Source of the DNA: Bacteroidales bacterium
Lineage (GTDB): Bacteria; Bacteroidota; Bacteroidia; Bacteroidales; UBA3824
DNA: 50,861 bases
Direction of reading: 5' to 3'
Assembly: GCA_024401025.1 (NCBI GenBank)
Contig: JAKSLV010000007.1
Coordinates: 1-50,861 of the forward strand
This document shows, piece after piece, positions 1 through 50,861 of this stretch (position 1 is its first letter; every line of letters starts with the position of its first letter). Both the position numbers and the translations under genes were made by a program. The notes beneath the pieces are model-generated. The model was not told where the DNA came from. It ran no database searches and worked only from the letters and a program-made list of their open reading frames with translations.

Positions 1-936
1 GAGGCCTCGCTAAAGGGCATCGACACGCACGGTCTTGCTTTGTTTCCGCATTATGTGGAGGGTTTCCAGAAGGGGCGCATCAACAGGAGGCCTCAGTTCA
101 GGATCATCAAGGACAATGGCGCCACCAAGCTGATGGACGCCGACGGCGCCGTGGGTCACCATGCCGGAATGTTCGCGATGGATTTCTGCATCGACATGGC
201 ATCTAAGGTGGGCACTGGTACCGTGGCTGTTAGAAACTCGTCGCACTTCGGTGCGGCAAGCTATTTTACCGAGTATGCGGCCAAGCACGGAATGATAGGT
301 TTCGCATTCACCAACACCAACTCGCTGGTGAAGGCATACAATGCTGTGGAGCCTTATTTCGGCACCAATCCGATATGTTTCTCGTGTCCGATAGAAGGGG
401 AGGAGCCACTAAATCTGGATATGGCCACTTCGGTAATAAGCTGGAACTATGTGCGCAACCACAAGGGAACTAAAGAACCGCTTGAGGATGGCGTGGCCTA
501 CGATGCCGAGGGCAAGATTACCACTGATCCTTTTGCCGCCAAGTGCGTGCGCCCGATAGGCGACTACAAGGGCTTCGGCCTTGGCATGATGGTGGAGATT
601 CTCTGCAGCGTGCTTACAGGCAGCGATTTCGGCCATGACCTGATGCCTATGTTCGGATCCGATATGAGCAAGAAACGCGGCATCAGCCACTGTTTCCAGG
701 CTATCGACATACGCAAGTTCACCAACTTGAAGAATTTCAGCGCCAGGATGAAGGAGCTCTGCCACATCATCCGCAGCATGAGGCCCCTAGAGGGCAAGGA
801 GGTGATGGTGCCCGGCGATCCCGAGAAGCGCACCATGAAGGAGCGGCTCGCCAACGGTATCCCTATGGTGGACAATGTTTGGCAGGAGTTTCTCGATATC
901 ACCAAGGATTTTGAGGGCGCGCTTATCCAGAAGTAA
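1..936 (+). CDS. Malate/L-lactate dehydrogenase family oxidoreductase, 5'-truncated by window edge
   Basis: The frame is open from base 1 and encodes the last 311 residues of a protein of the Ldh_2 family (malate/L-lactate/ureidoglycolate dehydrogenases, usually about 350 aa), so roughly 40 N-terminal residues lie outside the window. The read begins with GIDTHG, followed by YVEGFQKGRIN, which matches the family's G(V/I)D(S/T)HG...GRIN substrate/cofactor region. NSSHFGAASYF, NTNSLV and GDYKGFGLGMMVEIL are further family hallmarks. By homology it is a soluble NAD(P)-dependent enzyme that interconverts a 2-hydroxy acid and a 2-oxo acid; the sequence does not fix the substrate. An ATG at base 40 lies inside the conserved region and is not the start. 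A strong terminator follows 34 bp after the stop codon. Confidence 0.9.
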   Translation, partial: EASLKGIDTHGLALFPHYVEGFQKGRINRRPQFRIIKDNGATKLMDADGAVGHHAGMFAMDFCIDMASKVGTGTVAVRNSSHFGAASYFTEYAAKHGMIGFAFTNTNSLVKAYNAVEPYFGTNPICFSCPIEGEEPLNLDMATSVISWNYVRNHKGTKEPLEDGVAYDAEGKITTDPFAAKCVRPIGDYKGFGLGMMVEILCSVLTGSDFGHDLMPMFGSDMSKKRGISHCFQAIDIRKFTNLKNFSARMKELCHIIRSMRPLEGKEVMVPGDPEKRTMKERLANGIPMVDNVWQEFLDITKDFEGALIQK

Positions 937-970
937 TCAATTAGCACACAAACAATAGAAAATAACCTCC

Positions 971-1014
971 GCACTCTGTGGCTTTGGCAACTTAGCCGCA
1001 GGGTGCTTTTTTTT
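971..1014 (+). terminator. Rho-independent terminator of the dehydrogenase gene
   Basis: A 13-bp stem (971-983 with 994-1006, containing two G-U pairs) with a 10-nt loop is followed directly by eight T residues. It ends 13 bp before the ATG of the next gene, so that gene would need read-through or a promoter I cannot see. Confidence 0.85.
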
Positions 1015-1026
1015 ATTTCCTTGATT

Positions 1027-2064
1027 ATGAGAAGATTGTTTTTGGTTTTTGTTTTGATATTTGATATCTGTGTATGTTTTGGTCAGAATCCGGAACCAGG
1101 CCTTGACTCATATCTGGCCAATCAGAGATCCAAAATCTATAAATCTCTGATGGATAGGCGTATCAATGGGCAAGTATGGGGACCTTGGGGATATTCTGAT
1201 TATTATATCAGCGACTATATGATTAAGTATGGACCATTCTCATGGGAGGACCTTTTGGATTCCAATATTGAGGCGAGGATATTGCAACTGCTTCGCAATC
1301 AATATTATGATGGTGAAAAGGAGCGCATCATTCAGGTTTGTATTAGCTCTGGCAAGGACACTTTGAGTCTGAGAAAAAACTTGAGCGAGATTTTGGATAA
1401 TGACGACAATCTGTTTTTTAATCCGCAGGGAGTAATCTCTCTGGCTTCGTATTCCAACAATTCTGAAATCAGGCGGACTTTGAGGTCGTGCCTTTACGAT
1501 TCCCGTTATGCCAAGCATCGCAATCTGATTATCAAGTCATTGTGCCGTATGGGCTGTGGAGAGTACGTGGATTTGCATAAAGTTGAAGAAGCCACTATTT
1601 CGTCGTGTTTCAATAGAAAAATGTTGCTCTTTCTCAGTGATGAGATTTTGAAATATGATAAAACGGTCACAACTTTTGTTGGAAATACTATGATGACACC
1701 TCCTATATGCGGCCGTGATGAGGATGAATGTCCACCTGTTGATTTTGGATATATGAGACATTATGCTGGATATATGTCTCGTTCTCCTTTGGACGGGGAT
1801 TGTATGACGAAAGAATTGGATTATTATTATGTCAATGATTGTTTTGGAGTGGAAGAACAATGGCGATTTATAGTTGATTTCCTATTGTTTAATATTGAAA
1901 ATAAGTCTTTGCACGCTATTGTTTCTGATTACGAAAATCATAAAACAGAAGTACTTACCAAATCTCAGTTGAAGAAAGTGTCCAAATGGATTAAGTCCAA
2001 TATCGACAACATACAGCCCAATAAGAAAAACTGGCCATATTCCCCGTATAGTGAAATATGGTAG
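1027..2064 (+). CDS. Secreted hypothetical protein, A+T-rich orphan
   Basis: The predicted product has 345 aa. It begins MRRLFLVFVLIFDICVCFGQ, a convincing signal peptide probably cleaved near residue 20, so an exported (periplasmic or surface) location is inferred. I do not recognise the mature part. It is rich in Tyr, Asn, Asp and Cys, and a central stretch (about residues 130-185) has helical pairs that could be HEAT-like, which is a weak impression. I chose the ATG at 1027; a GTG at 1003 in frame lies inside the upstream terminator stem and would spoil the signal peptide. Codon use is much more A/T-ending than in both neighbours, suggesting recent acquisition or weak selection. No clear promoter is visible between the terminator and the ATG. 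Confidence 0.7.
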   Translation: MRRLFLVFVLIFDICVCFGQNPEPGLDSYLANQRSKIYKSLMDRRINGQVWGPWGYSDYYISDYMIKYGPFSWEDLLDSNIEARILQLLRNQYYDGEKERIIQVCISSGKDTLSLRKNLSEILDNDDNLFFNPQGVISLASYSNNSEIRRTLRSCLYDSRYAKHRNLIIKSLCRMGCGEYVDLHKVEEATISSCFNRKMLLFLSDEILKYDKTVTTFVGNTMMTPPICGRDEDECPPVDFGYMRHYAGYMSRSPLDGDCMTKELDYYYVNDCFGVEEQWRFIVDFLLFNIENKSLHAIVSDYENHKTEVLTKSQLKKVSKWIKSNIDNIQPNKKNWPYSPYSEIW

Positions 2065-2149
2065 AAGAAATGTTGAGTTTTGGTCGAAATCCAGGTAGTT
2101 TTAAATTAGGGATAAGGGATGAAACATTTGTGTTTCTAGGTCTACTAAA

Positions 2150-2175
2150 TTTGTCGCAAAAAATTATTACCTTTG
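2150..2175 (+). promoter_or_regulatory. Bacteroidota-type promoter for the CapA-family gene
   Basis: The -7 element TAccTTTG lies at 2168-2175, 29 bp before the ATG. A TTTG at 2150-2153 is the nearest -33 candidate, but its 14-bp spacing is shorter than usual, so only the -7 box is convincing. Confidence 0.6.
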
Positions 2176-2204
2176 CAACGAATACACAAATCCTAATTTA
2201 AATT

Positions 2205-3353
2205 ATGAAAAAACTATCTGTAAAAGCACTATCATTGCTGCTGTGCGGTGTGATGTGCGCTTGTGGAAGCTCTTCCACCAAGGCTCAGGAGCCGGTTGCA
2301 GGCGGTCAGGAGGCTGATACAGCAGCATCAGCAGTATCAGCAGCATCAGAAACACCTGCCAAAACCAGACAAGTATCCATGGTGTTTACCGGCGATGTGA
2401 TGATGGGAACCAATTTCCCAAACAACTCCAATGTTACAAAGGATGGCGGCAAGAGCCTCTTCCAGGACTGCAAGGAGATTATGAAGGCCGCCGACCTATG
2501 CCTGATAAACCTTGAGGGCGCCTGCTACGACGGCCCAAACAGCGACTGCGCAAAGCGCTACACCCCGGGCAGCACCACCTGCTACATTTTCCGCATGCCT
2601 GCCGACCACGTGCAGAATCTTGTGGATGCTGGTGTGGACGCCTGCAACTTTGCCAACAACCACAGCAATGATTTCGGCATGAATGGACGAAAGGGCACGA
2701 TAAAGAACGTGCGTGATGCCGGAATGGAGATTACCGGAATCAAGGGGCTCTGCGAGGGCGCTTACATTGAGCGCAACGGCCTCAGGATTGGCATTGTTAC
2801 TTTTGCGGCTTCGTGCTCGGGCACCAACAATGTGAACGACTACGACGAGGTGCGCGCCCTGGTGAAGAAATACCGCGACAGCAGCGACCTGCTTGTTGTG
2901 GGATTCCATGCCGGCGGCGAGGGCAGCAAGTTTCAGCACGTTACCAAGCAGAGGGAGTTCTGTTTTGGCGAAAACCGCGGCAATGTGATGGAGTTTGCCC
3001 ATATCTGCATCGATAATGGCGCCGATATCGTGGTGGGTCACGGTCCTCATGTGCCACGTGCCGTGGAGAATTACAAGGGACACTTAATTGCTTACAGCTT
3101 AGGCAATTTTGCCTGTCCATATATGGTAAACCTTCTGGGTCCGGGAGGTCAGGCTCCGCTGCTTGAGGTGGTATTGAACGAGGATGGCTCTTTTGCATCG
3201 GGCAGGATACATTCTTACCTTCAGAAGGTGGGTGTAGGTCCCCGCACCGACGATACAAAAACCGTTGTTAAGAATATGAAGGCTCTCACCAAGGCCGATT
3301 TCCCAAACACTCCTCTCGAGATTACCGACGAGGGCGAGATCCTTTTCAAGTAA
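2205..3353 (+). CDS. CapA-family (PGA_cap) metallophosphatase-like lipoprotein
   Basis: The product has 382 aa. The N-terminus (MKKLSVKALSLLLCGVMCAC) is a lipoprotein-type signal with Cys20 as the likely lipidated residue, followed by a Ser/Ala/Glu-rich linker to about residue 60. The rest matches the CapA/PgsA family, a calcineurin-like fold named after poly-gamma-glutamate capsule synthesis: FTGDVMMG near residue 66, LINLEG, FANNHSNDFG, VGFHAGGEG, and GADIVVGHGPHVPRAVENYKGHLIAYSLGNF. These carry the metal-coordinating Asp, Asn and His positions. In Bacteroidota such proteins often occur without pgs genes, and none are present here, so capsule synthesis is not implied; phosphodiesterase or hydrolase action on envelope material is an inference. 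The stop codon abuts the stop codon of the convergent U32 gene with no base between. Confidence 0.88.
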   Translation: MKKLSVKALSLLLCGVMCACGSSSTKAQEPVAGGQEADTAASAVSAASETPAKTRQVSMVFTGDVMMGTNFPNNSNVTKDGGKSLFQDCKEIMKAADLCLINLEGACYDGPNSDCAKRYTPGSTTCYIFRMPADHVQNLVDAGVDACNFANNHSNDFGMNGRKGTIKNVRDAGMEITGIKGLCEGAYIERNGLRIGIVTFAASCSGTNNVNDYDEVRALVKKYRDSSDLLVVGFHAGGEGSKFQHVTKQREFCFGENRGNVMEFAHICIDNGADIVVGHGPHVPRAVENYKGHLIAYSLGNFACPYMVNLLGPGGQAPLLEVVLNEDGSFASGRIHSYLQKVGVGPRTDDTKTVVKNMKALTKADFPNTPLEITDEGEILFK

Positions 3354-5162
3354 TTATTTCCTTGCAAAGATCTGCATCTTGCAGTCCTTGCAGTTGAACA
3401 CCAGGTCGAAATCCTGATATGCCCCGTGAAGAATGTATCTCTTTGAGTTCCAGTCTTCAGGGGCTTTTTTTGTGCCGTTTTTCAGGCAGTAGCCCATCTC
3501 GCGGCGTATGCAGTATTTGGTGGTCATCACCTCCTTGCCCTTGGTGTTGCCCAGCAGCTCGAAGGCGGGTTCCGTGATGTGGCATCCGTGCTCCTCGTAG
3601 AACTGACGTGCAAGCTGGTTGGCCACGTTTAGTCTGTAGTTACCCTCGGCTTCAGGGTATTTTACGCTGGCCGATGGGGTAGGGTGGCCCTTGGGCGCAA
3701 AATGGGCAATCCTTTTTTTCTCGTGGGCGTCTAGGGCGTTTCGGCGGAATTCGTTGGCCACCGAGTTTGGCACAAACGGAACCTCGCTGCCTTGTGTCTC
3801 CAGGCTGTTCATCAGGAATTTGTCGCCGCATTTCATCATTGCGGCCTTCAGGTTCGAGAGCGCTTTTTCCTGATTCTGCGCCATATCTGTAACCTCTATC
3901 GTGGCGGATGATGTTATGAGGTCCTCGTCGGTGATTTTTATCTCTAGCTGATGCGCGCTCATTGTCAAAACCGCGTCTATCCTTATCTTGCGTGTGGTTT
4001 TGGTGTGCTCTATCTTCTTCTGGAATATCGTGTCGAGGTTTCTGTATAGCACTGTTCCCGGCTTCAGGCTTGGCTCCGTGATGGCTGTAAACGAGTTGTT
4101 GCCGAGCGATTTTTCTATCCTGAATCCGAAGAGGCTGCCGTTTTGCAGGTAGCAGAGGCCGTCGCCATTGCTGATGCTCTCGCTGCTTTGTATGGATATG
4201 GTGTTGCCCTTTCGGGATGTAAGTTTGCCAATTTCCTCGCCCATTGATTTGGGGCTGGCGAAGTTGGCCATCTTGCCGGGCGCAGGCATCAGGAAATACT
4301 CCGTGAATCCGCGGTTGAAGACCTTGTGGATGTTTGGCTCGTAGTCGTACAGGCATATACCCGACGAGTTTCTGGCCTTGCCTTCCGATATGCTGTCGAT
4401 TATCCTGCGGTAATATGCGGTAACGTTGGCCACGTAGCTCTGGTCTTTCAGGCGGCCTTCTATCTTTAGCGAATCCACCCCGGCATCCATCATCTGTCCT
4501 ATTTTGTTGAACGCTCCAAAATCCCTGAGCGACAATAAATATGACTCATCTATCAGAACCTTTTTATCAGCATTCAGCAACGAGTATTTCATGCGGCAGG
4601 CCTGTGCGCACTCGCCCCTGTTGGCCGATCTGCCGCCCAGCTGCGCGCTCATGTAGCATTGTCCGCTGAAACTTACGCACAGCGCTCCGTGCACAAAACA
4701 TTCTATCTCTGCCCTGATGCTTTGGCGTACGCTGCGGATGTGTTCCAGACTGCTTTCCCTTGCAAGCACAATCCTCTTGAAACCAAGCTGATCCATAAAC
4801 TTTATTCGCTCCATGTCGTAGTTGTGGGTTTGGGTGCTTGCGTGCAGCTCTATGGGCGGAATGTCCATTTTCAGGATTCCCATGTCCTGCACTATCAATG
4901 CGTCCACGCCTATGTTGTAGAGTTTGGATATCAGTTTTCGGGCTGGCTCTATCTCGTTGTCGTATAGGATTGTATTTAGCGTTACGTAAACCTTGGCTCC
5001 ATATAGGTGAGCGTGGCGGCACAGCTTCTCTATGTCGTCCACGGAGTTGGCGGCGGCTTTTCTGGCACCGAAATCGCTTGCGCCAATGTAGACGGCATCG
5101 GCCCCCGAATTTATGGCCAGTATTCCCGTTTCAAGGTTTTTGGCTGGTGATAGTAGTTCCAT
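3354..5162 (-). CDS. U32-family protein (collagenase-like; RlhA/TrhP-type RNA hydroxylation candidate)
   Basis: The product has 602 aa. MELLSPAKNLETGILAINSGADAVYIG opens a TIM-barrel-like U32 domain. ECFVHGALCVSFSGQCYMS and RSANRGECAQACRMKY (about residues 155-195) form the U32 signature with its conserved cysteines. The C-terminal part has CIRREMGYC and CKDCKMQ, further Cys pairs that could bind iron-sulfur. Length and the long C-terminal extension resemble RlhA (YdcP), which acts in 23S rRNA 5-hydroxycytidine formation, more than the shorter TrhP (YegQ), needed for tRNA 5-hydroxyuridine; older annotations call these collagenases or peptidases. I cannot decide the RNA target. The ATG follows the TAA of the upstream minus-strand SpoIIE gene with no gap, which suggests translational coupling, although a functional link is not obvious. 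Confidence 0.85.
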   Translation of the reverse strand: MELLSPAKNLETGILAINSGADAVYIGASDFGARKAAANSVDDIEKLCRHAHLYGAKVYVTLNTILYDNEIEPARKLISKLYNIGVDALIVQDMGILKMDIPPIELHASTQTHNYDMERIKFMDQLGFKRIVLARESSLEHIRSVRQSIRAEIECFVHGALCVSFSGQCYMSAQLGGRSANRGECAQACRMKYSLLNADKKVLIDESYLLSLRDFGAFNKIGQMMDAGVDSLKIEGRLKDQSYVANVTAYYRRIIDSISEGKARNSSGICLYDYEPNIHKVFNRGFTEYFLMPAPGKMANFASPKSMGEEIGKLTSRKGNTISIQSSESISNGDGLCYLQNGSLFGFRIEKSLGNNSFTAITEPSLKPGTVLYRNLDTIFQKKIEHTKTTRKIRIDAVLTMSAHQLEIKITDEDLITSSATIEVTDMAQNQEKALSNLKAAMMKCGDKFLMNSLETQGSEVPFVPNSVANEFRRNALDAHEKKRIAHFAPKGHPTPSASVKYPEAEGNYRLNVANQLARQFYEEHGCHITEPAFELLGNTKGKEVMTTKYCIRREMGYCLKNGTKKAPEDWNSKRYILHGAYQDFDLVFNCKDCKMQIFARK

Positions 5163-8100
5163 TTATTTCTTGATATTAAAGCCCAGTACAGAAATGTCGT
5201 CGCGCTGTCCTGCGTCACCCATGAAGATGGTGATGTCGGAAACAATGCGTTTCCCCACCTCTGAGATTGCGGTTTGCTGGTTTTTGGTGAGTATGTTCAT
5301 GAATCTGGGCGATCCGTATCTTATGCGTTTGTCGTTGCACTGGTCTATGATGCCGTCGCTGAATTGTATTATCCTGTCGGCATATTCTATGACGAGCTCT
5401 TCCTGCTCGAAGGGTTTCTTGTTGAAAACCTCGCCGTTGATTCCGGTTTGCCTGCGGCTGCCTTTTAGTTTCAGCAGAGTGTTGTCGGCCATCTTGTGGA
5501 TGTATATCGTGCTGTCTGATCCCGCAAATGTAAGTTTTACGTTGTCGGGATTTTTGTCGAACTTGCAGATACTCAGCGCTATGCCATCGGTGCTCTGAAT
5601 GCGTTTCAGGTCCAGCATCTCCAAAAGCTGATTCTGAAGCTGCTCCAGAATATCCTTTGGCTCGGTTATCTTTCTCAGGCGGATGGTCTGCGATAGAAGG
5701 TCGTATCCTATGATGCTCATGAAAGCGCCCGGCACACCGTGACCCGTGCAGTCGGCCACAATGGTTAGGAACGATTGGTCGGAGAGTTTCTCCATCATGT
5801 AGAAATCGCCGCTCACGATGTCCTTGGGCCAGTGTATCACAAAGTGGTCTACAAACTCGGCAAACTTCTCGCTGGATGGCAGTATGGAGTTCTGTATACC
5901 GTTGGCGTATCTAAGTGACTGGTTGATAGTGATGTTCTGACGCTTTATCTGCTTGTATCCAATCTCCAGACGCTCGTTGATTATTTTCAGCTGACGGGTC
6001 TGGAACTCCATTTTGTCCTGGTTTCGCTTAAGGTCGGAATACGCTTCCACCAGTTTTTCGGCCTGCTGCATGCCTTCCTTTTCGGCCAGCTTCAGCTGAG
6101 TGATGTTGGTTTCGGTTACAATCCAGTTTTTAACGTCTTTCCCGGCTTCGAAAACCGGGTCAAGATGAGTTTGCGCATATACTCTGTGACCGTTGGGGCC
6201 TATGTGGATGGTCTCGTAGGAGGCGCGTTCCTTGTTGTCCTCGGCATTTTTCAGGATGTGGGCATTGTCGGGGCTTATGGCTTTCTGTATCTCGAAATAG
6301 TTGTTGCCGAAAGTGTTTTTGTATTCCTCGGCGGTGTATCCGTAAATGTTTGTGAACGAGTCGTTTTGCCATTGGAAACTTCCGTCGCCGTTAAGGATCA
6401 TTACCGAGTTGGTGTTTTTGCTGGCCACCAGCGACAGCAGCTTCAGCCTCTCGTTCTGCCTGATGATTTCGTCGTAGCGGTCGCGGGCCAGCTTGTCCAG
6501 ACGCTGATTCTCCTTTTTCAGGTGCTTGATTATCTTGTTTAGCGGTATTATTATTATTACTCCAAATGCCAGCATATAAAGCAGTATGGCCCACCATCTT
6601 AGGTATATCACCTGTTCTACCTCGAAATTGTATACAGCCTCGTTGGATACAATTCCGTAATTGTTGAGGGCCTTTACCCTGAAAGTGTAGTTGCCGGGTT
6701 TCAGCTGTCCGAACTCGTGATAATTCTCGTTGCTGTATGCCGACCATTGTTTGTCGCTGCCTTCCAGTATGTATGAGTATTTTATCTGCTCGCTGTTTTC
6801 GAAACATGACGTGGCATAACTGATTTTCAGCGATTTGATGCCAGATCCCAGATTGTCGCAAGCCTCAGGGCTGCTCTCGTAACTGTGTACATCGCTGTTG
6901 CCGAAATATTTCTCTCCCTTGAAAACCGAAGTGTCGTTCAACGAGATCTCAGTGATGAAAATATTGAAAGGATATTCGCCCGGCTTCTCGTATGGCTTGG
7001 CATTCAGGTTGTGTTTCAGCAGTCCTATGTTGGTGCTCAGGAACAGCAGCGAGTCGCGCAGGAAAACGTTGTTCACTATGTCTACCTTGGTCTGGAAATG
7101 TATTGTATCGAAGCTCTTGTCTTTCCTGTAGGAAATCACGCAGTGCTCGTTGGTGTTTATAAGCACGTCGCCGTTGTCGTTTAGCGGATATATCTCGGTG
7201 GCCTTGTATTGATTGATGAATCTGGTGAAAAGTTCTGATGTGTGCAGTTCTATGTCCTTGGCTATGAAGTTGATGTTCTCAGGAATTTCGGCCCTCCTGA
7301 TGCCTTTCTCATATACGTAGAGATACTTGTCTGTAACATTAAATTTGGTTTGGCGAAGTTCTTGTATTCCAATGTTCTCTCCTAGGTTAACTAAACTGAA
7401 CCTTTCGATGTTTTTGTCCTTGGGCACAATGTAGTAGAGTCCGTTGAAAATTGTTGAAACCCATATAGCGCCGTTGCTGCTTGTCTTTATTGTCCATATC
7501 GGGAAATCTATGCCCCTGATGTTTTTGCAGTTGCTTACCTTAAGGTTGTTGCCCTCTATTGCGTAGTCGGCAGTCATCAGGCCGTCGTATCCGCCAATTA
7601 TCAACTTGCCCGGCAGCAGACTGGATTTCGCTATGCTGTATATCTTGTTGGTGCTTAGCAGTTTGTAGGCGTCGTTGCCCTTTATCTCGTATAATCCGTC
7701 CATGGCGCAGGCCAGCAGATGATTGTCCATCACCTGAAGATTCCAGCAGATAATGTTTTCCTGACTGTTGTGGAAGTTAACTTTCTTGAATATTGTGTTG
7801 GATCCCGACGAGTTGTCGGCGGTGGCGGTGTATACGTCATTGAAAGTGGAGCAGTAGTATTGTCCGTTGAATTTCTCGAAACAGTAGATGTCGCCGCTCA
7901 TTCCCTGTCTTTCAGTGTAATACACTGTGGTGGTGTTTAGCTCTATCTTCACAAGGATAGAGTTTAGCGATGCCCAAAGGTTGTGCTTGGAATCGAAAAA
8001 CATCTTTCTTACATCTTCCAGCGGAAGTCCGCTTCCGTGATTCACGGTTTGGATGTTCTCGCCCTTTTTGTTGAAGATGTAGATTCCCTTGTTGGTGGAT

Positions 8101-8930
8101 ATTGCAATCTTGTTGAGAGTGGCGTCGTATTGGGCGTCGCGTATGTCGCTGTCGTTTAGGTCGTTGCTGGCCAGATTGATGGTTTGCGAATTCGACGCGT
8201 TTATTCTGCCTTTGCCGCGTATCAGCCCCTTGCTGCATGCTATCATCTTTTTTCCGCAGATTAGCGCCACGGTGTCGTTGCAGAGGTCCACAAGTTTTAT
8301 GTTGTCGCCCTTGGCTATTCCGAATTCCTTAAGGTTTATTATCTCGTTTATGGTTTTTCCGTCAAAACAATATCCTCTCAGGTCTTTGGTGAATATTATC
8401 GGAATGGTGTCGCAGCCTACTGACGCAATGATATTGTCAAGATTCTGTTTTTCAACTTTTTGGTAGTTGTATATGTAGATGTGGTTTTTGTCGGTAAGGT
8501 AAATTTTCTTGTTGCCTTCTATCAGGTTGGTTATATAAGTGTTTTTAAGGTCGGTGTTTTCGGTAATGTCGTTGTACACAGCCTTTCCTGTGCTGTCGAA
8601 AGTGTAGAATCCGTGGTCTACGTCGCCGCTTATCAGTAATTTTCCGTTGTTGAATTTAATGTGGTTGATTCCCGATCTGGATGGCGTGGGATAGAAAGTG
8701 TGGCCCTCTGAGTTCAAGATACAAATGCCGTCGGTGGTTCCCAGAGCTATGCATCCGTTTTGGTCTTCGCAGATATCATTTACGAACACCATGCGGCCAA
8801 ACTCGTTTACACCGTATTTTTTTATGTATGATGTTTCCTTGAAGATACCTTGCCCTTGGGCCATGGCGATTCCTTGCATCAGGATTAATGCCACCATAGG
8901 TAATAGTATCTTTTTTAGTGAGTTGAGCAT
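5163..8930 (-). CDS. Sensor SpoIIE-type (PP2C) phosphatase with beta-propeller, Y_Y_Y, TM and PAS domains
   Basis: The product has 1255 aa. A signal peptide (residues 1 to about 24) precedes a long periplasmic part resembling two-component-regulator propellers, then a Y_Y_Y-type domain (KYSYILEGSDKQWSAYSNENYHEF, about 715-770). One membrane helix lies near 777-800, followed by a coiled coil, a PAS domain (about 835-940), a second coiled coil, and a SpoIIE phosphatase domain (about 1020-1255). The phosphatase keeps the PP2C metal residues: SGDF, DCTGHGVPGAFMS, SDGIIDQ and QRDDISVLGF. It should sense an extracytoplasmic ligand and dephosphorylate a cytoplasmic Ser/Thr-phosphorylated partner, typically an anti-sigma-factor antagonist; no such partner is in the window. 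There is no histidine-kinase or HTH output. It lies just downstream of the frr terminator and has no recognisable promoter of its own. Confidence 0.9.
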   Translation of the reverse strand: MLNSLKKILLPMVALILMQGIAMAQGQGIFKETSYIKKYGVNEFGRMVFVNDICEDQNGCIALGTTDGICILNSEGHTFYPTPSRSGINHIKFNNGKLLISGDVDHGFYTFDSTGKAVYNDITENTDLKNTYITNLIEGNKKIYLTDKNHIYIYNYQKVEKQNLDNIIASVGCDTIPIIFTKDLRGYCFDGKTINEIINLKEFGIAKGDNIKLVDLCNDTVALICGKKMIACSKGLIRGKGRINASNSQTINLASNDLNDSDIRDAQYDATLNKIAISTNKGIYIFNKKGENIQTVNHGSGLPLEDVRKMFFDSKHNLWASLNSILVKIELNTTTVYYTERQGMSGDIYCFEKFNGQYYCSTFNDVYTATADNSSGSNTIFKKVNFHNSQENIICWNLQVMDNHLLACAMDGLYEIKGNDAYKLLSTNKIYSIAKSSLLPGKLIIGGYDGLMTADYAIEGNNLKVSNCKNIRGIDFPIWTIKTSSNGAIWVSTIFNGLYYIVPKDKNIERFSLVNLGENIGIQELRQTKFNVTDKYLYVYEKGIRRAEIPENINFIAKDIELHTSELFTRFINQYKATEIYPLNDNGDVLINTNEHCVISYRKDKSFDTIHFQTKVDIVNNVFLRDSLLFLSTNIGLLKHNLNAKPYEKPGEYPFNIFITEISLNDTSVFKGEKYFGNSDVHSYESSPEACDNLGSGIKSLKISYATSCFENSEQIKYSYILEGSDKQWSAYSNENYHEFGQLKPGNYTFRVKALNNYGIVSNEAVYNFEVEQVIYLRWWAILLYMLAFGVIIIIPLNKIIKHLKKENQRLDKLARDRYDEIIRQNERLKLLSLVASKNTNSVMILNGDGSFQWQNDSFTNIYGYTAEEYKNTFGNNYFEIQKAISPDNAHILKNAEDNKERASYETIHIGPNGHRVYAQTHLDPVFEAGKDVKNWIVTETNITQLKLAEKEGMQQAEKLVEAYSDLKRNQDKMEFQTRQLKIINERLEIGYKQIKRQNITINQSLRYANGIQNSILPSSEKFAEFVDHFVIHWPKDIVSGDFYMMEKLSDQSFLTIVADCTGHGVPGAFMSIIGYDLLSQTIRLRKITEPKDILEQLQNQLLEMLDLKRIQSTDGIALSICKFDKNPDNVKLTFAGSDSTIYIHKMADNTLLKLKGSRRQTGINGEVFNKKPFEQEELVIEYADRIIQFSDGIIDQCNDKRIRYGSPRFMNILTKNQQTAISEVGKRIVSDITIFMGDAGQRDDISVLGFNIKK

Positions 8931-8952
8931 TTTTATCTTAAGTAAAAAATCA

Positions 8953-8984
8953 AAAAAGCCTGCAAAAAATCTTACAGGCTTTTT
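8953..8984 (-). terminator. Terminator hairpin between frr and the SpoIIE gene
   Basis: A 10-bp stem pairs 8953-8962 with 8975-8984 (core AGCCTG/CAGGCT), and both arms are flanked by A/T tracts so it could act in both directions. On the minus strand it would end the frr transcript 22 bp before the SpoIIE start codon. Confidence 0.75.
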
Positions 8985-9035
8985 GTATTATTTTCTCGTG
9001 TATTTTGCAGAATCTCTCTCTGCTTTTTTTCAGGA

Positions 9036-9602
9036 TTAAACCTTCAGGATCTCGGCCTCCTTGGCCTCAGAAATCTTGTCAACCTGAGCCACGTACTTGT
9101 CGGTGAGCTTCTGGACAATCTCCTGACCTTCCTTGTTCTCGTCCTCGGTGATAGTGCTGTCCTTCTCGAGCTGCTTCATGGTCTTGTTTACGTCCTGGCG
9201 AACGTTTCTGATGGCCACCTTGGCGCTCTCGCCCTCCTGCTTCACCTGCTTAACGAGCTGCTTTCTGCGCTCCTCGGTAAGGGCTGGCACCACGATTCTG
9301 ATGATCTGGCCGTCGTTGATAGGTGTAACGCCCAGGTTGGCTGCCAAAATCTCCTTCTCGATTTTTGGGAGCATGGCCTTTTCCCATGGCTGAACCACGA
9401 TTGTTCTGGCATCTGTGGTACCCACGTTGGCCACACCGGCCAGTCCTGTAGGTGTGCCGTAGTAATCTACCTTGATATCAGCCAGCATAGCTGGAGAGGC
9501 CTTGCCTGCTCTGATCTTCGAAAGTCCTGTCTCGTAGTGCGACACGGCCGACTGCATTTTCTCTTCGGCCTCGTCTATGTACATTTGCGCTTCTTCGTTC
9601 AT
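9036..9602 (-). CDS. frr: Ribosome recycling factor
   Basis: The product has 188 aa, the usual RRF length (about 185-187). It starts MNEEAQMYIDEAEEKMQ and contains LSKIRAGKASPAML, VDYYGTPTGL, NVGTTDARTIVVQPWEK, INDGQIIRI and LTEERRKQLVKQVK, all core RRF motifs. RRF acts with EF-G to split post-termination ribosomes in the cytoplasm. The frame is open for 27 codons upstream (to 9683), but I place the start at 9602: this fits the family N-terminus, and a full consensus promoter (9652-9684) lies inside the longer version. The usual partner pyrH is not adjacent. Confidence 0.97.
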   Translation of the reverse strand: MNEEAQMYIDEAEEKMQSAVSHYETGLSKIRAGKASPAMLADIKVDYYGTPTGLAGVANVGTTDARTIVVQPWEKAMLPKIEKEILAANLGVTPINDGQIIRIVVPALTEERRKQLVKQVKQEGESAKVAIRNVRQDVNKTMKQLEKDSTITEDENKEGQEIVQKLTDKYVAQVDKISEAKEAEILKV

Positions 9603-9651
9603 AAAGCTTTTGCGTTTTATGTTGTTCGTACTATTTTGTGAAATATTTTTA

Positions 9652-9684
9652 CAAATATAGTCTAAAAACTGTATTTGTTGCAAA
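9652..9684 (-). promoter_or_regulatory. frr promoter
   Basis: On the minus strand, TTTG (9681-9684) is separated by 21 bp from TAtaTTTG (9652-9659), a good match to the Bacteroidota sigma-70-type consensus. Transcription should begin near 9645, giving a 5' leader of about 43 nt and excluding the longer frr start. Confidence 0.85.
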
Positions 9685-9726
9685 TTTTTTTCATTTTTTT
9701 TTCAAATATGTTGCCTTTGCGCCCGT

Positions 9727-10404
9727 CTATTCATATACAGGTATGTATAGCGGATGTTTTTGGTTGTATTGCCTCATATAATAATAGAGCTGAGCCTTCT
9801 GTTTTTTCTTGGAGAGGTTGGCGTATTCGTCGTGTATTGCTGGATCGGCCATCAGCAGGGTTTTCAGGTTGTCGGCATTGTATTCCAGCATCTTGCCGCT
9901 CTCAAAATCATACAGGTATTGCTGATACTCCTTTGATGATACATTCTGATACATAGGGCTGTAGCCGTAGTAGCGTCCGTATCCCAGATATGGGCTTGGC
10001 GTAGAGTGATACACGGTTTTTGTGCCCATCAGGTGGCAGATGCTGCCTATGATGCCTATCTTCTCGAACGATCCGTTGCAGCTTATGTATACCGATCCGT
10101 TGTTGCAGAATCCGAAAATCTTGGATACTTCCAGCTGCACCTCGTTGCCCAGCTTGTCGTATATCGAAATTGTCTTGTTTTGCATCAGCTGCTCAAAATA
10201 ACTTAAATCATTTGGGTCTAAGTTGCTGCTGATGCGGGATTTCTCTATCGGCAAATTATTTTTGAAATCGTCTTTGCTCAGGTATATTCCCTCGGTAAAT
10301 TCAAAATCCTGGTCATACACCTCCTTGTGGGAGAATGTCTGAGCCTGAGTCTCCACGGCCCATAGCAATGTTGCTAATAGTGCCAATAATATATTCTGTC
10401 TCAT
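9727..10404 (-). CDS. Secreted hypothetical protein
   Basis: The product has 225 aa and opens with MRQNILLALLATLLWAVETQAQ, a signal peptide with a plausible cleavage site after AQA. The mature protein has a region with GNEVQLEVSKIFGFCNNGSVYISCNG (about residues 85-110), a Tyr/Gly/Pro-rich stretch PSPYLGYGRYYGYSPMY, and a charged C-terminal helix (LSKKKQKAQLYYYMRQYNQKHP). I do not recognise a named family; the compact size and export signal resemble lineage-specific Bacteroidales periplasmic proteins. It has its own promoter divergent from the 10504 gene, and its stop lies 43 bp before the frr promoter. Confidence 0.75.
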   Translation of the reverse strand: MRQNILLALLATLLWAVETQAQTFSHKEVYDQDFEFTEGIYLSKDDFKNNLPIEKSRISSNLDPNDLSYFEQLMQNKTISIYDKLGNEVQLEVSKIFGFCNNGSVYISCNGSFEKIGIIGSICHLMGTKTVYHSTPSPYLGYGRYYGYSPMYQNVSSKEYQQYLYDFESGKMLEYNADNLKTLLMADPAIHDEYANLSKKKQKAQLYYYMRQYNQKHPLYIPVYE

Positions 10405-10421
10405 AGTATCAAAATTTTATC

Positions 10422-10429
10422 CAAAGATA
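10422..10429 (-). promoter_or_regulatory. -7 element for the 9727-10404 gene
   Basis: The minus strand reads TAtcTTTG here, 18 bp before the ATG. No good TTTG at -33 is present. It is part of a tight divergent promoter pair with 10455-10462. Confidence 0.6.
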
Positions 10430-10454
10430 CTATCTTTTTGCCAATAAAAAAAAC

Positions 10455-10462
10455 TAACTTTG
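10455..10462 (+). promoter_or_regulatory. -7 element for the UPF0104-type gene pair
   Basis: TAacTTTG lies 42 bp before the chosen GTG start. A TTTG at 10437-10440 is 14 bp upstream, closer than usual. This box argues against a start at the in-frame TTG at 10438, which would lie upstream of the transcript. Confidence 0.6.
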
Positions 10463-10503
10463 CAGCAAATTTTAGAAACGAACTTAGCAACAGCTGCATC
10501 AAC

Positions 10504-11535
10504 GTGAAAAAACACATTACCACAGCCGTAAAGGTGCTCATATTCCTTACCATAGGAGTACTCCTGTTCTGGCTGGCATACCGGGGACAGGATTTCTCCC
10601 GCATTATGGAGGCCGTAGGCGAGGCCCGCTGGCTATGGGTGGTTCTTGCCCTATTGCTCTCTGTGGCCGGCCATTATAGCCGTGCCCTGCGCTGGAGGCT
10701 TCTTCTGGAGCCCTTTGGCTACAGACCCCGCAACTTGAACCTTTTCTGTTCAGTAATGGTTATGTACCTATCTAATATGGCTATTCCACGCAGCGGCGAG
10801 GTGGTTCGCTGCGGCATAGTCACCAAATACGAGAACATCCCCTTTGCGCGCTGTCTTGGCACCGTGGTTACCGAGCGCATTGCCGATATGATTGTGCTTC
10901 TGATACTTACTGTTGTCATCCTTTTCACTCAGGGCGATGTGGCCACGGGCATTATGGATAGCAATCCGTGGATAGGTGAAGGTCTCCAGAAACTTGGCGG
11001 CTACGTGCCTCATTTGGTTATCGGAGGCCTGATGCTTTGCGCCTTGGCGTTCTTTGCCGTCCGTATGGCTATCAGGCGCGATATAATGGGCCTTGGCACC
11101 AAGATCACCACGCTCTTGAAGAATTTCAAGGATGGCCTCCTCACCATCCTGAAGCTGAAGAAACGCTGGCAGTTTCTGTTCCACAGCCTGTTCATCAATT
11201 TTGTATATTTCTACACGATATATTTGGTTTTCAAGGCTTTTGCCTTTAGCGAAGAGCTCTCGCTCATGGTGGCGCTCACCCTCTTCGTATTCAGCACTTT
11301 TGGCGTTGTAATTCCATCACCCGGCGGCATCGGCACCTGGCACTTTATAGTAATAGAGGTGCTTGGCATATATGGAGTCCGCAAGGATCCTGATGCCGGC
11401 GCCTACGCCCTGGTGATGCACGGAATCCAGGATATATTGTTCATAATAGTGGGCTTTGCATCTCTCATGCTGATGCCTGTGCTTAATAATAACTATCAAC
11501 CGTATCAGCCAGATGAAAATACCGAGAACTCTTAA
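10504..11535 (+). CDS. UPF0104 / lysylphosphatidylglycerol-synthase-TM-like (flippase-like) membrane protein
   Basis: The product has 343 aa from the GTG at 10504 and is a polytopic inner-membrane protein with about eight hydrophobic segments. It matches the LPG_synthase_TM family (PF03706): SRALRWRLLLEPFGYRP, the conserved AIPRSGEVVRCGIVTKYENIPFARCLGTVVTERIADM block, and PSPGGIGTWHF near the C-terminus. It lacks the soluble aminoacyl-transferase half of MprF, so lysyl-lipid synthesis should not be assumed; a lipid-flipping or lipid-transport role is inferred. The frame is open to a TTG at 10438, but that codon sits upstream of the promoter box. The end overlaps the next gene by 23 bp, indicating co-translation. 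Confidence 0.85.
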   Translation: MKKHITTAVKVLIFLTIGVLLFWLAYRGQDFSRIMEAVGEARWLWVVLALLLSVAGHYSRALRWRLLLEPFGYRPRNLNLFCSVMVMYLSNMAIPRSGEVVRCGIVTKYENIPFARCLGTVVTERIADMIVLLILTVVILFTQGDVATGIMDSNPWIGEGLQKLGGYVPHLVIGGLMLCALAFFAVRMAIRRDIMGLGTKITTLLKNFKDGLLTILKLKKRWQFLFHSLFINFVYFYTIYLVFKAFAFSEELSLMVALTLFVFSTFGVVIPSPGGIGTWHFIVIEVLGIYGVRKDPDAGAYALVMHGIQDILFIIVGFASLMLMPVLNNNYQPYQPDENTENS

Positions 11536-12478
11536 ACAAGTACTTAAGGTAATACTTGTATTGGCTTTTTACTATGGTCTTTATCTATTGAGCAAGGATC
11601 ACTTCAGTCAGCTAGCCGAGCTTGATACCAACAATATCGAGATACATTATGTGCCCCTTGTGGCAGCCATTTTGCTTGTATTGCCCAACTGGTTTATCGA
11701 GGCGCTCAAATGGAAGATTTCCTTGCGTCCGGTTCAGTATCTGTCGCTGGGCAATTCTATAATCGGCGTCCTTAAGGGCATACCTCCGTCGCTCTTTACT
11801 CCCAACAGGGTTGGCGAGGCCATAGGACGTCCCTCCGTCTTGCAGAAGGGCAACAGGATTCAGGGCGCGCTTGCCACTGCCTATTGCGGATTCTCGCAGA
11901 TGCCCATCATGATGATGTGCGGCGTATTGTCATGCGTTTATTTCTCGTGTATGGATGTGGAGTTTGCACATACTACTTTCCTCACCAAATGGTGGTTTAT
12001 ATTAATAGGTGTGGTGGCCACTATTTTGCTGGTGCTGCTTTTCCTTTTCCCGAAATACACGATACCTTTCGTAAAGAACAGCGACAAATCGAAAGGACTC
12101 CGCAGCCGTCTTCAGTTTTTCTGCAATTACACATATCGCGAGAAGGTTTGTCTGCTTGGAGTGTCGCTCGCCCGCTTCATCGTATATTCCATTCAGAATT
12201 ACTTGACGATTCTCTCGCTTGGAATCCCCATCGGATTTGTGGACGGTATGATGTCGGTGTTCCTGATATACGCCCTCATGAGTTTTGTGCCCAGGCCAGC
12301 GCTTGCCGAGCTTGGTGTAAGGTGCTCTGCCACTGTGCTTGTGCTTAAGGGCTATACCGCCGATTATACACTTCCAACTATTTCGTCGATAATATTATGG
12401 AGTATAAACCTCTTATTGCCAGCTATTTGCGGAGCGGTTTTCTACTTTGTAAAGAAAAAAGAAAAAAAAGTTGCCTAA
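11513..12478 (+). CDS. Second LPG-synthase-TM-like membrane protein
   Basis: The product has 321 aa with about seven to eight membrane segments. NWFIEALKWKISLRPVQYLSLGNSIIGVLKGIPPSLFTPNRVGEAIGR parallels the conserved loop of the upstream gene (LRWRLLLEP ... IPRSGEVVR), and PRPALAELGVRCS occupies the place of PSPGGIGTWHF, so it is probably a diverged member of the same flippase-like superfamily. It starts 23 bp inside the upstream gene. It ends in a Lys-rich cytoplasmic tail (KKKEKKVA). The tRNA-Leu promoter begins 4 bp after the stop codon. Confidence 0.8.
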   Translation: MKIPRTLKQVLKVILVLAFYYGLYLLSKDHFSQLAELDTNNIEIHYVPLVAAILLVLPNWFIEALKWKISLRPVQYLSLGNSIIGVLKGIPPSLFTPNRVGEAIGRPSVLQKGNRIQGALATAYCGFSQMPIMMMCGVLSCVYFSCMDVEFAHTTFLTKWWFILIGVVATILLVLLFLFPKYTIPFVKNSDKSKGLRSRLQFFCNYTYREKVCLLGVSLARFIVYSIQNYLTILSLGIPIGFVDGMMSVFLIYALMSFVPRPALAELGVRCSATVLVLKGYTADYTLPTISSIILWSINLLLPAICGAVFYFVKKKEKKVA

Positions 12479-12482
12479 AAAT

Positions 12483-12513
12483 TTTGCAATGTCGCATATT
12501 TGCTCTACTTTTG
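12483..12513 (+). promoter_or_regulatory. tRNA-Leu promoter
   Basis: TTTG (12483-12486), 19-bp spacer, TActTTTG (12506-12513). This is an excellent consensus match 33 bp upstream of the mature tRNA. Confidence 0.85.
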
Positions 12514-12546
12514 TGTCGTCTTAGGAGGTCTACTCCGATGAGATAT

Positions 12547-12630
12547 GCCCTGGTGGCGGAATTGGTAGACGCGTCGGTCTCAAACACCGATGGAGTAACA
12601 TCCTTACCGGTTCGATCCCGGTCTGGGGTA
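12547..12630 (+). tRNA. tRNA-Leu (anticodon CAA)
   Basis: The 84-nt cloverleaf has a 7-bp acceptor stem with three G-U pairs, D arm TGGCGGAATTGGTAGACGC, anticodon stem TCGGT/ACCGA with loop CTCAAAC (anticodon CAA, reading UUG), a long class-II variable arm (GGAGTAACATCC) and T arm ACCGG-TTCGATC-CCGGT. The discriminator is A, and CCA is not encoded. Confidence 0.97.
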
Positions 12631-12631
12631 C

Positions 12632-12669
12632 AAAAGGAACTTCAAATTTTTGGAGTTCCTTTTCTTTTT
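12632..12669 (+). terminator. Terminator of tRNA-Leu
   Basis: A 10-bp perfect stem (12632-12641 with 12654-12663) is followed by a T-rich run (CTTTTTG). Confidence 0.85.
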
Positions 12670-12845
12670 GTATTTATGGCAGTTTTTTCCTGTAACATTT
12701 GTAAATATCAGCTTTCTCTTCAATATAATTCCTGTGGTATATAAAGTTTATTAATGTAATTACAAATGTAATCACCAAAAGTTACAATAATAACTAAAAT
12801 TGTAAAATGTAAAATTAAAAAATATAAGAAAAATATACTTAAAAA

Positions 12846-12877
12846 TTTGGATAATTGATTTTTTCTTTCTTACTTTG
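12846..12877 (+). promoter_or_regulatory. Promoter of candidate small RNA
   Basis: TTTG (12846-12849), 21-bp spacer, then TAcTTTG (12871-12877), one base shorter than the canonical TAnnTTTG. No gene of credible length follows before the terminator at 13074. Confidence 0.55.
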
Positions 12878-12884
12878 CATTGTA

Positions 12885-13109
12885 GAATTAACGTTGAATG
12901 GGCGTTTGTCTTTTTTTATGGAAAAGGAAAAATGAAAATGATAGTACGTTGTTATATTATTTCCCATCATGTGCTACTCTAGTCAGACTTTTTTATCAGC
13001 AAGGAAATTGTGTCCATGATGAAAGATTTTTTTTTGTTTTTTCCTTGTACGTTTGATTTTTTGAGTAGTATGGCGCAGCCCAGCAGTGATGCCTGGCTGC
13101 GTTTTTTTT
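12885..13109 (+). ncRNA. Candidate free-standing small RNA, about 220 nt
   Basis: This interval is flanked by a promoter-like sequence (12846-12877) and a strong intrinsic terminator (13074-13109) but has no plausible reading frame. It contains complementary segments: CATCATG (about 12964-12970) with CATGATG (about 13015-13021), CTACTC (12974-12979) with GAGTAG (13063-13068), and CAAGGAAA (near 13000-13008) with TTTCCTTG (near 13042-13049). These cannot all form at once without a pseudoknot. The 5' end near 12885 is inferred from the -7 box. It could be a 6S-like regulator or the Bacteroidales-1 class known from this order; I cannot confirm either. The stretch 12670-12845 between the tRNA-Leu terminator and this promoter is A+T-rich, and I see nothing else in it. 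Confidence 0.45.
13074..13109 (+). terminator. Terminator of candidate small RNA
   Basis: A perfect 7-bp G+C-rich stem CGCAGCC/GGCTGCG (13074-13080 with 13095-13101) is followed by eight T residues. Confidence 0.85.
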
Positions 13110-13140
13110 ATGTAGTTCCGCAGCCTCAGCCCGATATAGA

Positions 13141-13178
13141 AAAAAAGAAAGCCCCATACCATTGCTGATACGGGGCTT
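13141..13178 (-). terminator. Terminator of tRNA-Gln
   Basis: On the minus strand AAGCCCC (13178-13172) pairs with GGGGCTT (13155-13149), extended inside by TA pairs, and is followed by a T-rich tract. Confidence 0.85.
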
Positions 13179-13179
13179 G

Positions 13180-13250
13180 CAGACCTATGAGGATTCGAAC
13201 CTCAAATAACAGAACCAAAATCTGCTGTGTTACCATTACACCATAGGTCT
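13180..13250 (-). tRNA. tRNA-Gln (anticodon TTG)
   Basis: The minus-strand cloverleaf has acceptor AGACCTA/TAGGTCT, D arm TGGTGTAATGGTAACACA, anticodon stem GCAGA/TCTGT with loop TTTTGGT (anticodon TTG, reading CAA), and T arm TGAGG-TTCGAAT-CCTCA. The discriminator is G, and CCA is not encoded. Confidence 0.97.
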
Positions 13251-13345
13251 ATACCTATAAATAATTGTTTGGCAATCAGGCAATTCCTATTATTAACTAT
13301 CAACATGGCAACGTAGAAAGTATACTATGAGCCTGATTACGGCTG

Positions 13346-13376
13346 CAAAAGTATTGAGATTTTTGCATATTGCAAA
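13346..13376 (-). promoter_or_regulatory. tRNA-Gln promoter
   Basis: On the minus strand TTTG (13376-13373), 19-bp spacer, TActTTTG (13353-13346). The start site would be near 13339, leaving a leader of about 90 nt before the mature tRNA. That leader contains the 8-bp complementary pair at 13331-13338 and 13274-13281. Confidence 0.8.
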
Positions 13377-13406
13377 ATTTTTTTTAGTTTTTTTTCCATT
13401 TATTTA

Positions 13407-13438
13407 TTTGTGTATTGGATTAAAGTTTGGTAATTTTG
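13407..13438 (+). promoter_or_regulatory. Promoter of the first DUF2723 gene
   Basis: TTTG (13407-13410), 20-bp spacer, TAatTTTG (13431-13438). The leader of about 80 nt contains a short G+C-rich patch (13450-13485). Confidence 0.85.
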
Positions 13439-13523
13439 CAAAGCGTAAATTGCCGGCGTTGCCACCCTTGCGGCGGCCCGCCATAGCATTGATTATTTAA
13501 ATGTTTTATATAAAGTATTCGTA

Positions 13524-16500
13524 ATGAAAGACTTCAAGATTTATGACCGTCTGGCAGGCTGGGCTGCGTTTGCAGTGGCTCTTGTCTGCTACCTGCTCAC
13601 TGTGGAGCCTACCGCTAGCTGGTGGGACTGCGGCGAGTTTATCGCAACGGCTGTCAAGCTGGAGGTGGGACACCCTCCAGGAGCTCCTCTTTGGATGATT
13701 ATTGGCCGTGTGGCTGCTCTGTTGGCTTCCGACGACGCTCACATGGCGTTTATGATGAACTGTACGGCTGTGCTGGCCGCAGCTTTTACATCGCTGCTGC
13801 TCTTCTGGAGCATCACCCACCTTGCGCGCCGCATTGTGGAGAGGATGTATTATAAAGGTGAGCGCATCAGCAAATACACTGCTGGCGAAACTGTGGCCAT
13901 CTTGGGCAGCGGCATGCTTGGCGCTCTCATCTACACTTTCTGCGATACAGCATGGTTTTCGGCTGTGGAGGCCGAGGTGTATTCCATGAGCTCGCTTTTC
14001 ACCGCCGTGGTTTTCTGGCTGATACTCAAGTGGGAAGAGCACGCCAACGAGGCTCATTCTACCCGCTGGCTGGTGCTGATATGCTACCTCATGGGTCTCA
14101 GTATCGGTGTCCACTTGCTTAATCTGCTTGTGATACCTGCCATCGTGCTTGTGTTCTACTTCAAGAAGTCGGAGAATGTTACCATAAAGGGTTCCATACT
14201 GGCTCTCCTGCTCAGCGTGGTGATTCTTGCATTCGTGCTCTATTTCATTATACCTCAAACGGTTAACATAGGCGCGTATTTCGATCTCTTCTTCGTAAAC
14301 TCGCTTGGCATGCCTTATTATTCCGGCATCATCACCTTCCTGATACTGGTGATGGGCGGCCTGGGCTACTGGGCATGGAAGTCTCAGAATGCTGGCAAGG
14401 TTATCCAGAACACCATTGCTCTGGGCGTGTTCATGATTATGCTGGGCTACACATCGTTTGCGATGACTGTAATCCGCTCTTTCAGCAATACTCCTATCAA
14501 CGAGAATCAGCCTAGCGACGGCTTCAGCCTTCTCAGCTACCTTAACCGCGAGCAGTATGGCGATACTCCATTGTTCTTTGGTCCGTATTTTACCGCCGAG
14601 GTTATCGACCAGAAGCATGAGACCACATACGTGCCTTTCAACGGCAAGTATCTCGAGATTCAGAAACCTGCGCCAAAATACATCTACAATCCTGAGGATC
14701 AGGGATTTTTCCCTAGGATGCATTCCAGCCAGAGTCATCATGTGGAGGCCTACAAGCAGTGGGCGGATCTTGACAACACCAAGCGACGTCCTACATTTGT
14801 GCAGAACATGAGGTTCTTCTTCAGCTATCAGATGGGCCACATGTACTGGAGGTATTTTATGTGGAATTTCTGCGGACGCCAGAGCGACGAGCAGAACGGC
14901 GCCGGCAGCTACATAAAGGGCAACTGGATTACAGGAATTGATCTTATCGACAATGCGCGAGGCACGGGATCAGAACTCCTGCCCGACAGGTACGCCAACA
15001 ATCACGGTCGCAATGTGTATTACATGCTTCCGCTTATCCTGGGCTTGCTGGGTATGGTTTATCAGTGTCGTGCTGATGCCAGAAACTCCTTTGTGGTGGC
15101 TCTGTTCTTCATCCTTACGGGTGTGGCCATTGTGGTATACCTCAATCAGACTCCTCTGCAGCCCCGCGAGCGTGACTATGCCTTTGCGGGATCGTTCTAC
15201 GCCTTTAGTATATGGTGTGGTTTGGGATTGATGGCAATCTGGAGTCTCTTTACCGATTCGCTTGGAAAGAACAAGAGCCTTGTGATAGCGCTTATAGCTT
15301 GCGTTACACTGGCAGTGCCTGTTCAGATGGCGTCTCAGAACTGGGACGATCACGACCGTTCGGGCCGTTACACTTGTCCTGAGTTTGCACGCAACTATCT
15401 TGAGTCTTGCGCGCCAAATTCTATTCTTTTCACTTTTGGCGATAATGATACCTTCCCTCTCTGGTATGTGCAGGAGGTGGAGGGCGTAAGGCGCGATATC
15501 AGGATTGTGAACCTCTCTCTGGCCGGCTGCGACTGGTATATCAAGCAGGCTCAGGAGCGCAAGTACGAGGGTGCGCCCGTGCCTATGACTCTCGACGCCG
15601 TAAAGTACCGTCAGGATATGCGTAACATCTTGATATGTTCCGATCAGGGCGACAGGTTCTTGTCTGACAAGTTCGAGATGGCCAAGGATCAGCTGGCTCC
15701 AATGTACGAGTCGGTATACAACGATTTCATAGCTCTCATCGATAGAACCGAGTTCCCAACCAAGTTTGCATCTGACTACAAGCAGATTATCGGCGGCATC
15801 AACAAGGTGAACGTTACTCTATTTGCCAGACTTGTGGGCTTGTTTGCTACCAACAACAGTCTCCGTGACCAGATTTTTGGAAAGGACAATGCAGAGTTTG
15901 CTTCTATCAACGAGCGCACCAATGCCTTGATGGACGCCATCAACAAGATGTACACTCCTATATCTTCTGTGATAGCCGTGGCCGGCAACGACGACGACAA
16001 GGTTACCATGGGCAATGGCGAGAGCTACAACTACATACCTTCCAAGAAGATCTCGGTGCCTGTAAACAAGCAGAACTGCCTGGATAACGGCAACATCGAC
16101 GAGACTACTGCATCGCGCGTGGGCAACGATATCAAGTGGGATATCAGCAAAAACTACTTCACAAAGAGCGATCTTGTGATACTCGACATCCTATCGGCCA
16201 ACGACTGGAAACGTCCTGTATATTTTGCCGCCAGCGGTAGCCCAAGCGATTATCTGGGTCTCGACAAGTATTTCCGTCTGGAGGGCTTCTGCTACAGGAT
16301 AGTGCCTTATCTTACCAAGTCTGAGGCTCCCGGCGAGATGGGCGAGGTGGATACCAAGCTCATGTACGACAATATGATGAACAAGTTTACCTGGGGACGC
16401 ATGAACGAGCCCGACGTGATCATGGAGGAGAACAATCTCCGACAGATGAAGATCATGGATATCAGAGGCACTTTCGCGCGATTGGCCAATGCGCTTGTGG

Positions 16501-16859
16501 ACGCCAAGAAGGTGGACGAGGCCAAGGCAGTGCTCAAGAAATGTCTCGAGCTTACTCCGGATTGGCAGGTTCCTTATGATTACACCATGGTTCCTGTGGT
16601 GGGAGCGCTTTACGACGCTGGCATGACCGACGAGGTTACCCAAGTGGTGGACAAGATGCTCTCCGATTACAGTCAGATTGGCGACTGGCTTCTCTACCTC
16701 AAGTCGAGAGGATTTGTGGAGTCGCGCGAGTTCCAAATGTGCGTGTCGGTATTGGCCTACATAGCACAGGAGGCTCAGCAACACGGCGACGCCGCTGTTA
16801 TGGAGCGTGTGGATCAGATATATAGAAAATACTCTGCCGAGCTTCAGAACTTTAGATAA
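13524..16859 (+). CDS. DUF2723 (GT117/TMEM260-like) membrane protein, paralogue 1
   Basis: The product has 1111 aa. The N-terminal part is polytopic, with about 10-12 hydrophobic segments in residues 1-600, and carries the DUF2723 signature: LLTVEPTASWWDCGEFIATAVKLEVGHPPGAPL at about residues 25-57. WDCGEF probably holds the acidic catalytic residue expected of a GT-C fold. Further conserved blocks are NREQYGD, NQTPLQPRERDYAF, NWDDHDRSGRYT and FGDNDTFPLWYVQEVEGVRRDIRIVNLSL. The last 200 residues are soluble with TPR-like helices. The family includes vertebrate TMEM260, reported as a protein O-mannosyltransferase, so transfer of a sugar from a lipid donor to an exported acceptor is inferred, not shown. 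It has its own promoter and terminator, and a close paralogue lies at 45299-48736. Confidence 0.88.
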   Translation: MKDFKIYDRLAGWAAFAVALVCYLLTVEPTASWWDCGEFIATAVKLEVGHPPGAPLWMIIGRVAALLASDDAHMAFMMNCTAVLAAAFTSLLLFWSITHLARRIVERMYYKGERISKYTAGETVAILGSGMLGALIYTFCDTAWFSAVEAEVYSMSSLFTAVVFWLILKWEEHANEAHSTRWLVLICYLMGLSIGVHLLNLLVIPAIVLVFYFKKSENVTIKGSILALLLSVVILAFVLYFIIPQTVNIGAYFDLFFVNSLGMPYYSGIITFLILVMGGLGYWAWKSQNAGKVIQNTIALGVFMIMLGYTSFAMTVIRSFSNTPINENQPSDGFSLLSYLNREQYGDTPLFFGPYFTAEVIDQKHETTYVPFNGKYLEIQKPAPKYIYNPEDQGFFPRMHSSQSHHVEAYKQWADLDNTKRRPTFVQNMRFFFSYQMGHMYWRYFMWNFCGRQSDEQNGAGSYIKGNWITGIDLIDNARGTGSELLPDRYANNHGRNVYYMLPLILGLLGMVYQCRADARNSFVVALFFILTGVAIVVYLNQTPLQPRERDYAFAGSFYAFSIWCGLGLMAIWSLFTDSLGKNKSLVIALIACVTLAVPVQMASQNWDDHDRSGRYTCPEFARNYLESCAPNSILFTFGDNDTFPLWYVQEVEGVRRDIRIVNLSLAGCDWYIKQAQERKYEGAPVPMTLDAVKYRQDMRNILICSDQGDRFLSDKFEMAKDQLAPMYESVYNDFIALIDRTEFPTKFASDYKQIIGGINKVNVTLFARLVGLFATNNSLRDQIFGKDNAEFASINERTNALMDAINKMYTPISSVIAVAGNDDDKVTMGNGESYNYIPSKKISVPVNKQNCLDNGNIDETTASRVGNDIKWDISKNYFTKSDLVILDILSANDWKRPVYFAASGSPSDYLGLDKYFRLEGFCYRIVPYLTKSEAPGEMGEVDTKLMYDNMMNKFTWGRMNEPDVIMEENNLRQMKIMDIRGTFARLANALVDAKKVDEAKAVLKKCLELTPDWQVPYDYTMVPVVGALYDAGMTDEVTQVVDKMLSDYSQIGDWLLYLKSRGFVESREFQMCVSVLAYIAQEAQQHGDAAVMERVDQIYRKYSAELQNFR

Positions 16860-16891
16860 TAAAGCTGAAGCTCCCTTATAATCTTAAATAC

Positions 16892-16929
16892 AAAAAGCCC
16901 GCCCTGGAGTGCTCCAGAGCGGGCTTTTT
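16892..16929 (+). terminator. Strong intrinsic terminator, possibly bidirectional
   Basis: AAAAAGCCCGC (16892-16902) pairs perfectly with 16919-16929, with an inner CTGGAG/CTCCAG stem. The T tract follows directly on the plus strand, and the symmetrical A tract could serve the minus strand. Confidence 0.92.
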
Positions 16930-16986
16930 GTGTATCCTTCAATTTTTTTTGTGATGGGCGAAAAAAACTTCCAAGTTGTACCATAT

Positions 16987-17013
16987 TTTGACACACTATC
17001 CATATTATCTTTG
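16987..17013 (+). promoter_or_regulatory. Promoter of the 91-aa gene
   Basis: The -7 box TAtcTTTG is at 17006-17013. The nearest TTTG (16987-16990) is 15 bp upstream, shorter than usual. Confidence 0.6.
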
Positions 17014-17065
17014 CATCGTAATCAACAATAAACAATATACACAAACCTGATAATAATAAACAAAA

Positions 17066-17341
17066 ATGAAACAGAAAGTGAATAATCAGTTTATCTCATA
17101 CAATGGAAAGCGCTATCCTGTGCGCTACATCAATGTGGATGGCGGCAGCCTCATGGTATCTGTGGAGAGCTTGAATTCGGCGCTCTTTGTGCCTGGCACC
17201 AGCGAATACAAAAACGCAGAAGCCCGCCGTGTGGACGATAGCGTGTTCTTCTTTCTCGACGACGAGAATCTTAACGCCGTATCCGACGACGATCTTCTGC
17301 GCATTGCACGAAGCGTTATGTTTGTAGGAGAGCTGGCCTAG
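17066..17341 (+). CDS. Small conserved-looking hypothetical protein (91 aa)
   Basis: The product is MKQKVNNQFISYNGKRYP... ending DDDLLRIARSVMFVGELA, with no signal peptide or membrane segment. It alternates beta-type segments (FISYNGKRYPVRYINV, SLMVSVESL) with an acidic C-terminal third (DDSVFFFLDDENLNAVSDDDLL). A single-gene unit with a good -7 box at 17006 and composition like its neighbours support it as real. I do not recognise a family. Its stop codon forms the loop of a hairpin, described separately. Confidence 0.7.
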   Translation: MKQKVNNQFISYNGKRYPVRYINVDGGSLMVSVESLNSALFVPGTSEYKNAEARRVDDSVFFFLDDENLNAVSDDDLLRIARSVMFVGELA

Positions 17342-17348
17342 GGCCAGC
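17332..17348 (+). terminator. Compact hairpin with the stop codon as its loop
   Basis: GCTGGCC (17332-17338) pairs perfectly with GGCCAGC (17342-17348), and the 3-nt loop TAG (17339-17341) is the stop codon of the 91-aa gene. The following CGTTTTATG is a weak T tract, so termination is possible but not certain. Confidence 0.5.
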
Positions 17349-17358
17349 CGTTTTATGC

Positions 17359-19023
17359 TTACTTGCTGCTCTGAACCACGTTTACCACGTAGTCGCCCAG
17401 ATGCTCGCACTCGTTGATGAAATCCATATAGAGCACGCCGAGGCTGTAGTCGTACTTGTCGGCGCTGATGTCCTTGATGTTGGTCTCCTTCAGCAGCTTG
17501 CGGAAGTCGTTGATGTCCTTCTCTATCTGCATTGTCTTGTCGAAATCCACTGGCGTGCCTTCGGCACGCTCCAGGTCGGCGTTCATCTTCTGCAGCGATT
17601 TGTCCACGATCTCCATCATGGCGTTTATGTGGCCCATCTGCTCGGGAGTGTAGTCCATCTTCTGCTCGCGCTTGTGGTTGAGTGTGCGGCCCAGGTTGTA
17701 GCACGAGTCGCCAATGCTCTCCAGCTCGCCTATGGTCTTCATCATCTTCTGCGACTGTATCTTGGCCTCGCGCGATAGTCCGTCGTCATCCACATCGTCC
17801 AGATAGTTGGCTATCTCCACCTCCATGTTGTCGGTGATTTTCTCGTATTTGGTAATTCTGTTGAACTCTTTCTCGAACTGGTCCTTGTCGGTGGTGGTAA
17901 GCAGGTTTTTCACCATTCCAAACATCTTGTAGCATCTCTGTCCAAAGTTTGCTATCTCTTTCTTGGCCTCCAGCAGAGAGAGCTCAGGAGTAGCAACAAG
18001 TCCCTTGCTGATATGCTTGAGTCTGAAATCCGACTCCTCGTCGTCCTTTTTCTGGGGAAGTACCCAGCAGACAAATTTCTCTATCTGGGGTACAAACCAT
18101 ATAAGCAAAAGTGTGTTTACGATATTGAAAGCTGTGTGGAATGCCGAGAGCTTGTTCATCTCGTTGGTGTTGTGGAGCACGTCGGTCATAAACCAGTTTA
18201 CGGCATTGCATGATGGATAGAATATCAGGAGGAACACCACTACGCCAAACACGTTGAAAAACATGTGAGCCAGGGCTGTGCGCTTGGCCTGTGTGTTGGT
18301 GGACAGCGATGCCAGGAAGGCGGTGATGGTGGTACCGATGTTCTGACCCATTGTGAGGGCCACTGCCTGCTCGAAACCGAATCCGGGGATGTTCATATTG
18401 AAAAGCATCAGGGTGATGGTCATGGTGGCGGCTGATGCTTGCACTATCATTGTAACAATGGCGCCCACCACTACGAATAGCAGGATAACCCAGAAGCTGT
18501 CGCATGATATGCCGCTAAGCATGTTGGCCACCAGCTCGTTCAGCTTCATGTCCTCGGCGCTCTCGTTCAGGAACTTCAGACTCAGGAACAGGATGGCGAA
18601 ACCAAATATGAACTGGCTGATATTCTTCCATTTGCTCTTGCTCGACATGTACATAGGCAACGCTATGGCCAGCAGAGGCAGGGCAAGGTTGGCTAGGTTC
18701 ATCTTGAAACCCACCAGAGATACTATCCATGATGTTATAGTGGTACCGATGTTGGCACCCATTATAACTCCGATACTCTGCGTAAGGGTCATGAGGCCGG
18801 TGTTTACGAAACTTACCACCATTACTGTGGTGGCCGAACTTGACTGTATGAGCGCTGTTATCAGGATTCCCGACAATACACCCATTACACGGTTTTTGGT
18901 CATGGCCGCAAGGATGGAGCGCATGCGCTCGCCGGCCACTTTCTCGAGTCCCTCGCTCATGGTCTTCATGCCGTACATGAACATAGCGAGAGATCCAATC
19001 ATGGATAGGATACTTATTAACAT
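17359..19023 (-). CDS. Na/Pi cotransporter family protein with PhoU-like C-terminus
   Basis: The product has 554 aa. The membrane half (about residues 1-320) contains the two inverted repeats of the NptA/PNaS family: ALIQSSSATTVMVVSFV with GANIGTTITSW, and IVQASAATMTITLMLF with GQNIGTTITAFLASL. The QSSSATT-type motifs line the sodium/phosphate path. The cytoplasmic C-terminal half (about 340-554) is a helical PhoU-like domain (ELESIGDSCYNLGRTLNHK, INECEHLGDYVVNVVQ). It should import inorganic phosphate with sodium at the inner membrane. It is convergent with the 91-aa gene, with 17 bp between the stops, and a minus-strand promoter box lies at 19061-19068. Confidence 0.92.
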   Translation of the reverse strand: MLISILSMIGSLAMFMYGMKTMSEGLEKVAGERMRSILAAMTKNRVMGVLSGILITALIQSSSATTVMVVSFVNTGLMTLTQSIGVIMGANIGTTITSWIVSLVGFKMNLANLALPLLAIALPMYMSSKSKWKNISQFIFGFAILFLSLKFLNESAEDMKLNELVANMLSGISCDSFWVILLFVVVGAIVTMIVQASAATMTITLMLFNMNIPGFGFEQAVALTMGQNIGTTITAFLASLSTNTQAKRTALAHMFFNVFGVVVFLLIFYPSCNAVNWFMTDVLHNTNEMNKLSAFHTAFNIVNTLLLIWFVPQIEKFVCWVLPQKKDDEESDFRLKHISKGLVATPELSLLEAKKEIANFGQRCYKMFGMVKNLLTTTDKDQFEKEFNRITKYEKITDNMEVEIANYLDDVDDDGLSREAKIQSQKMMKTIGELESIGDSCYNLGRTLNHKREQKMDYTPEQMGHINAMMEIVDKSLQKMNADLERAEGTPVDFDKTMQIEKDINDFRKLLKETNIKDISADKYDYSLGVLYMDFINECEHLGDYVVNVVQSSK

Positions 19024-19060
19024 AGATGATGTGTATGAAAAATTGATTTCAATTACGTTA

Positions 19061-19068
19061 CAAAATTA
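19061..19068 (-). promoter_or_regulatory. -7 element of the Na/Pi cotransporter gene
   Basis: The minus strand reads TAatTTTG, 38 bp before the ATG. The -33 region has only a partial match (CTTG near 19085-19088). Confidence 0.6.
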
Positions 19069-19153
19069 ATACAATTTCACAATATCAAGGTTTATTTTTC
19101 GTTAATTATTTCTCCTTTACGTATATTGGGTATGCAGTGTTGAAAATAAAGTG

Positions 19154-19161
19154 TAACTTTG
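19154..19161 (+). promoter_or_regulatory. -7 element of the DUF5686 gene
   Basis: TAacTTTG lies 46 bp before the chosen ATG at 19207. No well-spaced TTTG is present at -33. The box overlaps an upstream in-frame alternative start at 19159 and so excludes it. Confidence 0.65.
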
Positions 19162-19206
19162 CGGCGTAATAATATTCCAATGCATATATTAAATTATATT
19201 GTTGAG

Positions 19207-21660
19207 ATGAAAAAATTTTATTTGCTTTTAGTATTGCTGATGCTTGCAATACCTGTTTGGAGCCAGACCAAGGTGCGAGGCGTGGTAACCGATGCGGAAT
19301 CGGGAGAGCCGCTGCCATTTGTGAATATCGTGTTCAAGGGCACCACAGTGGGCACTATATCAGACATCGACGGCACATACTTCCTGCAGGGCAATGTGCA
19401 GACCGACACGCTGGAATTCTCATACGTGGGCTATCTGCCATACTTCCACAAGGTGGACCGCAACGCTTTCCAGGAGGTGAATGTAAAGATGGAGGCCGAC
19501 AGCTACATGCTAAACGAGATTGTGATACATCCGGGCGAGAATCCCGCATGGCGCATCATGCGCAATGTGGCCGACAACCGCAAAAACAACAATCCCGACA
19601 AGCTGGACTCCTATAAATACGAGGTCTACAACAAGATGGAGATCGACCTCAACAACGTGCGCAGGGATTTCGGACCCAACGCCGTGATGAAGAATTTCCA
19701 GTTTATTTTCGATTATGCTGATACTTCGGCCGAGACTGGAAAAGTGTTCCTCCCCATCATGATTACCGAATCGCTCTCCGACATCTACCACAAGAGCAGC
19801 CCTCAGAAAAAGAAAGAGGTGATAAAGGCTTCCAAGATATCAGGAACATCCAACGAGAGCCTCACTCAGTACACCGGACAGATGTATCTGGACGCCAACA
19901 TCTACAAAAACTACGTGCCGGCATTCGGCCACAACTTTGTATCCCCGGTATCAGACTACTGGAAAACCAACTACAAGTACTACCTGCTCGACAGCATGTA
20001 TCAGAACGGCCACTACGTCTACCACCTGTCATTTAAGCCGCGCCACAAGCAGACCTACACATTCAGCGGCGATATGTGGGTGAACGACACCACCTGGGCC
20101 GTCACTAAGATTCAGGCCAAGATGGCCACCGATGTAAACATCAACTACATCAACAACTACATCATCACCCAGGAATACGACAAGATAGATTCCGTATGGT
20201 TCCTCACCAGGGAGGAGATGTTCATGGACCTGAACTTCACCGACAGCACAATGGGTTTCTTTGGCCGCAAAACCATGACCCGCCGCAATGTGGAGATAAA
20301 TCCCAAGTTCCCTGATGCCACATTCAGCGCCGTGGCCACCGAGGAAACCATCACCGAGGATGGCGCCATGGACCGCGACCCCGAATATTGGGCCCAGCAG
20401 CGCCACGAGCAGCTCTCCGAGAAGGAGCGCAACATATACCAGATGGTGGACAGCATCAAGGAAGTGCCCATGTTCAAAAACGTTACCAGCACCGTGGAGA
20501 TGCTCGTTACCGGATACTGGGTTTTCAAGTGGTGGGAGATGGGCCCGATATACAAGTTTGTGTCCCACAACGAGATAGAAGGCTGGCGTTTCAGGTTTGG
20601 CGGCCGCACCAGCAACGAATTTTCCAAAAAGCTGATGCTTAGCTCATATCTGGCCTACGGACTCAAGGACAAGGAGTTCAAATATGGAGCCGGACTGCTC
20701 TACCTTACCAACAAGAATCCGCGTCGCGGCTTCTCGCTCGACTACAAGCACGACTACGAGCAGCTGGGCCAGAGCATCAACGCCTTCTCCGAAGACAACA
20801 TCATGTCTACGGTATTGTCGCGCAGCAAAAACGACCAGCTCTTGTTTGTGGACGAGGTAAAACTCAGCTACGATCACGAGCACTTCCCCGGATTCAGCAA
20901 TTCGCTGGGCTTGCGCTACCGCAAGCTTACGCCTACCGAGTTTATCCCGTTCCACAACAGGTTCACCGACCTCAACTACAAGCACCTTACAAGCTACGAG
21001 CTGTATCTGAACACCCATTTCTGCTTCAACGAGAAATTCGTGTCGGGCGAGTTCACACGCATCAGCATGGGCAGCGACTATCCAGCCTTCGACCTCTACG
21101 CCATCCTGGGCGCCTGGGACGACAACGGCACTCTCGCCAAATACAGCCGCATCACAGCCAGGGTGTCGGAGAGCTTCTCCATAAGCCCATTCGGACGATT
21201 CACCTACATGGCCGAGGCCGGCAAGGTTCTTGGCAAGGTGCCTTTCCCGATGCTGAAGCTCCACGAGGGCAACGAGACCTACGTATACGACCCCTACGCC
21301 TTCAATATGATGAACCTCTACGAGTTTGCATCTGATACCTACGTCTCAGCCACCGTGGAGCATCATTTCAACGGATTCTTCCTCAACAAGATACCCCTCA
21401 TGCGCAAGCTAAAATGGCGCGAGGTGGCATGGGGCAAGGGCCTCTGGGGCAACATCTCCAAGAAAAACAACGCCGACAACACCATCATGGAGTTCCCCGA
21501 ATCGCTCGGCGATGTCAACAAGCCATACTTCGAGGCTGGAGTGGGAGTGGAGAACATATTCCGTTTCTTCCGTGTGGACGGCATCTGGCGACTCACACAC
21601 CGCGACAATCCCGACGCATCCAAGTTCGCCATCATGTTCAAGATGCAGGTGATTTTATAA
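19207..21660 (+). CDS. CarboxypepD_reg-like + DUF5686 outer-membrane-type protein
   Basis: The product has 817 aa. A signal peptide (MKKFYLLLVLLMLAIPVWSQ) precedes a carboxypeptidase regulatory-like beta-sandwich (VRGVVTDAESGEPLPFVNIVFKGTTVGTISDIDGTYFL, about residues 22-105), the plug-associated domain typical of TonB-dependent receptors. The remainder fits DUF5686: NPAWRIMRNVADNRKNNNPDKLDSYKYEVYNKMEIDLNN near 120, then a long region of alternating amphipathic strands (SYDHEHFPGFSNSLGLRYRKLTP, ATVEHHFNGFFLNKIPLMRKLKWREVAWG) to the C-terminus, consistent with a membrane barrel. Its function is not established; a surface or outer-membrane role is inferred. The start at 19207 gives a clean signal peptide and follows the promoter. 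Confidence 0.88.
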   Translation: MKKFYLLLVLLMLAIPVWSQTKVRGVVTDAESGEPLPFVNIVFKGTTVGTISDIDGTYFLQGNVQTDTLEFSYVGYLPYFHKVDRNAFQEVNVKMEADSYMLNEIVIHPGENPAWRIMRNVADNRKNNNPDKLDSYKYEVYNKMEIDLNNVRRDFGPNAVMKNFQFIFDYADTSAETGKVFLPIMITESLSDIYHKSSPQKKKEVIKASKISGTSNESLTQYTGQMYLDANIYKNYVPAFGHNFVSPVSDYWKTNYKYYLLDSMYQNGHYVYHLSFKPRHKQTYTFSGDMWVNDTTWAVTKIQAKMATDVNINYINNYIITQEYDKIDSVWFLTREEMFMDLNFTDSTMGFFGRKTMTRRNVEINPKFPDATFSAVATEETITEDGAMDRDPEYWAQQRHEQLSEKERNIYQMVDSIKEVPMFKNVTSTVEMLVTGYWVFKWWEMGPIYKFVSHNEIEGWRFRFGGRTSNEFSKKLMLSSYLAYGLKDKEFKYGAGLLYLTNKNPRRGFSLDYKHDYEQLGQSINAFSEDNIMSTVLSRSKNDQLLFVDEVKLSYDHEHFPGFSNSLGLRYRKLTPTEFIPFHNRFTDLNYKHLTSYELYLNTHFCFNEKFVSGEFTRISMGSDYPAFDLYAILGAWDDNGTLAKYSRITARVSESFSISPFGRFTYMAEAGKVLGKVPFPMLKLHEGNETYVYDPYAFNMMNLYEFASDTYVSATVEHHFNGFFLNKIPLMRKLKWREVAWGKGLWGNISKKNNADNTIMEFPESLGDVNKPYFEAGVGVENIFRFFRVDGIWRLTHRDNPDASKFAIMFKMQVIL

Positions 21661-21681
21661 CAAAATATTTGTGCCCAAAAC

Positions 21682-21731
21682 GACGTTTATTGCATAAAAT
21701 AGCTATCTTTGCTACAAATGTAATAAACGTC
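21682..21731 (+). promoter_or_regulatory. Candidate operator: 14-bp inverted repeat bracketing the S8-cluster promoter
   Basis: GACGTTTATTGCAT (21682-21695) and ATGTAATAAACGTC (21718-21731) are inverted copies with a single mismatch, separated by 22 bp. The -7 box (21704-21711) sits in the gap, so one arm covers the -33 region and the other the start site. Only the second arm would be transcribed, so this is better read as a DNA-binding operator than an RNA hairpin. No adjacent repressor gene is obvious. Confidence 0.7.
21704..21711 (+). promoter_or_regulatory. -7 element of the S8/QWGF gene cluster
   Basis: TAtcTTTG lies 36 bp upstream of the protease gene ATG. No consensus TTTG is spaced correctly upstream, as may fit a regulated promoter. 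The box is centred in the inverted repeat 21682-21731. Confidence 0.75.
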
Positions 21732-21747
21732 ATTTTTTTTATACACT

Positions 21748-24198
21748 ATGAAGAAGAAAGTATTCGAGGCCAAGGCCAAAGACCTTGTGGCCATCTATCA
21801 TAACGGAGCGCCATTGTATCAGCGCTACAGCCAGCTGCGCAACGTGCTCATGCCCCTTGGCGAGCAGTACGCCGAGCTTCTCTGCGAGCCTCAGATCATA
21901 GGCGACCGCATCATCTGGCACAGCCAGTATGTGGACAGTCCTGTGCCCATCACCGCGCTGCCCGATGCCGAGAAAGCCTCGGCCCAGGCCAGGGCCAACA
22001 GCATACTCTCCGAGATAAGCCGCCATTGTCAGCAGCTTAGGGCCGACGGACGCTCCGAGTACGCCAACGTTCTGGAGCAGGCCGTTCAGGTGCCCGATTA
22101 CGGCAGCATACTCTATCAGGCTGGCCGCATAGTGCTGGCTCAGTGGGGTTTTGCCTACACCGGCGTGGGCGGCTCGCAGCAGAGCATCCCCATACTCCAG
22201 GAGAAGATCCCTGTACACAAGCCTCAGGTTTCTGATGCTGCCCATATCGGCGTGCCAGTGCCGCCCTCGCCATCAGCGCCCAAGCCGTCATCGGCCCAGG
22301 TTTCCAAGGTGTCTGAGGCTTCCCCAGCAGCATCAGCCCCATCCGCACCCGTGCCGCCGCCTCCGCCATATTACCACAACACCGATACAGTATCCGCCGA
22401 TAAACCCCGCAAGGGCATGCCCGGCTGGCTATGGTTTGTGCTTGGAGCTTTGCTGATGCTGATACTTTTGCTGATACTGCGCGGATGCAGCGGATGCAAC
22501 GATGATGTGCCTGCATCAGACAACAACGGAAACCATAACGGCGGCGCCACCCCCGACCGCCCTTACGACGGCCCCGGCGACCCATTCTTCGACACCATAC
22601 GTCAGGTGCCGCCCGTGGACACCACCAAGATAATACACGACCCCGATGTGCCAGGCGACCGCCCTATCCTGAGCAACGCCGTAAACATTGCCCTCGACAA
22701 GGGCGTGGATACCAAGCAGTTCATCATAAGCCTCTCGCATAAATACCCCGACCACGTGGAGGTGGTGTTTGCTGATACCACCGTAAAGCTGCTGCAGGTG
22801 CGCGTGCCGGATGGCGGCTGGAAAGACTGGATGGATTCGCTGAAGGCCCTGCCCGAGGTAAGGCTGGCCTTCCCCAACTCGCTATTCAGCGAGAGCTCTA
22901 TGCCCGATCCCGGATTCTCCAATCCCAAGCAGTCGTGGTATTTCGACGACATTGAGGCCTTCGAGGCTTGGAAATACACCAAGGGCGACAGCAGCGTGAT
23001 AGTGGCCATTGCCGACAACTGTTTCGACCTTAGCCATCCCGAGCTGGCCGGAAAGATTGTGATGCCATACAACGTAAACACCGGCAACGACGACATCCAC
23101 CTTGTGCGCGACCAGGGCAACATGCACGGCACCCACGTGGCCGGCACTGCCGTGGGCAACAGCAACGATGGCGGTGTGTGCGGCATAGCGCCCAACTGCC
23201 GTCTGATGCCGATCCAGATAGCCGACGACAACGGCCAGATGCAGTCGATAAGCATTGTGGCGGCTGCACTCTACGCCATCCACCACGGCGCCGCGGTGGT
23301 AAACTTCTCGCTGGGAGCCTATTTCGGCGAGATTTCCCCAGCCGAGCAAAACCAGCTGATAACTGGCTACGGCATCGACGAGGCCAAGTTCTGGAACGAG
23401 CTGTATGATTTTGCCAACGACGAAAACTGCGTGTTTGTGCTGGCCGCCGGCAACGAGAACATCCTGGCCGGATGCGACCCCTTTGCGCGCAGCGGCAAGG
23501 TGCTGGTGGTGTCGGCATATCAGGACAGCCAGCGCAGCCCCAAGGCCGGATTCAGCAACTTCGGCGAATATTCCAACATATCAGCCCCGGGTGTTGAGAT
23601 ATATTCCAGCGTTCCGGGCGGCAGATACGATTTCCTTCAGGGAACATCCATGGCCGCGCCCATAGTTACGGGAGCCGTGGCCCTCATCAAGAGCAAGTTC
23701 CCGGCCCTGAGCGCATCCGAGATAGTATCGGTGATAAAGCAGAGCGCCAAACCGCTGGATTCGCGTCCGGCCATAGGTCCGCTGCTTCAGATTGCCAAAG
23801 CCCTTAAGCTGGCCTCCGACGGCGTGCTGATGGAGATTCCCGAGGATGCCGAGGACGCATCCTTCGCCGCTGGCAACTGGAGGTCCACCACCGACCTCCA
23901 CAACGTAGATTCGGGCATGGAGGTTAAGGTGCTCTTCCACATCAACGCCGACGGCACTGGCACAATAGAATACCGCGAGGCCAACGGCAACGTGTTTACA
24001 GCCCCGCTCTCTGTGGAGATGGACAACGGCACTCTGGTGATTACGCAGCTTCAGGAGGCACTTGGCGACCACGAGGGCGGATACGACCCCTGCGTGATAC
24101 GCGCCACACGCGATGGCGACGGCCGCGCGCTATGCCACGCCGAGTATCAGGACGCATCTCATGGCGCAGATTTCAACATGGTGAAGATTGTGGAGTAG
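21748..24198 (+). CDS. Membrane-anchored S8 (subtilisin-type) protease with N-terminal QWGF domain
   Basis: The product has 816 aa and no signal peptide. Residues 1 to about 140 form a domain shared with the next three genes, ending QWGF at 132-135. A Pro/Ala/Ser-rich linker (about 150-220) leads to one membrane helix (about 226-245, WLWFVLGALLMLILLLIL) followed by RGCSGC, then an exported catalytic part. The S8 triad is complete: Asp423 in VAIADNCFD, His463 in HGTHVAGT and Ser634 in GTSMAAP, with oxyanion Asn569 in LAAGNEN. A region of about 110 residues before Asp423 (FIISLSHKYPDHVEVVF...) may be a propeptide-like inhibitor domain, and a beta-rich tail follows the protease. Topology suggests a cytoplasmic QWGF domain coupled to a periplasmic protease. 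It is the first gene of a five-gene array and sits behind a bracketed promoter. Confidence 0.9.
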   Translation: MKKKVFEAKAKDLVAIYHNGAPLYQRYSQLRNVLMPLGEQYAELLCEPQIIGDRIIWHSQYVDSPVPITALPDAEKASAQARANSILSEISRHCQQLRADGRSEYANVLEQAVQVPDYGSILYQAGRIVLAQWGFAYTGVGGSQQSIPILQEKIPVHKPQVSDAAHIGVPVPPSPSAPKPSSAQVSKVSEASPAASAPSAPVPPPPPYYHNTDTVSADKPRKGMPGWLWFVLGALLMLILLLILRGCSGCNDDVPASDNNGNHNGGATPDRPYDGPGDPFFDTIRQVPPVDTTKIIHDPDVPGDRPILSNAVNIALDKGVDTKQFIISLSHKYPDHVEVVFADTTVKLLQVRVPDGGWKDWMDSLKALPEVRLAFPNSLFSESSMPDPGFSNPKQSWYFDDIEAFEAWKYTKGDSSVIVAIADNCFDLSHPELAGKIVMPYNVNTGNDDIHLVRDQGNMHGTHVAGTAVGNSNDGGVCGIAPNCRLMPIQIADDNGQMQSISIVAAALYAIHHGAAVVNFSLGAYFGEISPAEQNQLITGYGIDEAKFWNELYDFANDENCVFVLAAGNENILAGCDPFARSGKVLVVSAYQDSQRSPKAGFSNFGEYSNISAPGVEIYSSVPGGRYDFLQGTSMAAPIVTGAVALIKSKFPALSASEIVSVIKQSAKPLDSRPAIGPLLQIAKALKLASDGVLMEIPEDAEDASFAAGNWRSTTDLHNVDSGMEVKVLFHINADGTGTIEYREANGNVFTAPLSVEMDNGTLVITQLQEALGDHEGGYDPCVIRATRDGDGRALCHAEYQDASHGADFNMVKIVE

Positions 24199-24278
24199 AA
24201 TTTTACGCATTTTTGCCTGTTGTTACAGAAAAAAACACTAAATTTACAGCAAATTTCTAAAACACTTAAATACATAAA

Positions 24279-26948
24279 ATGAGTCAACCTATTATAACTA
24301 CAGATATATCGCAGATAAGGCCCGTTTTCGCACAGGGCGCCGGCGAGAATATCAAGAGATATACCCAGCTTAAGAGCATGTTTCAGCAAGGCAGGGAATA
24401 CAACGTACTGGCCGAGCCAATGCCCGACGGCGTAAACAAGATAACATGGCACACCGAGTTTGAGGGCACTCCACAGAGTTTCTCCAAACTTACCGACGAC
24501 GAGCAGATAGCAGCCAAGGGCCGCATCAAGCATCAGGTAAACAAGCTCTACAAGGCTGTCTTCAAGCAGCTGTACAAGGGCTCGATGAGCGATGTGGCTG
24601 ATATGTTCAAGATACTGGATTCGTGCATAGAGATTCCTGACTACGACAACATCTACCGCATACAGCGTCCCGACGGCAACAGCAGCTTCGTGATTATAAA
24701 GTGGGGTTTCACCACCGACGATTTCAACGCGCCCACCGGACTCATCAAGAAACTGGTGCCCACAAAGGTAGACACCGTAAAGATAAAGGTGATAAAGAGC
24801 AGCAAGCCTGCCGCCAACGAGCAGGTGTCAGTGGTATACAATGGTCAGACTGCGCCCCTCACCACCGACGGCAAGGGCTACATATACATGGAGGACATCC
24901 CTCTCGGCGACAAGTTCTCGGTTTTTGCCGACGGCAAAGACAACATCAAGGACTACGTATGCGACGGCAGCGACGAATACCATTACCTGATAGGCACACG
25001 AACCAGCGACATGAACTTCCTTGTGCACGATGCCAAGGGCGTGCCTGTGGCTGATACCGAGATATCATTCACATACGACGGAATCACATATTTCGAGACC
25101 ACCGACAGCCAGGGCCGCATAATACTCCGCGACATCCCCGAGGGCACCGAGGTGGTATGCCGTCAGCGCAACATTTCCAACCACTTTGTCTGCAACCCCG
25201 CCACCAGCGTATACGAGTTTGTGGGCGTGCGTCCCGTAGCCGAGGTGGATGTGGCCGTAATGGGCGACAACGGCGATCCCAAGCCGGGCATCGACGTGCT
25301 GTTCCAGTATGCCGACAAGCAGATAACCCTCTCCACCGACCGCAACGGCCGTGTGTCCATCGACAACATGCCCCCCGACACCGAGGTAAACATCACATGC
25401 TCGGGCAGCGGATATCAGGACGCCAGCGCCAAGCTCTTCACTCACGAGGGCCTCAACATGGCCGAGATAAAGCTCCGCAAGGTTTCTCAGAACGGATGCA
25501 TGACCATCAGGGTGGTGGACAACACCGGAAAACCTATAGTGAACACTCTGGTGCGCTGCGAGACCGAGGATTTCAAGAGCGAATATTACACCAACGAGAA
25601 CGGCGAGATAGCCCTCGACAAGGTAAACTTCAACAGCAACGTGGTTTGCACCCAGATAATCAACGGCCTGGGATCACACCGCCACGCCTTCATATTCTCC
25701 AATGCCTCAGAGGTATACATCCTCAAGGGCATGAAGATAATATCAGACATCACCGATCTGGAGATCCACGTTGTCACCAAGCAGAAAGAGGATGTGCCAA
25801 ACCTGCGCGTAACCATCGACGACGGCCACAATGTGCTTAACCGCATCACCGACCGCAACGGCATGATCCACGTGGAGGGTCTGGCTCAGGGCAAGACATA
25901 CACCCTCACCACCGAGTATTCGGGCAAAACCACCGAGGTGAAGTATGTTCCGCATCAGGCCAAGGAGAGCCTCACCGTAACAGTGGGCCGCAACAACATC
26001 GGCTTCCTTTTGTGGCTGATACCGCTTATATTGCTGCTTGGCTGGCTCTGCGTGGCATATCTGGTGCCATGGATTGTTCAGGTGATGGACAAGCCTCTGC
26101 TGAAGACCGAGAAGAAGATTACAATCCACATGGTGGATTCGGAGAAGTCAACAGCCATTGGTGGTGCCATCGTAACCATCATGAACAACGGCGTGGCTCT
26201 CTGCGATACGGCCGACGCATCAGGCGCCTGCCATTTCACCATCGTGGACCCAAGTTCCGACACTGTGGCAGTGAAAGTATCAGCTCCCGAGTATCAGTCT
26301 TTTGCTGCTGATGCCTACCTCTACCGCGCCGACACCACATACTCTATGGTATTGGAGCCAAAGGGCCTTAACCTCGACATCAGGGACGAGAAAACCGGAA
26401 ACGCCCTCTCCGGAGCCAAGGTTCACGTGGAATACGAGAAAACCAAGCTCGACGTGGAGACCAATGCCGACGGCAAGGTATCGCTGCGCGACGTGCCTAT
26501 GGACGACAAGATGCAGGTGAAGGTGGTGGTGAACGCCGAAGGACACAAGGAATACGTTGCCAAGTTCCTCTACGTGCTCAACAAGACCCTGCTGATACCT
26601 GAGAAATCGCTCGACGTGCGCGATATTCCTATCGACTGCGGCTGCACCATCAAGAGCGACGGTTTCCACTCTACAATACAGACCGTGAACATGAAGGAGC
26701 CTAAGGGCAAGTTCGTTATCGGATACGACACATTCACCATCCCCGACGAGATCATCATATACAAGGGCCCGGCATCAGAGATCTCCGACGACAAGATTAT
26801 ATTCCGCACCAACGGCTTCGTAAAGGGTCCATACAAGTATGCGGTAATCAACTACGAGGCTCCCGACGGCATCATCACCGTACGCGTGAACGGCGGCGAC
26901 GACAGCCAGACCCAGTGGTATGTGGTGGTAAAGTGTCCTACCAAGTAG
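24279..26948 (+). CDS. QWGF-domain protein with about seven CnaB-like repeats and a central membrane helix
   Basis: The product has 889 aa. Residues 1 to about 145 repeat the cluster's N-terminal domain (YNVLAEPMPDGVNKITWHTEF ... CIEIPDYDNIYRI ... KWGF at 141-144). Five beta-sandwich repeats follow (about 163-570), each with the CnaB/CarboxypepD_reg pattern (T/S)D-x-x-G-x-(I/V)-x-(I/L)-x-x-(I/V/M)-P: TDGKGYIYMEDIPLG, TDSQGRIILRDIPEG, TDRNGRVSIDNMPPD, TNENGEIALDKV, TDRNGMIHVEGLAQG. A membrane helix lies at about 572-600. Two more repeats (TADASGACHF, TNADGKVSLRDVPMD) and a Cys-containing C-terminal domain follow. There is no signal peptide, so the first five repeats should be cytoplasmic and the last two periplasmic. 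The gap to the protease gene is 80 bp, with only a weak internal promoter-like sequence. Confidence 0.85.
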   Translation: MSQPIITTDISQIRPVFAQGAGENIKRYTQLKSMFQQGREYNVLAEPMPDGVNKITWHTEFEGTPQSFSKLTDDEQIAAKGRIKHQVNKLYKAVFKQLYKGSMSDVADMFKILDSCIEIPDYDNIYRIQRPDGNSSFVIIKWGFTTDDFNAPTGLIKKLVPTKVDTVKIKVIKSSKPAANEQVSVVYNGQTAPLTTDGKGYIYMEDIPLGDKFSVFADGKDNIKDYVCDGSDEYHYLIGTRTSDMNFLVHDAKGVPVADTEISFTYDGITYFETTDSQGRIILRDIPEGTEVVCRQRNISNHFVCNPATSVYEFVGVRPVAEVDVAVMGDNGDPKPGIDVLFQYADKQITLSTDRNGRVSIDNMPPDTEVNITCSGSGYQDASAKLFTHEGLNMAEIKLRKVSQNGCMTIRVVDNTGKPIVNTLVRCETEDFKSEYYTNENGEIALDKVNFNSNVVCTQIINGLGSHRHAFIFSNASEVYILKGMKIISDITDLEIHVVTKQKEDVPNLRVTIDDGHNVLNRITDRNGMIHVEGLAQGKTYTLTTEYSGKTTEVKYVPHQAKESLTVTVGRNNIGFLLWLIPLILLLGWLCVAYLVPWIVQVMDKPLLKTEKKITIHMVDSEKSTAIGGAIVTIMNNGVALCDTADASGACHFTIVDPSSDTVAVKVSAPEYQSFAADAYLYRADTTYSMVLEPKGLNLDIRDEKTGNALSGAKVHVEYEKTKLDVETNADGKVSLRDVPMDDKMQVKVVVNAEGHKEYVAKFLYVLNKTLLIPEKSLDVRDIPIDCGCTIKSDGFHSTIQTVNMKEPKGKFVIGYDTFTIPDEIIIYKGPASEISDDKIIFRTNGFVKGPYKYAVINYEAPDGIITVRVNGGDDSQTQWYVVVKCPTK

Positions 26949-26971
26949 TATTTTCATAAAGCATCAATTCT

Positions 26972-28165
26972 ATGAACGAGATTCTTCTTACCAAGGAAAC
27001 CAGAAACCAGCGCTACCTGCTGGGCAGTCCTCAGAGCGCTCCCGACATCTTCAGGCAGATAAGGGGCACATTGGCCGAGAGCCAGCTGTGGACTCTATTT
27101 GCCGAGCCAGTGGTGCTGGAGGGTGGCGCGCGCCTTGCCTGGCGCAGCCCCATACCCGGCAAGGCCACTTGCTATCAGCGCCTGAGCAACGAGGACAAGG
27201 GTTTTGCCAAGTCGGAGCTGAGGCGCGAGGTGTTGCGCCTGCAGGAAATGGCCAAAACCTTCAACGACCCGGCTCTGGAGGAGCTGCTGGCCAACTGCAT
27301 AGAGGTTCCTGATGCCGACAGCCTGTATATAGTGGATGGCGGCGCCAAGAAGAATGTGGTGATAGCCCAGTGGGGTTTCGTGATGGACATGCCGGGCGCC
27401 GAGAAGGGGCTCATCAACAAGTTCATAGAGGCCAGGAAGGTCCCCATGCAGTTCCACGTGTATTTCACCAAGGACGGCAAGAGGATTCCCGGAGTGCCTG
27501 CCCCTGATACCGAGGTGGTTTTCTACATGCAGGACAAGCCTTTTGCCACCGTGCGTTCCGATGCGCAGGGCAACATCGTGCTGGAGGGCGTAAAGGAGGA
27601 GGCCAAGGTATCCGCCTACGATCCCGACGACAAGGCGCTGGCCAATCCCCAGAACTATGTGTGCTACGAGTTTGGCATATACGATGTGTTTGTATCGCCC
27701 AAGGGCAATATGGAGTTCCGCATTGTGGACCAGAACGACAATCCGCTGCCGGGCATGGAGTTTGTGCTGGAGCGCGATGGCAACAGCGTTAATATGACAT
27801 CCGACGCCCAGGGCAGGATAGTGCTCAGCCCCGTAAAGGAGGGCGCCCTGGTGGATGTATACCAGTATTCGGGATCGTCGCAGGGCAAAAACAACTTCAA
27901 CTCGTTTGTCTACGACCTCCATACCGAATTCTACAAGATTGTGGTGCAGGTAGAGGCCCCGCCGGAGCCGCCTCAGCCTCAGGGCCCCGAGCTTGGCGAT
28001 GTACATATAAAGGTGCTCGACCACAAGGGTCAGCTGGCCCCTGATGCCACCGTTACGGTGTGGTATCTCGATAAGAAAGAGGTCTACACATCCGATGCCG
28101 AGGGTTTCATCCACATTGCGGGAGTGCCTGTGGGCACCAAGTTCAAGGTGGAGGCCAAGAAATAG
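26972..28165 (+). CDS. Soluble QWGF-domain protein with CnaB-like repeats (copy A)
   Basis: The product has 397 aa with no signal peptide or membrane helix, so it is predicted cytoplasmic. Its N-terminal domain (LLGSPQSAPDIFRQIRG, LFAEPVVLEGGARLAWRS, NCIEVPDADSLYIVDGG, QWGF at 133-136) aligns along its whole length with those of the flanking genes and is followed by GAEKGLINKF. Three beta-sandwich repeats come next (about 160-240, 243-325 and 348-397), with SDAQGNIVLEGV, SDAQGRIVLSPV and SDAEGFIHIAGVPVG. A short Pro-rich hinge (EAPPEPPQPQGPE) precedes the last. The gene begins 23 bp after the previous stop, so co-transcription is likely. I know of no assigned function. Confidence 0.83.
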   Translation: MNEILLTKETRNQRYLLGSPQSAPDIFRQIRGTLAESQLWTLFAEPVVLEGGARLAWRSPIPGKATCYQRLSNEDKGFAKSELRREVLRLQEMAKTFNDPALEELLANCIEVPDADSLYIVDGGAKKNVVIAQWGFVMDMPGAEKGLINKFIEARKVPMQFHVYFTKDGKRIPGVPAPDTEVVFYMQDKPFATVRSDAQGNIVLEGVKEEAKVSAYDPDDKALANPQNYVCYEFGIYDVFVSPKGNMEFRIVDQNDNPLPGMEFVLERDGNSVNMTSDAQGRIVLSPVKEGALVDVYQYSGSSQGKNNFNSFVYDLHTEFYKIVVQVEAPPEPPQPQGPELGDVHIKVLDHKGQLAPDATVTVWYLDKKEVYTSDAEGFIHIAGVPVGTKFKVEAKK

Positions 28166-28198
28166 ATTCGCTTATAACCCATAATACCGATTATAAAA

Positions 28199-29359
28199 AT
28201 GAATGTGATAGCAACCAAGGATATAGCATTGCTGAGGTATCTGCTCGGCAGCCCGGTAACAGCCCCCGAGCTCTACCGTCAGATAAGGGCATCGTTCCCC
28301 AACGGCGAGGTATACAAATTTTTTGCCGAGCCTATAGTTTTGGAGGGAGGGCTTAAGCTTGCGTGGAGCAGTTCCTATGCCGGCAAGGCTGTATCGTATG
28401 GCCGCCTAAGCGAGCAGCACAAGAGCATGGCTCAGGATATGCTCAACAAGGCCATATCCGACCTCATGGAGGCCGTTAAGACCTTCAACGACAGCAACCT
28501 CCAGTCTTTCATAAGCAACTGCATAGAGATACCATCGCTCGACAGCGTGTATATAGTGGATACCAACGGCGAAAAGCACGTGGTGGCCACTCAGTGGGGT
28601 TTTGTGCCTGATACTCCGGGTGCCGAGAAGGGCCTGCTGATAAAGTTCCTCAACATCAAGAAGGTGCCTATGCGTTTCCAGGTGGTATACAGCGACAATA
28701 TGGATCCGGCTCCTGGCGAGGACATCATTTTCGAGGTGGATGGCAAGCCAATGCAGGGCAAGAGCGATATCGACGGCGTTATTGTGCTGGAGAAGATTAA
28801 GGAAGGCGCTTTCGTGAAGGCTTTCGAGGCTTCTGATGCCGAGAAAATCAACTCGCAGAACTATACCTGCTACGAGGACGAGCAGTATACCATAAAGGTT
28901 ACTCCAAAGGGCGATATGAAGTTCCAGGTAGTGGACCAGTTTGGAAATCCCCAGCACAGCCAGAATTTCCAGTTCGAATACGACGGCCAGAAGATTTCCG
29001 CCGTATCCAACGCCGACGGCATCATCACTCTGGAGCGCATCAAGAGCGGCACACGCGTGGAGGCGTATCAGCCTCAGGCCGATGGCAGCAGAAAATACGA
29101 GAATGTATACCTCTTCGACCGCTTGGTGAACCCATACCGTATTGCCATAGAGGTGGAGGTGGCCCCCGAGCCAGAGCCTCCAAAGACCCACAACATGCGT
29201 TTCAAGGTGGTGGACGACAAAAACAACGTGGTAAAGAGCGCCGAGATCACCGTGAAGTATCTTGGCAAAACCGAAACCCTGATGACCGACGCCGAGGGCT
29301 ATGCCGTGCTAATGGATGTGCCTGTAGGCACCGTGGTGGAGGCCAGGGCCAAGAAATAA
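28199..29359 (+). CDS. Soluble QWGF-domain protein with CnaB-like repeats (copy B, tandem paralogue)
   Basis: The product has 386 aa and is collinear with the preceding gene: LLGSPVTAPELYRQIRA, FFAEPIVLEGGLKLAWSS, FNDSNLQSFISNCIEIPSLDSVYIVD, QWGF at 132-135, GAEKGLLIKF, then three beta-sandwich repeats (SDIDGVIVLEKI, SNADGIITLERI, TDAEGYAVLMDVPVG) with the hinge EVAPEPEPPKTH. It is a clear tandem duplicate of 26972-28165, diverged mostly on repeat surfaces. It is predicted cytoplasmic. The 33-bp gap upstream and 43-bp gap downstream fit one operon. The paired soluble copies could form a heteromeric adaptor with the membrane-anchored members; this is inference. Confidence 0.83.
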   Translation: MNVIATKDIALLRYLLGSPVTAPELYRQIRASFPNGEVYKFFAEPIVLEGGLKLAWSSSYAGKAVSYGRLSEQHKSMAQDMLNKAISDLMEAVKTFNDSNLQSFISNCIEIPSLDSVYIVDTNGEKHVVATQWGFVPDTPGAEKGLLIKFLNIKKVPMRFQVVYSDNMDPAPGEDIIFEVDGKPMQGKSDIDGVIVLEKIKEGAFVKAFEASDAEKINSQNYTCYEDEQYTIKVTPKGDMKFQVVDQFGNPQHSQNFQFEYDGQKISAVSNADGIITLERIKSGTRVEAYQPQADGSRKYENVYLFDRLVNPYRIAIEVEVAPEPEPPKTHNMRFKVVDDKNNVVKSAEITVKYLGKTETLMTDAEGYAVLMDVPVGTVVEARAKK

Positions 29360-29402
29360 GCTTTGCCGATTTTTTTATAAACCAAATAATCACTGATACA
29401 AG

Positions 29403-31118
29403 ATGGAAGGACATAACACCTTTGTGAATGACGATCAGGAAGAATATGTGGTAAGGGTGGCCGGGCCAAAGTACCGCTGGATGTGGTTTCTTTTGCTTCT
29501 GCTGTTGCCTTTGCTGCTTCTTCTCAGGTTCAGCAAGGATATCACTGTTGTGGCTTACGATAATTTTTCGAATAATAATCTATCAAATGTAAAAGTTGGT
29601 TTAAAATTTGTAGATTATTCGATTGTAAAAACAAATCCTCTGCGATTTTTTGTTGCCGATAGTGTAAATCTTTCGGGTGTTACTTCACAAGATGGCGAGG
29701 TTGCGTTTACTGATGTCAACTACTCGTTGTATCAGGTGATTTTCCATTCTGGTCACGAGGCCGAGATCACTGCCGAGGGCGGATGTCTTGCATCCGATAC
29801 AGTCCGTACATTGTTCAGTACTTTAGGTACAGCATTGCCGTACCGTTTGGGGCTCAATAAGGCCCGTGTAGACCTTGTTTTCCTGGTATTGGATAGTGAT
29901 GACAGACAGCCACTTGCATCTGCTGATGTTGAAGTGATGGTTGATGGTAATGTTAAGAAATTGTTAACAGACCCATCGGGCTATGTTTCTGTGCCTGGAA
30001 TGGAATTATGCGGCAATGTTGATATCAACGCTCAGATGGACGGCTACCTTGGCGACACCATTGTTTCTGATATGGAAACGGCGCTTCAGGGCGAGCACAA
30101 CAGAACGCTGCTCCTGAAGCCGGGACGCGGCGTGGTTTCGTTTACTGTTCAAGACCTTGAAAATCAGCTGCCTATACCTAATGTTGCTGTCAGCATGATG
30201 ATAGACGGCAATACGGTGAACTGTGTTACCAACACCAACGGCGTTGGCAAGGGATGTTTCGAGGATGTAAAGGCCAATCTCCAGTTCCAGCTGGATCTAA
30301 AGCGCGTGTCTTATTTCGATACTTTAACTCAGCAATACAAAGTATCTGGGTTTGAGCGACTTTCGGAACGTGAACGCACTTTCCGGATGCGGCCTCAGAA
30401 AAACAGCCTGATTTTCCGAAATATAGATTCGCTTAACAATTTGCCAATTTCGGGCGTAGCAAACGAGGTTTTCATCAACGGAAATCCTGTTGGAACCATA
30501 TATTCCAACGCTCAAGGCTGTTTTACAATTGGCAATGTAGCCCCCGGCGACGAGATTTTGATAAAATCCACACATGTAAATTACAAATTCCAACAAGTAA
30601 AGCGTAGTGGTTCGGATGTAATCGGAAATAATCAGTATAAGCGTGATGTAAAGATGCAGGCCAAGCGTTTTGCCGCCAGCAAGCCAAATCCTCAGCGCAA
30701 CTGCGGAGTACATTTCTCCGGCACTCTGCTAAGCGATGTGGCTGTGGGCGGACACATCTCGAAGATATACGAGCCCGACAAGTATGGCGAGTATGTTGGC
30801 GATGGCAAGTACGCCAACAATCAGGCTGCTTTCCCCAAGGCCGTGCAATACACTTTCGATGCCATAGCCGTAGACAAGGGCACACGCCTGAAAGTGTATT
30901 CCAAGCCTAATTTCCAGGGCGAGCTTCTGCTGGATGTAAAAGGTCCATACCTTATTAATAATGTGAAGTGGAAAAACGAACCCCGCATCTCCAACTTCCT
31001 CACCAAGACATTCAGCCCCGAGCTGGAGGCCAACTATCCTCCATCGTGCCGTCATTGGAGCGAGAGCAATATGAACGATTGGGATTACGGCTCTGTGATA
31101 ATCACATGCGATAAATAA
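29403..31118 (+). CDS. Membrane-anchored repeat protein with beta/gamma-crystallin-like C-terminus
   Basis: The product has 571 aa. It lacks the QWGF domain. A 25-residue cytoplasmic start is followed by a membrane helix at about 26-41 (WMWFLLLLLLPLLLLL), placing the rest outside the cytoplasm. CnaB/CarboxypepD_reg-like repeats fill about 45-440 (TSQDGEVAFTDVNYS, TDPSGYVSVPGMEL, TNTNGVGKGCFEDV, SNAQGCFTIGNVAPGD). The C-terminal part (about 450-571) has GTRLKVYSKPNFQGELL, close to the beta/gamma-crystallin Y-x-x-x-N-F-x-G motif. Internal stretches near 29540-29700 and 30300-30640 are much more A+T-rich than the rest of the cluster, which suggests mosaic ancestry. It is the last gene of the array, ending at the terminator 31138-31180. 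Confidence 0.8.
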   Translation: MEGHNTFVNDDQEEYVVRVAGPKYRWMWFLLLLLLPLLLLLRFSKDITVVAYDNFSNNNLSNVKVGLKFVDYSIVKTNPLRFFVADSVNLSGVTSQDGEVAFTDVNYSLYQVIFHSGHEAEITAEGGCLASDTVRTLFSTLGTALPYRLGLNKARVDLVFLVLDSDDRQPLASADVEVMVDGNVKKLLTDPSGYVSVPGMELCGNVDINAQMDGYLGDTIVSDMETALQGEHNRTLLLKPGRGVVSFTVQDLENQLPIPNVAVSMMIDGNTVNCVTNTNGVGKGCFEDVKANLQFQLDLKRVSYFDTLTQQYKVSGFERLSERERTFRMRPQKNSLIFRNIDSLNNLPISGVANEVFINGNPVGTIYSNAQGCFTIGNVAPGDEILIKSTHVNYKFQQVKRSGSDVIGNNQYKRDVKMQAKRFAASKPNPQRNCGVHFSGTLLSDVAVGGHISKIYEPDKYGEYVGDGKYANNQAAFPKAVQYTFDAIAVDKGTRLKVYSKPNFQGELLLDVKGPYLINNVKWKNEPRISNFLTKTFSPELEANYPPSCRHWSESNMNDWDYGSVIITCDK

Positions 31119-31137
31119 ATAGCGTGTAAAAAAAATT

Positions 31138-31180
31138 AACGCACAATTCCAAATTGCTGGAATTGTGCGTTTTGCTTTTT
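31138..31180 (+). terminator. Bidirectional terminator between the S8/QWGF cluster and lepA
   Basis: A perfect 13-bp stem (31138-31150 with 31159-31171) has a T-rich run after it on the plus strand and an A-rich run before it, giving a U tract for minus-strand lepA transcripts as well. Confidence 0.92.
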
Positions 31181-31206
31181 ATAACGTTTTTTTATGTTGC
31201 TGGTAA

Positions 31207-32991
31207 TCAGATTTTCAGTACAGCCAGGAATGCCTTCTGTGGAACCTCCACATCGCCTACCTGTTTCATTCGTTTCTTTCCCTTTTTCTGCTTGTCGAGC
31301 AGCTTGCGCTTACGGGAGATATCGCCGCCGTAACACTTGGCCGTAACATCCTTTCGGAATGCCTTGATGGTGCTGCGTGATATTATCTTGGTGCCTATGG
31401 CGGCCTGTATTGCTATATCGAACTGGTGGCGCGGTATCAGCTCCTTCAGCTTCTCGCAGATGCCCTTGCCGAAATCGTATGCGTTGCTCTCGTGTATCAG
31501 GGAGCTCATGGCGTCCACTGGCTCGCCGTTAAGCAGGATGTCGAGCTTTATGAGGCGGCTCTCGCGGTAGTCTATCGGGTGATAGTCGAACGATGCGTAG
31601 CCCTTCGATATCGATTTCAGCTTGTCGTAGAAGTCGAATACTATCTCGGCCAGCGGCATCTCGAAATTAAGCTCCACGCGGTCGGAAGCCAGGTAGTGCT
31701 CGTTGATCTTTATGCCGCGCTTCTCCATGCACAGCTTGGTGATGGGGCCGTAGAATTCGGATTTGGTGATGATGTCGGCCTTTATGTATGGCTCTTCTAT
31801 GTGGCTGATGGCCTTCTGCTCGGGAAGTCCTGCGGGATTGTGCACCTCCACTTCCTCGCCCTTGGTGGTGAACACCTTGTAGCTTACGTTTGGCACTGTG
31901 GTTATCACGTCCATATCGAATTCCCTCGACAGGCGCTCCTGCACGATGTCCATGTGGAGCATTCCCAGGAATCCGCATCTGAAGCCGAAGCCCAGCGCTA
32001 TGGAGCTCTCGGGGGTGAATGTAAGCGATGCGTCGTTTAGCTGAAGCTTCTCAAGCGATGTTCTCAGCTCCTCGTACTGGTCGGTCTCTATGGGGTACAC
32101 GCCGGCGTATACCATAGGCTTCACCTCGGCAAAACCCTCAATGGCCTTGTCGCAGGGGTTTTCTATGTGGGTGATGGTGTCGCCCACCTTTACCTCGGTG
32201 GCGTTTTTGATGCCCGATATTATGTATCCTACGTTTCCGGCTGATATCTGCTTCTGTGGGCAGAGGTCCATCTCGAGTACGCCCACCTCGTCGGCGCCGT
32301 ATTCCTTTTTGGTGTTTACGAACTTCACCTTGTCGCCGGGGCGTATTGTGCCGTTGTATACGCGGTAATATGCAATGATTCCACGGAATGGGTTGAAAAC
32401 CGAATCGAATATGAGGGCCTGAAGCGGAGCCTCAGGGTCGCCCTCCGGAGCAGGCACTTTCTCTACAATGGCCTTCAGGATGTCCTCAACGCCAAGGCCA
32501 GTTTTGCCTGATGCTTCTATGATGTCCTCGCGCTTGCCGCCTATCAGCTCTATTATCTGGTCTTTAACCTCTTCTGGCTTGGCTGCCGGCATGTCCATCT
32601 TGTTTAGCACCGGAATTATCTCCAGGTTGTTTTCTATTGCCATGTATACATTGCTAATGGTCTGAGCCTGGATGCCTTGTGTGGCGTCTATCACCAGCAG
32701 AGCGCCCTCGCATGCGGCAATGCTTCGCGAAACCTCGTAGCTGAAATCCACGTGGCCCGGGGTGTCTATTAGGTTAAGTATGTATTCCTGCCCGTCTATC
32801 TTGTGGCGCATCTGGATGGCGTGGCTCTTGATGGTGATGCCTCGCTCTCTCTCCAGATCCATATCGTCCAATACCTGATCCTTGAGGTCGCGGTCTGATA
32901 TGGTTTTTGTATATTGTAAAAGCCTGTCGGCCAGGGTGCTTTTGCCGTGGTCGATGTGAGCTATGATACAGAAATTGCGGATGTTTTTCAT
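31207..32991 (-). CDS. lepA: Elongation factor 4 (LepA) GTPase
   Basis: The product has 594 aa, a normal EF-4 length. It begins [25 protein letters not shown] (G1 motif AHIDHGKST) and has DTPGHVDF (G3) and NKMD (G4). The LepA-specific C-terminus is present ([44 protein letters not shown]). LepA is a translational GTPase acting on ribosomes in the cytoplasm or membrane fraction. The frame is open 11 codons further upstream (to 33024), but I chose 32991 from the conserved N-terminus and because a promoter -7 box overlaps the longer start. It is convergent with the S8/QWGF cluster. Confidence 0.98.
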
Positions 32992-33021
32992 CTGTAATGT
33001 GTGTGTTATCAAATTTTGTAG

Positions 33022-33053
33022 CAAAGGTAATCAAATAAAATAATTAATGCAAA
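33022..33053 (-). promoter_or_regulatory. lepA promoter
   Basis: On the minus strand TTTG (33053-33050), 20-bp spacer, TAccTTTG (33029-33022). Confidence 0.82.
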
Positions 33054-33062
33054 AATTTTCAT

Positions 33063-33070
33063 TATCTTTG
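33063..33070 (+). promoter_or_regulatory. -7 element of the STAND-like gene
   Basis: TAtcTTTG lies 31 bp before the ATG at 33102 and is divergent from the lepA promoter. No clear TTTG is found at -33. Confidence 0.6.
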
Positions 33071-33101
33071 TGGCAGTACTTACTCAACGATTTGTAATTA
33101 T

Positions 33102-35501
33102 ATGAGCCTCCTGTCATACCAGCTTCTCCGCAAGAATGTGGAGCACCGCCTGGGAATCACCATTTCCAGCGCCAGGGAGTGTGTTGCCTTGTCGCAGGCG
33201 CTTCTGGATGTGGTTCAGGCCAAGGTGAGCATCACCACCATCAAGAGGTTCTGGGGTTTGGTGAGCTCTGATGTAAAGCCCTCCAAGTTTACCCTAAATG
33301 CGCTGTCACGATACGTGGGTTATGTGGATTTTCCTGATTTTGAGCAAGGCATCAGGGCTGACGATACTTCCGATTCGTCGTCCACGTGGGAGAATTACCG
33401 TTCCATAGCCCGCGAGATTAGCGAGTTTAGTCTCAACTGCCTAAAGTCGCGCATGGGAATGCAGCGCTATTCGTCTACCCTGAGGCGCGATTTCACAAAG
33501 AATTTTTTCGACAGCTTCAGGTCCAGCGGCAAGGTGGCCACGGCCATGGTGGCGCCATCGGGCTGGGGCAAGTCGGTGAATGTGGCCCACATCGTTGACG
33601 AGTATTTCATAGCCGGAGGCTCGCAGTGCTATGGCGATTTGCTGTTTTATTTCGATATGAAGGCCATTGTGGGATTCTCGCGCTACACGCAGCTTCTGGA
33701 GGAGCTTTTCATATCTATGCTGGGCGGATCGGGCAATTACGACTTCAAGTCGCTGTTTCTGCGTCATCCCAATTGGCGCAAGGGCGATGTGTACATCGTG
33801 ATAGATTCGGTGAGCACCGAGGAGCAGCTGAGCAAGATTATTGCTTTGGTGAACAACTACAGCATGGAGGGCTGGCTCCACATAATCTTTACGTGCAGGC
33901 CCACCCTGTGGATTCTGGGCAGCAAGAGCATTCCGCTTGAGAGTCAGCATCAGTTCCATAACCTAGACTGCTCTGCCAACGAGACCACCTACTGCAATGT
34001 GCCCACCATGAGCATTGGCGAGCGTCTGCTGATGCTTTTCCACAGCAACACCATGAACGTGTATTCCTTCAGGCTCCTGTGCAGGAACGAGGTAAACACT
34101 CTTTTGTCGATACCGTCCCACATGAGCATACTTCAGGACCAGACAATGAGGGGCAATTTCTCTGTGCTGGACCTTCTGTGGGCTGTCTTCAAGACCAAGG
34201 TGGCCGAGCGAAGCTCCAGGCTTAGGCTTTCGGGTTTCTTATCCAACATGCTGGAGGCCACCAATTACGGCCGCATCAGGAATGTGAGGGTAGATAGCAA
34301 GCTTTTCATGGCGCTGCAGAGCTATTCTGACGTGTTTGAGATTTTCAGCGCATTGGGAGTCATCAAGATAAAGTTTTTCGACGACGCCCACATGGATGCC
34401 GGCGTGATGCTTACATTCAACGACGGACATTTCTTCGAATTCATATTGTTCTCGTATTGGCTCAGCAACAACGGATACATCGTGGATATGGCTCTGATGG
34501 AGAGCATATCAGCTTTCTATAATGATGACGAGCATCTTAAGCTGAAGGTGCTGAAGTGGATTTTCAGGTATGCCTTCCGCGAGGGTGTTGTTGACTGCGT
34601 ATCAGGGGCTTTCGATTTTGCCGAGAGGGCTTTTTCTGATACGCGCTATGTGTTTGAGTTCCGCAATCTTGTGTGCTCGCTCTATGCCAGCCACCCCGGC
34701 ATCAGACACCTGATGATGCGCAGCGATGCCGAGCTTATATATTATCTGTGCAACTATTCCGACGTGGACCATCTGGATTCGTCGCTGAGGCATGTGATAG
34801 AGATGATTCTGGAAAGGCAGTCGTGCCGGGATTATCATCTGAGGGCCTACATGGTGTACATATATTCGTATTTCATAGATTATGACAAGGCCGGATGCGA
34901 GAGGGTTTATGCCAGGCTTTCGGAATTCCTGAAGACCCACAAGGAACATTCCACACTGGATTATCTTGTGGAGTTTGCCGCGCAGATGATGATGGAGGCC
35001 ATAGAGACCAACAGCGTATCGGTGGAGGTGCTCCAGTATGTGGAGGAGTATCTATACAAGAGTTTTGCCGATGCCAATCTCTACGACGAGCAGCTGCTGA
35101 GCGTGGGTTTTATCATGATAGACGTGCTGGTGCTTACAAGAAACTACGCTGTCTGCAAGAAACTCACCGACATCATACTCCGCAAGTGCGACGGCGTGGT
35201 ATCAGGCTACGTATACAATATCGCCATAATGATGAACATATCGTCGCTGCTGCATGCCGGACGCCTGCGCGAGGCCTGCGATGCCGCAATGATGATAGAT
35301 ATGGAGAAATGGTTCAGGCTGCTGCCCGATTCTCATTTCTACTTTTTCTCGATGCGCCTTGGCAATCTGCTCTATCTGCTCCTGAAGGCCGGATACAATC
35401 TGCCCGACGGCATTCCATTGAAGGTGGTGGAGAGCATGCGCGCCAGTATGAGGTATCATTTCCGCCACACGCGCATCCAGGAGCGTTTTCCCGGCGATTA
35501 G
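33102..35501 (+). CDS. STAND-like NTPase with N-terminal HTH-like segment and helical repeat C-terminus
   Basis: The product has 799 aa, with no signal peptide. Residues about 10-85 (ISSARECVALSQALLDVVQAKVSITTIKRFWGLVSSDVKPSKFTLNALSRYVGY) resemble the helical domain that precedes signalling NTPases and kinases in Bacteroidota (I-S-x-x-T-(I/L)-x-R-x-x-G ... P-S-x-(F/Y)-T-L-x-x-(L/F)-x-x-Y-(L/V)-G). A Walker A motif APSGWGKS is at 151-158 and a Walker B-like VYIVIDS, with Asp235, follows. The remainder is helical (about 400-799) and could be TPR-like. This fits a cytoplasmic STAND/NACHT-type switch ATPase; neither effector nor ligand is evident. It lies beyond lepA from the S8/QWGF cluster, so a link to that system is only a possibility. 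Its stop overlaps the convergent gene's stop. Confidence 0.75.
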   Translation: MSLLSYQLLRKNVEHRLGITISSARECVALSQALLDVVQAKVSITTIKRFWGLVSSDVKPSKFTLNALSRYVGYVDFPDFEQGIRADDTSDSSSTWENYRSIAREISEFSLNCLKSRMGMQRYSSTLRRDFTKNFFDSFRSSGKVATAMVAPSGWGKSVNVAHIVDEYFIAGGSQCYGDLLFYFDMKAIVGFSRYTQLLEELFISMLGGSGNYDFKSLFLRHPNWRKGDVYIVIDSVSTEEQLSKIIALVNNYSMEGWLHIIFTCRPTLWILGSKSIPLESQHQFHNLDCSANETTYCNVPTMSIGERLLMLFHSNTMNVYSFRLLCRNEVNTLLSIPSHMSILQDQTMRGNFSVLDLLWAVFKTKVAERSSRLRLSGFLSNMLEATNYGRIRNVRVDSKLFMALQSYSDVFEIFSALGVIKIKFFDDAHMDAGVMLTFNDGHFFEFILFSYWLSNNGYIVDMALMESISAFYNDDEHLKLKVLKWIFRYAFREGVVDCVSGAFDFAERAFSDTRYVFEFRNLVCSLYASHPGIRHLMMRSDAELIYYLCNYSDVDHLDSSLRHVIEMILERQSCRDYHLRAYMVYIYSYFIDYDKAGCERVYARLSEFLKTHKEHSTLDYLVEFAAQMMMEAIETNSVSVEVLQYVEEYLYKSFADANLYDEQLLSVGFIMIDVLVLTRNYAVCKKLTDIILRKCDGVVSGYVYNIAIMMNISSLLHAGRLREACDAAMMIDMEKWFRLLPDSHFYFFSMRLGNLLYLLLKAGYNLPDGIPLKVVESMRASMRYHFRHTRIQERFPGD

Positions 35502-38245
35502 TGGATGTTGTAGTTGTAGAGGAAGTTTTTGTGGCCTCCGGTAAGCACGCTGTATTTGTCGGGGCTGTTTAGCCTGCATATCGAGAACTCCGTGCTGCCC
35601 TCCAGAGGGAAACCGCTGCATACGTCGCCGTTGTTCTGGAACAGGAATATCTTGTTTTGGCTGATGCATGGCACTCCTATCCTGATATCGGTGGCCGAGA
35701 ATTTGAATATGTTTGGCTTGCCCAGCTCGCCGTCCAGATGCTGCTTGAACTTTAGGTCGCCGTTCTGCTTGAACACCTCCATTATGTTGCTGTCGGTGAA
35801 GATGTACTCGTTTTCGCCGTCGCTGTCGATGTCGCAGAGTATGAAGTTGTGCTTTGCGGTGTAGTTGTGGAAGGTTTTGGTCTTGCACGATCCGTTCAGC
35901 GATATGTACACCACCTCGCCCGACGACGATGTGGTTACAAACCTGGCGTTCTCTATGCCTCCCGGGCAGTCGGTGTAGAACAGCGAGTTTTGTGATTTTG
36001 GGAAATTGTCGGTAACGTTTATCTTAATCTCTCCGCGGCGGTTAAGCACGTATGTCTTCAGGTTGTCGCTGAAAATCAGATAGTCGTTGTCGCCAATCCT
36101 GAAATACTGCACCGGTGTTATCACGGCGTCCTTGGTGGATGTGGGAGTCCACTTGTCGTTTCGTCGTCCGTCTTTTCCATACAGATACACTTTCTTGTTG
36201 CTGCATGGCACAAAAATCCTGTATTCGCCGTTTTTGTCGTAGTCGTATACCGAAATCTCAGCCGACAGTTTGGCGGGCAGAGTTATCGGATAGTTTTCCA
36301 CATAGTTGCCGTTGCGGTCTATCAGGTGCAGCTGGTTTTCTGTGGCCAGCAGATACTGATACTTGCTGTTTCCGTAATAGTCAATCTGAGTGATCGGACC
36401 CATCACCGGACCGGGCAACTGCTTGGCAAACAGTCTTTTGCCGTTCTTGTCGAAGAGATACATCCTGTATTTGCTGTCCACCACCAATACCTCGCTCTCC
36501 TTGGTGTTGTGGTTTTTCACCACCTGAGGCTTTATGCTAAGGGTGCTGTCGGTTGGGGTTTTCCATGTTAGCAGTCGGTCGGTCTCCACAATGGTGTTGA
36601 AACTTATTGCGGCGTTGGTGTAGGCGATGTTTTCGCTCTCGCTGGATATCTGGAATGCCGTTCCCCTGAAATTCCTCAGGTCTTTTTCCAGACGCTGCCA
36701 TTCCTTGGCGTTGCTGTTGTTTAGCATTCCGCGCATCTCGTTGCCGCAGTATGCCACGTCGGCATAGTAGTAGAGGTTGCTCTTGGAAGCTGTTAGTTTC
36801 TTGAAATCCTGATAGTTGAGACTCTCGCTTAGCGGCTGTCCCACCTCCATCGAGTTCACGAACTCCAGAAGGCTCTGTTCCGTGTGTCCGAAAACAGCCC
36901 TTCCGTTGTAGCATACGCAGTATTGAGTCTCGCAGCTGAACAGGTCGCTGAAGAAAATGGTTATCAGGTTTTTGCTGGGAACCCTGTAAATTTTGAAAAT
37001 CTTGTTGGTGGCCGATCTTACGTCCTTGGGCTGGCTTCCGTCCTTCTGGCATAGTGTCTTCAAAAGTTTCTCCATGCTCTCGGGGTTTACGAGGTCGGCT
37101 ATAATGTACTCGTCGCGGCCGCGTCCGGCAATGCTGTGGTCGCATCGTATCTCGGTTATCCTCTGGCCTATGTTGTTGTATATCTCGGATTCTATCTCTA
37201 TTCCGTATTTCTTGCTGATGCCGTCGCAAGCCTGTTTGTATTCGTTGTAGCTGTTTATCTCCCTGAGGCTCTGGGTATAGTTTTCCCTGAAGGTCTTCAT
37301 GTCGCTGATGCCCAGCGATACAAAACTGGCTGTCTTGCTAGGGATGTATTCCACAAAGTTGTTGTTTACGGGCGATATGTTCTGTATCAGCCTCATGTAG
37401 TTGCCCTTCTCGTTGATGTTGCAGGCGTATCCCGACAGCATTACGTTTTGCCTGTCGATGGTTATGTCCATGATTCCCCATTCGGCCTGACGCGCGGTTT
37501 TTGCAGCTGGCGACGTTGTAAGTGGCTTCAGCTCAGGCTTTATGAGTTCTCCCAGATTGGTGTAGTTTATTATCACTGAGGCTTGGCCGTTGCTGCTGCC
37601 CTTGGTTTCCAGTAGTTTTCTTAGGCTGGTGTTTTTGGCAATGCTGCTGCCGTTGTGCACCTGTCGGATGGCGTCCTCGGTGGTAAGCTTGCTGTTGCTC
37701 ACCATCAGCACACCTTTGGTATATGCGAAAGTCATCAGCACCTCGCGCGATGCCTTGTCGGACAGGGCATAGATCTTGGTGCCGTCGTATTGCTCGTTCT
37801 GCATTGCATATCCACGCTGCTTGGCAATCCTTGTAAGGGCGCTTCCGAAACGGTCAAACTGTTTTTTGTCAATCTCGGTTGCCATAAGTCCCGTAATCTT
37901 GTCTTTGCCCTCCTTGCGCAGCGATATGGCCACATTGTTGGATGCCACCAGTCCCGATAGGTCGGTAGAGCCTTTCAGGGTGGTGTCTATGTTGCTTACC
38001 ATCGATGTAAGCTTCGTAAATGCGTTGGTAGAAATCAGCTGCGCCCACATGTCGTTGTCTCTGTTAAGGCTTGCGCAGATATTCTGGAGCTTGGTTGTGG
38101 TTATTATTATGCTGGCGTCGTTTGGTATGGCACGTATCACATTGTTGTCCTCCAATCCGTTGTCGTCATAAAAATACCACAATCCTCCCAGTACAACCAA
38201 CGCAGCGCCTATTACCGCAGCAATGATTGTTTTTACTTTGTCCAT
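35498..38245 (-). CDS. DUF3352-like membrane-anchored periplasmic protein
   Basis: The product has 915 aa. A membrane anchor lies at about residues 6-26 (TIIAAVIGAALVVLGGLWYF), with the rest predicted periplasmic. The first 530 residues look like a DUF3352-type protein (IPNDASIIITTTKLQNI ... SLRKLLETKG ... EYIPSKTASFVSLGISDMKTF). The last 350 residues are short beta units rich in D-x-D-G-D/N-x-x-Y patterns (YDKNGEYRIFVPCSNKKVYLYGKDGRR, CDIDSDGENEYIFTDSNIMEVFKQNGDLKFKQ), consistent with a beta-propeller. Function unknown. The stop codon overlaps that of 33102-35501 within TTAG. A -7 box lies 47 bp upstream of the ATG. Confidence 0.8.
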   Translation of the reverse strand: MDKVKTIIAAVIGAALVVLGGLWYFYDDNGLEDNNVIRAIPNDASIIITTTKLQNICASLNRDNDMWAQLISTNAFTKLTSMVSNIDTTLKGSTDLSGLVASNNVAISLRKEGKDKITGLMATEIDKKQFDRFGSALTRIAKQRGYAMQNEQYDGTKIYALSDKASREVLMTFAYTKGVLMVSNSKLTTEDAIRQVHNGSSIAKNTSLRKLLETKGSSNGQASVIINYTNLGELIKPELKPLTTSPAAKTARQAEWGIMDITIDRQNVMLSGYACNINEKGNYMRLIQNISPVNNNFVEYIPSKTASFVSLGISDMKTFRENYTQSLREINSYNEYKQACDGISKKYGIEIESEIYNNIGQRITEIRCDHSIAGRGRDEYIIADLVNPESMEKLLKTLCQKDGSQPKDVRSATNKIFKIYRVPSKNLITIFFSDLFSCETQYCVCYNGRAVFGHTEQSLLEFVNSMEVGQPLSESLNYQDFKKLTASKSNLYYYADVAYCGNEMRGMLNNSNAKEWQRLEKDLRNFRGTAFQISSESENIAYTNAAISFNTIVETDRLLTWKTPTDSTLSIKPQVVKNHNTKESEVLVVDSKYRMYLFDKNGKRLFAKQLPGPVMGPITQIDYYGNSKYQYLLATENQLHLIDRNGNYVENYPITLPAKLSAEISVYDYDKNGEYRIFVPCSNKKVYLYGKDGRRNDKWTPTSTKDAVITPVQYFRIGDNDYLIFSDNLKTYVLNRRGEIKINVTDNFPKSQNSLFYTDCPGGIENARFVTTSSSGEVVYISLNGSCKTKTFHNYTAKHNFILCDIDSDGENEYIFTDSNIMEVFKQNGDLKFKQHLDGELGKPNIFKFSATDIRIGVPCISQNKIFLFQNNGDVCSGFPLEGSTEFSICRLNSPDKYSVLTGGHKNFLYNYNIH

Positions 38246-38292
38246 CGTTAGTACGTTGTCATTTTAATAGTTCAAAATCCACTACGAAAATA

Positions 38293-38300
38293 CAAATATA
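38293..38300 (-). promoter_or_regulatory. -7 element of the DUF3352-like gene
   Basis: The minus strand reads TAtaTTTG, 47 bp before the ATG at 38245. No convincing -33 TTTG. Confidence 0.55.
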
Positions 38301-38415
38301 ACATGAATAATTATAATCGCTTTGCGTAATTAGTGATAATTAAGTCTGTAAATATTTGTATCTCAGATTATAAAACCGTGTATTATTATTGCGCTTGCTA
38401 TTTTGGGCCATATAC

Positions 38416-38446
38416 AAAAAAAGGGCTGCGTGGTAGGCAGCCCTTT
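38416..38446 (-). terminator. Terminator of the MscS-family gene
   Basis: On the minus strand AAAGGGCTGC (38446-38437 side) pairs with GCAGCCC (38429-38423 side) across a 7-8-nt loop, and a run of at least seven T residues follows. Confidence 0.9.
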
Positions 38447-38481
38447 CTGTTATTTTGTTTCTGATGCTTGCTTTATTGTCG

Positions 38482-40059
38482 TCAGGCGTTGTTGCGGAGC
38501 TCGTTTTGGGCAAACTGGAATGGTTTAAGCCCAAACTCGTGTATTATTGCGAACAGATGCTCGAAGAAAGCCGACTGCACCTTCTCGAAGCTGGCCCACT
38601 CGGTAATCTTGGTGAAACAGTATACCTCCAGCGGAATGCCGGTGGCAGTGCTCTGCATCTGGCGCACCATCAGGTGTCCGTTCTCCACAAACATGCCTTC
38701 CTTTATCACAATGCGCTTCTGCACCTGCAGCGATTTCGATTTGTTGTTGATGTATGTGGTGTTTCGGGCCGTGGTGGTGGGGTAGTAGGTCTTCTTGTCC
38801 TTCTTGTCCTGCACCAGCGATGTCTTATACTCCTTCAGGAAGTTTTCGAAGTCCTTTATCACGGTGTAGCCCTTGTATTCCATAAGGTGTTTCTCTGATG
38901 CTGCTCCGTGAGTCTTCAGGAAGTCGGCCTTGTCGTCTATGGCGTATATCTCGCGGCTGTTGCCCTTCTCGTCGAATATCGTGGTAGGCTTGTACTTCTT
39001 GAAAATCTGGTAGTTGGCCTTTATGTAGAACTCTATGTACTTGCGGAACAGCTCCAGATTGGTAATCTCCATATTATCCCAGCATTGCATATTGTCTACC
39101 TTGTTGGCCGATGCTGCCTCTCTCTCGTCTATGTACTTGGATAGCAGGGGAATATTCTTCTTCAGCTTCTCCTTTAGCTCTGGAGTTGCAATCCTCACCG
39201 TTTCGGCGTCTATCATGATGGTGCGCATTATGCGTCGTGCCTCCATCTCCTGCATGTTGCTCCAGTTGATGAACGATTCGCTCATAAGAGTGGCTGTAGG
39301 CACTGTAACCACCGAGTTGTCGAAGTTGCGCACCTTTATAGTGTTCAGGGTAATCTCTATGACGTTTCCCTGGATGTCGCGCTTGCTCATGGTGATCCAG
39401 TCGTTTATTTTCACCATGTTGAGCGATGTAAGCTGTATCGAGGCCACAAAACCGGAGAGTGTGTCCTTAAACACCAGCATCAGGACAGCAGAACCCGCTC
39501 CCAGAGTGGTGAAGATACCCGAAACCGCCAACCCAAACAGCTTGGCCATGCAGAGTATGCCGCCCAGGCTTCCCAGGATAATCTTGGTGCCCTGGAAATA
39601 TCCTCTCACATTGGTTTTGCGCTGTTTCTGCGCCAGAATGTCGTTTACGATGTCGTGGCCGGCATCCAGCGCGCGGAATGTTATGATGATGCCCGAGAAC
39701 ACATTCCAGGCGTCACAGATATTGCGGATTATGGTGGCCCAGGTTTCGTCGGTGATGCAGAAACTTATCAGAAACCTTATCCAGAGGGTTGGGAATATCT
39801 GGCTGAGAGGCTCAAAAACCTTGTGGTCGGTAAGTTTGTCGTCATACTTGTTTTCGGTATGGGCAAAAATATAGTGGAACGCATTAATAATCACCACTTT
39901 GGCTATCCACCAGCTAAGTACGCTGATGCCTGCTATCAGCAGAAAGTTCACAAATCCCTTTGCGAACACGGCGGTATCGTTGCTCCAGCCCCAGTTTGTG
40001 AAGGTATTTATCAGATATTCCGACAAATCGGTGAATAATTCTCTTACGTATTCAAACAT
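38482..40059 (-). CDS. Mechanosensitive channel, MscS/YbdG family
   Basis: The product has 525 aa. It has about five hydrophobic segments in the first 215 residues, followed by GIFTTLGAGSAVLMLVFKDTLSGFVASIQL, the pore-lining TM3 helix and MscS core, then VKINDWITMSKRDIQGNVIEITLNTIKVRNFDNSVVTVPTATLMSESFINWSNM, the beta domain. A long cytoplasmic C-terminus (about 290-525) contains a charged, poorly conserved insert before the closing alpha-beta part. Size and layout fit the YbdG/Ynai-like branch. It releases solutes at the inner membrane on hypo-osmotic shock. The frame extends 21 codons upstream (to 40122), but the promoter -7 box at 40093-40100 makes 40059 the likely start. Confidence 0.9.
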   Translation of the reverse strand: MFEYVRELFTDLSEYLINTFTNWGWSNDTAVFAKGFVNFLLIAGISVLSWWIAKVVIINAFHYIFAHTENKYDDKLTDHKVFEPLSQIFPTLWIRFLISFCITDETWATIIRNICDAWNVFSGIIITFRALDAGHDIVNDILAQKQRKTNVRGYFQGTKIILGSLGGILCMAKLFGLAVSGIFTTLGAGSAVLMLVFKDTLSGFVASIQLTSLNMVKINDWITMSKRDIQGNVIEITLNTIKVRNFDNSVVTVPTATLMSESFINWSNMQEMEARRIMRTIMIDAETVRIATPELKEKLKKNIPLLSKYIDEREAASANKVDNMQCWDNMEITNLELFRKYIEFYIKANYQIFKKYKPTTIFDEKGNSREIYAIDDKADFLKTHGAASEKHLMEYKGYTVIKDFENFLKEYKTSLVQDKKDKKTYYPTTTARNTTYINNKSKSLQVQKRIVIKEGMFVENGHLMVRQMQSTATGIPLEVYCFTKITEWASFEKVQSAFFEHLFAIIHEFGLKPFQFAQNELRNNA

Positions 40060-40092
40060 TTTCAGCAGTGGTTTTATACATTTAATATAGTG

Positions 40093-40123
40093 CAAAGGTA
40101 ATTGTTTGATTTCGTATTTCAAA
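40093..40123 (-). promoter_or_regulatory. Promoter of the MscS-family gene
   Basis: On the minus strand TTTG (40123-40120), 19-bp spacer, TAccTTTG (40100-40093). Confidence 0.82.
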
Positions 40124-40157
40124 AAAAAGTTTGTTACTTTGCAAAAAATTTATTTGG

Positions 40158-40197
40158 GTTAGTAGTTGCCAACTACTAACTACCAACTACTAACTAC
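40158..40197 (+). repeat. Inverted repeat plus 14-bp tandem repeat in the dus leader
   Basis: GTTAGTAGTTG (40158-40168) is followed by two adjacent perfect copies of CAACTACTAACTAC (40170-40183 and 40184-40197). The first 11 bases of each copy are exactly complementary to the upstream arm, so two mutually exclusive hairpins are possible. The second copy ends 8 bp before the dus ATG at 40206. A promoter-like TTACTTTG is at 40134-40141, so the repeats should be in the 5' leader. Confidence 0.8.
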
Positions 40198-40205
40198 TAA
40201 TAGAC

Positions 40206-41204
40206 ATGTTCAAGATAGGAAAAGTACAGATCGACCACTATCCATTGATACTTGCGCCAATGGAGGATGTTACTGATGTTTCGTTCAGGTATATATGCAA
40301 GCAATACGGCGCCGACCTCATGTATACTGAGTTCATAGCCAGCGAGGCCCTCATCAGGAATATCGACAAGACTGTCAAGAAAATGCACCTGGAGGACCAC
40401 GAGCGTCCTGTGGGCATTCAGATATACGGACACGACCCCGACCACATGGTGGAGGCCGCGCGTATGGCTGCCGCTATGCGTCCCGACATCATCGACATCA
40501 ACTGCGGATGCCCTGTAAAGAAAATTGCCACCCGAGGCGATGGAGCGGGCCTCTTGCAGGATCCCGACCTTATGTGCGAGATAGCCCGCCGTGTGGTGCA
40601 GGCCGTCCCCGACATCCCCGTAACAGTGAAGACGCGTCTTGGCTGGGACGATAATTCCAAGATAATAGTGCCATTGGCCGAGAGGCTTCAGGATACCGGC
40701 ATACAGGCCCTGGCCATCCACGGACGCACCCGAATGCAGTTTTATAAGGGCGAGGCCGATTGGACACTAATTGGCGAGGTAAAGAACAATCCCCGCATGC
40801 ATATTCCCATTATCGGAAACGGCGATGTGGATTCGCCCGTAAAGGCCAAGGAGATGATAGACCGCTACGGTGTGGACGCCATAATGATAGGCCGCGCCAG
40901 CGTGGGATGTCCATGGATTTTCAAGACCACTGCCGAATACCTGCGCACGGGTGTGCTTCCGCCCGAGCCTGATGTTCATGAGCGCGTAAGACTGGCAAAG
41001 CTTCAGCTTACAAAATCTATGGAATGGAAGGGCGAGGTGCGCGGAATCCTGGAGATGAGGCGTCACTACTCGCAATATTTTAAGGCTCTCAAAGATTTCA
41101 AACAATACAGGATGAAACTCGTTACATCCCTCGATATCGACGAGATTTTTGCCCTTTTATCCGAAATTGACGAGCGTTTTGATTATACAAATGTTACAGG
41201 ATAA
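40206..41204 (+). CDS. dusB: tRNA-dihydrouridine synthase, DusB-type
   Basis: The product has 332 aa. It has the Dus TIM-barrel motifs: LILAPMEDVTDVSFR near residue 14, YTEFIASEAL, PVGIQIYGHDPDHM, DIINDCGCP-type segment IDINCGCPVKKI with the catalytic Cys102 in GCP, VTVKTRLGWDD, IHGRTRMQFYKGEADW, IGNGDVDS and IMIGRASVGCPWIF. It uses FMN and NADPH to reduce uridine in the tRNA D-loop in the cytoplasm. The leader carries unusual repeats (40158-40197). The DusB label follows the GCPVKK and GRTRxQxYxGxADW pattern; another Dus subfamily is less likely. Confidence 0.92.
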   Translation: MFKIGKVQIDHYPLILAPMEDVTDVSFRYICKQYGADLMYTEFIASEALIRNIDKTVKKMHLEDHERPVGIQIYGHDPDHMVEAARMAAAMRPDIIDINCGCPVKKIATRGDGAGLLQDPDLMCEIARRVVQAVPDIPVTVKTRLGWDDNSKIIVPLAERLQDTGIQALAIHGRTRMQFYKGEADWTLIGEVKNNPRMHIPIIGNGDVDSPVKAKEMIDRYGVDAIMIGRASVGCPWIFKTTAEYLRTGVLPPEPDVHERVRLAKLQLTKSMEWKGEVRGILEMRRHYSQYFKALKDFKQYRMKLVTSLDIDEIFALLSEIDERFDYTNVTG

Positions 41205-41322
41205 TTCCGAAATGTTACAAATTTATGTTTAGTAATTTTTGTATGTTTTTGAAATTTAGCCAGTTGCATAGATGTTACATTTTTGTAATATTTAGTATAT
41301 TTTATTTTTCGTTTTTCGTATT

Positions 41323-41330
41323 TACCTTTG
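41323..41330 (+). promoter_or_regulatory. -7 element upstream of the GH97 gene
   Basis: TAccTTTG is the only good -7 match in the 371-bp gap 41205-41575. It predicts a leader of about 240 nt before the GH97 start codon. The remaining 41205-41322 is A+T-rich with nothing else recognised. Confidence 0.6.
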
Positions 41331-41354
41331 TCGTATCAACTACAAAACAGTAGT

Positions 41355-41521
41355 ACGTTTTAGTAAGCTGACGGGAGAGTTTTTTTAATGAAATTGCTTT
41401 TTTAAATATAATGTTGCTGGCTAAAACTAAAAAATATGCGAAACTATAATTACTATTACTAATTTGTGAAAAATCTATTTATTAATTGTCATCGAGCTTT
41501 CCTGTCGGCTAACTATTACGT
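41355..41521 (+). promoter_or_regulatory. Long-range helix in the GH97 leader (possible riboregulator or separate sRNA)
   Basis: AGCTGACGGGAGAG (41366-41379) and CTTTCCTGTCGGCT (41497-41510) can pair over 14 bp with three G-U pairs and no mismatch. The helix extends outward through TAGT (41361-41364) with ACTA (41512-41515), then ACGT (41355-41358) with ACGT (41518-41521), across small internal loops. It encloses about 117 nt of A+T-rich sequence with no reading frame. The G+C-rich arms stand out in an otherwise A+T-rich region. I do not recognise a known riboswitch class. Confidence 0.5.
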
Positions 41522-41575
41522 TTTATTTTCACAGAAAATTTTTTTCCCTCAAAATATATTAAACAAATTTAGCAA

Positions 41576-43468
41576 ATGAAAAAGAGTGTTTTCTCATTTC
41601 TTACTTTGGCCTTTTTCTGGGTTTCTTTGCTCAGTTGCCATGGTGTAACCAATATGATGAAATCGCCAAATGGAAACATATTGGTGAATGTGGTGGAAAC
41701 CGCCGACACCAAAACCGTATCGCTTCATGTGAGCTACGCGCGAGCCGGCGCCCCGCAGATAAGGGCCATCGATTTCTCGCAGCTTGGAATCACTATGGGC
41801 GACACCAATCTTCACAGCTTCAGCCTTGCAGGTTTTCAGGAAGGCCGCAGGGAGAAAATCGACTATCAGATGATTTCTGGAAAACGCTCGCATTGCAGCA
41901 ACGAGGTCAACACCTATATTATAAACCTGAAAGATGATTATTCCAACAAGCTGGATGTGGAGGTAAAGGTCTTCAACGACGGCATAGCCTTCCGCTACGT
42001 TTCCAAGATGTCTGGCAAGATTTCCGTAGGACCCGAATCCACAGTGTTCGAGGTGCCCGACGGACATAGCAGATGGATATCAGAGTGGGATTGGAATCAG
42101 GCCTACGAGAGTCTCTATCCACGCACCAGCAGCGCCGAGGCCAAGCATTATCAGCTGCCCGCGCTCATACAGTCGGATACCAAATGTTTCGTGCTTGTTA
42201 CTGAGGCTGGGGTAGAGCGTCATAACTCCGCCGCATCCATTTACGGACAGGAGGGCAAAAGCTCGGCCTATACAATAAGGCCCGACGAAAACGCCATTGC
42301 GGTAGAGAATTTTACATCGCCATGGCGCGTGGCCATCATAGGATCGCTTTCCGACATTGTGGAGAGCACCATCGTTACCGACCTGGCTCCCGAAAACAGA
42401 ATTGGCGACATCAGCTGGATAAAACCCGGCGTGGTGTCATGGATATACTGGGCCTACAACCACGGCAGCAAGGATTTCCAGATTGTGAAACAGTATATCG
42501 ACATGGCTGCCAAGCTTAATCTTCCATACGTGCTCATAGATGCCGAGTGGGACGAGATGCAGAATGGCGGCTCCATAAAGGACGCCATAGAATATGCCGA
42601 CAAGCTGGGCGTGGGTTGCCTTATATGGTACAACTCGTCCACAGCGTGGGTAAGCAACGGCGCTCCTGGTCCATTCTACAGACTCAACAAGCCGGAGGAC
42701 CGCGAGAGAGAATTCGCATGGCTGGAGAAGATGGGCGTAAAGGGCGTAAAGATCGACTTCTTCAAGGGCGACCTTCAGGAAACCATGGAATACTGCATCG
42801 ACCTTCTGGAGAGCGCAGCCAAGCATCACCTCATGGTAAACTTCCACGGAGCCACACTGCCCCGCGGATGGCAGCGCACATATCCCAACCTGCTTAGCAC
42901 CGAGGCCGTGCGCGGCGCCGAGTGGTACAACAACGGCCCTCAGTTTACCGAGCCTGCCGCCTGCCACAACGCCACACTGCCTTTTACACGCAACGTGGTG
43001 GGTCCTATGGACTACACGCCATGCACTTTCAGCGATTCGCAGTTCCCTCACATAACCACCCACGCGCATGAACTGTCGCTCACGGTATTGTTCGAGAGCG
43101 CGCTTCAGCATCTGGCCGACAAGCCCGAGAGCTATTACGCTCAGCCCAAGGAGGTTCAGGACTTCCTCTCGCAGCTGCCTTCCACATGGGACGACACCAA
43201 GCTCTTGGAGGGTTATCCCGGCGACTACGTGGTATTGGCCCGCCGCAAGGGCAACAAGTGGTACATAGGATGTGCCAACGGAAGCTCCATCGACAGGTTT
43301 GTAACCATCGACCCTTCGGTTTTGGGCGGCAAGATAAAAGGCGTTCAGCTTTTCGAGGACGACGATCCCGCATCCCACACCTGGCGCATTTCCAATCCTC
43401 ACAACATATCCAACCCCATCAAGTGCTATCCACGCGGAGGCTTCGTCATGGTGGTGGATGTAAAGTAA
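41576..43468 (+). CDS. GH97 glycoside hydrolase lipoprotein, probable retaining alpha-galactosidase subgroup
   Basis: The product has 630 aa. Its lipoprotein signal ends LLSC with Cys21. An N-terminal beta-sandwich (about 25-290; SPNGNILVNV ... DDYSNKLDVEVKVFNDGIAFRYV) precedes a TIM barrel (PGVVSWIYWAYNHGSKDFQIVKQYIDMAAKLNLPYVLIDAEWDEM) and a C-terminal beta domain. In GH97 the inverting SusB branch uses glutamate bases, while the retaining alpha-galactosidase branch (BT1871 type) uses an Asp nucleophile and a Glu acid/base 55 residues later. Here Asp394 (VKIDFF) and Glu449 (STEAVRGAEW) are exactly 55 apart, supporting the retaining type. No sus genes are adjacent. A long structured leader precedes it, and ubiX follows after 25 bp. 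Confidence 0.9.
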   Translation: MKKSVFSFLTLAFFWVSLLSCHGVTNMMKSPNGNILVNVVETADTKTVSLHVSYARAGAPQIRAIDFSQLGITMGDTNLHSFSLAGFQEGRREKIDYQMISGKRSHCSNEVNTYIINLKDDYSNKLDVEVKVFNDGIAFRYVSKMSGKISVGPESTVFEVPDGHSRWISEWDWNQAYESLYPRTSSAEAKHYQLPALIQSDTKCFVLVTEAGVERHNSAASIYGQEGKSSAYTIRPDENAIAVENFTSPWRVAIIGSLSDIVESTIVTDLAPENRIGDISWIKPGVVSWIYWAYNHGSKDFQIVKQYIDMAAKLNLPYVLIDAEWDEMQNGGSIKDAIEYADKLGVGCLIWYNSSTAWVSNGAPGPFYRLNKPEDREREFAWLEKMGVKGVKIDFFKGDLQETMEYCIDLLESAAKHHLMVNFHGATLPRGWQRTYPNLLSTEAVRGAEWYNNGPQFTEPAACHNATLPFTRNVVGPMDYTPCTFSDSQFPHITTHAHELSLTVLFESALQHLADKPESYYAQPKEVQDFLSQLPSTWDDTKLLEGYPGDYVVLARRKGNKWYIGCANGSSIDRFVTIDPSVLGGKIKGVQLFEDDDPASHTWRISNPHNISNPIKCYPRGGFVMVVDVK

Positions 43469-43493
43469 GGCGCTGCACCTTATATAATATGTC

Positions 43494-44048
43494 ATGAAAA
43501 TAGTATTGGCCATAACTGGTGCGTCGGGCTCAATATACGCCGGCAGGCTGCTGTCGTATATGGAGAAATCTCCCGAAGTAGATAAAATATCAGTAGTATT
43601 ATCGCAAAATGCTATAGAAATCTATAAGTCTGAGACTGGCGCTCAGATATCCGCCGGCGGCAAGGTGGATGTTTACGGCAGTCACGATTTTTCCGCGCCA
43701 TTCGCATCCGGCAGTTGCGACTACGACGCCATGGTGATATGTCCGTGCAGCATGGGCACTTTGGGGCGTGTGGCCGCCGGAGTATCCGACTCGCTGATTA
43801 CCAGGGCCGCCGATGTTATGATGAAAGAGCGTCGCAGGCTGATACTTGTGCTCCGCGAAACTCCCTACAGCCTTGTCCACATCCGCAATATGGAAACCGT
43901 AACGCTGTCGGGCGGCATCATCTGTCCGGCATGTCCTAGTTTCTATTCCAAACCCGACACATTGGAAGCCCTTGCCGATACCGTGGTCTTTCGTGTACTT
44001 AGCCTTCTCGGTATCCCGAATTCTGGATTCAGATGGGGTGAGAAATAA
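43494..44048 (+). CDS. ubiX: UbiX-family flavin prenyltransferase
   Basis: The product has 184 aa. It has the flavoprotein signature MKIVLAITGASGSIYAGRLL, CPCSMGTLGRVAAGVSDSLITRAADVMMKERRRLILVLRETPYSLVHIRNM, and GGIICPACPSFYSKP. UbiX attaches a dimethylallyl group to FMN to make the prenylated flavin cofactor of UbiD decarboxylases. No ubiD is in the window. It lies 25 bp after the GH97 gene and is probably co-transcribed, though no metabolic connection is obvious. An inverted repeat follows at 44120-44161. Confidence 0.95.
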   Translation: MKIVLAITGASGSIYAGRLLSYMEKSPEVDKISVVLSQNAIEIYKSETGAQISAGGKVDVYGSHDFSAPFASGSCDYDAMVICPCSMGTLGRVAAGVSDSLITRAADVMMKERRRLILVLRETPYSLVHIRNMETVTLSGGIICPACPSFYSKPDTLEALADTVVFRVLSLLGIPNSGFRWGEK

Positions 44049-44119
44049 TTGAAAATCAGTATTTTCTAACTTGATTCCGTTTATTTTATCATAAAATTTA
44101 AATATTTTTAACAATACTG

Positions 44120-44161
44120 CTCCACAATGTGCTGTAATTTGGAAAAATACACATTGTGGAG
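44120..44161 (+). repeat. 12-bp perfect inverted repeat downstream of ubiX
   Basis: CTCCACAATGTG (44120-44131) and CACATTGTGGAG (44150-44161) are exact inverted copies with an 18-nt loop. TTAAAATTT follows, a poor T tract, so it may be a weak terminator or an operator upstream of the lysozyme promoter (44223-44253). The rest of the 44049-44364 gap is A+T-rich with no gene. Confidence 0.7.
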
Positions 44162-44222
44162 TTAAAATTTGGCTAAAATATGCACCGTCAAATGTAAAAA
44201 AATAAAAAAAAGTAGAAAAAAA

Positions 44223-44253
44223 TTTGCAGTTAATTTACTTATATCTAACTTTG
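44223..44253 (+). promoter_or_regulatory. Promoter of the lysozyme locus
   Basis: TTTG (44223-44226), 19-bp spacer, TAacTTTG (44246-44253). The predicted leader is about 105 nt. Confidence 0.85.
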
Positions 44254-44364
44254 CTTCCGTAATGGTTCGCCAAAGTGTATTTTCTATGGTCAATTAATTA
44301 TAATCTGGCAATTATAGTTAACTGAATTAATTAGAAAAACTCACAAACAAAAAAGCGAAACATT

Positions 44365-45222
44365 ATGAGAAACTCTATTATTAAAAGAGCCGTCTTGAGC
44401 GGCCTCATGGTATTGTGCACAAGCAGTGCGTCGGCCCCGAAACCCAACAACTTCCATTATGGAACGCCGGTGCTTGCCTTTGGTATCGATATCAGCATAC
44501 TTACCGACTGCAACAGACTTCAGGAGAAGCTTGTGGCCCTTTATCCGCCGGCCAACTGGCAGGATAGCGCCCCCGCTCCGGAAAAGTCAGCCAAGCCCCG
44601 CGCCGTGTGCAGCGTGGCTGCGGCATCTCCGCCTTGAAGTGGTGTTGACGGTTTCGAGTACCACAAGTCGATGGTAAGTCCCAACAGCTCCTACAACGAA
44701 CTCTACGAGCTGGCCATCAGCTTCATAAAATTCCACGAGGGATTTGCTGGAGGCAAGGCGTATTACTGCGCCGCGGGCTACAAGACCATCGGATACGGAC
44801 ACGTGGTGAAACCCACCGAGATTTTCCCCGAACGAATTACACTGGCCGAGGCCGACCGTCTCCTGCGCCGCGATTTCGATTTCAGCATCAGATGCGCGCA
44901 GAAATACTCCCCTCAGCTAAAGGGCGCACAGCTGCTGGCCGTGGCACACTTCTGCTTTGCCAAGGGCCCGGGCAACTACGAGAGCTCCACACTTAGGAAA
45001 CTCATCAACCAGGGTATTGACCCTACCGACGAGTTCAGAAAGTGGTGCAAGTACCGCACGCCTCAGGGTGTGATGGTGAAATCCCGATACAGCCTTAATA
45101 TCCGCGAGTGGGAGATATGTATGTACAACAACAGCAATCAGCCTGATACATACGAATTTATGGACGATCTGCCCCTTATCGGCATAGATTCTGCCGAAGT
45201 TAATTATATAAGCGAAATCTAA
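44365..45222 (+). pseudogene. Secreted GH24-type lysozyme gene interrupted by an in-frame TGA
   Basis: Two segments lie in the same frame. The first (44365-44637) encodes MRNSIIKRAVLSGLMVLCTSSASA, a signal peptide, then GIDISILTDCNRLQEKLVALYPPANW and a Pro/Ala-rich linker, and ends at TGA 44635-44637. The frame continues without another stop through SGVDGFEYHK and an ATG at 44671 to TAA at 45220-45222. The second part is a GH24 phage-type lysozyme: FHEGF with the catalytic Glu, YYCAAGYKTIGYGH, AEADRLLRRDFD, and LLAVAHFCFAKGPGNYESSTLRKLIN. Cys replaces the common Asp nine or ten residues after the Glu, a variant seen in other GH24 enzymes. TGA ends several intact genes here, so it is not a sense codon. 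A nonsense mutation, sequencing error or read-through could explain it. The promoter and terminator look intact. Confidence 0.75.
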
Positions 45223-45256
45223 AGTTTGCAAAAGCTTTGGGTTTCGCTTTTTTTTT
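45211..45256 (+). terminator. Terminator overlapping the end of the lysozyme gene
   Basis: AGCGAAA (45211-45217, in the last two codons) pairs with TTTCGCT (45242-45248), with inner AAAG/CTTT pairing, followed by nine T residues. Confidence 0.8.
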
Positions 45257-45266
45257 ACTAATTTCG
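45236..45266 (+). promoter_or_regulatory. Probable promoter of the second DUF2723 gene
   Basis: TTTG (45236-45239), 19-bp spacer, TAatTTcG (45259-45266) with one mismatch in the -7 box. The -33 element lies inside the lysozyme terminator stem, so the two signals overlap. Confidence 0.5.
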
Positions 45267-45298
45267 CAAGTTGAATATTAACACATTTTTTCCCCGCA

Positions 45299-48200
45299 AT
45301 GAGAGATTTCAAGACAGTGGATAGGGTAGTGGGCTGGGCCGTGTTTGCGGTGGCCACCATATCGTATCTGCTCACCATAGAGCCAACGGCCAGCTACTGG
45401 GACTGCGGCGAGTTTATCTGCACGGCATTCCGCCAGGAGGTGGGACATCCGCCCGGAGCCCCGCTCTTTATGATTCTGGGCAGGTTTTTCTCGCTGTTCG
45501 CGTTTGGCGATGTGGAGAAAGTATCAGTAATGATAAACTCCATGAGCGCCATAGCCAGCGGACTCACCATCCTGTTCCTCTACTGGAGCATCAGCCACAT
45601 AGCCCGTCGCATAGTGTGCGGAGTCCAGGGAGCTGATGCCGCCTCCATCGCGCAGCGCATATCCATAATAGGCAGCGGCGTGGTGGGATCGTTGGCATAC
45701 GCCTACACCGACACGTTTTGGTTTTCGGCCGTGGAGGGCGAGGTGTACGCCATGAGCTCGCTGTTTACGGCTGTGGTGTTCTGGTGTATCCTCAAATGGG
45801 AAGACGAGGCATCGCAGAAATACAGCAACCGGTGGCTGGTGCTGATATGCTACCTCATGGGCCTCAGCATAGGCGTGCATCTGCTAAACCTGCTGGTGAT
45901 ACCGGCCATAGTGTTTGTATACTACTTCAAGAAATACGAGACCACGGGTCTGGGAATTATCAAGGCGTTTCTTGTAAGCTGTCTGATACTTGCCGGAGTG
46001 CTGTACGGCATCATACCCGGCGTGGTGTGGCTGGCATCCAGATTCGAGCTGATGTTCACCAACGGAATGGGCTTGCCATACAACACCGGCACCATAATAT
46101 ACGTTGTGCTGGGCGTGGGTGCTCTGGTGTATGGGCTCTACTATTCGGCCAGAAACGGCAAGGTGGTGATAAACACAATATTGCTGTGCGTATCAGTAAT
46201 AATAATAGGATACTCGTCGTTTGCCATGATAGTGATACGCTCGGCGGCCAATCCGCCCATGGACGAGAACAACCCCGACAACGTGTTTGCGCTTCAGGGC
46301 TACCTCAACCGCGAGCAATACGGCGACCGTCCGCTCCTAAGGGGAGAGTATTTCAACTCTGTGATAGAGCGTTACGAGGACGGCAGCCCCACATACATAC
46401 AGCGCAACGGACGCTACGAGATAGTGGACCACAAGCCGGTGCACATATACGAGCCGGGCTCCACCACGTTTTTCCCGCGCATGTACAGCCCCGATCCCAT
46501 GCACGTGAGGGGATATCAGTATTGGGCCGGATTGGAAAACACCGCCGCAAAGCCCACCTTCGGGCAAAACCTGGCGTTCTTTTTCCGCTATCAGATCAAC
46601 TACATGTACCTCAGGTATTTGTGGTGGAATTTCATAGGCCGCCAAAACGACATACAGGGTCATGACAACAGCCCGATACACGGCAACTGGATATCGGGAA
46701 TACCCTCCATCGACAACGCGCGCCTGGGCGATCAGGGCCTGCTCTCTGATGCTCTCCAAAACAACAAGGGCAACAACAAGTATTACTTTCTGCCCCTGAT
46801 ACTTGCCATTTTCGGCGTGCTATACATGCTCATGTCGGGCAAGGACGGCCGACAGTACTGCTGGGTGGTGTTCCTGTTTTTCTTCATGACGGGAATCGCC
46901 ATTGTGGTGTACCTCAATCAGACACCGTATCAGCCCCGTGAGCGCGATTATGCCTACGCCGGCAGTTTCTACGCGTTTGCCATGTACGTGGGTTTCGGCA
47001 TGGCGTTTCTGTGCAGGGTGGCCGAAAAGTATGTGGGCCGCAGCGTGGCGTCGGCATCAGTAGCCCTGATGCTGTCCATAGTGTGCGGGCCCCTGATACT
47101 TGCCATACAGAACTGGGACGACCACGACCGTTCGGGCCGATACACCGCACGCGATTTCGGCAAAAACTATCTGGAATCGTGCGCGCCCAACGCAATACTG
47201 TTTACCAATGGCGACAACGACACCTTCCCTCTCTGGTATGCTCAGGAGGTGGAAGGCATCAGGACCGACGTAAGGGTGGTGAACCTGGCCTACCTGAACA
47301 CCCACTGGTACATAAACCAGATGAGGCGCAAGGCCTACCTCAGCAATCCGCTGCCCATAAGCATCAGCAGCGACAAGCTGGTGGAGGGCAGCCGCGACGT
47401 GGTATACCACAACGAGGTTCCCAACATGTTTTTTGCCCAGAAATACGAGACCAACCTGCCCAAATACGCCCAGAGGGTGGACGCCGTGCATGGCAAACTG
47501 CTGGAGCTGCTGGGCAACAGCGGTTTCCAGAAGGCGCTGCCCGGCGATTACGACGCCGTGGTAAACAAGCTTCAGCTAAAAGACCAGCCCGTGCAGATGG
47601 CCAGGTTCATAAACGGACTGGCCCAGCAGCCCGAGAAGCTGGGTGTGGATAGGGGAAGCATCAGCACATTGAAAAACGACATGGACCTGCTGGTGGCCGA
47701 GATATGCCGCGAGCCCGTGCCGCTGGATGCCATTGTGGACCTGATAGCCGACGATTCCGAGAACAGCAAGGCCGTAATGGATAACGGCGAGAAGGTGGAT
47801 TTTGTGCCTACGCTAAACTACATGCTGCCCGTGGACAAGGCCCGCGTGATAGCCAGCGGCACTGTGGCCGGGGCTGATACCGCAAGGATTGTGGACCGCC
47901 TGGTGTGGAAGCATCCGCGCGGATACATCCGCAAGGCCGAGCTGATGGTGCTGGACATTCTGGCCCACAACAACTGGGAGCGCCCCGTGTATTTCGCCAT
48001 TACGGTGGGCAACGAGGCGTATCAGGGCCTTGACAAATATTTCCGGCTGGACGGCCTTGCCTACAGGCTGGTGCCGGTGGAGACCAAACCCGCAAACGGC
48101 GAGCGCGGATATGTGGATCCCGACATCATGTACAGCGCATACTGTCAGAAGTTTGCCTGGGGCGGCATCGACAACCCCGGCGTGTATCTGGACGAGAACA

Positions 48201-48736
48201 ACCTGAGGATGCTGATGAACGTGAAGAACGGATTCTGCCGACTGGCCGGCGCCTATGTGGACCGTGGCAACAACGACAAGGCCGTAGAGGTGGCCGACAG
48301 ATGCTACAAGGTGATGCCCCGCAATCTGGTGGCGCCATCGTATTACGATGTGGAGATGGCCAGGATATACTACAGAACCGGATGCAGCGACAAGGCCCGT
48401 AGCGTGATGGACGCGCTGGGCGAGCAGATTTTCCAGGACCTGAGGTATTTCACAAGCCTTGGCGGCGATATGGCGGAGCTGGTGCAGACAGATTTCGACA
48501 GATCGGCGGCGCTGGCCCACGAGGTGGTAAGGCAGCTGCGCGAGAACGGCGATGCCGATTATGCCAGAAGGTACGCACTAAAGTTTGCCGACATACTAAG
48601 GAACGTGCCGCTGCTTACAAATGTAACTGCCGGCACCGTGGACAGCAAGAGCTTCTACGATATGTATATGCGCATGAGCGACAGCCAGAAACAGCTGGTG
48701 CAGATATTCATGTTTTTGCTCGACGAGAGCATTTGA
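45299..48736 (+). CDS. DUF2723 (GT117/TMEM260-like) membrane protein, paralogue 2
   Basis: The product has 1145 aa and is collinear with the protein at 13524-16859: LLTIEPTASYWDCGEFICTAFRQEVGHPPGAPL near residues 23-55, FWFSAVEGEVYAMSSLFTAVVFW, NREQYGDRPLLRGEYF, NQTPYQPRERDYAYAGSFYAF, NWDDHDRSGRYTARDFGKNYLESCAPNAILFTNGDNDTFPLWYAQEVEG. About 10-12 membrane segments precede a soluble C-terminal half with TPR-like helices. A GT-C glycosyltransferase using a lipid-linked donor is inferred from the WDCGEF region and the TMEM260 relationship. It differs from paralogue 1 mainly in the soluble middle (residues about 700-850). It heads a gene string with a polysaccharide deacetylase (27 bp gap), a CvpA-like protein and a CvfB-like protein. 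Confidence 0.88.
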   Translation: MRDFKTVDRVVGWAVFAVATISYLLTIEPTASYWDCGEFICTAFRQEVGHPPGAPLFMILGRFFSLFAFGDVEKVSVMINSMSAIASGLTILFLYWSISHIARRIVCGVQGADAASIAQRISIIGSGVVGSLAYAYTDTFWFSAVEGEVYAMSSLFTAVVFWCILKWEDEASQKYSNRWLVLICYLMGLSIGVHLLNLLVIPAIVFVYYFKKYETTGLGIIKAFLVSCLILAGVLYGIIPGVVWLASRFELMFTNGMGLPYNTGTIIYVVLGVGALVYGLYYSARNGKVVINTILLCVSVIIIGYSSFAMIVIRSAANPPMDENNPDNVFALQGYLNREQYGDRPLLRGEYFNSVIERYEDGSPTYIQRNGRYEIVDHKPVHIYEPGSTTFFPRMYSPDPMHVRGYQYWAGLENTAAKPTFGQNLAFFFRYQINYMYLRYLWWNFIGRQNDIQGHDNSPIHGNWISGIPSIDNARLGDQGLLSDALQNNKGNNKYYFLPLILAIFGVLYMLMSGKDGRQYCWVVFLFFFMTGIAIVVYLNQTPYQPRERDYAYAGSFYAFAMYVGFGMAFLCRVAEKYVGRSVASASVALMLSIVCGPLILAIQNWDDHDRSGRYTARDFGKNYLESCAPNAILFTNGDNDTFPLWYAQEVEGIRTDVRVVNLAYLNTHWYINQMRRKAYLSNPLPISISSDKLVEGSRDVVYHNEVPNMFFAQKYETNLPKYAQRVDAVHGKLLELLGNSGFQKALPGDYDAVVNKLQLKDQPVQMARFINGLAQQPEKLGVDRGSISTLKNDMDLLVAEICREPVPLDAIVDLIADDSENSKAVMDNGEKVDFVPTLNYMLPVDKARVIASGTVAGADTARIVDRLVWKHPRGYIRKAELMVLDILAHNNWERPVYFAITVGNEAYQGLDKYFRLDGLAYRLVPVETKPANGERGYVDPDIMYSAYCQKFAWGGIDNPGVYLDENNLRMLMNVKNGFCRLAGAYVDRGNNDKAVEVADRCYKVMPRNLVAPSYYDVEMARIYYRTGCSDKARSVMDALGEQIFQDLRYFTSLGGDMAELVQTDFDRSAALAHEVVRQLRENGDADYARRYALKFADILRNVPLLTNVTAGTVDSKSFYDMYMRMSDSQKQLVQIFMFLLDESI

Positions 48737-48763
48737 TGTGTAAAAAAAAACAATACTACAGAT

Positions 48764-49411
48764 ATGCCTGATTTCATAGTACATCCGCCAGAGATAGTGC
48801 GGCATTTCTTCAAGCGTTACACTTGGAAACTGGTGCCCGAAAACGAGGACGAGAGGGTGCTCTACCTGACATTCGACGACGGCCCCATCCCCGAGATGAC
48901 GCCCGGCACGCTGGACCTCCTGGCCAAGTATGATGCCAAGGCCACGTTTTTCTGCGTGGGCGATAATGTGCGCAAGTATCCGGAAATATACAAGCGCATT
49001 CTGGACGAGGGCCACAGCGTGGGAAACCACACCTACAACCATCTTCAGGGCATCCTTACGCGCAACGAGGAGTATCTCGAAAACGTGCGCAAGGCCGATG
49101 AGCTGATAGACAGCAACCTTTTCCGCCCGCCCCACGGCAGGATGAAACGCAGGCAGACCCTGGAGCTCTGCAAGGACCGCAAGATTATTCTCTGGGACAT
49201 CCTCACCAAGGACTACGACCAGCGTGTGACACCCGCCAGGTGTCTCCAGAATGTGATGGACAACGTTTCTACGGGCGCCATCATTGTTTTCCACGACAAC
49301 CTGAAGGCCCTGCAAAACCAGCGCTACGCCCTGGAGCAGACCTTGAAAAGATATACGCTGGATGGATACACCTTTAAGGCCATCCCGTATTCCAAGTTGT
49401 TGAAAGCTTGA
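48764..49411 (+). CDS. Polysaccharide deacetylase (CE4, NodB domain)
   Basis: The product has 215 aa with no signal peptide. NodB motifs are in order: TFDDGP at 36-41 (Asp38 catalytic base, Asp39 metal ligand), GHSVGNHTYNH (metal-binding histidines), RPPHGR, WDILTKDYD and IIVFHD. The fold should remove N- or O-acetyl groups from a polysaccharide, possibly peptidoglycan or a cell-surface glycan; the substrate is unknown. The lack of a signal peptide suggests a cytoplasmic or membrane-associated site, or an export route not obvious here. It begins 27 bp after the DUF2723 stop, and a joint role in glycan modification is a fair inference. Confidence 0.92.
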   Translation: MPDFIVHPPEIVRHFFKRYTWKLVPENEDERVLYLTFDDGPIPEMTPGTLDLLAKYDAKATFFCVGDNVRKYPEIYKRILDEGHSVGNHTYNHLQGILTRNEEYLENVRKADELIDSNLFRPPHGRMKRRQTLELCKDRKIILWDILTKDYDQRVTPARCLQNVMDNVSTGAIIVFHDNLKALQNQRYALEQTLKRYTLDGYTFKAIPYSKLLKA

Positions 49412-49441
49412 TTTTTATTTACTGACATAAACGTATTGGAT

Positions 49442-50023
49442 ATGATGAATACTTTAGCAATACTTCTTGATTCATCTGCCACTATCACTATCCCATTGGG
49501 CAGTGGTGTGGATTTCGTTATCGGCGTGCTGGTGATTGTGGGCGCGATAATAGGCTACAAGCGCGGCGTGATAGTGGAGTGCATCGGCTTTTTCGCAGTG
49601 TTGGTGTGGCTTACTATCTGCGTTAATATCTCCAAGTACATATTCGGCTACCTGGAGCCCCGAAGCGATGTGCCTGATCTGTTCTCCATTATCATCATGA
49701 CTGTGCTGTTTGTAGCTGGCCTGGTGTTCCTTATCAGCAGGGTTACCTTCCATACTCAGGTGATGCTTCAGAGCACCGCCCTGGGGACTTCCGCAAAGTA
49801 TCTCGGGGCGTTTTTCGGTGCGGCCAAGTATTATCTGATATCTGCCGTTTTCCTGGTAACCATTTTCAAGATAGAGGAGCACGCCAAGTTTCTGCCTCCC
49901 GACGCCAAGTTTTCAAGGATGTCGCGAGCCAGCGTTTATCTGATAACGAGAGCGTATCCGTATCTACAGCTCGACCGCAAGTCGCACAAGCCCGACGATT
50001 ACCCAAACAAGGGTGGCGAGTAG
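49442..50023 (+). CDS. CvpA-like inner-membrane protein
   Basis: The product has 193 aa from the ATG at 49442; ATG 49445 and an upstream TTG at 49436 are alternatives. It has four hydrophobic segments at about 23-42, 48-66, 84-103 and 130-148. The pattern DFVIGVLVIVGAIIGYKRGVIVECIGFFAVLVWL matches the CvpA family (first helix, G-x-x-x-G-(F/Y)-x-(R/K)-G), as does KYLGAFFGAAKYYLISAVFLV. CvpA proteins are needed for colicin V production in Escherichia coli and for envelope stress tolerance; their precise activity is unresolved. The C-terminus is soluble and basic. It lies 30 bp after the deacetylase gene. Confidence 0.78.
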   Translation: MMNTLAILLDSSATITIPLGSGVDFVIGVLVIVGAIIGYKRGVIVECIGFFAVLVWLTICVNISKYIFGYLEPRSDVPDLFSIIIMTVLFVAGLVFLISRVTFHTQVMLQSTALGTSAKYLGAFFGAAKYYLISAVFLVTIFKIEEHAKFLPPDAKFSRMSRASVYLITRAYPYLQLDRKSHKPDDYPNKGGE

Positions 50024-50076
50024 CCGCCGGCTTGATAGTTTTCTTTATTCAATAACAACACACAACTGAATACATT

Positions 50077-50861
50077 ATGATAGAAATAGGATATACCAAC
50101 AATATGGAGGTCCTGAGGCTTACCCCTCAGGGCGCTTACCTCAATGGCGAGGATCTCGGCGAGATTCTCCTGCCAAGCAAATACCTTACCGCCGATACCA
50201 AGCCCGGCACTCAGGTAGAGGCTTTCATCTACCTCGATAGCGAGGACCGTCTGATAGCCACGCTTCAGCACCCATACACCGAGATCAACCGTTTCGCCTA
50301 CTTGGAGTGCGTGCAGGCCGACAGCCTCGGCGCTTTCCTCTACTGGGGACTGGACAAGGATCTCTTTGTGCCCAAATCGGAGCAGAAGGAGCGATTCTTC
50401 GTGGGCAAGAAATACTTCGTTTACGTTTACCTCGACGAGGTAAGCCAGCGTATAGTGGCCTCTCAGAAACTCGCCAAGTTTATGGGCGACGAGGAGCCTG
50501 AGTACGAGCCCGGCGACAAGTGCGATATCTTTGTGGCTCAGCGCACCGACCTCGGATTCCGTGTTATCGTGGACCACAAGCACTGGGGAATGATCTACAA
50601 CAACGAACTTTTCCGTCCCGTAAAATCCGGCGACTACACCTACGCCTACGTAAAGAATATCCGCGAGGACAACCGCATAGATATGATGCTCGAGAAATCG
50701 AGCGTTAAGGTTGTGGACGCCACCGAGCAGGAAATCTACGAGCGCATTAAGCAGAACGGCGGATTTATGGCCCTCACCGACAAATCGAGCCCCGAGGAGA
50801 TTTTCGAGGAGTTCGGTATCAGCAAGAAGATTTTCAAGAAAGCCATTGGCGGCCTCTACAA
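50077..50861 (+). CDS. CvfB-like S1-domain RNA-binding protein, 3'-truncated by window edge
   Basis: The frame is open from ATG 50077 to the window end, 261 codons. MIEIGYTNNMEVLRLTPQGAYLNGEDLGEILLPSKYL is the first S1-like OB fold; TKPGTQVEAFIYLDSEDRLIATLQ and GAFLYWGLDKDLFVPKSEQKERFFVGKKYFVYVYLDEVSQRIVAS are the next; the last visible region (GGFMALTDKSSPEEIFEEFGISKKIFKKAIGGLY) is the C-terminal winged helix of CvfB. CvfB (conserved virulence factor B, YitL) binds RNA in the cytoplasm and affects virulence regulation in Staphylococcus. The family length is about 280 aa, so only some 20 residues are missing. It lies 53 bp after the CvpA-like gene. Confidence 0.88.
   Translation, partial: MIEIGYTNNMEVLRLTPQGAYLNGEDLGEILLPSKYLTADTKPGTQVEAFIYLDSEDRLIATLQHPYTEINRFAYLECVQADSLGAFLYWGLDKDLFVPKSEQKERFFVGKKYFVYVYLDEVSQRIVASQKLAKFMGDEEPEYEPGDKCDIFVAQRTDLGFRVIVDHKHWGMIYNNELFRPVKSGDYTYAYVKNIREDNRIDMMLEKSSVKVVDATEQEIYERIKQNGGFMALTDKSSPEEIFEEFGISKKIFKKAIGGLY

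Follow-up and report, generated by a model that had tools for sequence, protein, structure and literature searches.

What a subtilisin-like protease has to do with neighbors that begin with the same stretch of protein is the question raised by the locus described here, which lies in a window (the whole stretch of DNA that was analyzed) of 50,861 nucleotides from a Bacteroidales assembly that is 75% complete. The predicted site holds five open reading frames on the same strand, P1 to P5, with spacers of 23-80 bases (Table 1).

Protein architecture of the cassette

A first-pass annotation had claimed a common N-terminal domain in four consecutive genes (starting at 21748, 24279, 26972 and 28199), and we find the encoded proteins homologous over their N-terminal 150-160 residues, with a domain of ~145 residues. 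BLASTP comparisons of the N-domains give E-values of 5e-14 (P1-P2), 3.5e-7 (P1-P3), 1e-8 (P1-P4), 5e-17 (P2-P3), 3e-18 (P2-P4) and 5e-57 (P3-P4), and their alignment scores lie 12 to 76 standard deviations over 500 shuffles, none of which scored as high. P5 lacks the domain, its alignment scores being at shuffle level. Twelve columns are invariant across the four N-domains, including E-P, W57, P116 and W-G-F. Pfam, PHROGs and PADLOC returned no family for it.

Table 1. Features of the cassette, in coordinates of the window
Feature	Position	Strand	Basis
P1 = S8-SrfA, 816 aa	21748..24198	+	SrfA N part and C part flanking Peptidase_S8
P1 SrfA N-domain, QWGF at residues 132-135	21748..22197	+	BLASTP, SrfA profile, alignment
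P1 Pro-rich linker, approximate	22198..22410	+	sequence
P1 membrane helix, residues ~223-250	22414..22497	+	own hydropathy scan
P1 segment at subtilase pro-domain position, residues ~301-388	22648..22911	+	position alone
P1 S8 protease domain; D423, H460, N569, S634	22912..23817	+	Pfam, alignment
P1 SrfA C-domain, predicted beta-barrel	23836..24156	+	
P2, 889 aa: SrfA N-domain, repeats, membrane helix ~572, more repeats, C-terminal part	24279..26948	+	
P2 SrfA N-domain with KWGF	24279..24758	+	BLASTP, SrfA profile, alignment
P3, 397 aa: SrfA N-domain and prealbumin-like repeats	26972..28165	+	Pfam, BLASTP, SrfA profile, hydropathy
P4, 386 aa: SrfA N-domain and repeat-like region	28199..29359	+	Pfam, BLASTP, SrfA profile, hydropathy
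P5, 571 aa: N-terminal signal anchor and CarboxypepD_reg-like repeats	29403..31118	+	Pfam, hydropathy
Hairpin resembling a terminator, 14-15 pairs, in the P5-lepA gap	31138..31171	.	T-rich both sides

P1 has the layout described earlier, a proline-rich linker, one hydrophobic helix at about residue 223 and an S8 domain, the last matched by Pfam Peptidase_S8 at 152 bits (cut-off 21.8; E 2.8e-44). The triad is also complete as had been claimed, with D423, H460 and S634 present together with the oxyanion residue N569, and an S8-SrfA alignment of 22 rows keeps all four in each of the 21 that can be read (20 distinct genes, as the L074 and L133 rows are one gene; row L073, cut by a contig end, was left out for the triad). 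The P1 subtilase is apparently active. Residues ~301-388 form a putative pro-domain by their position, and the alignment of Tk-subtilisin to P1 begins later, at residue ~377. Mycosins are membrane-anchored with the protease part extracytoplasmic, and P1 can be likened to them in triad and domain (mycosin profile TIGR03921, E 8e-37); it differs in scoring 127 bits against a cut-off of 278.75 and in having SrfA-derived flanks. For P1, an N-domain inside the cell and a protease outside are plausible. A calycin/avidin-type fold is a candidate for the predicted barrel of its C-domain.

The partner proteins P2-P5 carry CarboxypepD_reg/SpaA-like repeats, as the first-pass annotation had it for P2-P4, with the reservation that those of P4 appear only under the Pfam cut-offs. 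A simple hydropathy scan finds membrane helices in P1, P2 and P5 and none in P3 or P4, so the repeats of the latter two are probably cytosolic. The positive-inside rule contradicts the orientation proposed for P2, whose C-terminal part matches no family. A homolog of P5 in locus L074 ends in a vWA domain; a beta/gamma-crystallin-like C-terminus for P5 itself gained no support in structure and family searches. For SrfB, SrfC, the N-domain and the C-termini of P2 and P5, no solved structure came up as a relative with a usable E-value. In a tree of N-domains (76 matches, 75 rows, excluding matches with E > 1e-6 or fewer than 100 residues), P3 groups with P4 (100/94), and mean identity to the soluble protein of the genus is 41% for P3 and 58% for P4. 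By these comparisons P4 is nearest to the standard soluble partner of the genus, and P3 is an extra, diverged copy of P4.

The hairpin between P5 and lepA has the longest stem among 11 such sites in a site count at shuffle level (mean 9.2), and promoter and terminator counts in the window show no excess over shuffles. An ATPase-like gene at 33102 was considered as a member and rejected, having no relative among the neighbor loci compared.

Relationship to SrfA, SrfB and SrfC

The N-domain and the gene set had both gone unrecognized in the first-pass annotation, and the system had been put forward as a candidate undescribed one. The idea of an undescribed domain is rejected: a profile search places it at the N-terminus of SrfA, and the set goes with SrfB and SrfC. 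The N-terminus of NCBIfam SrfA (NF040486) matches P1 (E 5.9e-31, residues 10-244), P2 (1.5e-6), P3 (1.3e-10) and P4 (4.2e-6). The matches in P2-P4 are a single stretch each, in the N part; that in P1 comprises profile positions 9-242 and 319-428, the N part plus the C part (C part E 1.1e-8), and P1 is the only one in which SrfA N part, membrane helix and SrfA C-domain occur together. As P1 matches both ends, we read it as a SrfA with an S8 domain inserted between the helix and the C-terminal domain. The curated cut-off of 150 bits is not reached by P1 (108.3) or by the best relative scanned (134.6); since P1-P4 score below it, we label them SrfA-derived, outside SrfA membership by NCBI's rule. 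A six-frame SrfA search of the genome (E <= 1) puts five of six matches inside the cassette, and the same search of 14 control genomes gave none. The SrfA C part is also found in relatives L074, L141 and L069; more distant S8-SrfA genes match the profile at E 0.08 (L072) or not at 0.01 (L130, L131). Judged by these profile matches, the cassette proteins are very probably derived from SrfA. P1 follows the known SrfA family in its N-domain, in linker and helix and at its C-terminal end, and srfB/srfC co-occur in relatives; the form in this gut-associated Bacteroidales genus departs from the family in the inserted S8 protease, in having several paralogous N-domain proteins and in lying apart from srfB/srfC.

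Each of the 19 genus genomes searched has N-domain genes. The expectation that the cassette genes travel together is borne out across the genus: the P2 gene and the soluble gene are adjacent in each of the 16 genomes in which the two could be read on a single contig, the fifth gene comes next in 14, and in 14 of 19 genomes an S8 gene immediately precedes P2 on its upstream side (counting that of G005, found by phmmer and missed by blastp). A DUF5686 gene lies upstream of the cassette in 11 genus genomes. A single scan of genome contigs yielded three loci.

SrfB and the N-domain tend to occur in the same genomes. In 295 genomes of the order, 19 have the N-domain, 17 SrfB and 14 both, against 1.1 expected (Fisher p 2e-17, counting genomes as independent, though they are not). 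In a phylum sample of 395, SrfB occurs in one genome, and that genome and the window's own give the only SrfA matches. Within the genus, SrfB (PF07520) is found in 15 of 19 genomes and SrfC/Virul_Fac (PF10139) in 14; the genes lie there in an operon of srfB, a ~340-aa gene and srfC. SrfB we take to be actin/Hsp70-like. All 16 SrfC rows, from 15 distinct genes (L066 and L132 have the same SrfC), keep the P-loop. In seven loci (L064, L072, L130, L131, L133, L141, L177) srfB and srfC lie upstream of S8-SrfA, with the ~340-aa gene present or absent, and L177 has the contiguous order srfB, ~340-aa gene, srfC, S8-SrfA, P2 homolog. Such adjacency, seen in other families, distinguishes these loci from the window genome, where the cassette is not in one operon with srfB/srfC. 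The association has exceptions: a P2-like gene is found without SrfB in G062, G172 and G266, and the N-domain without SrfB in G188; S8-SrfA was not found in the loci read of SrfB genomes G126 and G191, and in G028 and G228 the S8 genes adjoining srfC have no detectable N-domain.

Neither srfB nor srfC has a match in the window's assembly, and on its tig-clpP contig they are absent from the site that they occupy in G002, G004, G005 and G009. Loss across the genus, our first reading, was abandoned, as congeners have both genes on other contigs (16 of 18 carry srfB and/or srfC, on contigs other than the cassette's). True loss in the window's species, leaving a stand-alone envelope protease complex with a P1 N-domain freed from its old partners, would fit the divergence of that domain, which has a mean identity of 32% to nine genus orthologs versus 63% among those nine, while the S8 domain (62 versus 70 among congeners) and whole P2 (57 versus 60) were kept. 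We nevertheless think it unlikely: the assembly is incomplete, the completeness values of the 19 genus genomes predict by our arithmetic that ~2.4 of them would miss a given locus, three (G000, G003, G010) lack both genes, and the P1 N-domain of G010 is very near that of G005, which carries SrfB.

Proposed role and alternatives

Given the observed homology, architecture, intact triad and srfB/srfC co-occurrence, we regard the cassette as probably the envelope-facing (SrfA) half of a SrfABC-type complex in Bacteroidales, in which the N-domains would gather the partners on SrfB/SrfC and a subtilase would lie in the periplasm. Its identity is well supported; topology, docking, direction of control and substrate we infer. 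The P1 SrfA comprises N-domain, linker, membrane helix and predicted C-terminal barrel, with the subtilase between helix and barrel; the second membrane protein P2 and the soluble P3 and P4 also carry a SrfA N-domain, alongside the anchored repeat protein P5. The shared domain may draw all four proteins into one complex, as the first-pass annotation proposed. The cytosolic N-domains may dock, directly or via each other, on SrfB and SrfC (a P-loop NTPase), and the SrfB/SrfC NTPases would assemble or remodel the membrane complex, whose state, or a ligand bound outside by barrel and repeats, would govern protease action on envelope substrates. We offer this mechanism tentatively, as somewhat less than an even prospect. 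Xenorhabdus SrfA, SrfB and SrfC are reported to co-precipitate as one complex (PMC6950479). SrfABC has so far been labelled a virulence factor or toxin. The built-in protease suggests an envelope-spanning machine, more than an injected virulence factor, and genus-wide conservation, a conserved protease site by a membrane helix and SrfA domains among the partners point to a function in the cell envelope of the bacterium itself. Such a role thereby gains an assayable enzymatic activity, and the question of SrfABC function becomes testable.

A kinase-like fold of the N-domain is a lead only. In our reading, helices and strands are predicted to follow one another much as they do between beta3 and the DFG site of a kinase core, and hhalign aligns WGF in register with DFG, at a score of 17.9 versus 19.0, 18.8 and 18.4 for the top of 21 control families. 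An AlphaFold2 model of the P2 N-domain (pLDDT 77.8) was built from 11 sequences, and Foldseek, run with the N-domain model alone, returns weak kinase matches from a PDB rich in kinases. Pfam identifies a kinase in none of 11 N-domain members. It would be a doubtful extension to regard SrfABC as a widespread envelope machine that works from the inside out, the SrfA N-domain being a stripped, catalytically dead kinase-like hub for the SrfB/SrfC NTPases (QWGF at the DFG position) that in Bacteroidales was copied onto several membrane and soluble proteins while SrfA gained a periplasmic subtilase, so that a switch of NTPases in the cytosol would control proteolysis across the membrane.

The repeat proteins and protease could instead build or trim a surface structure, for example in adhesion or surface motility. 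A Salmonella srfC mutant is reported to swarm poorly and swim normally, and srfB or whole-operon mutants to alter swarming only (PMC4219756); prealbumin-like repeats and the vWA domain on one P5 homolog are in keeping with this, but P3 and P4 appear cytosolic, and we consider such an assembly improbable.

Less probable still is a part in immunity or conflict along the lines of the DO-GTPase/HSP70 systems (Kaur et al. 2020, PMC7159879); the protease would then serve as effector. The theme of GTPase, HSP70-like and membrane parts is similar, a DO-GTPase-like gene follows S8-SrfA in sister loci L074, L130, L131 and L141, and one locus, L066, has nSTAND1 and SIR2_2 genes in its vicinity. However, only the gene of L074 matches DO-GTPase directly in Pfam (that of L130 not at 0.01), the 20 window proteins scanned, from ORFs up to 41204, have no Pfam match to DO-GTPase or GAP1, PADLOC on six window proteins gives only generic subtilase and weak IetS matches, and the main text of that paper does not name Srf. 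The cassette, kept in every genus genome and often preceded by DUF5686, is also unlike a mobile defense gene.

A host-directed secreted toxin whose proteins would be released to act upon animal cells, as claimed for Xenorhabdus SrfABC from cytotoxicity to cultured cells (PMC6950479), is very improbable here, as SrfABC function is termed unclear where PMC3608642 mentions it, P1, P2 and P5 have membrane helices in the hydropathy scan and P3 and P4 none, and the genes belong to the whole genus, with two records titled sheep rumen and red deer.

Architecture of the cassette and its relationship to SrfA

The cassette consists of five genes in one orientation, 23-80 bases apart, encoding proteins that we refer to as P1-P5. 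An N-terminal domain of ~145 residues (the N-domain) is common to P1-P4 (BLASTP E 3.5e-7 to 4.9e-57; alignment scores 12-76 sd above 500 shuffles) and was not found in P5 by the same comparisons; E-P, W, P and W-G-F are among the columns invariant in the four proteins. The NCBIfam SrfA profile (NF040486) matches P1 (residues 10-244, E 5.9e-31), P2 (1.5e-6), P3 (1.3e-10) and P4 (4.2e-6), all below its curated cut-off. A six-frame SrfA search of the window genome (G000; E<=1) returned six matches, five of them inside the cassette, while 14 control genomes returned none.

One of the five cassette matches is the C-terminus of P1 (SrfA positions 319-428, E 1.1e-8). In P1 a proline-rich linker and a helix connect the N-domain to a subtilase in which D423, H460, N569 and S634 are present; since both the N-terminal part and the C-terminus of SrfA are matched, P1 is a SrfA with a protease between helix and C-domain (S8-SrfA). 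The SrfA profile also matches two stretches in the relatives at loci L069, L076, L141, L145 and L177, and the C-terminal part of P1, used as a phmmer query, retrieved those of L069, L076, L141 and L177. The distant S8-SrfA of L072 matches the profile poorly (E 0.08), and those of L130 and L131 gave no match at 0.01. A 310-residue protease-free form, N-domain plus C-part, is encoded in L065. The sixth match in the window genome is weak (profile positions 162-326) and adjoins a domain predicted to be a Ser/Thr kinase; the two seem to share a 631-residue frame, perhaps with the linker-helix layout of P1.

In P2, repeats lie on both sides of a helix near residue 572. P3 and P4 likewise contain repeats, those of P4 scoring under Pfam cut-offs, and no helix was seen in a hydropathy scan of either; P5 is an anchored protein with repeats. 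A P5 homologue in L074 has a vWA domain as its C-terminus, so the tip of P5-type proteins is variable.

Locations of the cassette and of other features (window positions unless a locus or contig is named)
Feature	Location	Strand
Five-gene cassette	21748-31118	
Terminator-like hairpin, 14-15 pairs, after last cassette gene (P5)	31138-31171	
799-aa protein	33102-35501	+
1255-aa protein	5163-8930	-
Sixth SrfA match	G000:C176:12178-12666	-
Protease-free N-domain + C-part form	L065:934-1866	
P5 homologue with vWA domain	L074:10688-12808	+
nSTAND1 and SIR2_2 genes	L066:3521-6381	-
DO-GTPase-like gene after S8-SrfA	L074:3850-5190	
DO-GTPase-like gene after S8-SrfA	L130:1373-2767	
DO-GTPase-like gene after S8-SrfA	L131:357-2252	
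DO-GTPase-like gene after S8-SrfA	L141:7439-8860	

Distribution and divergence

Genes for the N-domain and for S8-SrfA are found in 19/19 genomes of the genus, the window genome included. The S8 gene lies directly upstream of P2 in 14 of the 19 (in G001, one of these, across an 817-base gap with a small ORF); the two are 3.5 kb apart in G018 and on different contigs in G003, G006, G008 and G017. P2 and the soluble N-domain gene are neighbours in all 16 genomes with both read on one contig, P5 is next in 14, cut by a contig end in three, and a DUF5686 gene occupies the upstream side in 11/19. The N-domain occurs in 19 of 295 genomes sampled from the order, and SrfA in 2 of 395 sampled from the phylum, one being the window genome.

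In the N-domain tree, for which the program warned of long branches, the 21 S8-type rows cluster apart from the remaining 54 (100/99); this separation indicates that the paralogues are probably older than the genus. P3 is a divergent additional copy of P4. The window's P1 has an unusually divergent N-domain (32% identity to those of nine congeners versus 63% among those congeners), a divergence that may reflect loosened constraint or recombination.

Association with srfB and srfC

SrfB was detected in 17 of the same 295 genomes, 14 of them with the N-domain (Fisher p 2e-17, relatedness of genomes ignored). The N-domain occurs without SrfB in G000, G062, G172, G188 and G266. Conversely, SrfB is accompanied by no N-domain match at the search threshold in G044, G126 and G228; G044 and G228 nevertheless have an S8-SrfA-type gene beside srfC. 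Such a gene is readable in 14/17 SrfB genomes, without a detectable N-domain in G028 and G228; the G283 copy is cut by a contig end, and the loci read in G126 and G191 contain none.

Within the genus, SrfB is present in 15/19 genomes and SrfC in 14/19, and at least one of the two genes is found in 16 of the 18 genomes besides the window's, on contigs other than that of the cassette. Seven genus loci that were read (L116-L122) contain an operon of srfB, a ~340-aa gene and srfC. In G101, locus L177 is one contiguous run of srfB (truncated where the contig ends), the ~340-aa gene, srfC, S8-SrfA and a homologue of P2, and srfB and srfC lie upstream of S8-SrfA in L064, L072, L130, L131, L133 and L141. 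Neither gene was matched in the window genome (75% complete), whose tig-clpP contig carries other genes where G002, G004, G005 and G009 carry srfB/srfC; both are missing in 3/19 genus genomes, with ~2.4 expected from completeness values. A P-loop is present in 16/16 SrfC rows (15 distinct genes). SrfB, which we take to be actin/Hsp70-like, gave a weak FtsA match in one of two proteins scanned (E 0.004).

The richest N-domain expansion among the loci read (L064-L065, G034:C685) has seven N-domain genes in ~20 kb beside srfB-srfC, plus three P5-like anchored proteins. Four loci have a four-helix membrane protein between S8-SrfA and a DO-GTPase-like gene; only the L074 gene matches Pfam DO-GTPase directly, that of L130 giving no match at 0.01. 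The nSTAND1 and SIR2_2 genes lie near a SrfABC/S8-SrfA locus in G073. P2-like N-domain genes also occur at L070, L071 and L075 (G062, G172 and G266, genomes without SrfB), with AMP-binding, acyltransferase, CheR and deformylase genes among the L070 neighbours.

Proposed model and neighbouring genes

SrfA, SrfB and SrfC of Xenorhabdus are reported to form a complex for which cytotoxicity is claimed (PMC6950479), in host-associated Deltaproteobacteria srfB/srfC lie close to T6SS-type kinase-pathway genes, their function being called unclear (PMC3608642), and a Salmonella srfC mutant swarms poorly and swims normally (PMC4219756). A literature search, covering few subscription papers, found no paper combining srfB, srfC and Bacteroid-; at the level of titles and abstract openings, mostly outside the subscription literature, no description of a protease-bearing SrfA was found.

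Our model builds on the observed homology, architecture, catalytic triad and co-occurrence with srfB/srfC; contacts among SrfA, SrfB and SrfC are reported from another phylum. The N-domains would lie inside the cell and dock on SrfB/SrfC, perhaps also on each other, and the resulting complex would control proteolysis in the periplasm. By eye, the helices of P1 and P5 are preceded by positive residues, consistent with an N-terminus on the inside, whereas in P2 four lysines follow the helix, so that the positive-inside rule speaks against this orientation; no signal peptide is apparent by eye in P2.

The 799-aa protein encoded in the window has a Walker-A-like GWGKS stretch and appears NACHT/STAND-like by eye; it had no usable match in Pfam, NCBIfam, PHROGs or PADLOC, and none of the neighbour loci compared contained a relative. 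Y_Y_Y, PAS and SpoIIE phosphatase domains make the 1255-aa protein a hybrid sensor with a phosphatase end in place of the kinase.
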